Positions 1 to 64,000 of a DNA stretch of 64,000 nucleotides are shown piece by piece (positions within the stretch are counted from its first letter, which is position 1; the number at the start of each line of letters is the position of its first letter). The notes beneath the pieces are model-generated. The model saw only the letters and a list, made by a program, of their open reading frames with translations. It did no database searches and was not told the origin of the DNA. The stretch is from Astrocystis sublimbata (Eukaryota > Ascomycota > Sordariomycetes > Xylariales > Xylariaceae), in the NCBI GenBank assembly GCA_022453515.1, contig JAJNNY010000047.1:186001-250000 (forward strand), given 5' to 3'. The position numbers were made by a program, and so were the translations under genes.

Positions 1-836
1 CGAGGGATTGAGCAGACCGACATGTACACTGGCCATCCGAAGGCCAATGCTTTGTACCTCAGGTTTGAAAAGATATAGACGACTTGGGATTAAGCTGAAA
101 CAGCGATAACAATTGATTGAGAACAATGAGTCAACAGTCGGGAGTGCCTGTCATGACTGCCGAAGGAAACCGGATATCTGGCAACCTAGGAAAAGAGAGC
201 TGCAACCTCTGGGCGCATCCTATCGGCTCCAATATATCGCAACCTAAATTGACTTCCTGTGTCTAACATCATTTTCTGTAGAGGACATCGTGAGTAGGTA
301 CGTACTGAGTGATCAAAATATGCCGAAGTTTGCCTGGCCATCTGTGTTTCTGATAACAGGCAGCATAACTCGCGAGCAAACCTTTCCCCGTGCTGGTATC
401 TTTAGCGAGTAGTAGAACTGTACCCCCAAGCACACAGATCTGGACCTTGCTGTGTCACATGGCCGATATCACTGGCCATTGGCTCATTGCTCACTTTGAG
501 TCTCGTTCAGATTCAGGCTGCTCCACCTGCGCCTGCAAGCAATCAACCAACTGCATTACCATCAACATGAATGACTCACATTCACTACCTACCAAGTCCA
601 ACGGTTTTTGCTTGGACATTGAAGTTGCAACCACGACCCAAACTTGGCACTGCAGAATGTAAGGTTGAGACCTACATGTATCTGAAGTTAGGTACTTCAT
701 GTATAAGTGATCAGACACGCTGCAGCATGTAGTCTCCCGCCGCAACCTTAAGTCATCGTCCACTCTAATTTCTTTTCCATTGCATTTTCATTCTCAATTC
801 CAATTCAGTCAACTCACTCGACGTATTTCTTCTTCG
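1..836. other. Intergenic, no gene seen
   Basis: I see no ORF with recognisable protein features on either strand. The last ~100 bases are the pyrimidine-rich 5' leader of the kinase gene that follows. Confidence 0.5.
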
Positions 837-2053
837 ATGTTTAAACTGTTGGCGCGACCCGTCCGCGGGCTTGCCTACGCGTACCACACAGGCATCAGAA
901 CTGCATGCACTGTCCAAGGTGTATCCGGTCGCCAGTACCTCCAAGGCGAAGTGATTTACAGAGACCAAAAGAACAATCCGACCATCTTCAAAGCCACGAC
1001 AGTTCCGATTTCCCTATCCTCGGCTCAACACTTCTTCACATCTCACGATTTTAGCCGCAGAAACGAGTCTGTTGTTGTTTTGAAGCATGAGGGAAAATAT
1101 ATTTATAAACTTTCTCGGGGTTTCGCAGATGAGTTCGCCGGCTCCCGCCGGCTTCGGATCGCCACTGATTTCGCCCCAGAGGACCACATTGTCGTCTATC
1201 CGTATTTCAAGTGTACCCTACTCGACCTGATGCGAACCGACTCCGAGATTTCTACTGAGGAGAAGAAGAAAGTGTTGCGCTACGTGGGCGAGGCCATCCA
1301 AGAATTCCACGCCAATGGCTGGCTCCATCTCGGTAATTACACCCGCTACCACTCGCAAATTTGGAGACATTTTTACCAATTGGGCTCTTAACAGACATCA
1401 AGCCTAGCAACATCTTTATCAACTGGACCTGCGATGAAAACGGGAACAAGACAGTCACCGGCGCAACACTAGGCGATCTCGACATCGCTTTCAAGCTGAG
1501 AGAAGCTGATATGCGACTTCGCACAGGTATTGCGCTGGGCAATTACATGTGGCGGAGCCCGGAACAACAGACGGGGAGCGGCATGACACAGGCGTCTGAC
1601 ATGTTCTCGTATGGGCTGGTGGTAAGTGGACCGATCCATCACTCGGTTTTGAAAAAGTGCTTGTCCGCTGAACTTGGTGTCGCTATTTAGTGCATTTATA
1701 CCCTTGGCGGTGCGGACTTCCTGCTCTTGGAGAGTGAACGAGAGCTGGCGAACCTGGCGAAACACGGTGTGACGCCGGCCGAAGCCATTCTGACGCGTCA
1801 CTTTATGTATTTCGGTCCTGTGGCCGAGAACCTGCTCGAGCTGGTTGATGAAAGCAAGCATGGTCTTCTCAAGAAGGCATCGGAGGAGGCTGCGTGGACG
1901 GTGAGTCGGCAACCGGGCGTGCGATTCCAGGCCTGGGGCCAGGGCTTAGGTGAGGCGGGAATGGAGGTCATCTCGGGAATGACGAGCATAGATCCAAGCG
2001 CAAGACTCACCATCAATCAGGTGCTGGCGCATTCGTGGTGGCAAGAGTGCTAG
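837..2053 (+). CDS. Atypical protein kinase-like protein, 3 exons
   Basis: Joined exons 837-1332, 1395-1621 and 1691-2053 give 361 residues. The first intron falls inside the catalytic loop: splicing it out restores HLDIKPSN, the usual HxDxKxxN of Ser/Thr kinases. The second intron (GTAAGT donor, TTTAG acceptor) restores YGLVCIYTLGG, the helix-F region. The metal-binding DFG is replaced by DLD in GDLDIAF, and the APE-like element reads RSPE. The C-terminal lobe ends with SIDPSARLTINQVLAHSWW, typical of kinase subdomain XI. The glycine-rich loop is not convincing, so activity is uncertain. An in-frame upstream extension begins with TTG, so I start at the ATG at 837. The substrate is unknown. 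It lies just upstream of a second kinase-fold gene, scy1, but is not similar to it. Confidence 0.8.
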
Positions 2054-2920
2054 GTAAGGAGACACTGGGGCAGCACATTCGCACAAGCTGACTTTACCGA
2101 GGTGGAGGAGGAGTGTGATCAATGATGGATGCAGTCATACGGAAAACTCAGACCTTCTCGTTGGCGAGATGCTCGATGAGTGGCGTCTTAGTGCTCTTGT
2201 CGAAAATCGGACTACGTCGCTACCAAATGTATCACTTACACACTTCTTCTGGGTGATGATGGTCGGATACAACATGGATATGTGAAGAATTGAACTCTTC
2301 CACAGTTGGAAGAAAAACTCAGGGATTTTAATGAAAGCGATATATCTAATAATATCTTTGAGACTTCATCCTGTCTTTATCTCATCGTGAAATGGGATTC
2401 CCTCAGGTAAAGCCACCGTCACATGTAAGACGATAGGCATCATAGTGTGCCTGATTCACGCACTGTGAAGTCTCACACTGCCTGCTGGACTTACATACAG
2501 TGCGCGCCATGGATGTAGACAGTGTCAAGCTTGATTCCCAGGCGCAACTCGTCAGCGCCTCAAGTAAATTAAGGCAACATCATCCATCCATCATCGAAAT
2601 CTCGAATCTCACTTTACGCCGCTCAGCTCCCCGCCTTCCCGACCTCCCCTACATACCGCGATCCACCAAAGCAGCGCTGCTTATTGCATCAGTCACGCAT
2701 CCAGTCGAGCCGTCTGCAGGCTGCGGTTGCGCCGGCTACAGCGGCCACGCCCATCGCCGTCAGCCTTCAGGTCGGCGCATGAACGAGGCAGCATCACACA
2801 CGAGCTGTCGCGACCCACGACGACGACAACACTGGCGATCACCGTCCCACACGACATGACGGGCGACAACACTGACTACCGCCGAGCACGAGAGACATTA
2901 GCAGCAGCCCGTCGCCCATC
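2054..2920. other. Intergenic / 5' region of scy1
   Basis: This holds the 3' flank of the kinase gene and the promoter and leader of scy1. An open frame at 2500-2859 has a low-complexity Arg/Ser/Pro composition typical of translated leader sequence and no domain, so I do not call it a gene. Confidence 0.5.
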
Positions 2921-5900
2921 ATGTTCTCCTCGCTGAAGGGCTTCTCGTCCAACATCCACTCGAACTACGTTGTGTCGCAGTCCGTCTCCTCCACCGCCGG
3001 CGCCTGGAAGATCTACGATGCCAAGAAGAAGTCTACCCAGAAACCCTACTCCGTCTTCGTCTTCGACCGCAAGTCCCTCGACGCCCACGCCTCCTCCCTG
3101 AGCCGCTCCGGCGCCCAGGCCTTCAAGCGCGCCGCCGAGGAGGTCGTCGAGCGCCTGAAGAAGGAGGCCTCGTCCCTGGCCCGTCTGCGCCACCCCAACG
3201 TCCTCGAGCTCGTCGAGCCCGTCGAGGACACCCGCGGTGGCGGCTTGCAGTTCGTCACCGAGCCCATCACCGCCTCCCTCGCCAGCTTGTTGCAGGACAA
3301 GGACGACCAGGAGAGGGCTGGCGGCATAGGCGGCCGGTCCAGCCGCTTTGTCACCGAGGACTCAGACGGCGTCAGGCGGAGGCGCGAGCTCGAGATCGAT
3401 GAGCTCGAGATCCAGAAGGGCCTGCTCCAGGTGAGCAAGGCTCTCGAGTTCCTCCACGAGAACGCCGGCCTCGTCCACGGCAACCTCACCCCGGACGCCG
3501 TTCTCATCAACGCCAAGGTACGTCTACACCTGTCCGTCTTCCGTCTATACCAGCCTTATGATGCTAACACGATGCTTCTAGTCTGACTGGAAGATCAGCG
3601 GCCTCGCGTTTTGTAGCCCGATCGAAAACTCGACGAAACCTACATCCGTCCAGCCCATCAGCCTCTCCGAGGTCTTGAATTTAGATACCCGCCTACCGCG
3701 CTATGTACAAATTAATTTAGACTATACCTCCCCCGACTTCGTTCTCGATAATAACCTCACCGCCTCGGCCGACATGTTCTCCATCGGACTGCTGTGTATC
3801 GCCCTCTACAACTCACCCCACCGCTCCCCCATAGAAACGAGCGGGAGCATATCAGCATACCGACGCATATTCACCTCATCCTCGACCGTGCCTTCGGCCG
3901 GCAATGACTTCTTATCGAAGCGCCCCCTGCCCAAGGATCTGGCCAACTATGTCTTGCCACGCTTGATCACAAGGCGGCCCGCCCAGCGCATGAGCGCCCG
4001 CGAGTTCCAGGAGAGTCAATACTTCGACAACATATTCGTCTCGACCATCCGCTTCCTAGATGCCTTCCCGGCCAAGACCCCAGGCGAGAAAGCCTCGTTC
4101 ATGAGGGGTCTGAACAAGGTCCTCCCGTCCTTCCCGAAAGCAGTCATGGAAAAGAAGGTCTTGCCCGCTTTGCTAGAGGAACTGAAGGACAAGGAGCTCT
4201 TGTCGCTTATTCTACAGAATGTCTTCAAAATCATGAGCCTGCTGCCCTCCTCCCGACGTGCATTTGGGGAGCAGGTGCGCCCGAGATTGAAGGAGATCTT
4301 TGTCGACAATGCCAAGCAAACCCAGGAGAAGGACACGGCGCGAGATGCGGGCTTAATGGTCATCCTGGAAAACACCACTCTGATTGCCGAGAATAGTTCG
4401 GGCAAGGAGTTCAAAGATGGTATGTGCACTGCGCCCTGCAACACCGGTCTTTCTTGCTTTCTTTGCCCCTATTCTTATTTTTTTGAACCTGACCATACAC
4501 AACCTGTTCATAACGCTTTACGAAGCTGGTAACTGATCCATTGATAGATGTCCTCCCGATCCTTCTTACCGCCATCGAGTCTCCCACGCCGTCGCTCGTC
4601 GATGCGGCACTTAGAGGTCTGCCGAATGTACTGCCTGTTCTGGATTTTAGCACCATCAAGAATGAGCTCTTTCCCGTCGTGGCCACCGTGTTCAGCAAGA
4701 CAAACAGCTTGGCGATCAAAGTGCGCGGCTGCCGTGCGTTTGTCATTCTCTGCGGCGGCTCCAACCAATCCAGCTCCGGCGATGACGGGCTCGATGGCCT
4801 GGCCCCGGAGAAGAAGAAGAAGACATCCTCGTCGAGCGCCCTCGACAAGTACACCATGCAGGAGAAGATCATCCCCCTCATCAAAGCCATCAAGACCAAA
4901 GAACCTGCCGTCATGATGGCCTCCCTGGATGTCCTGCGCGTAGTCGGCGAGAATGCGGACGCCGACTTCGCCGCCATGGAGATCCTGCCCATTCTCTGGT
5001 ACATGAGTCTCGGCCCTCTGCTCGACCTCAAGCAATTCCAGTCTTTCATGGAACTCATCAAGTCACTGTCAAGGCGCGTCGAAGATGAGCAAACCAAGAA
5101 GCTCCAAGAGCTGGCCGTCACCAACGGCGCCACGTCGCCCGCAGTGCCAGCCAACGATGACTTCTTGGGCTTTGGCGGTGTCACGGGCACTACCTTCGAT
5201 ACAGCGGCAAATGGGACAACGCCCGATGACTTCGAGCGTCTGGTCAAGGGCAAAGCGGCGCAGACGACGAGCGGTGCGATGGATGGCGGCTGGGACACGA
5301 TGGCAAGCAGTACCCCTACAGCAGCAACATCAGCAGCTGCTGCTGCTTCTGCGACAGTAAAGTCACCCACTGCGCAGTTCTCTTGGTCGACGCCGCCGCC
5401 GCAGGCGAACACGCAGTTCAATCCTCCCAAAACACAGCCACAGCCCGCTTTCCGCACCGTGACGCCGGACCTGGCGTCGTTTGGCACGCTCAGTCCGCAG
5501 ACTACGCAGTTCTCGCAGCCGCTGCAGCCTGTGGCTGCGTCTACGCCTTCGATACAGAACGCTCCAAGTGCTTCGACGGGGATTAATTGGTCTGGTGCGG
5601 CTAATCCGTGGGGATCGTCCTCTACTGCGACTCCGACGCTGAACTCGATGAACTTGGGAATGTCCAATATGAATATCAATAGACCGACTATGACTCAGCA
5701 AACTTCGTCTTTCTCGTTGGCTCCGCCTCCGTCGGCTGGTGTAACGCCATCGGGCGGTTCTGGGTTCAGGTTACCGCCGCCGCCGGCGGGCGGGTTTCAG
5801 CGGCAGGCCTCGACGAGTTCGGCTTCGTCGGGCTTTGGTGGGATGGGGGGTATGAGTGGGATGAATATGAATAATAATAGGGGGATGAGTGGGATGGGGA

Positions 5901-6037
5901 TGGGGATGAGTGTGATGACGCCGACGGTGCCCGGACAGCAGCAGCAGCAGCAGCAGCAGAGACCACAACAGCAACAGCAACAACAGATGAAACCGCCGGG
6001 TGGTGTTGGTCTGAGTCAGTATGAGAGTTTGTTGTAG
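2921..6037 (+). CDS. scy1: SCY1-family pseudokinase (SCYL2-like), 3 exons
   Basis: Exons 2921-3517, 3582-4419 and 4548-6037 encode 974 residues. Residues ~1-330 form a kinase fold without catalytic residues: the HRD loop reads HGNLTPDAVLIN, so this is a pseudokinase. A helical HEAT-repeat region follows (~350-650), e.g. around KVLPALLEELKDKELLSLIL and the conserved DVLPILLTAIESPTPSLVDA. The tail (~700-974) is low complexity, rich in Ser, Thr, Pro, Gly, Met and Asn, with two Gln runs near the C terminus (bases ~5936-5985). SCY1-like proteins are known to act in clathrin/COPI-related membrane traffic and tRNA export; SCYL2 binds clathrin. Intron 1 has GTACGT, a GCTAAC branch point and CTAG. Intron 2 is phase 1 and rejoins as GAT-GAT. 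Length and architecture fit fungal family members. Confidence 0.93.
3518..3581 (+). other. Intron 1 of scy1
   Basis: A 64-nt GT-AG intron. A GCTAAC branch point lies ~13 nt before the acceptor, a good example of the splice signals used across this window. Confidence 0.9.
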
Positions 6038-6179
6038 GTTGGGGATTAGACTCGGGGATTAAAAACCTCTGGGATTGACGGATTCAGGCTTGAGGGGCTT
6101 AGAAATTTAGTAGGGATTCAGTAAATACTTGGTGAATGATTATTGAGCGATTGATGATTCAGCGAGGTTATGGATGAGT

Positions 6180-6227
6180 GAGGTGTTGAGTGAGCGAGGT
6201 GTTGAGTGAGCGAGGCGTTGAGTGAGC
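6180..6227. repeat. Tandem repeat, 3 x 16 bp
   Basis: Three head-to-tail copies of GAGGTGTTGAGTGAGC; the third differs by one T-to-C change. The repeat lies in the 3' flank of scy1 and is non-coding. Confidence 0.85.
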
Positions 6228-9200
6228 GGAGTCATGAGAGTTAAGGATAGGTTGAGGGAATTGAGTTGGTGAGGAGCCTGAGCGGACTGAGAGGGTGAAA
6301 GGAACGAGGGCATTAAGGGAGTTGGAGGTTATAGGCATAGTTGTTATGGATTGTGTAGCTCATTAGTATATGATCTTAGCCTTGAACAAAGGAGGAAAGC
6401 GAACAACGAACTGTAGTGTTTATAGGAGGTTTATAAAATAATAAGGATATATTAGAGTTTTACTATGTTATAAGACAATATTATCTCTTACTAAGTAGTA
6501 TAATCCATTCTGTTATAAACACTGCGAATCTATAGTATTGTATTTATTTAACTTGTGTTAATTGAAAGTGCAAGTATAGATGTGCGGGCAGGGGAAAAGA
6601 GGTGACATAGATTCCTAGATAGGGAGGAGGGTTCCGATCAATTGTCTTAAGCTTAGCAACGTTGTTCAATAGTTGAGGGTAGCATAGAAGGTTAACTCAG
6701 TCAAGTGAAAGAGGAAGCAGAGACTAGCTACAGGACGGCGGGCATTGCATTGATAGCATATCTTCTTTTGTGTTCGTCCTTGGAGGCCTCGACCTGTTGT
6801 CTCTATAACCCGGGGCAACTTGATTTTGTTTCTCTTAGGTATGAAATAGAATCTTTGATTTTCGGCCAGGATACTATGACGAGGGTCCAGAACATTATCC
6901 TCTCAATGGCTGCGTTCTCATGCACCCTAAGAATACAGGTATCCGAGTGTTGGTTTCATAGATTTATATTAATCCATCCGTGTTACGTCTTTGGGTAGGT
7001 TGAACTTAACTAGAGCTAAAATTGCGGTATCTATATTTATATATAATATTCAAGCTAGCTAGGCGTGGTTTAGGTGACTTATCGAAGTACAACTTGTTGT
7101 ATAAGAAAACGGGAGTGTGGGGGGCCGGGTAGATAGGTACATGTAGGTAGACCTCATCGTAAAGGAACATTATTCGTAGAAGTACGAGTACAGTGCGTGA
7201 GGAAAAGAGAGAGTGAGAGAATCCATGAAGGAGATCAGCCGGCCAGCTACATAAACTACCGAGAATACTTACCTACATTTTAGTCCCGCCTCGTCCCGCC
7301 GCTATATTCACATGTCTCTCCTTCCGCCTGCTCCGGCTGTGCCGCAATACTAATCATTAATAAGTACGTAGGTTCCAGGCTCTCGGGACGCGTTATTGGC
7401 TTGGCGGTCTTCTGATATACGAATTGTGTATTTATTATACTTGATAGGCATGTTCGGGTGTACATGCTTGTCTTGGGCTAGATAGTAACGACTAGACTAG
7501 GGAGGAGTGTACGGTAGGTGCGTTAGGTACGGTAGGTGAGGCGGATAGGACGGGGAGCCGCAGAGCGGACTGGGCGGTTCGCGGGAGGCTGCTACCGCTG
7601 TGGGCACTCGGCTTTGGTTTCGATTTGGGTCTGGAAATGGGACTTGTGAGCGGAATGCGGATATTACCCGGCTTGCGTGCGAGTGAGAGAGACAGGTTCC
7701 CGGTATCAGCGGGTGATAAGTAGGTACCGTGGGGGTTGGTTCGTATTACATAAGGTAGGGTAGGTTGGTGGGTGTGGGTGGGATGTTGACCAGTTCGTCA
7801 CCACTGTACGTCATCATGCACTTCTCACGAACTATTGGGTTTTATTGCTTAGTTGTCTATTGCTTCTACCATTGGCTGTTGTAAGCTGGGTGGGCTGCAT
7901 GCAGTGAGATGGCTCTGCGAACAGGTGTAAGACTGTAAGTGCTGACGTGTGAGACGTGAAGCGTTGCGTGTGGGATATAATCGAAATGTCATTATTGATT
8001 TCATAAAGCTGTAATGAATAAACTCATACTACTCCCGTCGCAGTTCGTGCCTCATCTGGGTTAGTTTCTCTGGGTAAGTAATTGCAACATCGATATTGTC
8101 AGTTTGAGAATAGACCCTATCAGCCTGTCACTTCGATTGCATGTTGCACTAACCTTATATCACCTTGGTAACTGGCCAGGGTTGAATTGTTTCGATCTTC
8201 TGTTTTAAACACAGCTGCACTCTTGTCTATCAAACGAGTAGGATCATCCGTGACAACTCACGGCTCAGCACCCTTGTCTGTCCGACTTAGACATGTCCAC
8301 CTTTTAAGAAGTACATAATTACCGCTATTCATGAGACTCGTAAGTGACACTTGATGGATACGAGTATTCTTTCATAATAGACACCCTAAAGACTGTTCAC
8401 TTTCAGTGACCCCCAAGGGCTGCATAAGCGAGCGAGTTGCACGTCAAGTGTCAAAGTTCCAACAGTTGTGTTAGTGCGTTACATAATTTCGGTACGAGGG
8501 GCCCGAGCTTCCAGGAGTGTGCCGATGTAACTCAGCGAGGAATCCATTTCTTGACCGGTCAGTTCTGACAGCGGTTTACCTGGTAAGGATCCAGGGGTGC
8601 AGTGGGTAAGGGAACCCTGTCGATAGGGCCATAAAGATCAATTGCTATACATGCTGGATCGAGCCAACGATGTCGTTGAGACACCGAGGCACCAAGCGTA
8701 GTGAGGCCCTGATGCGCGGTGCCGGCTCGGCTGGCAGTCGAGCAGCGTCGGGTACGAAGATCTACATGGGCTTATATAGATTCGATCCGAGTGGCGTGTC
8801 CTGGCGTGGTTCTCACTCTAGCGGGAGGAGAAGCACGGTTATAGCAAAGAGGCATATACCCGCCTATCAGCGATCAATAACTACCGTACGTTTGCAAAGA
8901 GATCGATCGAAGCAGCACGGGAACAATCTTGCAAATTGTACGGTTCCGCACATACTGTAGCTCAGGTGAGTCTGGGATGCGTATGAGTAATACTTGACAA
9001 GTAGGTAATCGAAGGGTGCACTGCCTTGCCATGATGCTAATTCCGTGCCTCGGCTGGACTATTCCACTCTCGGCCTCGGATATCCTTGCCCCCCCTTGCG
9101 ATGCATCACAGCATGTTACATTGCTATGCACATCAAGTGTCACCGAATATGCACCGAACCCGTAGCGAATCTTGTGTGTGGAGGCTAGTGCATCCAGGCA

Positions 9201-9638
9201 TGCCCAGCTGAACGTCTGGGGAAAAGCATACATACTTCACAACTTGAAATCGATTCCAAAATTCCATAGTAGGAAACATTCTCGATCGGTTTGGTTGAGC
9301 TGCGACGGATGAGCAACACGCAGCAAGCGGCGCGGAACCCTCCCTCCCTCGCCTCCCTGCTCGCCTGGTAGTCTGCGATACCCACAGCAATACCTAACAG
9401 CGATCAGCACGGATACAGCAGATAAGCACCCGCCGTACCGACGGTTACTTAACACGGGCTGGCACCAAAAATTACCCGAATGCAACTGATCTTCGCGTAT
9501 GCAGCAACGGAAACGAAGCAGCTTGTATTGGCTTGCTCGTTGATATATTCTGGACGGCTCCTCGTCGCGGGCCTCACTTCTCTCGTGTCATAATCATTAT
9601 ACTCTTGCGTACTCCTATTGCACTTCATAGCACCCAAT

Positions 9639-9682
9639 ACCCCACAATCACCTTCTTCCTACCCCACAATCACCTTCTTCCT
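9639..9682. repeat. Tandem repeat, 2 x 22 bp
   Basis: Two perfect adjacent copies of a 22-bp pyrimidine-rich unit starting ACCCCACAATCACC, with the start of a third copy. It sits ~90-135 bp upstream of the start codon at 9774, within the probable leader or promoter. Confidence 0.85.
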
Positions 9683-9773
9683 ACCCCACGACATAATCTA
9701 TAATTGCGTGTCCATTCCCTTATTACATAAGTCTTGCTTTACTTTGCTTAGACCTCGTCAGCTTTAATTCTTC

Positions 9774-10799
9774 ATGTCCTTGACTGGAAGCACAATGCCA
9801 GAAGAAGAGGTCGTGTTAATAACGCAGGCGCCGTCGGAAGCGTGGTTCGAAGGCTTCATAGTCAGGCCCAACGGCAAGGTTCTGGCGACTCGGTTGGATA
9901 AGCCCGAGCTGTACACATTCCAAGCCGATGACCCAGACGCAGTACCTGAACTGATATGCACATTCCCGGACTGCAACTCCCTCATCAACATCTGCGCCAT
10001 CCCGGGCTATGACGATGACTATTTTATCCTCTGCAGCACGGCTGATCTCGAGGTTGTCACACACAAAGATGCTTGGCTCTGGCGCGTATCCTTCGACCAA
10101 AAGGATGAGAATGCCCCACCTAAGACAACTCGCGTCACGAGCGTGCCGGACGAAGGATATTGTCTAGGAGTCAAAGCAGTAACGGACCGTATCGTTCTTC
10201 TACCAGACGGGAGGACGCAGTGCATATGGCATATGGACACGCAGACAGGAAAGAAGACAATCTTCGCGAAGGACAGGTCTATGGAGCGCCACGGCGAAAA
10301 GGATGGTTACTGGGGCATAAATCGACTACAAATCGTTGGTGACTTTGTTTACTTCACCAACTCGGGCGGTGGTTTACTTTGTCGCCTTCCGGTCGAGTTC
10401 GACACATCCAACGCCGAGGTTGGGATCCGCGTGACAGGTCCCCCACAGATGGTTGCCGATAACCTCCCACGGCATCTGGATGGTCTGGCCGTCTCGCCAG
10501 ACCAGTCTCACGCTTACGTAGCGAGCCACATTGACGGTCGCCTGCATCAGGTGCAGATAGATCCGGCTACGGGGAAGGGCACGACTCTCGTCATCAGGGA
10601 GAGTCTCGACAGTCCCACCGGCGTCAATCTCGCTCCACACCCCGACGACCCCAACAAGCTGAAGCTGTATATTGTGTGCTGCGGCGAGATCGAAGTGGCG
10701 TGGATGCCGAGAGAGGATAACCCATGGGAGGCCATTCGCGACATCAACTCCGCTGTTACTGTTACTGTCACGCAAGAAGTCGTGGAGACGAGCGGATGA
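9774..10799 (+). CDS. SMP-30/gluconolactonase-like beta-propeller protein
   Basis: A single exon of 341 residues. Repeated blade-like stretches include EGFIVRPNGKVLATRLDKPE, NRLQIVGDFVYFTNS and LDGLAVSPDQSHAYVASHID, and a late SPTGVNLAPHPDD. These resemble the six-bladed propeller of the SMP-30/Gluconolactonase/LRE-like superfamily, whose members hydrolyse lactones or act as strictosidine synthase-like enzymes. There is no signal peptide, so it is probably cytosolic. A second in-frame ATG lies eight codons downstream. It stands alone with several kilobases of non-coding DNA on each side, so its context gives no substrate. Family assignment is from overall pattern only, and the exact reaction is not predictable. 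Confidence 0.8.
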   Translation: MSLTGSTMPEEEVVLITQAPSEAWFEGFIVRPNGKVLATRLDKPELYTFQADDPDAVPELICTFPDCNSLINICAIPGYDDDYFILCSTADLEVVTHKDAWLWRVSFDQKDENAPPKTTRVTSVPDEGYCLGVKAVTDRIVLLPDGRTQCIWHMDTQTGKKTIFAKDRSMERHGEKDGYWGINRLQIVGDFVYFTNSGGGLLCRLPVEFDTSNAEVGIRVTGPPQMVADNLPRHLDGLAVSPDQSHAYVASHIDGRLHQVQIDPATGKGTTLVIRESLDSPTGVNLAPHPDDPNKLKLYIVCCGEIEVAWMPREDNPWEAIRDINSAVTVTVTQEVVETSG

Positions 10800-13406
10800 A
10801 TCCTAATCTAGGGGCAGGGGTTGGAAAAAGCGAAATAGTAAGCTCGTGCCAGAGAACGTCAAATCGGGAACTATGGTAGACAGACCCAAGACAACACCAC
10901 CACTAAGCTGCATCAACCAAAATCGTCTTACCAACACTGTCTGCTCAAGTACAAACATACTGGAACGCCTACATCACCTCCATCGTCTCGGTCAAATTCG
11001 CATCCATCGCATTTACTCCGGCGCTATCACGACCCTATCTTTGGCATTATTATAATTGAGCGGTAGTCATTAAAAGACTAATCGGAGGGGCTTCGGGCGG
11101 CAGTGAGGAAAAAAGGAATCTTGGCTCTGACGGGCGCTTTGACTCCCCTTGCGCGGGGAATGGCGGAGGGCCAGGGAACAATGTATTATGTATGTCAGCA
11201 TTTACACACATGCACGCGGAGACGCTTTAGGGAGCTTCCCTTTTACGCTGTCATTTCCGCCTTTGCATGTGACGTCAAACCAACCCCATGTACTACTATT
11301 CGAGATAGGTATTTGACATACGTATATTCCAACTATGGGAATAGAACGACGTACATACATCGTATATCGGCTCATTCAAAATAGCTTATATTACAGTACC
11401 TACATCAACCATGATTTGAGAACCAAGCGCAACCGCAGTACGGATGTTGCGCGCATCTGGGATGGGACTGAAACGAACACATGCGCGCGCGCGCAACTGA
11501 TGAGGCGAAGACCGAATGTAACGATAGGTCACAGCATCTGATAAGCCCGCTCATTCATTTTTGTCATTTCTCACCCCACGTAACCTCTCGGTAACCCCCA
11601 CGGAACAATAGAGTACGGTAGGGAACAGAGAACAGACAGGCCTAAATTCGGCTCGTTCCACCTGAAGAATTTCGGCTGGCAAATTTTCACCAGCAATCAC
11701 CTGTCGTCAAGGGTCTGGTCTGTCTGCCTGCCCGTTCCGCTGCACCACGGCCATTCTAGGCGTAAGTACATTACACTAAAAGCTGTGTGCCGATGTATGG
11801 TCCATACCTAAGCGTGCTGTCCCGCTCAGAACCCGCTTAAGAACTGTACAGTAGCGTCTTGTACGGTGACTCGGGTGACAGCGGCCAGCCCACACCCCTT
11901 CCCCTTCCCCTGCATTACGCCTGTCCGCGGCGGCGGGCCGGCCAGCTTGGATGGTGAGCACTAACACCTATGCGGTCATAGCGTAAGTGTCTGTCTGTCT
12001 GTCGGGTTGTACGGAGTCCACATCTAGGGCCAGGTTTGAAATCCTATCCTTCTGTACACCTACATACTGCTTGCTCCGCAACTCCTTTGACGGCCCTCAG
12101 GATGAAAGTACTGCGGCGAAGTCAGTCGTCCACCATGAAGAGTTGCGGAGAGCGCATGATGTTCCAAAAGTTTAACTCGGAATTGATTCGGCATTGAAAC
12201 ATGATGCCTATTTGGGCGTCTGAGGCGGCGCAGAAGCTACAATACTTCGTAGGACACAGCGATATGGTAGGCGAGTAGCAGCGTACTCGTACACACTTAC
12301 GTCTAGATACTACGAATGAGCTGTTACTCTTTGATGGTAGTGATGGGTTCGTGTATTGGGGGTGGGACTATTTGAACCCTGAATGCCTGACTGCAAATAG
12401 ATAGGATTGCACACATCGGAAAATGTGGGTTCACGTCTTGGATCCAAACAGAGAACCTCTCTCGCCTCTTCCCACAATATCACAATATTGTATGTGCCTT
12501 GGATGCTTGGTCAGTAAGGGTGGCTCAGGTGGTTCACATCTCACACGAACAGGTCCAGCATAAACAGACGATTACTTGAGTTGGGTGCTAGTTCATGTCT
12601 TGGACTCATGATTGGAGGATAGATGCGGCTGCTGCAACTCCTACTCATTCTTGCAGGTGTCAATCAAACCGAACTGTGGCCGCAGCAAAGCAGAGTTGAA
12701 ACAATCTCAAAAGCCGTGGATGTTGCAAACGCACACGAACCATGTTCGATTCAAATCCCGAAGTTCGTTCCCCCACGAACCACGAACCAGGAAACATGAT
12801 GAGATGCAGTATCCCAGCTGAACAAAACCACAGAATCTGGCTGCGTTACCGAGCGAGCTGTCGATCCAGAGCAGCCAAAACCACGGAATAGCAAAGCAAG
12901 CAAGCAGCACGTCGCCAATGAGAGGAGGAGCAGCAGGAACGAATTCAGGGCTGCATTTTCGGCACTAAAGTCAAACTAGTATCAGATCATCCAAGCCAGG
13001 CTCGGTCAGGAGCCAGCTGTCAAAAGATGTTAGTTAGCGCGCTACCGCACAGACATAATCCACTCCTTGTTATATGATATGCGTTTGTTTACGTAGAACA
13101 ACCTGGGCAATAACATTCAAACTCACATGACTTGTGCAATCTGCAGCAGGCTCGGGGGAGATACGGAGTAAACAAAACAGAATAGAACAAAGGGAATTCG
13201 TATTCAAACTATCATGTACTGTCTACATTCTATATCCCATCACTTATGATGTCCGTTCATAGCGTCCAGGGGTGGATCAGCCAACCATCGGCGAACTTCT
13301 GCCGAACCATTCGGAAAACCGTCCGAGTACTTCCTAGGGTGCTAGGTACTTAGCTAGGGAGGTGAGTTATCACAAGCCTGCCTATCTATCACAGGATCCA
13401 CCAACT
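10800..13406. other. Intergenic, no gene seen
   Basis: 2.6 kb with no supportable gene. It has a short (GC)n run near 11483-11493 and many stop codons in all frames. Around 12400-12600 two stretches share a motif resembling a tRNA B box (see findings). Confidence 0.5.
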
Positions 13407-14719
13407 CTAGAGACGCGAGATCTCGAGTCCGACCCCGGAGCCCGGAGCGCACTTGTGCCCCGGCGCCACGGGCTGCTGCGCAGCTAGCTTGCCTCCGGTG
13501 CAGATCGCAAAGTGCATCCCGTCGGGAAGACAGGTGAGCTGGCCGTCGGTGCATTCTCCGCCGGAGCCCGGGCCCACGGCGACCTTGCTGGACTCCGCCG
13601 CGGGGGCCGAGCTAGCAGGTGCCGGAACCATGGTGGTGAGGGTGGTCATGATCGTGACGACCTCGGTTCCGCTGTTGGGGGGAGGGCACATGGTGGCGGC
13701 TGGGGCGGAGCTTGCGGACTCGACCACACTTGTGGATGAAGAGTTCGCTGGTGCAGAGCTGGAGCTCATAGGTGCTGAGGACGACACCGCGGCGGAGGAT
13801 GATGATGACGACGATGATGCCTTGGGGGACGAACCGCCGTCGCCGTTGTTGGCTGGGGCCTTACGGGCGCGGGGGTTGCCATCACACACCTGCTTGAAGA
13901 GGTTGTCGCCCTCGGGACGGTCCACCGACTTGCCGGGGTCAGGGTAGGCCACAGAGATCTGCTCGCGCTGTGCATCCGAGGTAGTGCATCCGCCGGCAAA
14001 GTCTCCCATGTTTGCCATGAACAATTCGGGGTAGTCATTGTCCCGGGTTGCCATGAGAGCGTCACGGCGGTCCGGCAGACTCATGCGCTTCTTATTGCTG
14101 GGAAGAATGGTAATAGGGGCGCAGTTCACTGTGATAATGTTAGCAGTTTGAAAAAGATACTTAGGAAGATGTAACATACTATAGTACTCCGGCTGGCCAC
14201 CGATTCTCGAAACCCACGCTAAGAGAAATGGTCAGTTAAAATCTTTCGCTTAGGGGTGGGAGGGGTTGACTACTTACTCCAAGCCATCGTCCAATTAGTG
14301 CCAGTCTCAATACCTTCTGGGATCTGGAACGTATATTTGTCGATGTTGTCGCCGTCTAGGTTGCCTTTCTGGTTGCGCGCCGGGCAGCCACCTTCGATAG
14401 AGTGAATGACCATCCAGGGCGAATCCTTGTCTGGAAGTCCGCGACTGAGCGCGATTTGACACGATCCGCCGCCGTGGACAGCATGTCCCGAGAAGGTAAG
14501 TGTCTGGTCCTCGCCAATGGCCATCGGCGTGGGCTCACCATCGATGATGTATGATTGTCCAGGGGGGATCTTGCATGGGAAGTCTGAGCCCGTAGAGGAG
14601 ACGGGGTTAGTAGGGCCATCGGACACGAATTTATAGGGCTTGGGGCTCTCCAGGACCACGTGTGCCGCTGATAAGGATATCAGTAGAAGGGAAGTGAGTG
14701 AGTATCTGTAAGAAGGCAT
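13407..14719 (-). CDS. Secreted LPMO-like protein with C-terminal chitin-binding-type module, 3 exons
   Basis: Exons (minus) 14719-14278, 14218-14180 and 14128-13407 give 400 residues. Residues 1-19 form a signal peptide. Cleavage after Ala-Ala would expose His20 as the first residue, as lytic polysaccharide monooxygenases (LPMOs) need for their copper brace. A second candidate copper ligand is His82 in GHAVHGGGSCQ, and the catalytic-domain end has EYYMNCAPITI. A long Ser/Ala-rich linker (~200-320) separates this from a Cys-rich C-terminal module (~340-385) containing GECTDGQLTCLPDG and HFAICTGG, similar to CBM19-type chitin-binding repeats. LPMOs oxidatively cut crystalline chitin or cellulose; the C-terminal module points to chitin. 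I cannot assign the AA family. The small middle exon was found by frame continuity and restores the YYMNC motif. Confidence 0.85.
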
Positions 14720-15607
14720 CTTGACTGCGTTCAGGAATCAGAAGTGATATTTGTAAGGTAAATGGGTTGTCAGGGAAAGTCTGTGCTTCGAAGTTTGTGT
14801 GGAAGGATGATGTCGTTGTCGAGGTTGACTGGTTGAAGCCTTAATTCTGGCCATGGCAATTCTGGCAGGTTAAATATACGTGAATCTGAAATAACCCTTA
14901 TTCCTAAGGCACCAAGACTTCCACACAATCGTATTGTTCCCATTGGGGTAAAGGTGAGCCTTCATCCTATGTTGAAGCAAAGGGCAAATTGAAAGTAAGA
15001 ACTTAGTTCTTGGACGAGTTGTTACTGGGTCTTGTCAACGAATGATTGGGTTTCACCGGCCGAAATCCGTGACAAGCAGGCCCCAGTGAACATAAGTCAT
15101 TGTGTTTATTGTGTCAGAGAGTCTTCAAAGACCAGTCGGTTGTGTCTGTGTGGCCTTGTTTGTTGTGACTTACAATAGGTCATGATGGCGTTGATTGTTG
15201 CCATCTCGAACAAAGCCCAAGAATAGATACTAGTCTAGAACAGCGGTACCTTTGCCTCTTGGGAAGCATCGCCAGTCTTCTAATTGGACTGAGGCAGAAC
15301 TGTGGTGACTACCTATACGTAATGATGGTTTCAGCCAGTTCTCAGAGATATTAATGAAGATTGAAGTGAGGTGACGAATGCCATGAACTACGCGTTGCGA
15401 AGACACAAGCTAATATTTGAGGCACATACATATTGGTTCTCGTTCCGCTTGTCGTTATCGCCTTCAACGTAGATACAATATCACGGCGCACAGGTGGCAA
15501 CATTGAAACTTGTGTCATTGATGATTGAAAGACGAGTGAGCAAGTATCTATCCCTAGACTCAGTGATACTCTTTCATCCTACCATCTCAACACATCGCCC
15601 TGCCCCC
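14720..15607. other. Intergenic, no gene seen
   Basis: Promoter region of the LPMO-like gene and 3' flank of the lectin gene. No coding potential or notable repeats seen. Confidence 0.5.
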
Positions 15608-16073
15608 TCAGCCCTCCTTCATCGTATTAGAAGCCCAGATCGCAGTACCCTTGTAAACAACCACATTGCCGTCGTTCTGGACAGCGACAATACAGGTGTT
15701 GTCTCCCGCAGGGTCGGCGGTGTCGGTGTGCCAGATAGCCGTCTGTGAGTTGTCGCTGCAGCACACAATGGTTATGTCAGCCCCAAGCCATCATCCATGC
15801 AACTATGATAAGAGAGGGAATACGGCAAAGAAGGGATCATGCAATGGCTTGTTCAATCACGTACTACAGGCAGAAGTTGCCGTCGTTTTGCATCTGGACG
15901 CCGTGCACGTCTTCCGTCTCGTCGGGCGTGTTCTGCCACTTGCATTCGCCGTCGTGGTACACGGCGATCTTGCCGTCGTCTTGCATCCTAAGCTCGGTCG
16001 AGCCGTCCGAGCTGAAGATGCTCTCGCCTACGCGGAGCCACTCGCCGTTTCCAAGCGTGTTTTTGCCGGACAT
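15608..16073 (-). CDS. GNA-like (bulb-type) mannose-binding lectin, 2 exons
   Basis: Exons (minus) 16073-15865 and 15755-15608 give 118 residues, the usual size of a single B-lectin domain. Three copies of the mannose-binding signature QxDxNxVxY are recognisable: MQDDGKIAVY, MQNDGNFCLY and VQNDGNVVVY. The 109-nt intron (GTACGT donor, TGCAG acceptor) splits the Tyr codon of the second motif; splicing restores CLYDNSQ, which supports the model. There is no signal peptide, so the lectin is probably cytosolic or exported unconventionally, as in other fungal GNA-like lectins. Such lectins often deter predators or bind foreign glycans. An in-frame ATG ten codons upstream exists, but MSGKNTLGNGEWL is the natural domain start. 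Confidence 0.9.
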
Positions 16074-18555
16074 CTTGAGTGGGTTCGGAAGTGAAAGGGT
16101 CAAGTGGGAGATGGGGTCAAGTGGAAATATGTGTTGAAGGTGCTTGAGTGCTTTGTGTCAAGGGATACAATGATTCACGCAGGTATTCTCGGACGAGGAG
16201 ATGGGCTGCTTTATATACCTCGCCAAGTTGTCTTGCTATGGGCAGCAACTAGTATCCGTCATCTATCTTGTCACATCGCTCGGCCAGCGTTTCCTGCAAT
16301 GTAACTCGGGCTTCCGACGGAGCTGACCTCTGCCCTATGATATCAAACCCACTCCGCCGTCCCCTCAACTCAGAGTTAAGCGCTCAACCTTCGAGTAGTA
16401 CCCTTTGTTCAGCTGCATGCCACAAGCCACTATCGTGAGAGCTACTCAAGACCCGCTCCTGCCCGCCTGCCCCAATGTAACTCTGAGACGCACATGAAGA
16501 CCCCTCAAGCAGTGAGAGTTGCATCATCGTGGGTCTTCCTTGTGATTTTCTCTCAATGAAGTCGCCCTGCAGCTGCACGTAGCACCAGAGCCCAAGGGTC
16601 TCGATGCCACATAGTTATTCGCCAGCAACGAAGCCGGCTCCGTAGATCAGCGACTGAAGCCGGCAGAAGCAGCAAATCACAACCTCCCCCTCACTGGAAC
16701 TAGATGTACGTCGTGCCGCTTTCGAGGAGCAGAGCGGCACAGCAGGTAGAGAGCGCTTGGCGGGTGGATGGGCTATGCCGACGGATCTGTGCGTAGGGAC
16801 GGACGATGCGTGGGCTGCAGGCAGCCATCGAACAGATAGATCCCAGTAGGTTAGGTTAGCTGTATCCATCCAGCCCTTCTCAGCCCATTCATCCCCGTAA
16901 ACCATTTACCTGGCTGGGCACAGAATTGGCGCGACAATTGAGGGCCCGGCTCGATTAAGTTCGTGGTTACATGGGGCTTCTTGACGTAAGTCGTCCAAAG
17001 CAATCGGCGCAGCCCCTCAATATAGACGTGTGCGGGGTTGAAGTTCTGACGAAGGGGTCCAGACTTCATGTTCATGTGTGACGTTGGGATAAGCAATTTG
17101 GGCCCCTTACGAGGGTACGCGATGCTGTGCGACTCTGACTTCCGATTGCTCTAACTTCCGATTGTTTCTGAGCGACGTAACACCTACGAAAGCTGACATA
17201 TGAGATACCTAATGACGTAGACAGAGTCTCTGTGAGCGTTGCGAAAGCACTCTTCCGTGCACGATCGAGTCTCAGACACGGAAGATGCGAGCGAGTTCAG
17301 ATAATTCCCTTTCGTGGCCAGAATGCCAGCCCGGTCAACACTATCCGAGATCGAGCAGCGAAATCGGCAGCCTGTTGATCTTGAATGCCCATGCATCACT
17401 ACCACTGTGCGACTGACTATCTAATCCTATCCTATCACGAGGGGTTGCCCCTGTCTGATGAAACACTGCAGTCGTCGGCTGACAGGCAATCAGTCCACTC
17501 ATACAGATTGTTGATGTGTAGAAGTGGGCGGTATGTTGCCAGCTAACTCCCTAGTCACACAGCCACATGGGGAAGCAATAATTCTCAACGCGTCGATTGC
17601 TTCTTTCTGCAGTTGCGGGTTGACGATAGATTGATACGCCGTGTTTACAGCCCCATGCAAGCGACTCGATTAGGGGAATCCGAGGCGTTATAAGTGAGGT
17701 ACTGCATGACTGGTAGAACTGAAAGTGTTGAGTGATAAATTATATCGCAACTCTTAGAAGACACATCTATGAGGCATCAGTACATTTCCACCTTGCACTC
17801 CAGTAAAGTGAGGGGTAAGGGTACCAAGTGGCAAGCTAAGATTAGCTAGCTACTGTACAAACGCCAATAATTCGAGCGTATAATGTCGTTCCGTCAGTTC
17901 CGCTGGCGTCATTATGCGATTCTCTACGGCTTGTCGTGCATACGGACTCGGGCCAGAACGACGCCAGCGTCGCAGTCCATGCGGACGGGTCGCTGCCTTC
18001 GGGACTCGGCAACATGCGCCAGAGCGGGTCACCGGCAAGGGGTAACACGCGGGGTCGAAAGTTACAGTAGTTACAGGTAACACTTGATGAGGCGGAGGAG
18101 GTATGCGGAAAGCTTCTTGCCTTCATTTTGGCAGCGACCCTGACGGGTTTCATCATGAACTCGGGAGCACCTTGGCAAGGTGAGACCAAAGTATGAGTGA
18201 GTTGAGTTTAGGATCAGGGAATATTACAACAAGAAAGTATCAGCAAGGCACGCGAAGGAAGAATGTTGTGAAATAACTTTTATTGTCATTTTGCTACGGC
18301 TAGCTCATCCCTAATGGTGTGCCGCTCTGGTAAATGTAGGCGGATATGTCTCATTGCTGAAGGTAGGAATCTCGACATCATATGCGTCTCTCAAATCCCT
18401 CATCGCTAATCTATGATATAGTATGGTCTAAAAATGCGTACGCTGGATGCTAACGTGGGTCTCCTCAGTCTTTTATTAAGTATAAATCGTATTATGAAAT
18501 GATAGATGTCTTTTTTCGCTTTTCGGACGGCGCCATCCTCGAGATGGGTGTCTGT
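16074..18555. other. Intergenic, no gene seen
   Basis: Lectin promoter, then ~2.3 kb without a supportable gene. A 115-codon minus ORF at 17842-18189 lacks domains, a signal peptide or neighbouring exons. The right end is the 3' flank of the ABC transporter. Confidence 0.5.
16209..16217 (-). promoter_or_regulatory. Candidate TATA box of the lectin gene
   Basis: TATATAAAG on the minus strand, ~136 bp upstream of the lectin start codon, in otherwise mixed-composition DNA. Confidence 0.45.
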
Positions 18556-21500
18556 CTATCGTCTGTTCCAGTTCAGGAAGCGTGTCTAGGAATTCAAGGT
18601 CAGCATGTCTTACATCTGCAGATCAGTAGTTGATGAATAGGGCAGTGAACTTACGGCAGTGAATAGAATGATGGTGTTGCTAGCCACGAAAGCGATGAAG
18701 ATACCCAGATCCCTCCATCTCGTGTCGAAGGTGTACTCGAAAGCTCCGTAGAACTGGTCGCCGAGCGTATAGGCACAGTACTCGCAGTTGCTAGTATTGT
18801 CGTCCACCAGGTAGCCGGAGCCTCCAGCGGCGAAGAAATCCTTCATGTAAGTTCCGCAGGTCTGTCCGTCCGGTGCGGTAAAGGCGTTCAATTCGCCGCT
18901 CGTGCACTTCACAGCGAGGCCGTGGAGAGCGGTCGTGATGGTTCCACTGATGAGACGGGTGAAGGGATCGAGCTGGTAGAGCCACGCCTTCCAGAAGCCA
19001 GGCATCTGTGGGTAAGGAATGGTGACGCCGCAGAACAGGGAGAAGGTAATGACGATGAAGGGGTCGTACTGGCTGGACACGAATGCCGAAGGCGAGATCG
19101 CGGCAAGCACCTGACCGAGAGAGACGGCGAATAGCTCAGTGATAAGGATCATGAAGTACTGGTATCCTGCGCGCGACGACTCGGCTTGGAAGCCAGGGAT
19201 GAAGTAGAGGGGCAGGAAGAACAGGACAGAGCATAGGATCGAGTAAGGGAGCTCGGCAATGACCATGGCCAGGGTGAAAGTGAACGAGCTGTACATCTTA
19301 CTCAATTGTTCTCGGAAGAAGATGGCACGTTTGATGATGAACATGAGCTCAACCTGGGGCAATAGCAAAGCGGGAAGCACGGTGATCTGGAACATGACGA
19401 AGACCTTGTACTGCAGCGAGGATCGCGAATCATCCAGCTGGAGATATGTCAAACCTGTCAACAGAGCGATAATAACGTGGTTGAAGACACGGGTGAACAA
19501 GTAGTTAGGTGAGCGCCAGTAGGAGATGTTGGTCCGCTTGACGACGATCTTGATCTGATGCCAGAGAGGCGAAGCGTACTCCTTTTCCAGGCTCAGATCG
19601 ACTTCTGCAGCAGCCTTCTTGCCAGCCTCCCTGAACTGAGAGATTCTGTCTTTGACGTTGGCCATTTCAGGACTTTCCTCGAAGATATCGGCCCAGTCTC
19701 GATCACCAATGCGTGCGCTGCTACCAGCACCGACCGCCTCAAGCATATACTCGGCGATGTTGTCAGACGGCCCGGCGACGGCACCGTGACGACCAAGATA
19801 GTCTCTAAGAACATGAGCATCCTTGCCAATGTCGCCAAAGTAGACGCAGCGGCCACCACGCTGCAAGAGAAGCAGCCTGTCAAAGTTCTCAAACAAAGCA
19901 GCATTAGGCTGGTGGATGGTGCAGAGAATGGCTTGGCCGGCAGCAGCAAGCTTCTTCAAGAATCGGACAATGTTGAAGGCACTTTGGCTGTCAAGACCAG
20001 ATGTCGGCTCGTCCAGGAACAGAAGAAGCTGAGGCTTGGCTGCTAGTTCGACGCCAATGGTGACACGCTTGCGCTGCTCAACGGTAAGGCCAGCTTCAGG
20101 GGTACCAATAATGCAATCAGCAATTGACTCCATTTCCAGCAGAGCAATGATTTCCTCAACGTAGGAGTACTTCTCAGACTGAGGGGTTTCGAAGGACTGT
20201 CGAAGGTCGGCCGAGAATCGAAGAGCCTCGCGCACAGTCTGGGTAGGGTCGTGCATATCGAGCTGCTCGGCGTAGGATGTCGATCGTTGGAATTCCTTGC
20301 CGGGCTTCGATCCGTCCACTAGGATATCGCCATGGATCACACCGATGTTTTTCCTCGCAGCCAACACATCCAGCAGTGTAGTTTTTCCAGCACCGGAGGC
20401 ACCCATGAGGGCAGTAAGCTCGCCGGGTTGGCAGTAACCGTAAACACTGTTCAGGAGACGTCTGGTGCCGCCGGGGACTGGGACATCATAGTTGAGATCC
20501 TCCCATGTCAAGACACTAGTCGAATCAATCTTAAGGGCCGAGCCCTCCGCCTGCGTCCTGGATTTCGTTCGCTGAAGCCTTTTGCTGTCAAGTGCCTTAT
20601 TCAACTTCTTCCTCTCCTCGTTTGGAGGTACGAAAACCTTGGCCGTGTTACCTCCCATTCCGTATTTGACGAATTCACCAAGAACGACATTCATAATCAG
20701 GAAGAAAGCGATAATGCCGATGATAATGCCGAAGTTTCGCCACAGGTCCTCCGGGCGGTAGGTGAAGCCTTGCGTGATGTAGTCCGCGCCGCTGATGGTA
20801 GTAGTACCCGGCTTCGAGCCAGCCAGAGTGCAGACCTGGTTGCTGATGTTGTCGTAGCCAGGCCCAGCCGGGATAAGGGACTCGGCTGTGCAAGTTAATT
20901 CGGCATGACCAAACTCATTTGCCATTAGACTGGAGAACGACAAGCCAAGTGCGTTGATGTAGAATATCCACCGAAGCCAAACTTGCTGGGATTGGTACTG
21001 AATCAAATATCCAGACGTGAGAATGAACAGCGTGACTGTGACGACAGCAAACTTGATGGCATAGTCGAAGTCGGGACTCAAGCAACCAATGATACGGAAG
21101 TACAGCGTCATAGCAATATTTCCTACCAGAATGAGGAGGTAGAAAATGAAGAATTGGCCGGCTGTCCGTGTCAGATTCGACAGGAAGTACACAATGACAG
21201 AGAAGACAAGGATTTGCACTGCAGAGAATGCCGTATCCACGAAGATTTGCGCTATCCACAGAGCAGAGGGCCGATGGAACGCGTATGCTTTGTGTTTGTT
21301 GACGACCGGTCGACCCGTCATTGTTGAACCTAGCTCCGAGAAGGCCTGGAAAGCGTTGAACAGGAGGGAAATGAACAGTAGACCACCTTTGCTGAAAGCG
21401 CTGGCTGAAGTTTGACCGAGATTGAGGTAGAGAGTGCCGAGGACTATAGCAATGACGATGGTGCGGAGCCATGAGAGCGACAGACCAAGCTTGTCTTGGA

Positions 21501-23100
21501 GCTTCAGGACAAATTGACGTTTCATCAGCGCCAACACCTGTTGATGGAAGCCAACGCTGTACACAGATCGCTTGGCACCACGGCGCTTGGCCTCCAGCAC
21601 GGCTGTGCGGAAGTCGTCGTGTTTGTGAGTTTCGGTCTCCAATCGCTCCTTGTAGTTGGTCATTTCGGCGTCCAATTGCTGGGCGTACTTGGAATTTTCA
21701 AACGCTTGGTTCAGGGTCACGGGGCTGTGAGGAGCATTTGCAGGAGAGTACCCGTCGGAGTATTCACGTTCAAACTCATCGGTGCAGCCCGTCACGTAGT
21801 CAGGAGTTGTCTGTCGGGGCCGGGGGAGGAAGCCTAGGCCTTCGAAATAGCTTCTTGCCTCAGTCGTAGGGCCGAAGTAAACCTGTTTGCCAGAGTCGAT
21901 TACGAGAATCTTGTCAAAGAGCTTGTAGATGTTCTCCGAGGCCTGGTACAATGACACAAAAGTCGATGTCTTGTACAGGTTGGTCTGGATGCGCAGAGAC
22001 TTGGCGAAATCGAGTGCCGTACTCGCGTCAAGACCACGAGTACTGTTGTCCCACGACAAGACGCAAGCATTTGTGATCATCATCTCGGCGATGGATACAC
22101 GTTTCCGCTCACCTCCAGATACACCACGCACGAGCGCATCGCCTACAACGGTGTTCCTGGTGTGCTCGATGTTGAACATCTTCAGAAGCGTGGTGATGAC
22201 GTCGCTTTTGAATTTTGCCTTGTCAACACCTGCAGGGAGCTTGTTAGGAACCTTGGTGTCGATGGCGAAACCCAAGGTCTGTTCCACGTTGAGAGTTGCT
22301 AGATGGATATCGTCCTCCTGGTTGTAGACAGCCTCGCCTCGGTACTCCTTGAATTCCTTGTCGGTGAAAGGGCCATACCGAACATCGCCAGTGACGCCTG
22401 TGTAGCCCCAGCGCTGATTGGCAATTGACTTGAGGAAGGTCGTGCATCCGGATCCGGGCCGTCCCAACACCAACACCATTTCGCCGGGGTTGACAACACC
22501 CCTGAAGTTGTCTAGTAAAGTAGCCTCAACGCCCTTTCTACCTTTGCCGATGAGGTTCATGAATGGGGTCCAGTAATCCACGAAGTCGACGAAAGCATCC
22601 GGAAACGTTTTGACGTAATTGGTCATGCCGCCCATGCCCTTGACAGTCAGACCATCCCAATACACACCAATATGCTTATCCTTGATACCAGCTTCTTTCT
22701 CGGCATCAAGTCCACCACGCAGGACTTCTTCCAAGTCGAATTCCCCCTCGGAAGTTTCTGATCCCGTGACTTCGGCCTTCATGCCTTTCTCGGGGTCTGC
22801 TGCCCGATGACTGTTTCTCCGACTGGCCTTCGACAAGCCTGACATTGAGCGTCGAAGCTCTGCAAAATCGGCCTCGGCCTGTTCGATTGAAACACCCGAT
22901 TGCACGCGTGAGAAGCCATTGGGGTTGCTCTGTCTAGCCTTCTCGCGCATCTCCTCGGAAGAATCTGAGAAGGTCGGGATGGAAGCTGCTGAGAGGCGAT
23001 TGCTCTGTGTCGACGGCACGGCGTCGGAGTTGGCGGCCCGTGTTGATTCAGGGGACCGCAAGCCGCCCACCGGCGTCTTCTCCGGGTCGTGGTCGGTCAT
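18556..23100 (-). CDS. PDR-type (ABCG) multidrug ABC transporter
   Basis: A long exon (23100-18655) plus a proposed short last exon (18585-18556) give 1491 residues. The layout is NBD-TMD-NBD-TMD, the reverse order typical of pleiotropic drug resistance pumps. NBD1 has the fungal-type Walker A GRPGSGCTT, signature VSGGERKRVSIAE and degenerate Walker B LSWDNSTRGLDA. NBD2 has Walker A GASGAGKTTLLD, LTVEQRKRVTIG and LLFLDEPTSGLDSQ. Each TMD has six hydrophobic helices and Cys-bearing extracellular loops. Asymmetric NBDs of this kind are usual in the family. These plasma-membrane pumps export fungicides, plant defence compounds and metabolites. Without the last intron the frame runs on to a stop at 18610 with an odd tail. 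The intron 18654-18586 has GTAAGT, a GCTGAC branch point and CTAG, and yields a basic C terminus (RFLNWNRR). Confidence 0.95.
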
Positions 23101-26100
23101 CGTTACGGTGCGGCGACCTCACCCGGACGCGTTGGCTAATTGAGTGACGGTCAATCAAGGGGCCCGGAGCAAGCGCTAACTAGGGCTAAGCTTTCGATTA
23201 TTTTATAGCGCAATTGAACCGCAAGCTCGGCCGATTTTCAAGAACAAAGACAAGATTGTGTGTCTGGCGATGTTCACTGTCCACTCAATTATTTGGACCA
23301 GATCGGTTACCTAATGGCGAGCCACGAATCGCTCGTTACCGACAAGCTCAGTGCACGTCCGGTAATGGACTATTAAAGACTTGACTATGATAATAGGCAA
23401 GAGAAACTCCGCGGGTGGGAGGAAGAAAGGCTACGTCAACAGTGTAGCCGGCCAGCAACGGCAATGGAGGTGTAAGAGGGCAATGCACTAGGTAGTCCAC
23501 CCGAGCTGGGTTCGCCGGCAGATATAATAAAGAGCCGGGCAGTCAGTGATACTCGTAGATCTCTGCCCCCCCACTTGGCCGGTCTCAGGGCTACGGAGTT
23601 AAAAGTGCTAATAATTTTCTTCGGTCTTCTTTCCCACTCCTCGCAGGAGCTCTCCTTCTTTCTTGTTCAACGTCCCCGCCCTCGCCCATCCTTGCCCTTG
23701 TCATTTTATGGCAACCCTGTAGATACCTTGGCCACTTGGCAGCTAGAGCCGATCTTCGCGGTTACCCGTCTCGGGTTAGATCGTCCATTAGCAGGTGATG
23801 AGTTGCACGAATCCACGCCCCCAACATACTGCGGTATGCGCTCGTGCGGTATGCGATATCCGGTCTTAGCGCAGCCTCTGCTATTAACGTTTTGCGCTGT
23901 ACCGCACCGCACAATAGCAGCTTCGGCCGCTTGAGCGGCTTATCAATCAACGGGCGCTAGACCTGCCAAGGTCGCATTTGGAATCGCGTCGGGCTGACCT
24001 TGCCCAGGAGACGGGAGAGGCCCAGCATACCCTCCATTCACCCTTACACATTAATTTGCTCGGTTCCGCTCGTCTGGAATCTTTTACTTTCAGCCCCCTC
24101 GGCCTGACTCAAACATCACACGCCTTAATAGGTACCTCGATGCAGGAAATACTTTTATATGTTGCAATAGTTGATAATCAAAAACTGCTTGAACTGTGCT
24201 ACACCCGCTCCGCTGTTAGCTGTTGTGATCCTTATTAATCAATCATAATGAGTAAGACTGAGTGACGGCACTATGCCAGATACCCCAGATGGTACCACCT
24301 TTCCTTCGGCTAGTGTTGCACTACTGTAGGTTGTAAGAGCGACATACAGCATGATTGCTACCACGCTCGGTGTGAATCATCATGAGTATACATGGCCTAA
24401 TCGCATTCGAACACCCTCCCCTTCAACCTCCAATACCAGGCTCACGGCTATCCCGCTTGGTTCGAGGCAAGATGCAATGCGAATATAACTGACGGCTATG
24501 TACGGTGACCGAATGCAGTGTGACTTGGTAATCTGATCGGTGGGCACTCATGTGTACAGTATGGAAATGATATGGATTGAGCCCAGTGGTCGGAATACAA
24601 TTGAACACAATACAGTAAGTCTTCATTTCGTTTTGGCTGCAAACCACCCTAGTCGCCCCGCCAACTTCATGTGCGTTCCATCGGTACATCGCCTCCCTAC
24701 GTTATCCGAATTTCCGGGTCTGTCCACGCCTTAGTCCAAATTTTCAACATGCGGGTAAGGCCTTTGGTAATGTCCCATGTTTGTTCGAGAATGATATGAA
24801 GCCCCGTTTCCCTCGATGAAACCTGGCGCTGGGTTGGGTGCGCAAGCAAACCGACTCGTCTGCACCAAACGGGGTGTCGGAGAATTGCAAGTTGCCGACA
24901 CGCCAATCGACCATGCACGCATCTCTTCACCGAGGTATCAGACGCACACTAGCCTGGATCAGAATTGCGACGGTTCCTTATGTTTCGCATCTCTTACGTA
25001 CTACTCAGGCCATCGACTCACTCGTGGGATCCTCTTGCAACGGCACAGATCAATGGTTTACAGACTTTGCGATGCTCTCTCACAATATCAAACTTTAGCT
25101 TTCGGGTTGCTCGTATAATCCTTCTCCATCCACTTTTGTGGGGATCAGATCTCGTCAAACCTCTGCTAACCATATTAATACTTAGTGCAGTATCGTAGAG
25201 AGGAAAAAGAATAAAGGAACAATCTGCTTAAGACAATTTCTATCATATTCGTAGCAGTGATTTATGAGATAAAGCTCTAAAACCATGTATAGTTGACTGC
25301 TAGTCATCGATTCGGGTTGATTACCGCTGGCTCGGCTGGCTCTATTTCGACCGGCATCTATAATCCATGTATGATAATCGATCGCATATGCTTGCTATTA
25401 TCTGCCAGACTGCAACCCTCCAAAGAACGTGCCGCTCGCTTGCCACATTTTGGAATCATTATCTCGCAACCAACCGATCAAAAGCTAGTTAGGTATTTGA
25501 ATACTATTGACTCGGAGATAATTATGTGCTGCCGTCAACTTCACGCTGCACACATCGCCCATTGATCCCACACCACCGTAGATTTTCTACGCGACGTGGT
25601 GATAACGCGATTTAACACCGTCTTACCAACAGATTCCGATGCGCGTCCAATCCCTCCATCAACCTCGGTTTTAAGCAAACACCCTTTGGGCCGCCCATCG
25701 TATCTCCAGGTATGCAATTTTCTTGACTTCGAGGTTCGGTAGAACCATGAGCTGAGTCAGATCTCGAAGTGCTTGCCTGAGTAATCGCTCTACCAATCAC
25801 CCCGTTGACACCCTAAAGGTTATCCCGAGCTCCAGGCATATTATAAACAGAACCATGAGTCACAATCCAAGCCTGGGGGCCTGTAATAGAGACGAGGGCC
25901 ATGCACGTGATATCGCGACATCTTCTTCAGGGGTCTTCGCAACGGGAGGCAAGCCAGAGCCAAGGACAACCGAGCCAACCAGGGTCCAGCAGCATACAAA
26001 AGCTGTTTACCCTAGCGCATGCACGTACTGTCGGTACTGTACGTACGAGTAGTCCACATCAAAACGCATAAAGCTCTTGTTGCGGCTTTCGCAAGTACTG

Positions 26101-27242
26101 TACGAGCAAGTCAACTCAAACTAGGTAGTGCAGCCAAAACTGCAATTTCCGCACATAATCAAACATACTCCGCAACTCGCAATTTACCTTAGGTGGCAAT
26201 TTTTATCTATGTACTTCAATGCTGTCCTTACGTGCGTAGAGCTAGATATCCATGTGCATGAGCATGTACGTACACGTGTGTCAAAAGACGACCCGATCCG
26301 ACGATCTATCTATATCTATCTGTCTAATGCATCCGATTGAGTTTTTGCCGCCTCAAGCTGCAGCTCGCTCGGGCCCATCCTATTCATATATCCCCCCTTT
26401 TCCACCTAGATCAGCCAACCTACAGGAAACCGGAAGGAGTTTTGCTTGCTCCTACCTAGGTACTTTGAGAACGAAAAGAAAGGGCGCGCTGCGCTGCACG
26501 CAACGCTGTTCGTTCAACGCTTACCTACCTCCCGCTTAATATTGCCCACTTCCCCTTACCTACCTTAGTACACAAAAAGCTACCCAATACAGCTACTTAC
26601 TTTAAAACAATAACGGGACGCTCGATTAATGCCAAACGTTAAGTGGCGAGAAATAGGAAAGCTAGGTCAAGAATTCGGCGGAGAACGTAGTAAACTCCGG
26701 CTGCGACCGGGGACTCGGGAGGGCCAATTTGGCCGGGGGCCTGTCAACCCTGATTCTTGGGTCGTCACGACCGACGATCTTCGGACAAAAGAGCCTTACC
26801 CGGATTTCCGAACTCCTACCATCTCGCCTAGCACTTGATTGATTGATTGATTGATCTCTATGCACGCGTGTATCTAGGGACAATGAATAGCAAATAGACA
26901 TTGCACTTGCAACAAACTGGATTCTATATGAAATATATACCTTGGGAACTCGTGGGGTTAACTATAAGCCAGATCAATTAATTAATCATGCTATATGAAT
27001 CAACAATACTGCTAACAAGCGGTCAATCAGGTAGTTAAGGTTTTAATACAACTAAGTCAGTTTACCATAATAGTCTAAACAATTATATGTAAAGTGCTTT
27101 TCCCTTAGTAATTCTTTATAATATAAACAACCTACTATATCATCCCACATCTTTAGTATACCTCGATCCGAGGTAATTCTATAGCAAAGAAATGTAATTA
27201 CCTAGGGTAAGTATCCTTCGACCAACACCCTTTTCTCACTAG
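23101..27242. other. 4.1-kb gene-poor region
   Basis: The left end is the ABC transporter promoter. The rest has only short unsupported ORFs on both strands (e.g. 23575-23934, 24816-25118, 25612-25800, 26128-26539). A (TTGA)n tract lies at ~26836-26854. The right end (26930-27230) is strongly AT-rich and TA-rich, directly downstream of the secreted-protein gene. I find no convincing gene. Confidence 0.5.
23200..23207 (-). promoter_or_regulatory. Candidate TATA box of the ABC transporter
   Basis: TATAAAAT on the minus strand ~100 bp before the start codon. Confidence 0.4.
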
Positions 27243-28271
27243 TTATCCGTCGAGGCTGGTCTTGACTAGATCGACGAGCTCGCACGTAGGGTTATGAGGC
27301 TTGCCAGTCGTGATCCAAGATAGCACGGGCGCGAAGACATCAGAATATGTCTGCCAGCATACAGCCCAGTTGTCTGATTAGATGTCATACATCGTTAGTA
27401 AGTACTTGATTGGCGAGACAAGATGAGACTTGGTAATCACGCGGACCTGAATTGAACGGCAAGCAAACTCTGCAGTGCATTTCACGATCTTCTAACTACC
27501 TTACCTTACCTGATGCGGTAGCGGCATTGATAGAGTACGTGTGTGTGTGAGAGAGAGAGGGAGAAGAGAGAGAAACATAAAAAAAGAAAAAAAACTCACA
27601 AGCAACCCGATCCCGCACCTCCGGCCTCATTCCCCCAGCGCGAATCGCCGCGTCATCAACGCCGTAGATCAAATACGTTTTATTCTCGGCATCGAACGCC
27701 GACTGCGCGATAAACCCCGCCAGCCCGGCCACGGCATTGCCGAGTAGCGGCAGCGCCACGTTCGTCGCTGGGCTGTATTGCAAAGACATGGACTTGCCGC
27801 GGTACCCGAACTCGCCTTCCGGCGCGTCGACGTCCGTTAGCAGGAACCCGACGCCTACGCCGGAAGAGTAGTTGTAGTAGAAGTGGTGCGAGGCGTCGGT
27901 GAGTTGTGGGAGGGTGGCGTAGGTGGTGGTGGTGGTGGTGGTGTTGGTGGTGGATTGTGGGTGATACTGGAGGAGAGAGAATGTTGAGACGGAGGGGAGT
28001 GAGGTCAGGATGCCTGGATTGGTTAGGTAGTTAGCAAAGCAAAGTAAAGCAAAGTATGCTGTATGTTAGTTAAAAGTCGCGGGAATTGCGACGGAATAAA
28101 AGTTATTTAGGTAACTAGGTAGGTAGGTAACTAACCGTCAATTGAACTATTGGCGCTCCGGCCCTTGACACGCAGGGCAAACGGGCCTTCGGTCGTGAAG
28201 TCCTGGGCTGTGGCGACCGAAGCCGCCAGGACGAGACCGCCGAGGAGGGTTGTGACGCCTTGCATCTTCAT
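27243..28271 (-). CDS. Small secreted protein, paralog A, 3 exons
   Basis: Exons (minus) 28271-28136, 28013-27600 and 27373-27243 give 226 residues. It starts MKMQGVTTLLGG with a clear signal peptide ending near VATAQD. The central part has DASHHFYYNYS, VGVGFL and KSMSLQYSPATNVALP; the C terminus has YNWAVCW, DVFAPVLSWIT and KPHNPTCELVDLVKTS. Two Cys in the C-terminal part could form a disulfide. A run of Thr (ACC codons, ~27924-27950) interrupts the poorly conserved N-terminal third. The two introns are phase 1, identical in phase and place to paralog B at 43706. I do not recognise the family. Role is unknown; an extracellular or cell-wall protein is likely. Confidence 0.85.
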
Positions 28272-30105
28272 ATTTGGTGGAATACTAGTTGTTGTGATTT
28301 GGTAGGGAGGCTTTGCTGATGCTGTTTGAGGATGGTAGGTAAAATGTTTTTGCTAATGATGATAAGTCTTTCAATTAAAAGAACATAGATTTGGTAGGTT
28401 CCAGTTGATATCAATCTTGTTATATCTTGCGAATAGCGCTGCATGGACATAGACATGCTACACACGCCCCTGAGTTTAGGCAACTGCTTTTGTGTAAGAT
28501 TGTTGTACGGGGATGTCCGATAGCGTAGCCATTTAACCATGCAAGGCAACTAGGGATTAGAAGGTTGTCTATCCTTTTTAATTAAGGGCTTAAAGGAATT
28601 GCTATTTGCGTGCTTGGTTTTATATAATTTGAATAAGCAGGTAAGCAAATAGGTAGTCCCGATTGTAATAGAAAGAAGGACGATATATAATACATAAGGC
28701 GTAAGAGAGATATAAAGAGAGAGAGAGGGAGAATATAAACAATCTCAACCTTACAATAGTATCTAGCAGACATAGATAGTTCCCTTTTTGTCTAGGTTAT
28801 AATTCATCTATGATTTCGTTCAACATATACTTCAAATATAAAAAAGACCACATAACCCGGTTGGTCCAACACCAAGTAACTATGTAGTGTTTACAGCAAC
28901 CCGAGTGACCGCTTGTCTAGAACTCAAGTGAAATAGGAAGTACTGAAGCTATAGAGCGGCATGCTCGCCAGATAACGGGGTAGCGAGGTAGGTTATATAG
29001 ATGATCTAGTAATATGATCTTCACTTACAATAAGATATCTTCTATATACAGATACCTTTAATTAAAGAAGCACCAATATCACTAGGGATTCAGTAAAAGC
29101 GTACAAGCTTGCAAGCTGTTCACATACTGCCTCCCTCGCGCCAACCCCCAATCATCAAACCCTCATATAACATGCAATATACAAGGCAAAACAAAACAAA
29201 TGCAATGCCTAGGTAAAGCACACATACCTAAACACAAGAACACAAAGTAGACAGTTAAATTATCAGTAGTAATTATCATACGTGTATCAAAAAATAATAC
29301 TAGATATCTATACAATCAATCAATGATCAATGATCAAGGGGGTATATGCATTCCTTGCTCTGTCCTCTGTCCTCTCTCTGCCCTACCCAGCCCTGTGCCG
29401 TTGTGTCCTATCGTGTCATTTCGTCCTGTCCTGTCCTTCCTAACCTTCCCGACCATCTCTCCATCCCATTACCCCTCCCCTTGCCGCTCTATATCGTTGA
29501 TAACAAGGCTCGTTTTCGTACCGCATTCTCCACCGCTCAATGTGACCAAGAAAGATATAACCGTCCGCTGCGCTACACTATCAAGCATCCCAGCGCCAAA
29601 TCTTTTTAGTTCCGTACATTCTACCGTCGACCCATCAAGGAAGTAGGCATGAAACGAATGAAACAAATCCTCACCTTAAGCATAAGGGAATCATAATCTC
29701 AAGGTCTAGCATGCATGTAGGCCTAGGTCTAGTTTCGCATCTATAGTCTCGTTCCGAGGTAATGCTGTGTATATGTCGATGTTCATGTCGATAAAAGGAG
29801 AGGTAAAGTCAGACAGACAGACAAGCGGACACAAAGCCATAACACCGAACCGAATTGAACCAAACCAAACCAAAGCATTATACGTAAGGGGTATGTATGT
29901 AATAAGTCCAACTTCAAGCCGAGTATCAGAAAAACCAAAGCAGCAACAGTTCCATCAGATCCTGATGACGTCGCTGATGATAATGATGATGATGACTCGA
30001 CACTTTTTGTTTGTGTCGTTATGATGTTCGACAACCGCAGTAGAGGTAGCGAAATGCGCTGGCCTTCGTCATTGTTCTTATTCTCGTTCTCAAAATCCGG
30101 AACAA
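28272..30105. other. Intergenic, AT-rich
   Basis: Promoter of paralog A, then AT-rich DNA (28560-29330) with a (GA)n tract at ~28717-28730. From 29340 on there is CT-rich sequence of the 3' flank of the DUF2985 gene, with a GAT/ATG-rich stretch at ~29965-29996. No gene seen. Confidence 0.5.
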
Positions 30106-32082
30106 TCATGACGACTTCTCAGCAGCAGGCGATGGAAGCCCCAAAGGGCTAGGCCTCTCGCCCACGCTACCATCCACGTCCCTCACGATGTCGAGACTCG
30201 ATTTGAAACCACCCCTCTTGTAATCGCGACTGGTCCTTGGCGAATGCTTGCCGAAGCTCGTCCGCGGGACATCCAGACTCGCCTTATAGGGCGGGGATTT
30301 AGGTGTGCCGCTTCCGCCGTCGCGGGCCATGTCGAGGCTGTCACGAACAGGCACGTGGCTCTTGACCGCCTCGTCGAGAGTCTCGCTCTGGCGCGTGTCG
30401 GCGACGGCGCGCTCGGCCTTGACCTGCTTGTCCAGGTCACCATCCTTCTCGGCGTCTTCAACCATCTCCCGGAGTGCCTCGCGTGTCAGGTCCTGGCGAA
30501 ACATGCGCTCGACAATCTCCTTCTTCCGCGTGCGGCGCCCGCCCATAGAGATGAGGATGCCCGCCGTGATGTTTGTCGTAATCGACACGCTCAGGATGGT
30601 GGGGGTGAGAGCCTTGGGCCGCGTGTTCGAGAGCAACCCGTAGCCGTACGTCGTCGCGCCCAGACTCACCTGCAAGCATGAGTGAAAGTCGAGCAGCAGC
30701 ACGATGGCAATCAAGTAGGCCTGGGGGAAGGCGAAGTGGGTCTTGGTCTCGTGGGGGCGGTAAAAGGTGTGGGACTTGGCGAATTTCTCCTGGTGGTGGA
30801 CGAGGGTGGCCTGCTGGACGTCGGTGAGGACGGAGACCTCGTCGCGGGCGGCCTCGAGCTCGGGGTCGGTAGGCAGGTCGTTCTTGTCACGCAGCTTGGC
30901 CATCTGCAGCTTCTTGCGCAGCTTCCAGGTCTTGCGATGGTAGTGCCAGATGTAGAGCATGTGGTAGGTGTCGACAAGCCGCCAGGGGATCAGCAGGTCG
31001 CCGACGAGGCCAAACAGGGCAACGAGGGTAAAGTCGATGATATCGATGACGTAGAGCTGTTTGGTACCCACATAGAGCCAGCCGATGAGGAAAAGAACCC
31101 AGGCTAGACCAAACAGAGTGATGAGGGTAGCATAGAGGGTGACGAAGAAGCCGAGGGGCTTGCGCACGTACTGGCCGAAGGCCTTCATGGTGCGCTTGAA
31201 GCGGTTGCGGCGCGAGTGCAGCATGTGGCGGACGTGGTCGTTGAGCTCGGCCATCTCCTCCTTGGTCCAACCTTGAAGCGAGACGCCGTCCGGCAGGATG
31301 GCGTGCTCGAAGTCATACTCGTAATCCTGGTCCTCCGTCTGCGAGGCTCGGTCGAAGCCATCATGCCTGGGCGGATGGGGAACGGCGGTTGTGCCAGTGC
31401 CGGCCCGCGTGGCTCCTGTGGCGTTCTTGCCTTTGTCAAAGGTGCCGCGTCCAGGGGCACGGGTTAAGTTGTAAGTCGGCCGTCTGTTGATGAAGCGACC
31501 GAGGGAGGGGATGAAGAGGGAGTTCTGGATGTTGGTGACGTTGTTGAGGGTCTGGACCTCGGGGTCTGGTGGGATCATATGTTAGCGCTTGCATGAATGT
31601 TGGTGATGTTATGTTTGCCATCGTTTCCCTCGAGGCAGGCTCGAAAGGGGAAGCTGAACAAGGACGATAGAGCAGTGGGATTAGGGCTACGCACCGATGA
31701 CGTCCAGGACGTCTGCCAACTCGGCGTTCACGGCATTGCCGCGGCCGCCGGGGGCGTTGAACAAGGCGGTGCTCCCTATGCGCTTGTTCTCGTTTATGGG
31801 GACGAGGTGCGGGGTGTTGGTGCCGCGAGGGCGCAGGACGGCAAGCTTGGGGCGACGGCTGCGGCCCGAGGGATCAGATTCGGAGCGCCGCCGCGACGAG
31901 GACGACTCGGGCTGGGATTCTTGTTGTTCGGTTGGACGGTTCGCGTGGTCGATGACGCTGTGTGGGCGGAACAGGCCGGTGTTGTCGTCCTCGTAGACGT
32001 GGTTGTCACCGACATCGTTGCCACTGTGGTTATTGTCGCCGCCGAAGCGGATGTGGCGCTCACCGTCGTCGGATGGTGGCAT
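30106..32082 (-). CDS. DUF2985 integral membrane protein, 2 exons
   Basis: Exons (minus) 32082-31695 and 31565-30106 give 615 residues. The N-terminal ~230 residues are hydrophilic and Ser/Arg-rich. Three or four hydrophobic segments follow: around LGFFVTLYATLITLFGLAWV, the following WLYVG-VIDIIDFTLVALFGLV stretch, a later FPQAYLIAIVLLLDFHSCLQ, and ILSVSITTNITAGILISMGG. A charged C-terminal tail bears repeated SLD motifs. The conserved LxDxHSCxQ and the RxxxxYHMLYIWHY region match DUF2985 fungal membrane proteins, whose function is unknown. The intron has a GCTAAC branch point and CCACCAG acceptor and joins in phase 1 as VLDVIDPEVQ. The longer open frame begins with GTG, so I use the ATG two codons on. 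Confidence 0.87.
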
Positions 32083-34303
32083 GGCCACAGATCTGGCGAA
32101 GGCTGGCCGTCGTCGCTGAGATCAGCGCCCGAGAGGAGGCTCTGATGGATTGGCAGACTGATAGATCGACGAGGTGAGTAGTTGGGTAGGTCGACAGCTG
32201 GATGCTAAGTGTGAAACACCGGCGTTGGACGAGAAAACAGGAATGCCGATCGACTACACCAAAACAACTGTGCTCTGCGATGGTTGTGTTGGTGTGCAAC
32301 CCAACGTGTGTCTGAGTCGTCAACGTGGGCAGTGGGAGAGCCGAAGAGATACGCTCCACAATACCTGACACAGGACGCAACACAATGGGTATCGAACAAA
32401 AATCCTTGTCGCCCTTGTGGTTGTTGTTGTTATTGTTGTCGTCGCTGTCGTTGTCGTCTCGGGTATGGATAGACAGACAGAGAGAGAAAGGGAGAAAAGT
32501 GGTGGTCTGGGGAAGTGTGTAGGTACGATAGTGTAGAGATTGAGATGCAGGCAAATGCACTATGATGTCCCACGACTTTCGCAATCTACCAATGTCCTGT
32601 ACGCACCCGTCGTCGGTCGGGTTAGAGCGGAGGATTAGGTAGAGATGGGCAAGATGGGATGATGTAAAATAGGCAAGGGAAACGAGAATCTGCGATGATG
32701 GCTCCAGCTCGTTTCGGGAAGGATGGCAGCAGCAGGTTCAGCAGCGTGCCGGCGTCCTCCAGCGCGCCAGGTACGTAGGTACTTAGCCTGGGCACGATTG
32801 GCAGCACCTGGGCCCACGCCAGAGTTGGCACCGATGACCTCATGGGGACCCACCTCCACACCCGCCAACCGTGCACAAGCCGTGCATGTCATGTCAGCCC
32901 AGACGGTGCCCAGCTGCCCAGATACCGTGACCAAGGCCTGGAGCACCGCCCGACAGCCAGTAACGCTTCCCGTTCTCTACCGTATCGAATACAGTGCCAG
33001 AGATACCCATCTCCCGCGATCAGATTGGTGATCTTGCAGTGGGAAGCCGCAGGGATGACATGTTGATGTGTGACAGGGACGGGTCCCGGCAACGACCTAA
33101 GGTTTGCGCGCGCCCTAGCGATTCGAGATCTGACGCTTGATTAAGTTTCTGATCTCGTCGAGTCGTCAGCTCGTCTCGCTTATCAAACCTGTCAGTCAGG
33201 TCTTATCCTCCCTTCACTCTCGAGTCTTCGCCCCGTCAGCCCACCTATCAATTAAGGGAACTATCAATATGGGTTGAACGATCTAGGATTTTGCAATATT
33301 TCAATGCGTTGGCTGCAGCTCTAGCCCAGAACCGGCTTTTGGCACCGTCGGCCTTTAGCACCCATGTGATAATCTCCCCCTTCGATCGTCCGTCTGTCCA
33401 CACTGCAGCATCGTATCACACTATTTGGGAGAGGTGGACGTCATAGGTACTACTACCTGCGTTAATCCCGTCAAAGAAAAGGAAATAGAGCGTAAAACCG
33501 ACCACCCCTATTTCCCGACCTATTCTACGACCTGTGGCACTTACCACTATATCGTCTTTGTCAATTGTAGATACCTAGGTAAAATACCGTAGGTATCTAT
33601 ATAACTTTTAAGAATGCAAGTGGAAGGCATTTGCATCTACGTAAGTACCTACCCAGGTATCCAAGGGCATCTGTAAACCCTTGATACGCGTTCGCTTATC
33701 GGTCAATCCGGGCATCAAGCACTGGGCAGTCTTGAACGTCCGGAAGATCAACAAAAGACATCTGCCACTACACTAGTGCGGGCGCACGTATTTCGATCGA
33801 CAACACCACCATAGCGTCTATCTGCAACCTACTTACTTCGCGATGCACTAGTTCACGATGCGACCCAAAGCAAAGAAGAACTACGAGATGCTAGTTGCAA
33901 CATATAATTAGTGTCCGGTTATTACGACATATCTACCTTAACTCGTAGCATTTGCCTCCCGAGGTCCTTCTTCCCCACGTGCCAATCCCGAGACCGTCCG
34001 TGTCCGTGTCCATGTCATCAACATTCATACATCCATTCCCATGGTATAATACCTTAAGTACATACTCCGAACGCCCAACGAACACGTGAGTAAGTGAGTA
34101 CCTCTTCCTTCACCTTCACCTTCACCTCCACACTACCCGTAGTGTACTCTTTCCACTTCAAACCGAAGACGACCGGCACAATCGGGGTGCACACGGAGAA
34201 TCAACCCACCCCATACAGCACCGTATAAGACGGCGAGGACAACCAACGCCATCAGCCTGACCATCCTCAGTGAGACCAAGTCCACCGTGGCGAGGCCCTG
34301 TTC
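32083..34303. other. Intergenic, no gene seen
   Basis: Promoter of the DUF2985 gene and 3' flank of the GTPase gene. Short frames on both strands are unsupported. A CACCTT-type repeat lies near 34108-34130. Confidence 0.5.
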
Positions 34304-35790
34304 CTACATAACCGCACAACGGCCCCTGCCCTCCAACGCCTGGATCCGTTCCGTGAGGCCCTTGACCGCCTCCTCGTTCATCCGCCGCTCGTCTTTCAAC
34401 GTCTTCTCGAGATCCTTCATGCGGCTCTGGTAGTGGTCCTTGAGCGCCTCCACGACCAACTTATTCTCCGACGCCGTGTTGCGCATCATGCCTTCCATGT
34501 CGGCGAGCTCGCGCTTATGCTCCTTCTTAAGATCGTTGATCTCCTTCATCACCTGCTGCCCGGCCGCTGTGTCGCGGAGCGCCTTGTTGTCGCGTCCCAT
34601 CTCCTTTTGCAATTGCAAAAAGAACGGCTTCTGGAGCATCAAGGTGCGCGCGATAGCCTGGGCCGACTCGGCAGTGCCTTCGTGGCGCACCGACTTAGCT
34701 CCGTAGGCAATCACCAGCTTCCAGAACTTATCCTGCAGTTCCTTCTCTCGTGCTAGGCCTTCCGCCTCCGAAACGCAGTCCCACTTGCTCGTGGCCAGAA
34801 CTACGCTGCCGAGGTTCTTGTCGCCCGTCAGCTTCTGGAACATCTGCAGGTTTTTGGTCGCGTGGTGCGTCATGCGCGTGTCGCTGATCGGGTGCAGGTA
34901 GATGATGCCGGACAGCTTCATGTCCTGCTTGTAGGCGACGGCGAGATAGTCCGCGATGAGCTGGAGCACCTCGCTGTCAGATAGCGTGGTGTCGGAGAAC
35001 CCGGGCGTGTCGACGAAGCGGACGACGCGCCCGTCAATCTTGGTCTCGATCACCTCGATGTCCCGTGTGCCTGTGCGCGGGAAGTAGATTTACATGTTAG
35101 CGACGTCCCTTGATGAAAGAAAAAAAGTAGCACGAGTCGAGTGAGAGGGGCAACATACAAGAGGTGAGGCTGTGGCCTATGTTGAGGTCAGGGCGGCCCG
35201 TCGCTTTCGATATGAAGGTCGTTTTGCCGGATCCCGTCATGCTGCCAACGTGTAAGTAGGTGGGTCATCTCCAAACGGGCGACTCGCAACGATGAGGTAA
35301 GACAAGTGACATGTATGTGTGCATGACGAAGATGATAGGCAACTCACCCCATGACGGCGATGAGCAAGTCCTGTCCCATCCAGAATCTCTGCACGACGGA
35401 TTTGGTATACTTGAGCGCCGACCCTGACTTGTCGGTAGCGTGATAGCCCGTTGCCTCGGCGTGCTCGTCTTGGTGACCATGTCTGTCCATGCTTGCGTCG
35501 CCAGGATTGCTGTTGAGGAAATGAGAAGCGGCGAGATAGGATCCATCCAGGGAGTTTCGGGTGACTGGGGTGACTGTGGTGCCAGTGCTAGTGGCAGTGC
35601 CGGCGTCGTCGTTCTTGTGAATGGGTGCGTTTGTGGGCGCATCGAAGGCCCGTCCGTAGTGCTCACCCGGCAGATGCTGGGGCGGTGCGGGTTGGTCAGC
35701 GGGTGAGGATACATCGCTCACCGGCTCGACTGGATCGACGAAATCGAAGTCATCCTCGTCGGAGACGAAGGGGTCCTTGACGGTCACCAT
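34304..35790 (-). CDS. AIG1/septin-like P-loop GTPase with coiled coil and C-terminal CaaX box, 3 exons
   Basis: Exons (minus) 35790-35348, 35241-35159 and 35070-34304 give 430 residues. The N-terminal ~145 residues are acidic and disordered. The Walker A motif GMTGSGKTTFI (148-158) is cut by intron 1 just before it and restored by splicing. Switch-region GHSLTSCTRDIEV is cut by intron 2. DTPGF (196-200) is G3, and TSKWD (269-273) is the G4-like specificity motif. A Lys/Glu-rich coiled coil runs from ~320 to 420. The last four residues, CAVM, fit a CaaX prenylation box with Met in the X position, which usually means farnesylation. I infer a membrane-tethered GTPase of the AIG1/MMR_HSR1-like group common in filamentous fungi; its cellular role is not known. 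Confidence 0.87.
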
Positions 35791-36485
35791 GGTGGCGATG
35801 TAATGAAGCGTGGGTGCAGGTGTGCGATGATGATGCGGCTTGCAGATGGTGAGTTCGGTGTTTGCTTGTCTGGTGTAGTGTGCAGAGACAGAGACGGAGA
35901 AGTAGGGGCGGAGAAGCAGAGGACAGATTGATTGTTGGATCTGAAATAGGTATTATGTGAAGGATCAAGGAAGGTACTGTACTCGTAGGCAGATTAAGAT
36001 GGCTATCTTAATCAGAGTTGGAAGTTGCGCATACTCGTGCACACACACGTATCTGCTAGCTGCCTCTTACCCAAGGTTACGTAACCTTACCAGGCACCCA
36101 GGTAGGTAGAAAGTGAGAACACGATGGTAGGTACTCGTACTAGGCACATGCAGCCACAGTCTTAAAATGTGTCTTCCAAGGTTCTTACTTAATACTATTA
36201 GTTTTAATAAAAATATATTTTAGAATTCCAAACTCTATATCATTTAGTAAACGTAGTCCTAATACATACTATAGCCGATGTTTTTATCGCTTGATTTCCT
36301 TTTAGGCAGCTATTTACGCCACTTTGTAGTAGAGGTATTACATCATAGCTCTGATATATGTGCCACAGTCACCCTTGACAACCGGCTCCACAAGTTGTCA
36401 TCACTTCACCTGTCGCGCGCCACATCAGCAATCTTTACATTTCCCATCTTTTATATTATCCTATCTTGCCTACTATAATGGACAA
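35791..36485. other. Intergenic with AT-rich patch
   Basis: GTPase promoter on the left. An AT-rich segment at ~36180-36260 borders the pseudogene that follows. No gene seen. Confidence 0.5.
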
Positions 36486-37128
36486 ATGCTTTCTCGTATC
36501 AAGAGGACAGCGGAGCTAGAGAAGAGGGTGCGAGAACTCGAGGCGCGTGTTGAGCAAGAAGAACAGCGCGCCAATGAAGCACGATAGCGTGCCGAGCAAG
36601 AAGAACAACAGCGCCGCGAGAAGGCAGAAGAAGCGACAAACCCGACTTCGCTGGATGAATACATAACAGCTTGCCACGAGCTCGTTCTCGCCAGGCTCAA
36701 GGTAGAGAAGAACAAAGCACTCACTTCGAAAGGCCCAATCACTACCAACCCACGGAATACGCCGTGTCCCACCAATCTCAAACCATGGCCGGATTTCCTG
36801 CAGCAACAGAGGACCATCTTTTGGGCAGCTAGCTCTACGCCGCGTTGCCTCCCCATCACCTAGAACCGGAACTCCCTGCATACCCTGGGTGACCGTGTGT
36901 CGCAGCGCCCGATCAAGGATCAGAAGACAGACACTAGAGAACTTCCAGGACGTGATGCTGATCGACTTTGAACGAGCCTTGCTGCTCGACCCTTCTCCTC
37001 CTCCTCGTCTCCCGCTAGGCCAGCTCGAGCGGGCACGCCAACAGGACACTAGGTATGAGAAGGCCGGGACACGCCCGCGTCGGCTGTTCGCGAATGACAG
37101 GGCAATGGCGAGCATAGGCTTTTTGTAA
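36486..37128 (+). pseudogene. Decayed copy of a fungal kinase-like family gene
   Basis: Reading in one frame from 36486 gives a Glu/Arg-rich coiled coil, then a stop at 36585. In the same frame a conserved block follows (TSLDEYITACHELVLARLKV, then PWPDFLQQQR), a second stop at 36861, and a block with NSLHTLGDRVSQRPI. A +1 shift then gives DVMLIDFERALLL followed by PPRLPLGQL, ending at 37128. These blocks occur in this order in a large lineage-expanded family of fungal proteins: coiled coil, 'DEYI-ACH' domain, and C-terminal kinase-like region with IDFER. Here most of the middle is missing, and stops and a frame change break the rest. I read it as a truncated, non-functional relic. Family knowledge is from memory of the motif pattern. 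Confidence 0.7.
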
Positions 37129-37567
37129 GTCGCGGGATTGGTAGATGCTCTACGGCCATCTAGATATCACCGTAGAGGTAGTAGTAAGTGGTATGCCTGT
37201 CGGGCACGTAGTGAAAGACGCCAGTCGTCCTCTGGTTTACCTGCGTGGCGGAATCTGACGTCACGGTTTGGAATAAGCCCAAATTCCCATCCTTGCATGT
37301 GGTTCTCACCCATCTCACTTTCAAGTACTGCTTATGTCGCGTGTCGTTGCTGCTCAAGCTATATGTCTCTTTAACAGATGTGAGTTAGTGATTCCGAATA
37401 TAGATACTTGCTTAGGTAGATATCATTCATGAAGCATTAGTTATGAATCAAATGCATTCAGAAACCTAAGTCGCTGCAGTGTTTGTCCATGATACCAAAG
37501 TTAATGAAGATGGGACGCAGAATGGAATATTGGATCAGTTGGTAGTTAGTTTCGTGTTGCTACCTAC
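37129..37567. other. Intergenic, no gene seen
   Basis: 3' flank of the JmjC gene and right flank of the pseudogene. Nothing notable. Confidence 0.5.
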
Positions 37568-38785
37568 CTACCTAAACCACCAGTTAACCGAGGCATTGAC
37601 CGAGCCGTCGGCCCCGACACTCCGCAGACTATGCCACCAGTGTGTGGGGATGTACAGCGCGTCGCCGGGTTCGAGGACCGCCTCCCAGATCTTTGTGGGG
37701 GGTTGTTCTTGTTCTTCACTTCCACCATCCGGCGAAGAACTATCGTCGTCGTCGCCCCACACAGCCTGATGCAGCAGCTCGCTCTCGGGCCCGCTCATCA
37801 TCTCGGCGCCGCGCATACCCGGGCTGCCGCTGCCCGGATGTTGCGCCCCCAGACGCCGCCGCATGTTGCGGAACACGGCCTTGCCGCCCCGATCCGTCAT
37901 CAGCCGCACGACCTTGGACCCCGCTAGCTGGTAGAATAGGTTCGGGTTCGGGTCGCGGTGCAAAGGGGTGTAGGTCGGCTGTAGCCCGAGCCATAGACTG
38001 GTGCCGTAGATGTCGCCTTTGCCGGCTGCGGAAGCGATTAGGGGCTGGGGGAGCGCTGATTGGAGGTCTGGGGGTAGGGACTGCGTGGAGGTCTGCGCGA
38101 CGTATAGGTTTGTTAGGCGGTACGCTGGGTCGCGTGTCAAGGCGTTGTAGCGCGATGCCGCGGCTATGAAGCCCAGTGGTGCTTGGAATTGCAGGAATGT
38201 AGAGCGCGTGGGGCTCTCCTGGGCGGAAAGGAGGATCCAGCCCGCGAGCTGGAGGTAGAGCTGGGCGGATGGGGAGGGGTCCTCTTGCTCTGTCGGGGTG
38301 TTGAGCCAGACTACGAAGTGGCGGAGGGCGCGGTTTGAGCAGCTCGAGGGAGGTGCGCGGCCTGGCGAGGGAGATGCTGTTGATGACTGTTTATCATCAA
38401 CCAGGATCTCGTAGGAACACAGTTGGCTGGAACTGGAAATATCATGCTCGAGTCCGGCAAACGATGGGCCCAGGAATACCTGGTTCAACTTCCCGTCGCC
38501 GATGGGTGGTTCGGTGGGTTGCGCGAACCACTGGCCGCTGGCCGGCAGATCATGGGAGCGGCGCATGTGCAGCGGCTGGGGATCGCTGGGCTCCCAGGCT
38601 AGCTTGCGGAAGGTATCGAGGGCCACGTCACCGTCGGTGGTCGCGACGGCTTGGACTTGGCGGGCATGATGGGAATAAGAATAGTGAGGGTGCGAGATGG
38701 AGGGTATGAGGCGCGGTCCGCGCAGACATGGTGGTCTGGTGAGCGACCTGGTGAGCAGGCTCGTGGTCGGCCTCCATGCATGCAT
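37568..38785 (-). CDS. JmjC/cupin-8 type oxygenase, probably mitochondrial
   Basis: A single exon of 405 residues. The C-terminal half has the double-stranded beta-helix signature of JmjC hydroxylases: the iron-binding HxD in PLHRDPNPNLFYQLAGSK, and a distal His in ALYIPTHWWHSLRS, followed by SVNWWFR. These proteins use Fe(II) and 2-oxoglutarate to hydroxylate proteins or RNA. The N-terminal ~50 residues are rich in Arg, Ser, Thr and His and poor in acids (RPTTSLLTRSLTRPP), like a mitochondrial presequence. The open frame begins two codons earlier with GTG; I use the ATG. An acidic insert of ~60 residues between the HxD and the distal His is poorly conserved in style. Substrate unknown. Confidence 0.85.
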   Translation of the reverse strand: MHAWRPTTSLLTRSLTRPPCLRGPRLIPSISHPHYSYSHHARQVQAVATTDGDVALDTFRKLAWEPSDPQPLHMRRSHDLPASGQWFAQPTEPPIGDGKLNQVFLGPSFAGLEHDISSSSQLCSYEILVDDKQSSTASPSPGRAPPSSCSNRALRHFVVWLNTPTEQEDPSPSAQLYLQLAGWILLSAQESPTRSTFLQFQAPLGFIAAASRYNALTRDPAYRLTNLYVAQTSTQSLPPDLQSALPQPLIASAAGKGDIYGTSLWLGLQPTYTPLHRDPNPNLFYQLAGSKVVRLMTDRGGKAVFRNMRRRLGAQHPGSGSPGMRGAEMMSGPESELLHQAVWGDDDDSSSPDGGSEEQEQPPTKIWEAVLEPGDALYIPTHWWHSLRSVGADGSVNASVNWWFR

Positions 38786-40331
38786 TCTCACAGACTCATG
38801 GATGTGAGGATCGATCTCAAAGTCTTATATCATAAAGTGTTGTGCCGTCTCATTTTCGGATGGGGATTTCATGCAGCTGGCATTCTAAGTTCAATCGTTT
38901 TGCTAGGACTGCATCAGCATATAAGTTGTAAGTTGTAAGTGAGAGATGATTGGACAGACAAGACAAGACAGTTCAGATGTTGGCCATTAGTGAACAATCC
39001 TCTGAAACAGGACTCTCGAGTCTTAAACATTCTAGGCTTCAGCGGACCTTGAGTGATGAATATGAACCTGTAAGGTAGGTATGTTGCTGAGGCAAGGCAG
39101 AGCACACTGGTAGGCACAAGCCAGTGGTAACTCATTGCTTGGATGAGGGTGTGAATCTGGCGACCCAATCACCCAATCCAGTTGGGGCGATAAGATCTGG
39201 GGAGATGACTCGGGTAGGCATGCACCTACATGGATGCATGGATGCATGCAGGTCCGCCCGGCCAGCCACAGTCGGCCAGCACAACGTCGAGAGCCCAAGC
39301 CAGGACCCGTCAACAACCTCCTTCTTTGGTGCATCTTGGCGGAGTAAGGGAAGGCTCGTCGTCCTTTTTTCTCGGTTTCTGGATTTTGGGCATTTTAATT
39401 TCATCTCTCTTTTCCATCCATCTCCTGCAGGTGAGCAACTTGGAAATTACCCCACCATCCGACGGGAGCGGCTATCTACCCCACACTCTTGTGCCTTGGC
39501 GAATGAGCAAGCCACAACCAGCCACACATGGTGCTTATCGCACAGCGTGTCTCACAATCGGCGCTATCTTGGTCTCGATTAGCGCCATCAGGTCCTACAA
39601 CCAGCCAATTCGGCCAACAATCCAGCCTCGAAAGCAGAACAGAACAGTCGGTCGGTCTGGCCTGCCCTGATCCGCTGCATGCATCCTTTGGAACACTTGC
39701 CCGTGCCTCCCCTACCCTACCTTACCTTACCCTACCTAGTAGCTGCCTGAATTATCACCATTCTCATATCACCACTTCCAACTTCTTACTGCATTCCACC
39801 TGTACATACATACTACTACATACCGACCGACCTACTACCTTACTCACAACCACACCACACACCACACACCGACTACTTTGCTACGAAAAAAAGAGAGGCC
39901 CAGAAAGAGAGGGTCCCACGTCGCTTCGACAAGCTAGACGGACTCTACTTATCTACCTAGCCTTAGTCCTTTTCAGCCTCGTCCTGGTGCCCCTCCTCTA
40001 GCGACCGCCCTCCCCTCCTTGGCTCTCGCTCGCTCGCTCGACGACGACGCATACACCACCAAAGAAGTCCACACCTCCCGCACCGCCGAGGTCGTCATGC
40101 AGGCGATATAGTCTGCTGCGAGTGGCCCCCTCCCAATCATCCCCCGTCGCCCTTCCAATTGTTTTACAATAGTGGACTGCACTCGCTGGACGCGCTCGCA
40201 ACGCTTCCTGTGCCATCCCTCCACCACCATCACCACCGTCACCACACCACCCTTGCCCTCGAAGCTACGACGACGACGCAAGGAACCAGTCCCCAGCCGC
40301 ACGCGCATCTCCTCGCCTAGCATCTCGGACC
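38786..40331. other. Divergent promoter region and long leader of ckb1
   Basis: 1.5 kb between divergent genes. Repeated CCTACCTTACC-type motifs occur at ~39710-39740. The ~600 bp before ckb1 is pyrimidine-rich and lacks a good ORF, consistent with a long 5' leader. Confidence 0.5.
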
Positions 40332-41466
40332 ATGATGTCTTCGTCTTCGGGCACCCCCGAGTCCTGGATATCCTCCTTCTGCTCCCTGCTCGGCCACGAA
40401 TACTTCGCCGAGGTCTCGGAGGAGTTCATCGAGGATGACTTTAACCTCACCGGTCTACAAACCCAGGTCGCCATGTACAAGGAGGCACTAGAGGTAAACA
40501 GTTACCTTTCCATTCTCCCCCACACCCTCTCTCCTCCTTCTCGTCTTCTTTTCGTCTCTTCGTCTCTTCTTCTCCCCCCCTCGGCCTCTACCTTTGCGCT
40601 GACGACCACGCCCGTCCTAGATGATACTCGACGTTGAGCCCGAAGATGACGACGAGGACGAAGAGGATGAGGAAGATGACGAGGACGAGTCCATCGAGGG
40701 CATAGAGCGCATGCGCCACGGCGAGCGCCGCAACCACAGCCGCGTCGCTAGCGACCTGTCCGTCATCGAGTCCTCCGCCGAGATGCTCTATGGCCTCATC
40801 CACCAACGCTTCATATGCTCCCGAGCCGGCATCCAGCAGATGTCCGAGAAGTACGAGCTCGGCCACTTCGGCGTCTGTCCCCGCACCCACTGCGACCTCG
40901 CCCGCACCATCCCCGTCGGCCTGTCCGACATACCCGGCGAGGAGACCGTCAAGCTCTTCTGTCCCTCGTGCCTCGACGTATACGTGCCCCCCAACAGCCG
41001 CTTCCAGACCGTCGACGGCGCCTTCTTCGGCCGCACCTTCGGCTCCCTCTTCCTCATGACCTTCCCCGAATACGATCTCACCAAGCGCGGTGCCGACGTC
41101 CTCGCCGGCGCACGCGTCCACGAAGACGACAAGGGCATGCTCAACGGCATGTACCGCTGCAACATCGCCCCCAGTCTCGGCAAGCCCAAGATCTACCAGC
41201 CCCGCATCTACGGCTTCCGCGTGTCCGAGGTCGCTAGGACAGGCCCGCGCATGCAGTGGCTCAGGGACAAGCCCGCCGACCTCGACGAGTTGGACGAGGC
41301 TCGCCGCTTCGCCGAGGACAACCCCGACAGCAGCGAAGACGACGACGACGATGACAGGATGGGCAGTGCGCCCCTCCGTCCGCGGCGGCAGCAGCAGCAG
41401 AAGAAGAAACGGGACGGGGCTGGAGGAAGCCCCATGGAGACCAACGGCGCCGAATCTGAGCTATGA
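40332..41466 (+). CDS. ckb1: Casein kinase II regulatory (beta) subunit, 2 exons
   Basis: Exons 40332-40493 and 40621-41466 give 335 residues. The sequence is unmistakable CK2 beta: SWISSFCSLLGHEYFAEVSE near the N terminus, then FIEDDFNLTGL. The zinc-binding dimer domain has CPRTHC and CPSCLDVY around PVGLSDIPGEETVKLFCP, followed by DGAFFGRTFGSLFLMTFPE and YQPRIYGFRVSE. CK2 beta dimerises and holds two catalytic subunits, setting substrate choice in growth and stress signalling in nucleus and cytosol. A strongly acidic insert after residue ~60, as in other fungal orthologs, and an acidic then Gln/Lys-rich C-terminal extension are present. The 127-nt intron ends with CCTAG. A second ATG immediately follows the first. 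Confidence 0.97.
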
Positions 41467-42540
41467 GCCGAGTCCATGGCAAGGGAACAAACACCATACG
41501 AACGCTAGACTCCGAGGGCGAGACATATATGGACATATACATATAAGCAACCGTCGAGTCACGGGGAGAAACCGAATAGAAACAGAGTCCGAGGAGCACA
41601 CGACCGCTTCTCTCATGTTGCGCGTCCGTATCGACAGACAGACAGACAACGAAAGAAATTACAATACTGCATGAGATCGAGCGAACGTGAACAACAAAAT
41701 AACACTTGCATGGGATTCAAGCGTATCAGGTCGGGCAAGGGGGAATGAATGTTGGGGTGGAAGGGGGAGTGGACATCTACTACTTACTACATATATGTTT
41801 AGTAGTCAGTCAGTCAGTCGGGTCGGGTCAGGGTCAGTTGAGTTAGGGGAGTTAGTCAAGATTTGAGAGCCGAGCATTAGGTAGGTAACTTAGCATGCAT
41901 AAACCATGAACAAGCAGACACAGGACTTACGAGCGTCTAGATGTTTGTGTTTGTTCATTGGTTGGAGTGAGAATGAGATGAAATTCAATCAATCTATTAA
42001 TCAACCAAGGGATGGTTTGCATGAAATTGTGTTGGGTTGAGTTGTGTTGTATTGTGTTGGTTATGATGTTATGCTGTATATTATGGCAGGGCGGCGTTTG
42101 GGGTGAGTTGAGTGAGTGAGGTAGAGGGGTTTGGCGGAGGGTAAGGGAAGAAAGAGAAGGAGAGGATGGGAGAATAAGAGGAAGAGGGGAAGAGAGGATA
42201 ATAGGAAGAGGGGGGATTGTGTGTATAGATGAGGGTTGGTGGGTGAGTGAGTGAGAGGATGTGTAGGTGGATGTGTGAGTGAGCGGATGTGTGAGTGGGT
42301 GAGGGCATGGGTTAGCTTGTTATTCGTATTACGGAAACGAAGTTATGACTGCTCATAGCACATAGCACATAGCACGGTGTCTGGTTGATTATATGAGTAA
42401 CTATGAGTGAGTGTGAGTGATGATGGTGAAGGTGGAGGTGGAACAGATGTGGTAGTAAAGGCGATGGGAACTGATACGTTGGTATACTTATGTGTTCTAG
42501 TAAGCAGGTGTGGGGACGTTGGGGTGAGTTTTAAAGTTAA

Positions 42541-42561
42541 ATATATATATATATATATATA
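42541..42561. repeat. (TA)n microsatellite
   Basis: About ten TA dinucleotides in a row in intergenic DNA. Confidence 0.9.
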
Positions 42562-43552
42562 CGCGAAGTCTCGTTATAGCTGTCTAGGTGGTTGTTGTCT
42601 CGTTGGCAATGTGGCTGAAATGATCAGACTACGTACGTAGAGTGTGCTTCACACATATATATATATGTTCATGTACCACCTAGTACCCACCACGTATTAG
42701 ATGAAGTTACTAAGCCTGCTTGGTAGCTTTGAAAGCAACACGAGATGATATGTCTAGCAAATCGCCAAGCGTTGGTGTTTGAGGGGACTCAGCATGGCAC
42801 GTTACACAAGAGTTCGATAATTCAGTAATTACCTAAAGACTAGATGACTGGTATTAGCGAGGAAGCCCATGAATAGATCCATGTGGCATTGACTCTTGGC
42901 ACTTACTTACCTCGGACTCGCAACCGACGGACGGAGACCATGACTCTGCCGAGACCAGCCAAGTGCGGCACATACTAGGGATGTCGCAAGCGTCGAGGGA
43001 AATTCTGTGGCGATTTGCACCTTGCTTGCTCAAATGGCAGGCAGTAATATTAAATAAAACAAACGCAAAGGGAGGGGCCCTCTTTTTGTGATAATTAGCA
43101 GTTGGTCCGAGGACGCTGGTATTGAAGTGCTGGTGATTAGAGATATCATGCCACCTTTTAGATATATTATTTTCGATTGTCTGTATCTGTCATTGGTTGA
43201 TATATGCTCAAAATAGACGAACGGCACTGCCTCACAGGCAAGACCCTTATATCAAGCTACAATGCCCATCGAAGCACCATGTTACGCCCGTCTCAACTGA
43301 GCAAAAGCTTCGGTCTTTGGGAGAATAGAAGCCAACGAACAAGCAAACTGTTAGTTGCTGCAATATAGAGCATATACATAAGCAGCAACTTGACTCAAAG
43401 GATCAATAACCTTTTAATCCCTACTCACATTGAATGGTTGCCTGAACGAACAGCCCCCGTACAATTTTGAAAAAGCGGCTGCCTAAATCCAGGGGCATCA
43501 ATGCGCCCTCATCACTCGAACGATTCTTCAAGCGCAAGTTGTGATAAATCCT

Positions 43553-43560
43553 TTATATAT
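43553..43560 (+). promoter_or_regulatory. Candidate TATA box of paralog B
   Basis: TATATAT-type sequence ~150 bp upstream of the start codon at 43706. Confidence 0.35.
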
Positions 43561-43705
43561 CAAGCTCAACATACAATAACTGTAGCATGCTCATCCAAAT
43601 TGTACTTATCACCAGCATCTCATAGACAGCGAACAGCAAACAGTGAACAGGATCAGCAGACCTTCTCAACCGGATCATAACTCAACACTTCTAAATATTG
43701 TCAAA

Positions 43706-44583
43706 ATGAAGATGCAAGCCGCCACAACCCTTCTTTGCGGCCTCTTGACGGCTTCGGTAGCCGCGGCGCAGGAATTCATCACGGACGGCCCGTTTTCCCT
43801 ACATGTCAAGGGCCACGACGCGAACAGTTCCATTGACGGTTAGTTCCCTTACTTACCCACCTCACCTATCTGTAAACACATATTTAGAACCTCCTTACTT
43901 ACCTACCTATCCACCCAGGCATCCTCACCGCGCGCTCAAGCGACTTCGCCTACGTCTCCCTGCAATACGACGAAAGCGCGCTCCCCCGCCTCGACAACGC
44001 CTCGCACCGCTTCTACTACAACTACTCGCAGGACGTCGGCGTCGGCTTCCTCGTTACTGATATCATGGAAGGCGAAGTCAATGACTTTGGAAACGTCGGC
44101 AAGGCTATGTCGCTGCAGTACAGCCTTGCTACGAACGTTGTCCTCCCTGTTCATGGGAATGGCCAGGCTGCGCTTTCGGGCTTCCTGGCGAGCTCGGGCT
44201 TTGATGAGAGGAATCGCACGTACCTGGTTTATGCGTATGAGGATGGCGGGATTGAGGCGGGCGGTGAGAGCCCGGGGTTTGAGGAGAGGTTTGCTTGTGA
44301 GTTTGCGCTTTTTTTTGGTGGTGGTGGTGGTGGTGGTGCCTTTGTTGTGAATAAGGTTGATACTGCTGCTGGGTGGGTGGTGTGGTGTGGTGTGGTAACG
44401 TGTGACGTGTCTCGCTAACTAATTGGTCTTGCAGATAACTGGGCTGTGTGCTGGCAGGCTTATGCCGATGTCTTCGCCCCTGTGCTCTCGTGGATTACGG
44501 CGGGCAAGCCGCATAACCCTACATGCGAGCTTGTCGATTTGGTCAAGACTAGCTTCCAGAGAGCTGAGCCGATGGATGGTTAG
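43706..44583 (+). CDS. Small secreted protein, paralog B, 3 exons
   Basis: Exons 43706-43838, 43919-44296 and 44435-44583 give 219 residues. It starts MKMQAATTLLCG with a signal peptide ending near AAAQE. It shares with paralog A the N-terminal FITDGPFSLHVKG and NSSIDG, the middle DASHRFYYNYS, VGVGFL, AMSLQYSLATNVVLP and RTYLVYAYEDG, and the C-terminal YNWAVCWQAYADVFAPVLSW with KPHNPTCELVDLVKTS. Both introns are phase 1, as in A. Intron 2 begins with GTGAGT and carries a (GGT)n tract at 44319-44336. It lacks the Thr-run insertion of A and has a slightly longer C terminus. Secreted, function unknown. An open frame starting upstream at 43643 does not begin with a better context and lacks a signal peptide. 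Confidence 0.88.
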
Positions 44584-45435
44584 AGAGAGGGGGGGTTAGG
44601 CTGATGGACTGGTTGCTCTGCTGTGCAAGCTTAGGTTAAGGCTCGAGGGGTATTGTATATTCCCTTGAGTTATATATACTAAAAATAATTGTCGAGGAAA
44701 GAGGTATAAATAAAATTGTTTAGACAGTTGCTGTTGCAGATATCTTTGGCGGAAGGAGAATTGAGGGTTCTTTGCCCCTAACACTTCTTCCCTTAATCAA
44801 TTTCTGCCCTGTGTTATGGTCCTTAGCTACTAGTGAATGTGAGGGAAAGGAAGCAGTGGATGAAAGACGACGACGCGGGGTTTCATTTCAAGAATGTCGA
44901 GGAGTCAATGCTGGGCGTTACACGAGTTTTTTATGTAGCTGGTCGTTGACATGATTTCTGACTGGGGTTTTAAACAGCGCCATGACAAGTATGGATGGTG
45001 GCGCAAGGTCATTGCTGTTCGTCCATTCTACGAAAGGAGAAACACTCAAGTGGGCTCACAGTTCTCTCAGACAATTAAGAAAAAGAATACGCCGAGTTTG
45101 CATTCTTCCTACATATTCCAGCTCAAACGCGAAACTCCCTTTGTGCTAGTGGTATATTTCCTAGTGTACAGAACAACAAGAGATGTTTTAGCGACAACAC
45201 AGCGATTGCACCACATCTATCTTTGTAGCTGGCCAATCGCCAACACAGAAATCCATATGTAATCCTCAAGAGTCATTGTACTGCCCGTCTGCTCTTAAAA
45301 CCTTGCATCCATTTGACCCGCATCCAAACGCCTTCCTTGAATCCTTGCCCATCATCCCCCACCTCCAAACCAACAGGTCATGTCTGCCTGCGAAAGCAAG
45401 CAACCATCTCGCTGAGACCCGCATCATAATTATAT
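44584..45435. other. Convergent intergenic region
   Basis: Between paralog B and the minus-strand unknown gene. AT-rich 3' ends; no gene seen. Confidence 0.5.
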
Positions 45436-46257
45436 TCACAAGCTATTGCGTCGTCGTCGTTGGATTCGAGAACGTCTTCCCAAATTGTTGAGGTGGTAGG
45501 ATGCTCCGGAGATCTTGGATCGGAGCTTGCGTTTTTCGACCCTGTTCGTTCGCGTGGTCGTTCGAGGGCGGGCAACTCGAGCAGTTGGTTTTTCTTTCGT
45601 GTCGACGCTGCTGGTGCTGCTGGCATTTGTGCTAGTGCTGGTTCTTGTCTCTCCAGCATCTTTGTGGCCAAGTTTAGGTGCCTTGACTGTGCTAACCTGA
45701 CCCTTCTCATTGTCTCCAGCTTGTCCAAGAAGCTTCTGGCTCTTGCCCTCGCTCTCGGTGTCGGTATCGGTGTGTTCATTCTCCGTTAGGGCTCGAGTAG
45801 TCTTTGACTCGTCCTTCACCCACGCCCCAAAGTAGCTGAGGAAGGCGTCGTACGAGAAGTTCCGCGAGCAGCGCACGAAGTTGAACCACTGCTTCGACCG
45901 CTCCGGGGCCTCGTTCCACTGCGTGGGGTCCGCGACCAGCTGTGTGCGCGTCTTCTCCCACGTCGCGCGTAGCTCGGCGAAGCGCTCGTCTTGCCGCTCG
46001 CGGAGCAAAGTGAGGAACTGCTCGCGGGTCTCGGCGATGTTGGCGATCTCGTTTACGTCCAGATGCCAGCCCTGTGGATCTTGGATCGCGATCGAGATCG
46101 AGTTGTACTCGGCGTGCAGCTCCGTGAAGAGCACGGCCGGGGACGCGAAGCCGAACTTGTAGAAGGGCCACCACCACTGGTACTTGGTGACACACTCGGG
46201 TTGCGGCGTGTGCAGGCTCTGGTGGTTTTGGATGGTGGGTTTCGCGCGGAAGGCCAT
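45436..46257 (-). CDS. Hypothetical basic protein, no known domain
   Basis: A single exon of 273 residues from an ATG at 46257. The N-terminal ~150 residues look folded and aromatic-rich (YQWWWPFYKFGFASP, GWHLDVNEIANIAETREQFL, RSKQWFNFVRCSRNFSYDAF). The C-terminal ~120 residues are Ser/Thr-rich and end in a very basic tail with RRRR. There is no signal peptide or membrane segment. I do not recognise the family. The style of a conserved head plus disordered basic tail suggests an ascomycete-specific protein; nuclear targeting by the basic tail is possible. The reading frame is clean and third-position GC-rich, supporting real coding. Confidence 0.7.
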   Translation of the reverse strand: MAFRAKPTIQNHQSLHTPQPECVTKYQWWWPFYKFGFASPAVLFTELHAEYNSISIAIQDPQGWHLDVNEIANIAETREQFLTLLRERQDERFAELRATWEKTRTQLVADPTQWNEAPERSKQWFNFVRCSRNFSYDAFLSYFGAWVKDESKTTRALTENEHTDTDTESEGKSQKLLGQAGDNEKGQVSTVKAPKLGHKDAGETRTSTSTNASSTSSVDTKEKPTARVARPRTTTRTNRVEKRKLRSKISGASYHLNNLGRRSRIQRRRRNSL

Positions 46258-47032
46258 GGTCGAGTAGTGCGACGATGAGGGTGTAAGTAAGGGTTTGAGA
46301 GTGCCGGCAGTGTGACAGCGAGACTGGAGAGTGAAGAAGGTCGAGTTGGGGCACTTGTTTAGGGAAGGGTGAAAGGTTGAAAGGCTGAAAGAAGTGTGAG
46401 ATCGGCCAGTTCAGTGGTGGAATGACTGTGTGGGGGGAGTTGAAGTTACACAATTCCTCGACAGCAGGCGGGCAGGCCAGATATATATAGACACTGGAGT
46501 GAAACCTTAGTGAATGAATCATAGCACCGACCACTGGCACCTATTGGGTATTCACTATGTGCAATGTCAATATGAACCTATTGGGATATTCACTACGCGC
46601 CACGTACTCCAGAACCTGTCGAGACATTCACTATGCGCCGCGTAATGTTACGCGAGCGAGTAATATGGTATTTAGTCTCCAGGCCGAAACGAGGCCTTTT
46701 GTTACACTATTTTACAAACACTGTTATTGGGAGAAATAGTCTGAAGGGACGTGATGTGTTGCCCCCCTCCCGCGATAAGGCGGTTGATGCCGGGCAACAT
46801 AGCTGAATCGAAAATTATCATCTTTAAATCCCTGGCTGTTTTCAAACAGTCAACCTCGATAGACATCACGATCCTTTAATACAAGCTATTCATTGTGTAC
46901 TCGCCAGCTATTTAAGAGGATCAACTATACCTCAACATCGGCTATCTGTTAGCGATTCGTTGGTTATACATTTCCACATCAACTACATATCAACTACACG
47001 TTGATGACAACCTCGATCTACCAAACGCAAGT
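46258..47032. other. Divergent promoter region
   Basis: Lies between the minus-strand unknown gene and the plus-strand kinase. A TATATATAT element at 46481-46489 could serve the minus-strand gene. Near 46541-46640 a phrase resembling CCTATTGGGTATTCACTATG recurs two or three times in diverged form. Confidence 0.45.
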
Positions 47033-48585
47033 ATGCCTACTGACTCCCATACTTCCCAACCATCTCCGGAGGTGGCCGTGCTTTCTACTTCTAGTAACTT
47101 CTCTGCTCGCATTCTCATGCGTCCTAAGATTGCAGGCATCCATATCGGTTCCTATAAAACCAACAAGGACCCTGGCAAATGGGCAAAAGGTCAATCGGAC
47201 CAAGTTGACGTTCTTGTCGTTGAGCCAGATCATGTGCATGTAGGGTGTGTTGTTTCTTTCGGAAATATGCATTGCTCGTTGTTTTTCGATCCCAGTCACG
47301 ATCATCTATGTTTTAGTAACGATTCTATGACCAATCAGTCAGCCATATTCCTTCGGAGCGAAGGAACTCACGGCCAAGGATCTCACGGTGACAACAACTT
47401 CAGTCAAATTCGCCGTGAAGTCACGCCGTTTGCACAAGTCAATCTAGAGGTGGGTGTGTGGTCCCTCGCACTAGCACCCGACAAAGTCTTCATGGAGATC
47501 GAAGTTCTGGGACGCAAGCCTTGGAAGATTCTTCAGCCATCGAAGAGCGGAGAACAGGTAGAATCCCAGAGCGGCAGCGGGAATGCCCTGGTCGAGCTGC
47601 GGCGTGAGGAAGCGATCACCATCGGAGTGGGCAAGACATACTGGCTTAAACGCCTCAACACCCTATACGATCAGCCTACATCGACGGTTTGGACGGCGGA
47701 ATCTACCATGTACAATACCCGTCTCAGCGGACACACAATTGCTGTGAAAGTCCTCAAACCTGGCTTTGAGGGAGATTTGATCCGGAAAGCGCAGGCGTGG
47801 AAAAATGAGGTTGAAACCCACGCCGTGGTCAGTGGCCATGTGAGTAGTACTAACACCCAAGCCTTTTGTTTTTATACCTTACGTACTTACCATTTGCTAA
47901 CCTTTTTTGATAGCCTTCTATCGTGCGACTACTCGGCTTCGATGCCCGCTTCCACAGCATCTATACCGAACACATCGATGCCAAGTCCTTGCTGAACTTC
48001 TTCCGATCCGACGCATCCTTCACCGGCACCCGAGCAGATGCACTGCGCATCATGCAGGATATCTCTTCGGCCCTTGCACATGTGCACTCCAAGCAGAAGG
48101 TGCACGGCGACGTCAAGCCTGAAAACATCCTCTTCAGCCGCGAACGCGGTGCCGTGTTGATTGATTTCGGTTCCAGCTTCTCGTGTGGTCGGCCATTACT
48201 ACCCTCGGAAGAATCCCCATGGTATCTGCCACCCGAATATGCCGAGGACTGGGAGCTACGAGATGCCCCCTCGGATGTCTGGGCCTTGGGGATTGTAGGC
48301 CTTTGGTTGGTTGGTCGCATTCAGCTGCCCGAATCGTACGCTCTCAACTGGAATGTCTCGGATGCCACTTCCATCACGGCCGATGTGACCTCCCATGACA
48401 AGGCTAGGAGTGCCATGGACAAGTGGCTGGAGTGTGTCAAGAAAGCTCGAGCGAAGTTGCGAGAGGAGAATGAGCTGGAGGCAATCATTATACGCATCTT
48501 GGATTATAACAAGGCGACTCGTATCAACGCTGCATCACTTCACATGCTGCTGGCCGGCCTGCCTACACACTTGATGTACTATTAG
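47033..48585 (+). CDS. Ser/Thr protein kinase with long N-terminal region, 2 exons
   Basis: Exons 47033-47839 and 47914-48585 give 492 residues. The kinase domain starts near residue 210: IAVKVLKPG carries the ATP-anchoring Lys, HGDVKPENILFSRE is the catalytic loop (HGD instead of HRD, Asp and Lys present), IDFGSS is the DFG motif, PPEYAE replaces APE, and DAPSDVWALGIVGLWL is helix F. The catalytic residues are therefore present. The N-terminal ~200 residues hold a beta-rich stretch, with HVGCVVSFGNMHCSLFFDP and NQSAIFLRSEG, that looks FHA-like to me; this is an inference. The 74-nt intron (GTGAGT, TTGCTAAC branch, GATAG) is phase 0. It neighbours the RiPP cluster, but nothing shows it belongs to it. 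Confidence 0.85.
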
Positions 48586-48961
48586 GTATAACCAATGCAT
48601 ATCAAGCAGATGATTAGGTAGATTATCAGGAAATAGAGTAGTATTAATCACGTGAGACATGCATTAAGTAAAGTAATTTATTTTATTTCAAGTATTTAAG
48701 GGATTGAAGAATAGAACAGGGTGTAGGATAAGCTTTTAATCTTATATGTAAGGTTGCTACTTCTTCCCGACCTAAGCACCTTCTCAATCTTGGGGTATCG
48801 TTGTGAAGTGGATGTGAGGGGCCTCGCATGAATTGACAAGGGAAATTACTCCCATACACAACAAGCAGAAAAGCGAACGCCCATGAAGAAAGCAATCGCC
48901 GCGACTATACAGAGGTCATGTCCAGAATGCCCATCAAAGTTCAGAATCACCGGCTTCCGCC
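48586..48961. other. Convergent intergenic region
   Basis: AT-rich 3' ends of the kinase and the P450 gene. Nothing else seen. Confidence 0.5.
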
Positions 48962-50681
48962 TTAGGCTGCAACCCGAGGGTGGTACTTCACCATCAGGTC
49001 GGCCTTATTCCATAAGATCTTGGTCGTACTTTCGCCCACCCAGTCTTGTTGCGGCTTGGCAAGTTCCCAGTCGAATAGCAGGACCATCTTGGCCACGGCA
49101 ATGTGCAGCTCGAGATAAGCAAGGTTGACGCCTAGACAAGCCCGTGACCCAGTCGAGAAGGGCTGGCTTGCCTTCTTTTGGTCGTTGAATCCGCTGCCCA
49201 CCCAACGCTCTGGGCGAAACTGCTGGGGATCCTGCCAGTAGCGTGCGTCGCGCGTCATTGACAAGGGCGATACCGAGACAACCGTACCGGCGGGCACGTA
49301 ATGCCCGTCGACCACGGCTCCAGGAGAGTGACGGGGCATGGGAAACGGTGCGGGCGGGAACAATCGCATGGCTTCCTCGATGACTCCGTGAAGATACGGT
49401 AAGCTGCCTGCGGACTCGCCAGTTACCTGCTCAACGGAGGTGAAAGCCCCGCGAACCTCGTCCTGCAACTTTTTCATGCAAGCAGGGTTCTTGAGGAGGT
49501 AGTATGTCAAGGCAGATAGAGTCGTCGCTGTCGTTTCGGATCCCGCGATGATGAGGGTTGACGACTGCGCCATCATCTCTTTCACGCTCATCGTGCCTCT
49601 GCTCAACATGTGAGAGAAGAAGTCGTCGCGGCCGGTGTCTCCCAATTGCAAACGCTTCTCAGAGAGCTCCTTGCAGAACTTCCGGTGTATCGCAAGCTTT
49701 TCGGTCGCTCCCTCGGGCATCAGGTATGGCATGAAGGGATCCAAGAGGGGAAACTTCCGTCTTATGTGAGTCATCTGTGCGTTGACGACCGAGTCGAGGA
49801 TGACCTTGACCCAGACATGCGTTTCCCCCTTTTCAACCCCGCCAAAAGACTCGCCAAAGGCAAGATCACCTGAATAGAACATTAGTCGGGCAGATAGACA
49901 AAAACAGAGTGTAGTACGAACCGATGATATCGAAAGTCAACCAGTTGAACGCCTGCGCGACATTCAGAGGCTTCTTGCCATTCTCTCCGATCCTCGCAAG
50001 TTGGTAGGTGTAGCCATCGACATATTTCTGTACGATCTCCTCCTGCTCGCGCAAAGACTTGGTACTAAACGCGTGAGAGAGCGACTTGCGCTGGCGCGCG
50101 TGGACTTCGGGATCCCTTACGCCCACAATACGCGGCGTGGGGTCGTCGTTCTCGTAGAACTCCGTCTTCAGGAACCTCGCCTTGCCTTTGGACACATGGC
50201 CGTGAATCTCGTGGAATGCCTCTGCTGTGGCAAAAGACAGTTCATTGGGCCCAACACGAACCACATCGCCTTGATTGGAAGTTAGCCAGAAGATCCCTGG
50301 GTGAGTTGGGAATGACAGGGCTGACCGTGTTTTTTGTGGAGCTGATCGATGATGAAGGGAAGGCGCTCGGTTGTCAATGCCCAGACTGACCACAACTAGA
50401 TCATATTCAGTACTCATGCGAGACCACATCTTGGTGATGGAGGATTGGATCTTACCTCTGTGAGTGCGGCTAGTTTGGGGCCCGGGTATTTGGCTAGGGG
50501 ATGGAAAAACAGGAGGTACACCGCCCGAATTGAGTAATACAAGATCACCTATAGGAAATGTTAGTCACGTTGAGTTCATACCCGCGGCGTCATTCATCAA
50601 AATGCTCATACTTACACTTGACACAAGTGCCAAAGCGCCAACTGCTGGCGACAGCATACGAGAGCCACCAATGTCAGCCAT
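48962..50681 (-). CDS. Cytochrome P450 monooxygenase, 5 exons
   Basis: Exons (minus) 50681-50616, 50548-50456, 50395-50326, 50269-49922 and 49869-48962 give 494 residues. An N-terminal membrane anchor (~12-38) is followed by the hinge FHPLAKYPGPKLAAL. GDVVRVGPNELSFA, the I-helix AGSETTATT, the K-helix ExxR in EEAMR, FRPERW and the haem-binding FSTGSRACLG (Cys ~437) are all present. The three small N-terminal exons were recovered by frame continuity: the conserved LPFIIDQLHKKHGDVVRVGP appears only after splicing. The style recalls CYP65-like fungal P450s of secondary metabolism (family recall, not tested). It is anchored to the ER. Its place at the left edge of the RiPP cluster makes it a candidate tailoring enzyme. 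Confidence 0.93.
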
Positions 50682-52280
50682 AATGTGAGACCCCAGTGTT
50701 GTTGAAAAAAGTGAAGAGACACAGCGATTTCTGGGTCCCTTTTGATGCAGGACCTCACGGTCCATATATGCATCGCCGTTAAAGCACTTCTGCTACCGTA
50801 CCCCACTGACGTCGTTTGTACCGCTTACTACGTGTGCACACCATGGCTGGGTTCGGGTTTGGTTGGGTTCGCTATCTGACAGTGCAACCCCTTCCCAGCT
50901 TCCTCTTTCCTCGGGTGGGCATGGGCCGAAATGGGCGCTTACATAAATCCGGAAACATTACGGTGAAGAGATGAGTATGTGGGCGCAATGGTTGATCATG
51001 CTCTGATCATGGTTTCCCTTGTTAGCGCTGTCTTGATGCTGGCTCGGCTCGGCTGGTGTGCTGGTTTATGGAACGGGTGGCTCGGCGGGGAGCAACAAGG
51101 GTCTCCTCGGATGGTACCAGATCGTTATTAGAGTATCAGTCGCGATTTCGATTTGGGGCGAAGGGCGCGAACTGTTGCCATCTCAAGCCAATGCTGTCGA
51201 TTGCGGGAGTATACTACTGGCGAGCAATCATTTGCCGCACTTATTTCACAACCTTACGGTGCACCATGTGAGGCACGAGGTGTATTCTTCGCGCCAATGC
51301 GATGACCGTCCGACTCTCCGACTCTCCGATCCGATAGGTGACGACGATGAGTAAAGTGTAACGGCCGCTAGCAATACCCCATAACCCCACAGCCAAACCC
51401 GGAATATTCCCTGTAATTATCAGTCACAAGCAAGTCCTAACGGACTTCGAATAAGTTCGCTCTTCAATCCAAATCCGACTTCTTCGCAACGAAGAAATTT
51501 GCGCTGGAGCCAAGGACGCCATTGTAAGATCACATTGGCCTTTATTGGAATCTCACGATCACAAACTATGCCCAGCTTATCTCATGAAAGTGCCGATCTC
51601 GTATGTGACGCTGGTCTAGTGCTCGCCAAGGTGCCCGCCGCGGCTGGCTCGCGCACGTCCCTTCGGTATGTGGTCGTGTGGCACAGGAGCGGTATTCGCT
51701 CTATCATCGCTCCACATTCAGGGTTGTCGTCGCTATACCGGGTCTGGTTAGCAGCTGACGAGTGCGCCCTACAGACAGGTCGAGTATTAAATCGGGGAAC
51801 TAGGCGAGCTAGGCACAGTGACGCGAATGTAACAGATATTTGGTCTTAGCGAACCGTGTGCAATTGTTTACTAATGAAGTGCCATCTCTCATATATCTGC
51901 GGGATGTAATATACTCGAATTCCGGTAATGGGATAAGTAGGTGATCGGAGTAATGGTATTGGACTCCCATGTCGCTGATGAGAATAAAGCTAAGCTCCGG
52001 CATATCTAAAAGGATATTGATAACTGGGCAGTGAACGGGAAACCCCGTACAGCCGTTGGAGCCGGAGCTGGCGGCCCCGCAACTTTCCTCAACTTTGGAT
52101 TATTGGTGGAAATAGCCTAAGAAATTCGATGAGTTAATAAAGTTGAGTTTGTTCTAGATCGTGTGAGGTTAATAGGTATTGCAGTGCGATGAGTACCTAT
52201 TCGTTATCTTGGGCAAAAAGTCGTAAGTGAATTCTACTATATTATGGTGTTCTCATTAAACTATAAGATGGGACATCTGC
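50682..52280. other. Intergenic, no gene seen
   Basis: 1.6 kb between two minus-strand genes: promoter of the P450 and 3' flank of the rhodopsin-like gene. ORFs at 51056-51354 and 51499-51849 have no recognisable features. Confidence 0.5.
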
Positions 52281-53748
52281 TTAGATACTCTCACACTTAA
52301 CTAAATCTACCTTGTCGTTAGACAATTGACCTAGCGAGTCTTTTGGCTGGGAGGTAGGTTGCCAGGAACTTTCGGATCGGCTCGTGTCGCCTCCTCTTCG
52401 ACGAAAATTTCGCGCCTTCTTCAAGAGGGACACACTTGAGGGAAGTGATCGGAGCTTGGACAAAGGAGGGTTGACGGATATCTTGTCCAAGACCCATGCA
52501 CTTCGAGGGACACATGCAACTTGAAATCCAACGCCGATTTCAATATAAGTCCAGAATATCACAATGGATATAATCCCTGTCAACGTGCTTAGTATATGTG
52601 AAGTCTATTGAAGTCTAACTCAGGTTGTCGCCTACCTTGTTGATCACCGATTGGAAACGTCGTACCAAGTACTCTGATCGTTGGGTTCGTAATACCTTGA
52701 GTGAGTACTTGGATCCAGGGAATTAATCGGATAAGACCCGCGATAACAGCACTATTAGAGTTTAATTGTCATGTCACTTGATTCGGACGGATAATGAGCA
52801 CCTACAAGCCACTAACCATGAAAATGAAAGACGTCTGGATCTTTCGCTTCCTGGACATGTTAAGCGTTCGGATCTGCACCATGTCAGGTTCAAGGACGTC
52901 TGGGTCTGTCAAGGCAGTCACGCTCGAACTTACCATCACTAGCGGCTCTGTGAAAATCGCAAGATCGAGAACCCAACTGAATACTGCACACCCAGTCTGC
53001 ATTCCGAAAGTGTCGACACATGCACTCCTCAGGGAATTCCAGCTTTCCCAGCTTGCTTCTGGTGCAGTGCCACAAGCGAAAATGTCGAAGAACAAGAACA
53101 CTGCCGTCCAAAGCGTGACAAGAGCAATAAGAACCCAGTTGACGTGATCGAAAGTGGTTCTGATTGCACTCCCTGCACAGGGAAGAAGATTAGACAATGT
53201 GAGTCAGGGGGGTCGGCGCCACCTAAACCTTTGAACAGTCGACGAAACAGGAAAAGAATCGTCAATTTGATAAAACCGATGGCTAGGACATGGCCAATCC
53301 AGAAAGCGTATTCAAACTTGTGTCTCAAGTCAGCATGAACCTCAAGCCTATGGAAAACGGAGGTGGGCTAACTAACTTTGCCAAGCTTGACTGATTCTAT
53401 ATCCACATTCGTAGGAAGTGAATGCCCGCCGATGATATGCAATTGAGTTCCTGATGGATTTCTGTGAGAATGAGACTGAATGTGAGAGGGTTTGATCAAA
53501 AGTACCTGTCACCAATGCTGCGCCGGCTGCAATAGTGAGAAACTGCTTCAAAAATAAGTCACCGACTCGAAGTGGACGTGGAGATGGCTTATGGAACGTA
53601 CGCCAGCGGGGATAATAAGTATGTCATCTATGTCGATAGAACGGCGATAATATCGCCAACCGTACATTCGGACACCAATAGATACTAAAGCTAGGATAGG
53701 GAAGAGCAGCCCGATAGCCATCATACTCTGGGGATTAATATAACCCAT
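52281..53748 (-). CDS. Fungal rhodopsin-like (PTH11-related) seven-helix membrane protein, 8 exons
   Basis: Exons (minus) 53748-53602, 53545-53506, 53450-53377, 53316-53229, 53172-52934, 52873-52806, 52751-52636 and 52576-52281 give 355 residues. Hydrophobic helices include MMAIGLLFPILALVSIGVRM, the TIAAGAALVTG stretch, FWIGHVLAIGFIKLTILFLF, HVNWVLIALVTLWTAVFLFF, LDLAIFTEPLVM, IFMVSGFAVIAGLIRLIPW and ISIVIFWTYIEIGVGFQVAC. The conserved ILxLxFxRRLF and IExxVGxxxAC patterns are typical of the fungal rhodopsin-domain family (PF20684-type). The C-terminal ~75 residues are cytosolic and Ser/Lys-rich. Such genes often sit in secondary-metabolite clusters, but their role is unsettled (signalling, sensing or transport). 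The eight-exon model is hand-built. All junctions keep frame; exons 2 and 6 are the least certain. Confidence 0.83.
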
Positions 53749-54914
53749 GTTGACCAATTATCGGTTCGCCCGAAGCAATATTCAAATAGTGATAATGAAT
53801 TGGGGGTGACCGAATATCGTGAGGCCGCAAGCTACTTGTAGTCAAATGCAGCAATCTTCGGGGGTGAAGTTGGGGTCTCTGGCTGTTCAAGTGATATCTT
53901 TGGGAGAATAGATACCAGGAAGGTACCCAATAATGATTTCACCCGCTGATGGAGTCAGGGAAGCAGTGCCTTCTGCGGTCTTAGGGACAAGAGGGGATCA
54001 AATACAATGGCACAATGCGGTGAAAAGAGGACTCAATAAATATAATATACGAGGTCAGCAAGGCATTGTATATGGGCGACATGGCAGATATAGCCTGCTT
54101 CAGATACTCCCAGATGCTACATAAGAGTCTATACAACAGGAGGCAACCAGACCTCATAACACGCATATGCATGATTCCTAACTGAGGCGGTTCGACTACC
54201 GTGTATAGTGGTTCTTGCAATGGGCGTTACGCTGGACCAAATAAGATCGTGGCGCTGTCCAATTGTCCGCAGTAACTTTGCTCTGAATATGCTGTTGGTC
54301 ACAATAAAGATGCAGACTGGAAACGTATTTACACTGTTGGTCACAGGCGGGGTATAGCGCGGCTAACTGGGCAACCTTGGGCGTGATATTATCATTGGTT
54401 AAATAATGCATCCTTGTCAGATTACAGGGCATGGCATACCAACACACATTCACATGTTGTAGCGAACATCTAATTAGTCTGCATTACTATAATAATAATT
54501 GTTCGCTGTTAGCTGTGGGAAGATGCCAGCCTGCAGGTTGTGACCTGAGGAGCCTGGCAGTGATGCACGGAACTTTCATCTACAAGGTGGGGGTGGCGCA
54601 GCAAGGTAGGGCGCGATTACAGCAATCTGTATCTCAATCGTTAGCACTAATACTGTCGGCACTCGAGACATGCGCTTGGCGGGCATCACAATTGCCACTA
54701 TTTTTCAACTTTCCTGAGACAAGAAATGCACCTAGGTACATGAGCATTTATAAATTGCGTGATAGGAGCACGAAATCGAGTAGATGAAAAATAAGCGGCG
54801 GAGAAACAAACAAGGCTTGTAACATAAAGCGTTCTCATAGAGAGATGATTATCAAGGTTTAGGTTTTAGAACATTAGATTGAAGGAACCAATACGCTTAA
54901 GTACGAAGCCTAAT
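53749..54914. other. Intergenic, no gene seen
   Basis: Promoter of the rhodopsin-like gene and 3' flank of the monooxygenase. Small ORFs (e.g. 54431-54787) have no domain. Confidence 0.5.
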
Positions 54915-56268
54915 CTACACGGTAGTTACATCCTTCAAACTAGCCTCCATCATCTGTAGTGCTTCATCGCGGTGCTTCTTCACGTCAAGATCAATAATAA
55001 AGTCCCATCTTGACATAAACGACTTGAGTTTCTCCGGTTCAAGTCCCATCTCACTATCTCCCCCCATTAAAACGGTACCAATTGCTCGACTCGATTCGAC
55101 AATGCGCTGAGTACGTGGGCGGCGAATCTGGTCATATACCTGCAAAGCCGACAAGGCCTCAACTGGCGTCTTTGAACGCCCGAGTAGTGCAGAGAGGATG
55201 AGACTATCCTCAATAGACATGCCACCACCAGATCCCTGCCATGGAGTCATGGAATGAGCCGCATCGCCAGTGATACAAATAGCACCTGAGACATAAGACT
55301 TGGCTTTGGGATGGTCCCAAAGATAGAAGGCTTGGTGCTCGGGTTGGGTGCATAATAGCTGCATCTTTTGTTAGTTGATGAGTTGCATACATGTGATATT
55401 CAAGCTACAGATCTGGAATCTCTCTCACCTCATTGATAGCTTTGTTAAGATGGGGCGGCCAGTCCTTGTACAGCTTCTTGATTTCTTCCGCGCTCACAGT
55501 TCGTTGCCAACCTTCGATAGACCCAGACTCGGGCAATTTGTCTCTGGAAGCGACTGCAAATTGCACTAATTCCCCGCCGCTGAGGATGTTGTGCATCAAA
55601 AAGGTGTTTTCGCCGGCCCATCCGTACTCTCGGGCATCCTCAAGGTTGACGAGGTCTTTACCCAGGCTGGCTTGTGCTTTATCGAATGGTTGAAGAGTCA
55701 TGAGAAACCAGGAGCCGCTGTTCTGGGGAGTAGCTGTAGGGTCGTTCTCGCCAAGGACGAGCTTCCGAACAGTGCTGTGAACCCCATCGGCACCAACAAC
55801 AATATCACATTCATGTGTAGTGCCATCAGTAAAGTGAAGGCAAACAGAACCATTTTGATCTATGCTCTGGAGCTTCTTTGACGCATGCATTCGTTCCCGA
55901 GGAATGTCGGCAAGCAATTCCTGCAACAATGGGACGCGGTGAACGATGCTTGTGAGACGCTGCCCTTGGGTAACATCATCCACCTCATCAGCAACCGTTC
56001 CCACTCCCGGTCCTTGAGCAAGCATGAAGCGAACACCCTTCATAGGGACGGCTCCAGCTCTTTCGAGGCATTGGGCAGCGGATGGGCCGATGAGCTCAAG
56101 GGAGGCCTGCGCGTTGCGAGCAATGCCTATCGCCATGCCGGCTTCTTTGAAGGCAGAAGCAGACTCAAAGATGTGTACATCTAGGTGGGAGAATTTGATA
56201 AGGGCATGAATCAGGGAAGCTCCAGCGAGCCCCCCGCCAATGATAGCGACTCTGATTGAAGTACTCAT
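54915..56268 (-). CDS. FAD-dependent monooxygenase (salicylate hydroxylase-like), 2 exons
   Basis: Exons (minus) 56268-55429 and 55358-54915 give 427 residues, normal for group A flavoprotein monooxygenases. The dinucleotide-binding GGGLAGASL (11-19) is followed by an acidic residue ending strand 2 (HIFES). The DG motif reads GADGVHSTVR (159-168) and the GD motif GDAAHSMTPWQGSGGGMSIED (from 311). The enzyme would use FAD and NAD(P)H to hydroxylate or oxidise a small or peptide substrate. The single 70-nt intron (GTGAGA donor, GATGCAG acceptor) is phase 0. A longer open frame begins 20 codons upstream, but MSTSIRVAIIGGG is the natural start. It is next to the peptide precursor gene and on the same strand, so I infer a tailoring role; ustiloxin-type clusters also carry flavin monooxygenases. 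Confidence 0.94.
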
Positions 56269-57334
56269 GATGAGAAGGTTGTGATCTTGTCTAACGATGT
56301 TATAATAGTATATGAGATCTAGATGCAACAGATAAGAGGCTTCGTATGTTTATCACCTCCATGAGGATGCATAGCAAGTGCTGTTATACTGATTTTACCC
56401 ATAGCTCCCATAGCTAGAGTATGAGGTCGCTTAGCCACATGTGACATAGCGGCCCGCATGAGATCTACCCCCACATCTGTTGTTGTTAGTAGTGTTGCAG
56501 AATCAAGTTCCGGGTATGTTCATGTATGTTGGTTCACATGGAGGTTATGCCTTGTATGAGCGGCTAGCATCTTGCTCTACTCGCGTAGAATGATTGGTTG
56601 ATATTGGTGTGAAGTAGAGTCTCCAAGTTCATGCATGCGTCGGATGCATGAAGCGATGAACTAGGCTAGGGCCTCAACATTAGGTCCATATCAGCCCTAC
56701 CCCTGGAGCACGCATTCTTGGAGACATCCGTATCCAAAAGTAGGTTGACTTTTGACGATCAAGTCTTTTCGTAGCATAATTGATGTTGCAAGGCAGTTTA
56801 CCATGCGAAACCTTTGTGATTGTTGGTATTGCTGCAGATGATAACCATGACTCGTCAATCTACGGTCGCTGTCAAATCAGTTGGGCGGCCCGCAACCAAT
56901 AGCATGTCGTAGATTTGCTTCTTGGCGGTTATGGAGCTCCGTCTCGCCCTGGGCAGGGGTCTGGAGGCATACACGCTAATTAGGTACGTGGATGTCGTCT
57001 AGGTCGGTCGTCTTTACTAATCGTTAATTTACCTCACTTGGAAACATGGGCAAACAGAGTATCGCAGCCCAACGGAGTAACTGTACTTTAAAGCTTCTGT
57101 ATGGAATTCAAGACTTATTATTCTTCTTAATGGAATCACAAGACACCTTTTTTGACTTGAAGCTAATAATTGATTGAAATGTAGTGACAATATGGAATAA
57201 CTAAGATTGAGCTACTTCATCACCAGTCGTTTCATATCGACATTGACGTTATCACGCCTTTGCGCACTAGTAAAAGAAATGTTGTATTGTACGTTGAGAC
57301 TCGTGAGGGAATTGCAGTGTACTTCTAGCTCTGC
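56269..57334. other. Intergenic, no gene seen
   Basis: About 1.1 kb between the monooxygenase and precursor genes, holding the monooxygenase promoter and the precursor 3' end. No ORF of note. Confidence 0.5.
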
Positions 57335-57647
57335 TTAATGCTTGAGAAAGAAATCAGGGTCGAATTCAGTTGTACCGTCTCTCTTGCCCTTCAAGAAGAA
57401 GTCCGGATCAAATTCAGTCGTGCCATCTCTTTTGACTTTCAGAAAGAAGTCAGGGTCGAACTCGGTAGTTCCATCGCGACTTTCAACAACGCGTGAAACC
57501 ACTTGCTGTTCTACGGGCAGTTAGTAATTTTTCCAACGACAGCTCCATTCATGTAGGTAGTCAGATGGCCTTACTAGCGATGATGGGCATCGAAGCAACA
57601 GATCCCAGAAGTAGACTTGTGATGAAGATTGACCTCATGATGGACAT
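57335..57647 (-). CDS. RiPP precursor peptide with signal peptide and three Kex2-type repeats, 2 exons
   Basis: Exons (minus) 57647-57575 and 57510-57335 give 82 residues. Residues 1-19 or so are a signal peptide (MRSIFITSLLLGSVAS core). After a short spacer come three copies of a 16-residue unit beginning RDGTTEFDPDFFLK, at residues 36, 52 and 68. The copies are joined by VKR and GKR, i.e. Lys-Arg Kex2 sites at 51-52 and 67-68; the first copy follows Ser-Arg and the last ends with Lys-His. The 64-nt intron has GTAAGG, a perfect TACTAAC branch point and GTAG. A secreted repeat protein with dibasic spacers is the hallmark of dikaritin precursors (ustiloxin, phomopsin, asperipin types) and of Kex2-processed repeat proteins in general. 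It is divergent from two UstYa genes. A TTT ATA-type TATA box may lie at ~57782-57789. The product is unknown. Confidence 0.88.
57338..57478 (-). repeat. Coding tandem repeat, 3 x 48 bp
   Basis: Units at 57478-57431, 57430-57383 and 57382-57338 (last one truncated). The first 14 residues of each are identical, yet 9-11 of the 14 codons differ between any two copies, almost all silently. Confidence 0.93.
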
Positions 57648-58505
57648 TGTCGGTTGGATATTGATGAGAGTAGGTTTTCTTCAAAAGTATGATTGGATAA
57701 GGGTAGATTATCCTGTTTTAGATGATGTGATTGTTTCCTGTAGGGAAATTGAACATACAGCTTGAATTGGGCAAGGAATTATAAATAGATAAATCAACAC
57801 TGCGATCTTTTACACATTTGAACCAGATTGTGGCAACTGGTACCCATTATTCCAAAGCATTAATGCTTCCGCCCAACTTGCATTGACCTTTCCACGAGAT
57901 CAATTCTTAGTGGATACATCCTTGCAAGATAACAACACTCTCGCCTAGAACAATGTAAGCGATATCGAAGCTTCAATGCACGTTGGGCGATAGAAATTTA
58001 AATGTGGCTGGCCAACGGACCGACACTCGTCTATCACGTCTTGTTTGGCAGCCTGCTCTATCACCTAAATGAAGTGCAAACCCTTCGATGGGGTCCCAGC
58101 GGCTAGCATAGTGCCACACATGAAGTCTTTTTGGTCGGGGTAACTAACACGCCAATCGTAATAAATCGTTCGTACCCGAGGCAATGGATCGTTTCTATAT
58201 GGTCCACCAGGAGTCATGGGGCTTGCATGGGTCTTAAGCACTGTGCTGGGGCTTAAAGATCTACCCGCAGCTAACGATCCTATGAAATTTGTCATGTAGT
58301 GACTTGCAAATTGGCACGGCTGATTAGAATGAGAGAGCGAGTGGGAGCTCTAGCTTCAGCTCAAGTTGCTATCTCTTCCGCCCGTTTTTACATCACCTTC
58401 GTTATACTCGGCGATTATCCTGCTTGCATCGCATATGCCCAACGGTTACAGATGCTTGGAATCTACTAATTACTGTTGTTGTGTTTGCATTTCCAAGAAT
58501 CAACG
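57648..58505. promoter_or_regulatory. Divergent promoter of precursor and first UstYa gene
   Basis: 858 bp shared by two divergent cluster genes; a natural place for pathway control. A 76-codon minus ORF (58065-58295) inside it shows no recognisable feature, and I do not call it. No clear inverted repeat or known binding site was recognised. Confidence 0.5.
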
Positions 58506-59485
58506 ATGTCAAAAATGAACAGACAGCCGTTGCTGGATGAAGAAACTGACAACGTCAACCTTTGTGAATCTGACCCGGCTCATCCAACCCGCCCTGACCG
58601 ATTTTGCAACGCCGCACTGATCACGAATGCTATATTGCTGACAATTTGCCTTCTTTTGGGGTTCACTGTACTGTTGCTTCCGAGCTCGAGTAAGAAGCAG
58701 CAGGAGGGCTTGAGGGGCAGTATCAGCGACCCTTACTGTATGTACAAACTTGACCCGTTACACCCGATACTAATCCCTCCATAGCCCCAGAAAACACCAT
58801 CGTTGAGTATGAGTACCGCCAAATGATAGGGAACGATACTCGTTTCACAGGCCATCCTGGACCAGAATGGGAGAAGTCTATGCACGATGTGATGACAGGT
58901 AAGTATTTGACAAAGTGGATTGCTATCTCTAATCAGAATGGCAGGCACCCTTATACGAATATCCGATGATGAACGGAAACTGCTCAACTCAAACTCCATT
59001 CCCTTGAAAGATGGCGGATACGCTGCAGGGCTAGGGGTAGCGCATAACCTTCATTGTATTGTAAGCAGCCTATCTCAATGACCTAACATCGATGCAGTGA
59101 TGTTGGTAACCTGGGATGGTGACTAATGAATCGAGAACAGAAGCAGATCAAGAAGTTTCTATATCGCGACCAATTCTATGCCGAGATAGATCCGAATGGA
59201 GCGGACTTCGCGTATCTTCTTTCTCACGCTGGTAAGTTTTTTGTCCTTTCGTCACGTCAAACTTTCCATAATTAACGTCTTCTGGTATTAGATCACTGCC
59301 TGGATTTCCTACGCCAGAGTATCATGTGTCATCTAGATTTCACGGTTTACACGCTATATTGGGGCGAGAACACGGAAAAGCCAACACATCGTGCACCAGG
59401 TCTACAGAAGTGTGTCAAATGGGAAACGTTACATGGCTGGATGTCAGGTAGGCAAGCCCGAACAGATATGCTAGTAGGGCCGTGA
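58506..59485 (+). CDS. UstYa-family (DUF3328) oxidase 1, 5 exons
   Basis: Exons 58506-58737, 58785-58898, 58945-59060, 59141-59231 and 59292-59485 give 248 residues. A short cytosolic N terminus precedes one membrane helix (~34-58, NAILLTICLLLGFTVLLL), so the enzyme domain faces the secretory lumen. Family landmarks follow: YSPENTIVEYEYR, the first HXXHC (HNLHC, 149-153), the second HXXHC (HADHC, 183-187) split by intron 4 and running into LDFLRQSIMC, then APGLQKCVKW. UstYa proteins are copper-type oxidases that form cyclic cross-links, or hydroxylate or chlorinate peptides, in fungal RiPP and related pathways. Intron phases are 1, 1, 0, 1. The C terminus is short, ending at a TGA 14 codons after HGWM. 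An in-frame upstream extension starts with TTG and is not used. Confidence 0.92.
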
Positions 59486-60077
59486 AGAGTTTGCAAGCAT
59501 ATGACACACCCAGTTGCTGTGTCTAAATTGAATAGCCTCACAGTCTGGAATGAGTTCTAAGTAAAACAAAAAGACACAGAGCGTCTCGATAAGCTTAAAA
59601 TATGTGCTCATCGCAATGATACAATACGCCGTAGTGTAAGAAAACGTATTGTTTGTACTTTAATACAATCTTGTTGTCGCGCTAAATCGACGCACGATTC
59701 ACAGAGAACCCAGTCTCCATGGTAATAGACTTTAGGGACGTGTAAGCATCCTTACCCGCCCGGGTATAATTGGAGCACCTGCACAGTACTTATGCATTAA
59801 CCAACATTATGTTTGTGACAAGGGTGACTACGTTGCAGGAAAGTTTCGGTTGATCAGTGACTCGCACTGTTTTTTTGGCTATGGCTGTTTGAAGCGTTTA
59901 AGATGTGACCAACTGCAGTTGGAAATGCAGGCTTATCTTAACAACCAACAGAGGGTACGGCCGCCGACGAACCCCATGCAGACGTTTTCAGATAATATAT
60001 GATGTGTGTATGGGACTTTGATCTGAGTAACACTACGGTAGGCGCAGCTCTACTACATTGATTGTCCGACATACAAG
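59486..60077. other. Intergenic between the two UstYa genes
   Basis: Non-coding; promoter of the second UstYa gene. Nothing distinctive. Confidence 0.5.
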
Positions 60078-61125
60078 ATGGCTTCAGATATGCTAGCAGA
60101 AAATGCCCCCTTCCTGTGGAATGGGTGTTCCTCAAACTCTGAAGAGAAGGCTAAGAAAAGGCAAGGAGGCCTCTTAGAACGTGGCAATTACAGGGCTGTT
60201 TGGATTTTCCTCGCTTTTCAATTGATATTCCTTGCATTCAACTTGGGTTTCCTCATCTTCAATACTATACCTATACCGGTCAAGTATCAAGCACAGCACA
60301 CGTCTGCCCTTGAAAGAGCATATTGTGAGTGTACCCGAGGCTCTGAGCTAACTTGCATTACCCATATTGATGAAAACCCTTGCAGCGCCGGCAGACCTAG
60401 CTCTCGAGTATGTTGTTCTCGAAGACTCAGATCACAAGCACGGTGCATCTCCATATACCGGAGAACCTCGTGCTGAGCTTGACGAAGCCTGGTCTAAGCT
60501 ACTACGGTGTAAGACTTGCGTCATTACCCATCTGAAATTTCAATGTCGAACTGAACGATACAGCTACTCTTTTGAGAATGACCAAGGAAGAAATGGTGAA
60601 AATGAACAAGACTTCTCTCAGCCTTCTAGACGGAAGTGGTTATGTTGGCTACCTTGAAACCTTTCACATGCTACACTGCGTGGTAAGTGTATTGTCTGCA
60701 TTGATCAAGCACATATTAGTTACCTGCTAAAGACATTTAGAAACGTATATATCAATCCCATCATCAGGAATACTATCCTGAGCAGCAACGTGACGGCGCC
60801 TTCACTGATGCCCACTTGTGTAAGCAGTTCATCTTGAGAGAGGCCCTGAATGCCGTACTAAGTGGTTATAGACCATTGCCTAGATGTACTCCGCGAAGGT
60901 ATCATGTGTAATGCTGATTTGTCAATCAACACATTGTTCTGGGAGACCCCGACCAAAGTGCAAGGTGCAAGGCCAGGATTGCGAAAATGTGTCAATTGGG
61001 ATCTACTTCAGTCATGGGCCGAGGACAGAACACTTACGGCGAAAGATAGAGAATCTTTCTTGGCTACCTTGGTTGTTCCATTTGAGAAGCCTGGGAGCAT
61101 TGGTCCTATTGATTTACTCTTATGA
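60078..61125 (+). CDS. UstYa-family (DUF3328) oxidase 2, 5 exons
   Basis: Exons 60078-60324, 60386-60508, 60564-60682, 60741-60819 and 60872-61125 give 273 residues. One membrane helix (~41-62, IFLAFQLIFLAFNLGFLIF) follows a basic cytosolic stretch. Then come YSPADLALEYVVL, the substrate-side LLRMTKEEMVKMN region, DGSGYVGYLETFHMLHC (first HXXHC, 158-162), and HLYHC (second HXXHC, 188-192) running into LDVLREGIMC and LRKCVNWDLL. The second motif has Tyr where oxidase 1 has Asp. Intron phases 1, 1, 0, 1 and positions match oxidase 1, showing common descent. Two UstYa genes beside a precursor mirror ustYa/ustYb in ustiloxin clusters, where both are needed for cyclisation. Lumenal, probably Golgi/ER. 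Confidence 0.92.
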
Positions 61126-61557
61126 AATGTTGAAGGGTTAGTACTCACGAGCACAACCTTCCGCAACCGCCCAACTTGGGTACGGCCAATGGCCCTAGTG
61201 ATCAAGTACCTAGGTACACTTTCCCAACTCCTGTATTCTTGTCTACAAACCTCTCTATTTTGAATGAAAATATAAAAAAGACCTTCAATACTGTCCGACA
61301 ATGCTACCGTCCGTGAAGAAAACTAGGAGAGCAATCTGGTATGAAATTATAGCAAACTTCAAGTGGGATGCGCCGATGCGGGCGCAAACTCAAGAGCATG
61401 CTGTGCCAGGCTCAATCGCGCCATTGCCAATTACCTAGGTAGGTTAGGTCATCTCCCATTGATGTCAATGCGTAATGCGCGGGGGGTAGCAGTACTATAG
61501 CACATGGGTAATGGCGTCGGCAGCGGCTCGAGGTGCACGCTTGAAAGTTAGCCCTCG
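61126..61557. other. Convergent intergenic region
   Basis: 3' ends of UstYa 2 and the MFS gene. An A-rich stretch (~61260-61280) may carry polyadenylation signals. Confidence 0.5.
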
Positions 61558-63352
61558 TCAACCGCCCATCTCCAATTGCATCTGTATTCTCTCACGCTTC
61601 ATTAGTAATGCGCAAAGGATCAAAATCGCCCCAGAAACGATGATGAGTATGTAGGTATCATTGATGGCGGTGACAAGTATTTCGAGCGCAGGACGCTTGA
61701 CTTCAGGCGGCGCCGTCTGCAGCACTACACTTCTGGCTCCAGCAATAGCCGCTGTGACATCCTCCTCTGAGAAGCCAGCTGGAACTAGGATAGCGAGCAG
61801 CCTCTGACGTGCGACGGTCTGGAAGATGGTGTTGCAGATGGCAAGGGCCACAAGTATACTACCTTGCTGTCCGATGTTGATGAATTGAATAGCCTCAGGT
61901 ATCTCGTCAGGCAGGACCTTGCTGGGCACGATCGAGTAGGCGGCTTGGAACGCCGTCTGACCAACACCGACAAGGATCGAGTAGCCATATATCTTGGCGT
62001 TGGCAATATCAATCGATGAAGTATAGAGCAGTGCGCCGCCGATAGTGGTCAACACACCGCTGAACAGAAACCAGGGCATGTAATAGCCCCAGCGTACCAT
62101 CAAGATCCCGTTGAACAGAACGCCAACAACATAGAAGACGACGAAGGGGAGCAGCCGCACAGCGGTCTGCTTGCCATCTTCATTGCGGACCAGGGAGTAA
62201 AAGAGCGAGAGGTAGTATATGATGACATAGAGTGCGCCGACTAGCGCAGTGCAGGAGAGTAACAACAGCACCATCGTCCGGTCGCGGAGAAACTGCACAG
62301 GAAAGAGCCTGTCTCTCGAGCTTGTAAATACTGCAAAATGTTGCGTTATCGAGAATGCGACCGCAACAACGCCGAAAACAACGTAAAGCGTGATCATGCG
62401 GCCGTCAGTCCAACTCCAAGTTGAGCCACCGAACGTGAAGATCAATGCGAATGTTGTGTATATGCCGAAACTCAAGATAGTTCCTAACCAGTCAAGCGAT
62501 TGGAGCCTTTTAGCTAGGGGGACGCCCGGTCGAGGGTGCATGGACGGAAGTAGGAAGAGGTATATCGGGGATATCACGGCAAAGATGAACAGGTTGAGGT
62601 AAAAGGCCTGTTTTCATGTCGCGTCAGTAAACGATGATCTTGAACTGATAGGCTGCTCGCAACATACCCATCGCCAGCCTGAAGATGAAGTGTCGGCCAA
62701 CGCGCCCCCTATCACCGGACCAAGGATGACTCCGACGCCGTAGACTAGAATCGCTGCTGCCATGTAGATGCTTCGTTCCTTCGGTGTCGTCAAACGCTGA
62801 AGCATGTTGATATTCCTGGAAATCTATTAGACCAGTTCACATGATCAGTACGGGCAAAAGCAAACTCACCCTAGATACATGCCCGCTCCGCCAGCACCCG
62901 CCCATACACGCCCAACAATCAAGGCGTCCATCACAGGCGCGGCACCACAGAGCGCGCTGCCAGCCGCGAACATTGTCAATGACCCGAAGTAGAGCCATTT
63001 GTTGTCGAAGATGGCGTACGCCTTGCCCCTGTATTTGCGTTCAAATTAGATCGTATGCTTCACCTTCGGCTTAGGGAGCGTCGTCTTACAGCGGCAGGAT
63101 CACAGCAAATGCACCTAGGGGGAACCCTATGCCCAACCAGCCGAGCTTGTTGACATTGCCGAGATCGCTGATTATTGGGGCTTGGATGTCGGCGACGATG
63201 GTGTTGTCGAGTCCGTACAGGAGGTTGCATGAGAACACGGCGATGCACACTAGAAGCCAACGCAGGCCGGTGACCGATCTTTGGACCGCGTCACTTGAGG
63301 CTGGAGACAGTTGCTGGGGCGTTGATACCGAATCCTTGACAGATGGCGACAT
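61558..63352 (-). CDS. MFS multidrug-type exporter (14-helix DHA2/TRI12-like), 4 exons
   Basis: Exons (minus) 63352-63090, 63028-62870, 62815-62668 and 62607-61558 give 539 residues. About 14 hydrophobic helices are seen, starting with RWLLVCIAVFSCNLLYGLDNTIVA; the LDxTIV motif (motif D1) is typical of drug:H+ antiporters. GKAYAIFDNKW (motif A-like), AGAGGAGMYLGN and YGVGVILGPVIGGALAD (motif C, antiporter) follow. The three introns are short, with exon joins restoring ILPLGKAYAIF, YLGNINMLQ and GWRWAFYLNLF. In this position it is the natural exporter or self-protection pump for the cluster product, equivalent to the MFS pumps in other fungal toxin or peptide clusters. It is a plasma-membrane or vesicle protein. 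Confidence 0.94.
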
Positions 63353-64000
63353 TATGGATCTTGGTCTTAAGATACACGAGCCTGGCGGTTGCTGAGCATG
63401 TAACTGATGAGAATCATACAAGTAATGCAAGCCAAGCTGAACTTTAACTAGGAATCTAGGATCAACTCGACTTCACACCGTCGTGCTAATTACGTATTTA
63501 TTCAATGCTTTACGAGACCTGCTGTAATACTATTCGCAACTGAATGCGGAGAGATTTCATATCATGCTACATATCATTTCACAATGTCCACAGTGTAGTC
63601 GATTTCAAAAGGGCCATGTGTTAAGTCCGATACCATCTGTGGGGACACTCTGAATGCCCCTTATGATCATGGCGGCAAAGCCTCATGTCAGAACTCCATC
63701 GCTGATATATGGAGCACCGCCTATCTACGGATCCATTAATGGCCTTGCATTACTGCTGAGACCAACTATAGGTTGTCTTGTTTGGCCTGAGAATATGTTT
63801 GTTCTGGATATCTTGTGCCATTCGTTTCGGCGTTAACACAACTTCATTCGATGCTGACATATGTCGAGGGCTTGCTCGCTAGCATCACATTCCACCGTGA
63901 TTCTGTCTGGTGGAGCTTTGCGATACTACTTAATTTTATTTCCCAAATGTCCGAGAATTAAGAGTACAGAAATGATAAGGACTGATAAGAAATACAAAGC
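63353..64000. other. Right-edge flank, no gene seen
   Basis: MFS promoter and 0.5 kb of further DNA with no supportable gene. The window ends here, so the cluster edge is not defined. Confidence 0.5.

Follow-up and report, generated by a model that had tools for sequence, protein, structure and literature searches.

A conserved gene set in Astrocystis sublimbata pairing a tyrosine-free repeat peptide and UstYa genes with a Pth11-like receptor-class gene: a possible self-sensing system

The dikaritins ustiloxin, phomopsin and asperipin-2a derive from signal-bearing repeat precursors with Kex2 sites, encoded adjacent to UstYa/DUF3328 genes, and the ustiloxin cluster also has flavin enzymes. The epichloecyclins (GigA) follow a similar plan: their small cluster combines a repeat precursor bearing Kex2 sites with a DUF3328 gene (PMC7317419). 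The victorin cluster encodes a multi-core precursor that is processed by Kex2, and its product is cyclised between Phe and Leu (PMC9233826). Two fungal surveys describe KEX2-processed repeat proteins (KEPs) of comparable precursor design, defined in one of them by at least three tandem repeats, at least eight residues long, between KR, KK, RK or RR, together with a signal peptide (PMC7329392).

Pth11-related receptors form the largest predicted class of fungal GPCRs (PMC4683645). According to a 2026 review, Pth11-like receptors have expanded markedly in filamentous ascomycetes and most fungal GPCRs are orphans; for the Pth11-like members examined in three fungi, it calls the host-infection ligands unknown (PMC13308352). 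In one predicted Trichoderma cluster, a PTH11-type GPCR is gene V and the precursor is grouped with the amanitin/phalloidin types (PMC7099791). A search of the literature, confined to available main texts, found neither a Pth11 receptor with a reported peptide ligand nor a UstYa-receptor pair, and a text search found no paper containing both 'rhodopsin domain-containing protein' and DUF3328.

The locus described here lies in a 64,000-nucleotide stretch of A. sublimbata DNA (the window; Table 1). A sequence-only reading had proposed a secreted repeat precursor divergent from two UstYa genes, adjoined by an FAD monooxygenase, an MFS transporter, a rhodopsin-like protein and a P450. This layout is borne out: all seven gene models are open, PF11807 is found in both UstYa genes, and each of the four neighbours has its Pfam match. 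Two models (precursor and UstY1) are identical to public A. sublimbata proteins and a third (the seven-transmembrane, or 7TM, protein) is one residue off.

Table 1. Features of the peptide locus, in positions of the window
Feature	Position	Strand	Details
Cytochrome P450, 494 aa	48962..50681	-	p450, E 4.7e-67 (Pfam); hand-made model
7TM protein, PF20684, Pth11-like (class XIV) GPCR family	52281..53748	-	354 aa in public record (P0070)
FAD-dependent monooxygenase (PF01494), 429 aa	54915..56268	-	exons 56268-55429 and 55364-54915; hand-made model
Precursor peptide gene, 82 aa	57335..57647	-	exons 57647-57575 and 57510-57335
Repeat units RDGTTEFDPDFFLK, three	57478-57431, 57430-57383, 57382-57338	-	repeat spacing 48 nt
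Predicted 12-residue core DGTTEFDPDFFL, in each of the three units	within 57338..57478	-	
Intergenic region, precursor/UstY1 divergent	57648..58505		possible two-way promoter
UstY1 (UstYa/DUF3328)	58506..59485	+	248 aa, 5 exons; HNLHC and HCLDFLRQ; 100% identical to P0030
UstY2 (UstYa/DUF3328)	60078..61125	+	273 aa, 5 exons; HMLHC and HCLDVLRE; hand-made model
MFS transporter, 539 aa	61558..63352	-	MFS_1, E 1.1e-31 (Pfam); hand-made model

The precursor, which corresponds to F4808DRAFT_266811 (P0001; 100% identity), runs from a signal-like N-terminus, judged by hydropathy only, through a short pro-region to three repeat units. Its intron carries a CTAAC branch-like site ahead of the AG. Thirteen residues are identical across all three units, and the DNA encoding them differs at silent positions only; the three unit pairs show 11, 9 and 10 differences per 39 positions, all of them silent. 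Since 91 of the 117 possible single changes to one unit would alter the protein, such a pattern has a probability of about 3e-7 for one unit pair, assuming uniform change. Lys-Arg precedes units 2 and 3, and unit 1 is preceded by Ser-Arg, with no dibasic site. Measured against the KEP definition, the precursor has two KR sites delimiting three repeat pieces, the first of them after Ser-Arg, and a signal-like N-terminus judged by hydropathy rather than SignalP. Tyrosine is absent from all three units, and the core matches none of YAIG, YVIPID, FYYTGY and GLKLAF, as had been remarked earlier. A PF16833 (EKLF_TAD2) hit on the precursor, at 24.8 bits against a cut-off of 25, was taken as chance.

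Together with the window precursor, the family comprises 29 database proteins with the consensus DGTTEFDPD-x-x-[F/L/Y]. KR or RR stands ahead of 67 of the 79 family units, and Tyr occurs at position 10 or 12 in 15 of them. A stop codon directly follows residue 12 in 9 of the 79, and the end of the predicted core is placed at residue 12 for this reason. No earlier report of the family was found, four pieces of the motif being absent from the paper texts searched, supplements aside, and the conserved motifs listed in the available part of one KEP survey do not include DGTTEFDPD (PMC6339444). The motif may yet stand in the supplementary tables of the two surveys.

PF11807 scores far above cut-off in both UstYa genes, at E 1e-39 in one and E 9e-37 in the other, the latter value coming from an earlier 251-aa model. 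Comparison with the copy on contig C19 of the same genome (see below) led us to discard a sixth exon from the UstY1 model, and a search of solved structures at E up to 1 gave no sequence relative of UstY1. The FAD monooxygenase matches FAD_binding_3 (E 6.5e-17). It is 60-63% identical to a copy near the C19 precursor; a further copy, on C165, is about as close.

The sequence-only reading overlooked that the rhodopsin-like protein belongs to the conserved gene set and is of the GPCR class. Its gene model has 8 exons and encodes one residue more than the public record. Fung_rhodopsin (PF20684) matches at E 2.8e-30 and is the sole Pfam match at E up to 0.001, with none to STE2 (PF02116). The protein has seven hydrophobic stretches (7-9 over five family members by a crude count), and its predicted structure contains seven long helices in a GPCR-like fold whose best match is the yeast alpha-factor receptor Ste2 (VIA-align). 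By domain, helices and predicted fold, it is assigned to the Pth11-like (class XIV) GPCRs. Such a fold may be shared across the Pth11 class as a whole and says nothing on the ligand. A scan of the whole genome for STE2, run without a positive control signal, gave no matches.

A second copy of the locus, on C19, comprises a precursor (whose hand splice exceeds the public protein P0003 in length), two UstYa genes, an FAD monooxygenase and a 7TM gene. Contigs on which parts occur together in eleven other named species point to the same set. The precursor is found on the same contig as the 7TM gene in 12 cases and as UstY1 in 8. On sequence evidence, precursor, UstY1 and 7TM gene travel together, and the membership of the FAD enzyme and UstY2 is shown by the second A. 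sublimbata copy. The comparisons give good support to these five genes as a unit.

The sequence-only reading would require the precursor to be conserved alongside the UstYa pair, and contig sharing gives a partial check of this. For 14 of the 29 precursor matches, a UstY1 or 7TM match comes from the same organism and a contig of equal length. On 12 contigs UstY1 and the 7TM gene occur together with no precursor listed. Loss, or a gap in short-gene annotation, may account for these 12. No contig in common with another part was found for 22 of 46 7TM, 20 of 40 UstY1 and 15 of 29 precursor matches. The precursor listed for Triangularia verruculosa lies on a different contig from UstY1 and the 7TM gene, and in Poronia punctata UstY1 is separated from precursor and 7TM gene; these may be other copies. 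A third, diverged precursor of A. sublimbata, on C103, is accompanied by one UstYa gene and no 7TM homolog within the 29.8 kb searched.

In the 7TM tree, grouping follows the type of peptide tail; this could be read for 12 of 46 relatives, those whose contig also carries a precursor. Support for the two key branches of this quick tree is moderate (85 and 94). Joint descent alone could make tail type track the receptor tree. UstY1 and 7TM distances show a weak correlation (r 0.34; as high in 22 of 5000 permutations).

These observations suggest a mechanism. The precursor would enter the secretory pathway, where Kex2 would cut after the basic sites and the basic residues would be trimmed, releasing 12-residue peptides, DGTTEFDPD-x-x-[F/L/Y]. 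Family membership suggests that the peptide would be oxidised or cross-linked by both membrane-anchored UstYa proteins, and the FAD monooxygenase may take part; with no tyrosine available, the conserved Phe6 and the hydrophobic tail are the likeliest sites. The secreted product would be recognised by the co-inherited Pth11-class GPCR. The outcome may be self or population sensing, as with Kex2-processed alpha-factor and Ste2, whose genes are not clustered in yeast. We infer both the peptide chemistry and the pairing of ligand with receptor, and we give about an even chance to the reading that the conserved set both produces and perceives a single small modified peptide in a pheromone-like manner. 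More tentatively, and on balance with less confidence, the set may represent a new, Pezizomycotina-wide class of communication, in which a UstYa-modified peptide has its own Pth11-class GPCR and matched variants act as separate channels in one genome.

This arrangement can be set against the described systems. The alpha-factor peptide is unmodified (PMC13308352), whereas UstYa genes are present here. Unlike other Pth11-like GPCRs, with which the 7TM protein shares PF20684 and seven helices, its clade adjoins a peptide gene. Victorin has an unrelated core sequence, and the available text of PMC9233826 mentions no receptor gene for it. The epichloecyclins differ in being cyclised on tyrosine (PMC6514808) and in having a kexin gene in the cluster; the source text at hand mentions no 7TM partner. 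Compared with the dikaritins, the set has a new, tyrosine-free core in three units and includes a GPCR-class protein. Taken in the strict sense, the proposed dikaritin type is not supported: the unit lacks tyrosine, and neither a tyrosinase nor an S41 peptidase is matched in the vicinity. On C132, the contig of the locus, the nearest tyrosinase match (74586-75191) is separated from the 7TM gene by about 163 kb, and none of the five S41 matches in the genome is on C132, although exon-split genes could escape the search. The four-gene asperipin-2a cluster is likewise described without a tyrosinase (PMC6514808).

The locus could still be an ordinary dikaritin-like toxin cluster, with the P450 as tailoring enzyme, the MFS protein as exporter and the 7TM gene incidental. 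The UstYa pair, flavin enzyme and repeat precursor are all present, and the P450 and MFS genes are close by: the P450 ends some 1.6 kb away from the 7TM gene, and a gap of about 0.4 kb separates the MFS gene from UstY2. Neither of the latter is matched in the C19 or C103 stretches, however, and their closest matches lie elsewhere in this genome (C172, and C136, C146 and C168), for which reason both are rejected as members for now; they are neighbours, probably outside the conserved set. The earlier proposal is thus supported for precursor, UstYa pair and flavin enzyme, kept together elsewhere, but not for P450 and MFS, unmatched on C19. As the precursor also shares contigs with the 7TM gene more often than with UstY1, and the tyrosinase and S41 matches are wanting nearby, we regard a toxin cluster as improbable. 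A linear, hormone-like 12-residue peptide, with the UstYa and FAD enzymes serving another substrate, seems the least probable reading. It would fit the tyrosine-free unit and the finding that 6120 of 7878 Kex2 repeat proteins, linear pheromones among them, have no DUF3328 nearby (Umemura 2020, PMC7329392). Against it, UstY1 and precursor are repeatedly found on shared contigs. Tyrosine need not be required, since only 65.6% of the repeats of DUF3328-linked precursors contain it (PMC7329392) and victorin is joined through Phe and Leu (PMC9233826).

A more serious contender, although in our view unlikely, accepts a UstYa-modified peptide and gives the 7TM protein a role in transport, self-protection, trafficking or scaffolding, or in sensing some other cue that controls the cluster. 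PF20684 lies within 7.5 kb of 7 of the 20 UstYa loci in the genome (about 1.3 expected). Matches occur near five further UstYa loci, of which C141 also has a tyrosinase match. The 7TM-UstYa association may therefore be a broader habit. With the window MFS unmatched near the C19 copy, transport could fall to another member; Kex2 peptides, however, can leave by the secretory route with no exporter. The predicted GPCR-like fold nearest to Ste2 and the sorting of 7TM relatives by peptide tail favour a peptide sensor instead.

Should the self-sensing reading be correct, Pth11-related receptors would gain a genetically encoded ligand, and part of the UstYa-RiPPs, usually read as toxins, would be recast as possible signals. 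Because the set encodes both peptide and Pth11-like receptor, the ligand search becomes one direct test.

The consensus DGTTEFDPD-x-x-[F/L/Y] is a handle for finding more members, unannotated small genes included. A simple six-frame repeat scan covering 23 stretches and 16 of the 20 UstYa loci (C4, C145, C135 and C130 left out) does not support a repeat precursor and a 7TM gene as constant companions of UstYa loci. Among the loci it flagged, C136 has no PF20684 within 30 kb among the matches listed, and the repeat array on C141 was not counted, its frame having stops and neither start nor signal being seen. Besides these two, the scan flagged C19, C103 and the window.

The precursor, the UstYa genes and the gene for a Pth11-like protein of the GPCR class (7TM, PF20684) very probably form a conserved set. 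From knowledge of the family, the product is likely a 12-residue peptide modified by UstYa proteins, and the most economical reading of the 7TM protein is that of a putative receptor for this peptide. In its working, such a set would resemble a RiPP cluster coupled to a pheromone system. The sequence-only reading had proposed a dikaritin-type cluster. Its RiPP-like set stands in part, whereas the assignment in the strict sense does not. Dikaritin clusters reportedly have in common a precursor, a tyrosinase, a zinc-finger regulator, an S41 peptidase and DUF3328 genes (PMC6514808, in the text available); searches turned up neither a tyrosinase nor an S41 peptidase near the window cluster.

The window is part of contig C132 in a genome of 42.6 Mb. 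From left to right the genes are P450 (-), 7TM (-), FAD monooxygenase (-), precursor (-), UstY1 (+), UstY2 (+) and MFS (-). All seven gene models are open, and each of the six larger ones matches its expected Pfam family. The UstY1 and precursor models are the same as public proteins, the precursor being identical to an Astrocystis sublimbata protein in a database search, while the 7TM model is one residue longer than its public counterpart. The models of the FAD enzyme, UstY2, P450 and MFS are hand-made.

Positions of the precursors and of minor features in the A. sublimbata genome
Contig	Position	Strand	Feature
C132 (window)	57335-57647	-	Precursor
C132 (window)	46916-48585		Protein-kinase-like text in reading frames adjoining P450 (by eye)
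C103	340153-340401		Third precursor of the family (L016), diverged, two units
C19	31055-31603 and 12783-14254		Second PF20684 match and second, more distant FAD monooxygenase, flanking the duplicate cluster
C165	131802-133121		Close copy of the FAD monooxygenase
C141	189692-190433, 192183-194911, 199497-200300		UstYa matches, with one tyrosinase and one PF20684 match close by
C141	near 187604-187913	-	Tandem DNA array (L024)
C136	near 55539		Different Kex2 repeat precursor-like frame (L035)

In the precursor, a hydrophobic N-terminus and a short pro-region precede three units RDGTTEFDPDFFLK. Over 13 residues the units are identical, yet 9-11 of the 39 bases differ between any pair, all silently. 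Ser-Arg precedes unit 1 and Lys-Arg the other two. A database search with an E limit of 10 yields a family of 29 proteins, counting that of the window; 26 of them are below 1e-5. The named species belong to the orders Xylariales, Sordariales, Diaporthales, Eurotiales and Mycosphaerellales. A pattern of D, G, two free positions, E/R/K, F and six free positions, applied to these 29 proteins and the C103 precursor, detects 79 units. Arginine precedes every one of them (KR or RR in 67). At free or nearly free positions of the pattern, T4 occurs in 76 units, E5 in 78, D7 in 75, P8 in 65 and D9 in 75; residue 12 is F in 45, L in 20, Y in 10 and another in 4. The end of the mature core is placed at residue 12 because a stop codon directly follows it in nine units, among them those of P0002 and P0008, two public proteins that nearly duplicate each other. 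The C103 units have their basic site or stop one residue further on. In its public record the window precursor is labelled with Pfam PF16833 (EKLF_TAD2), a motif of animal transcription factors; the label probably reflects a chance resemblance of the acidic-hydrophobic repeat.

In the text available of Umemura 2020, 22% of 7878 Kex2 repeat proteins lie near DUF3328 genes, and tyrosine is present in 65.6% of the repeats of DUF3328-linked proteins (PMC7329392); since only that share contains tyrosine, a tyrosine-free unit, as in the window precursor, is not rare. None of the conserved motifs named in the accessible part of Le Marquer 2019 resembles that of the window precursor (PMC6339444). A Hypoxylaceae survey, as far as its available text goes, reports an ustiloxin-like RiPP cluster, detection having relied on known precursors (PMC8403587).

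In the whole genome, precursor, UstY1, UstY2 and 7TM each have their closest further copy on C19. There UstY2 (-) and UstY1 (+) are accompanied by a precursor whose tail is FAL, a frame that looks glyoxalase-like by eye, an FAD monooxygenase (60% identity to the window's across 435 aligned positions) and a homolog of 7TM (55% identity in the best segment). The FAD enzyme has a further, about equally close copy on C165, a contig with no UstYa match among the matches listed. Searches of 29.9 kb of C19 and 29.8 kb of C103 gave no match to P450 or MFS, and the nearest relatives of these genes in the genome are on C172 (P450) and on C136, C146 and C168 (MFS). The two genes, included in the sequence-only reading, are therefore provisionally dropped from the cluster. 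The C103 precursor adjoins one UstYa gene, and the same 29.8 kb holds no 7TM homolog; a chitinase-like frame was seen nearby by eye.

The comparison with other fungi covers precursor, UstY1 and 7TM. A shared contig was inferred from equal record size and the same organism name, plus locus tags; the 46 7TM matches come from the best 7997 candidates by shared words. Precursor and UstY1 share 8 contigs, precursor and 7TM 12, UstY1 and 7TM 18, and all three 6. At least one partner is on the contig for 24/46 7TM, 20/40 UstY1 and 14/29 precursor matches. For large contigs, such co-occurrence by itself is weak evidence of linkage. Wherever tags are ordered and two parts are listed, the tags are close: Cytospora mali (precursor 00607, 7TM 00609), Hypoxylon texense (010437, 010439), Xylariales sp. 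(125880, 125900, 125910), Podospora pseudocomata (404492, 404496; the precursor is 404500 in P. bellae-mahoneyi), Zasmidium (002749, 002751), Apiospora (000142, 000144) and Madurella (08726, 08728). In three tagged genomes exactly one number separates precursor and 7TM, where the window has its FAD enzyme; we infer that this tag is the FAD enzyme. Several genomes with ordered tags yielded only one part. Two genomes speak against the unit: Triangularia verruculosa has UstY1 and 7TM on a contig other than that of the listed precursor, and Poronia punctata has UstY1 on a separate contig; extra copies could explain both.

In a quick tree covering all 46 matches to 7TM, 12 of which bear a tail label (from the last core residues), the three neighbours of FFL precursors group together, as do the four of FAL precursors (branches 85 and 94); the remaining five have precursor tails ending in F. 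Tail type changes twice, versus a mean of 5.9 in shuffles (0/1000 as low). Astrocystis has one precursor/7TM kind of each type, FFL and FAL. Joint inheritance accounts for this sorting as well as co-adaptation of peptide and receptor. UstY1 and 7TM distances correlate weakly (r 0.34, 18 contigs, 22/5000 permutations as high).

STE2 (PF02116) has no match in a six-frame genome scan, in which introns split genes and there was no positive control signal. PF20684 gives at least 163 exon-level matches (best 150 of 221 candidates scored), and UstYa matches group into 20 loci. With a 7.5 kb limit chosen after the distances were seen, at least 7 of these 20 have a PF20684 match, versus 1.3 expected under uniform placement, the two described 7TM genes counted (C132, C19, C118, C1, C141, C131 and C11, among the matches listed). 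Without C132 and C19, at least 5/18 remain versus 1.2 expected (P about 0.008). UstYa and PF20684 genes may crowd in the same regions. The C136 frame has tyrosine in its units and adjoins a UstYa match, with no PF20684 within 30 kb among the matches listed. In the C141 array, the minus-strand frame is built of Cys-rich units of ~19 residues that end in basic pairs; stops separate some of the units, and neither a start nor a signal was seen. The tyrosinase-bearing UstYa locus of C141 may have a 7TM partner too.
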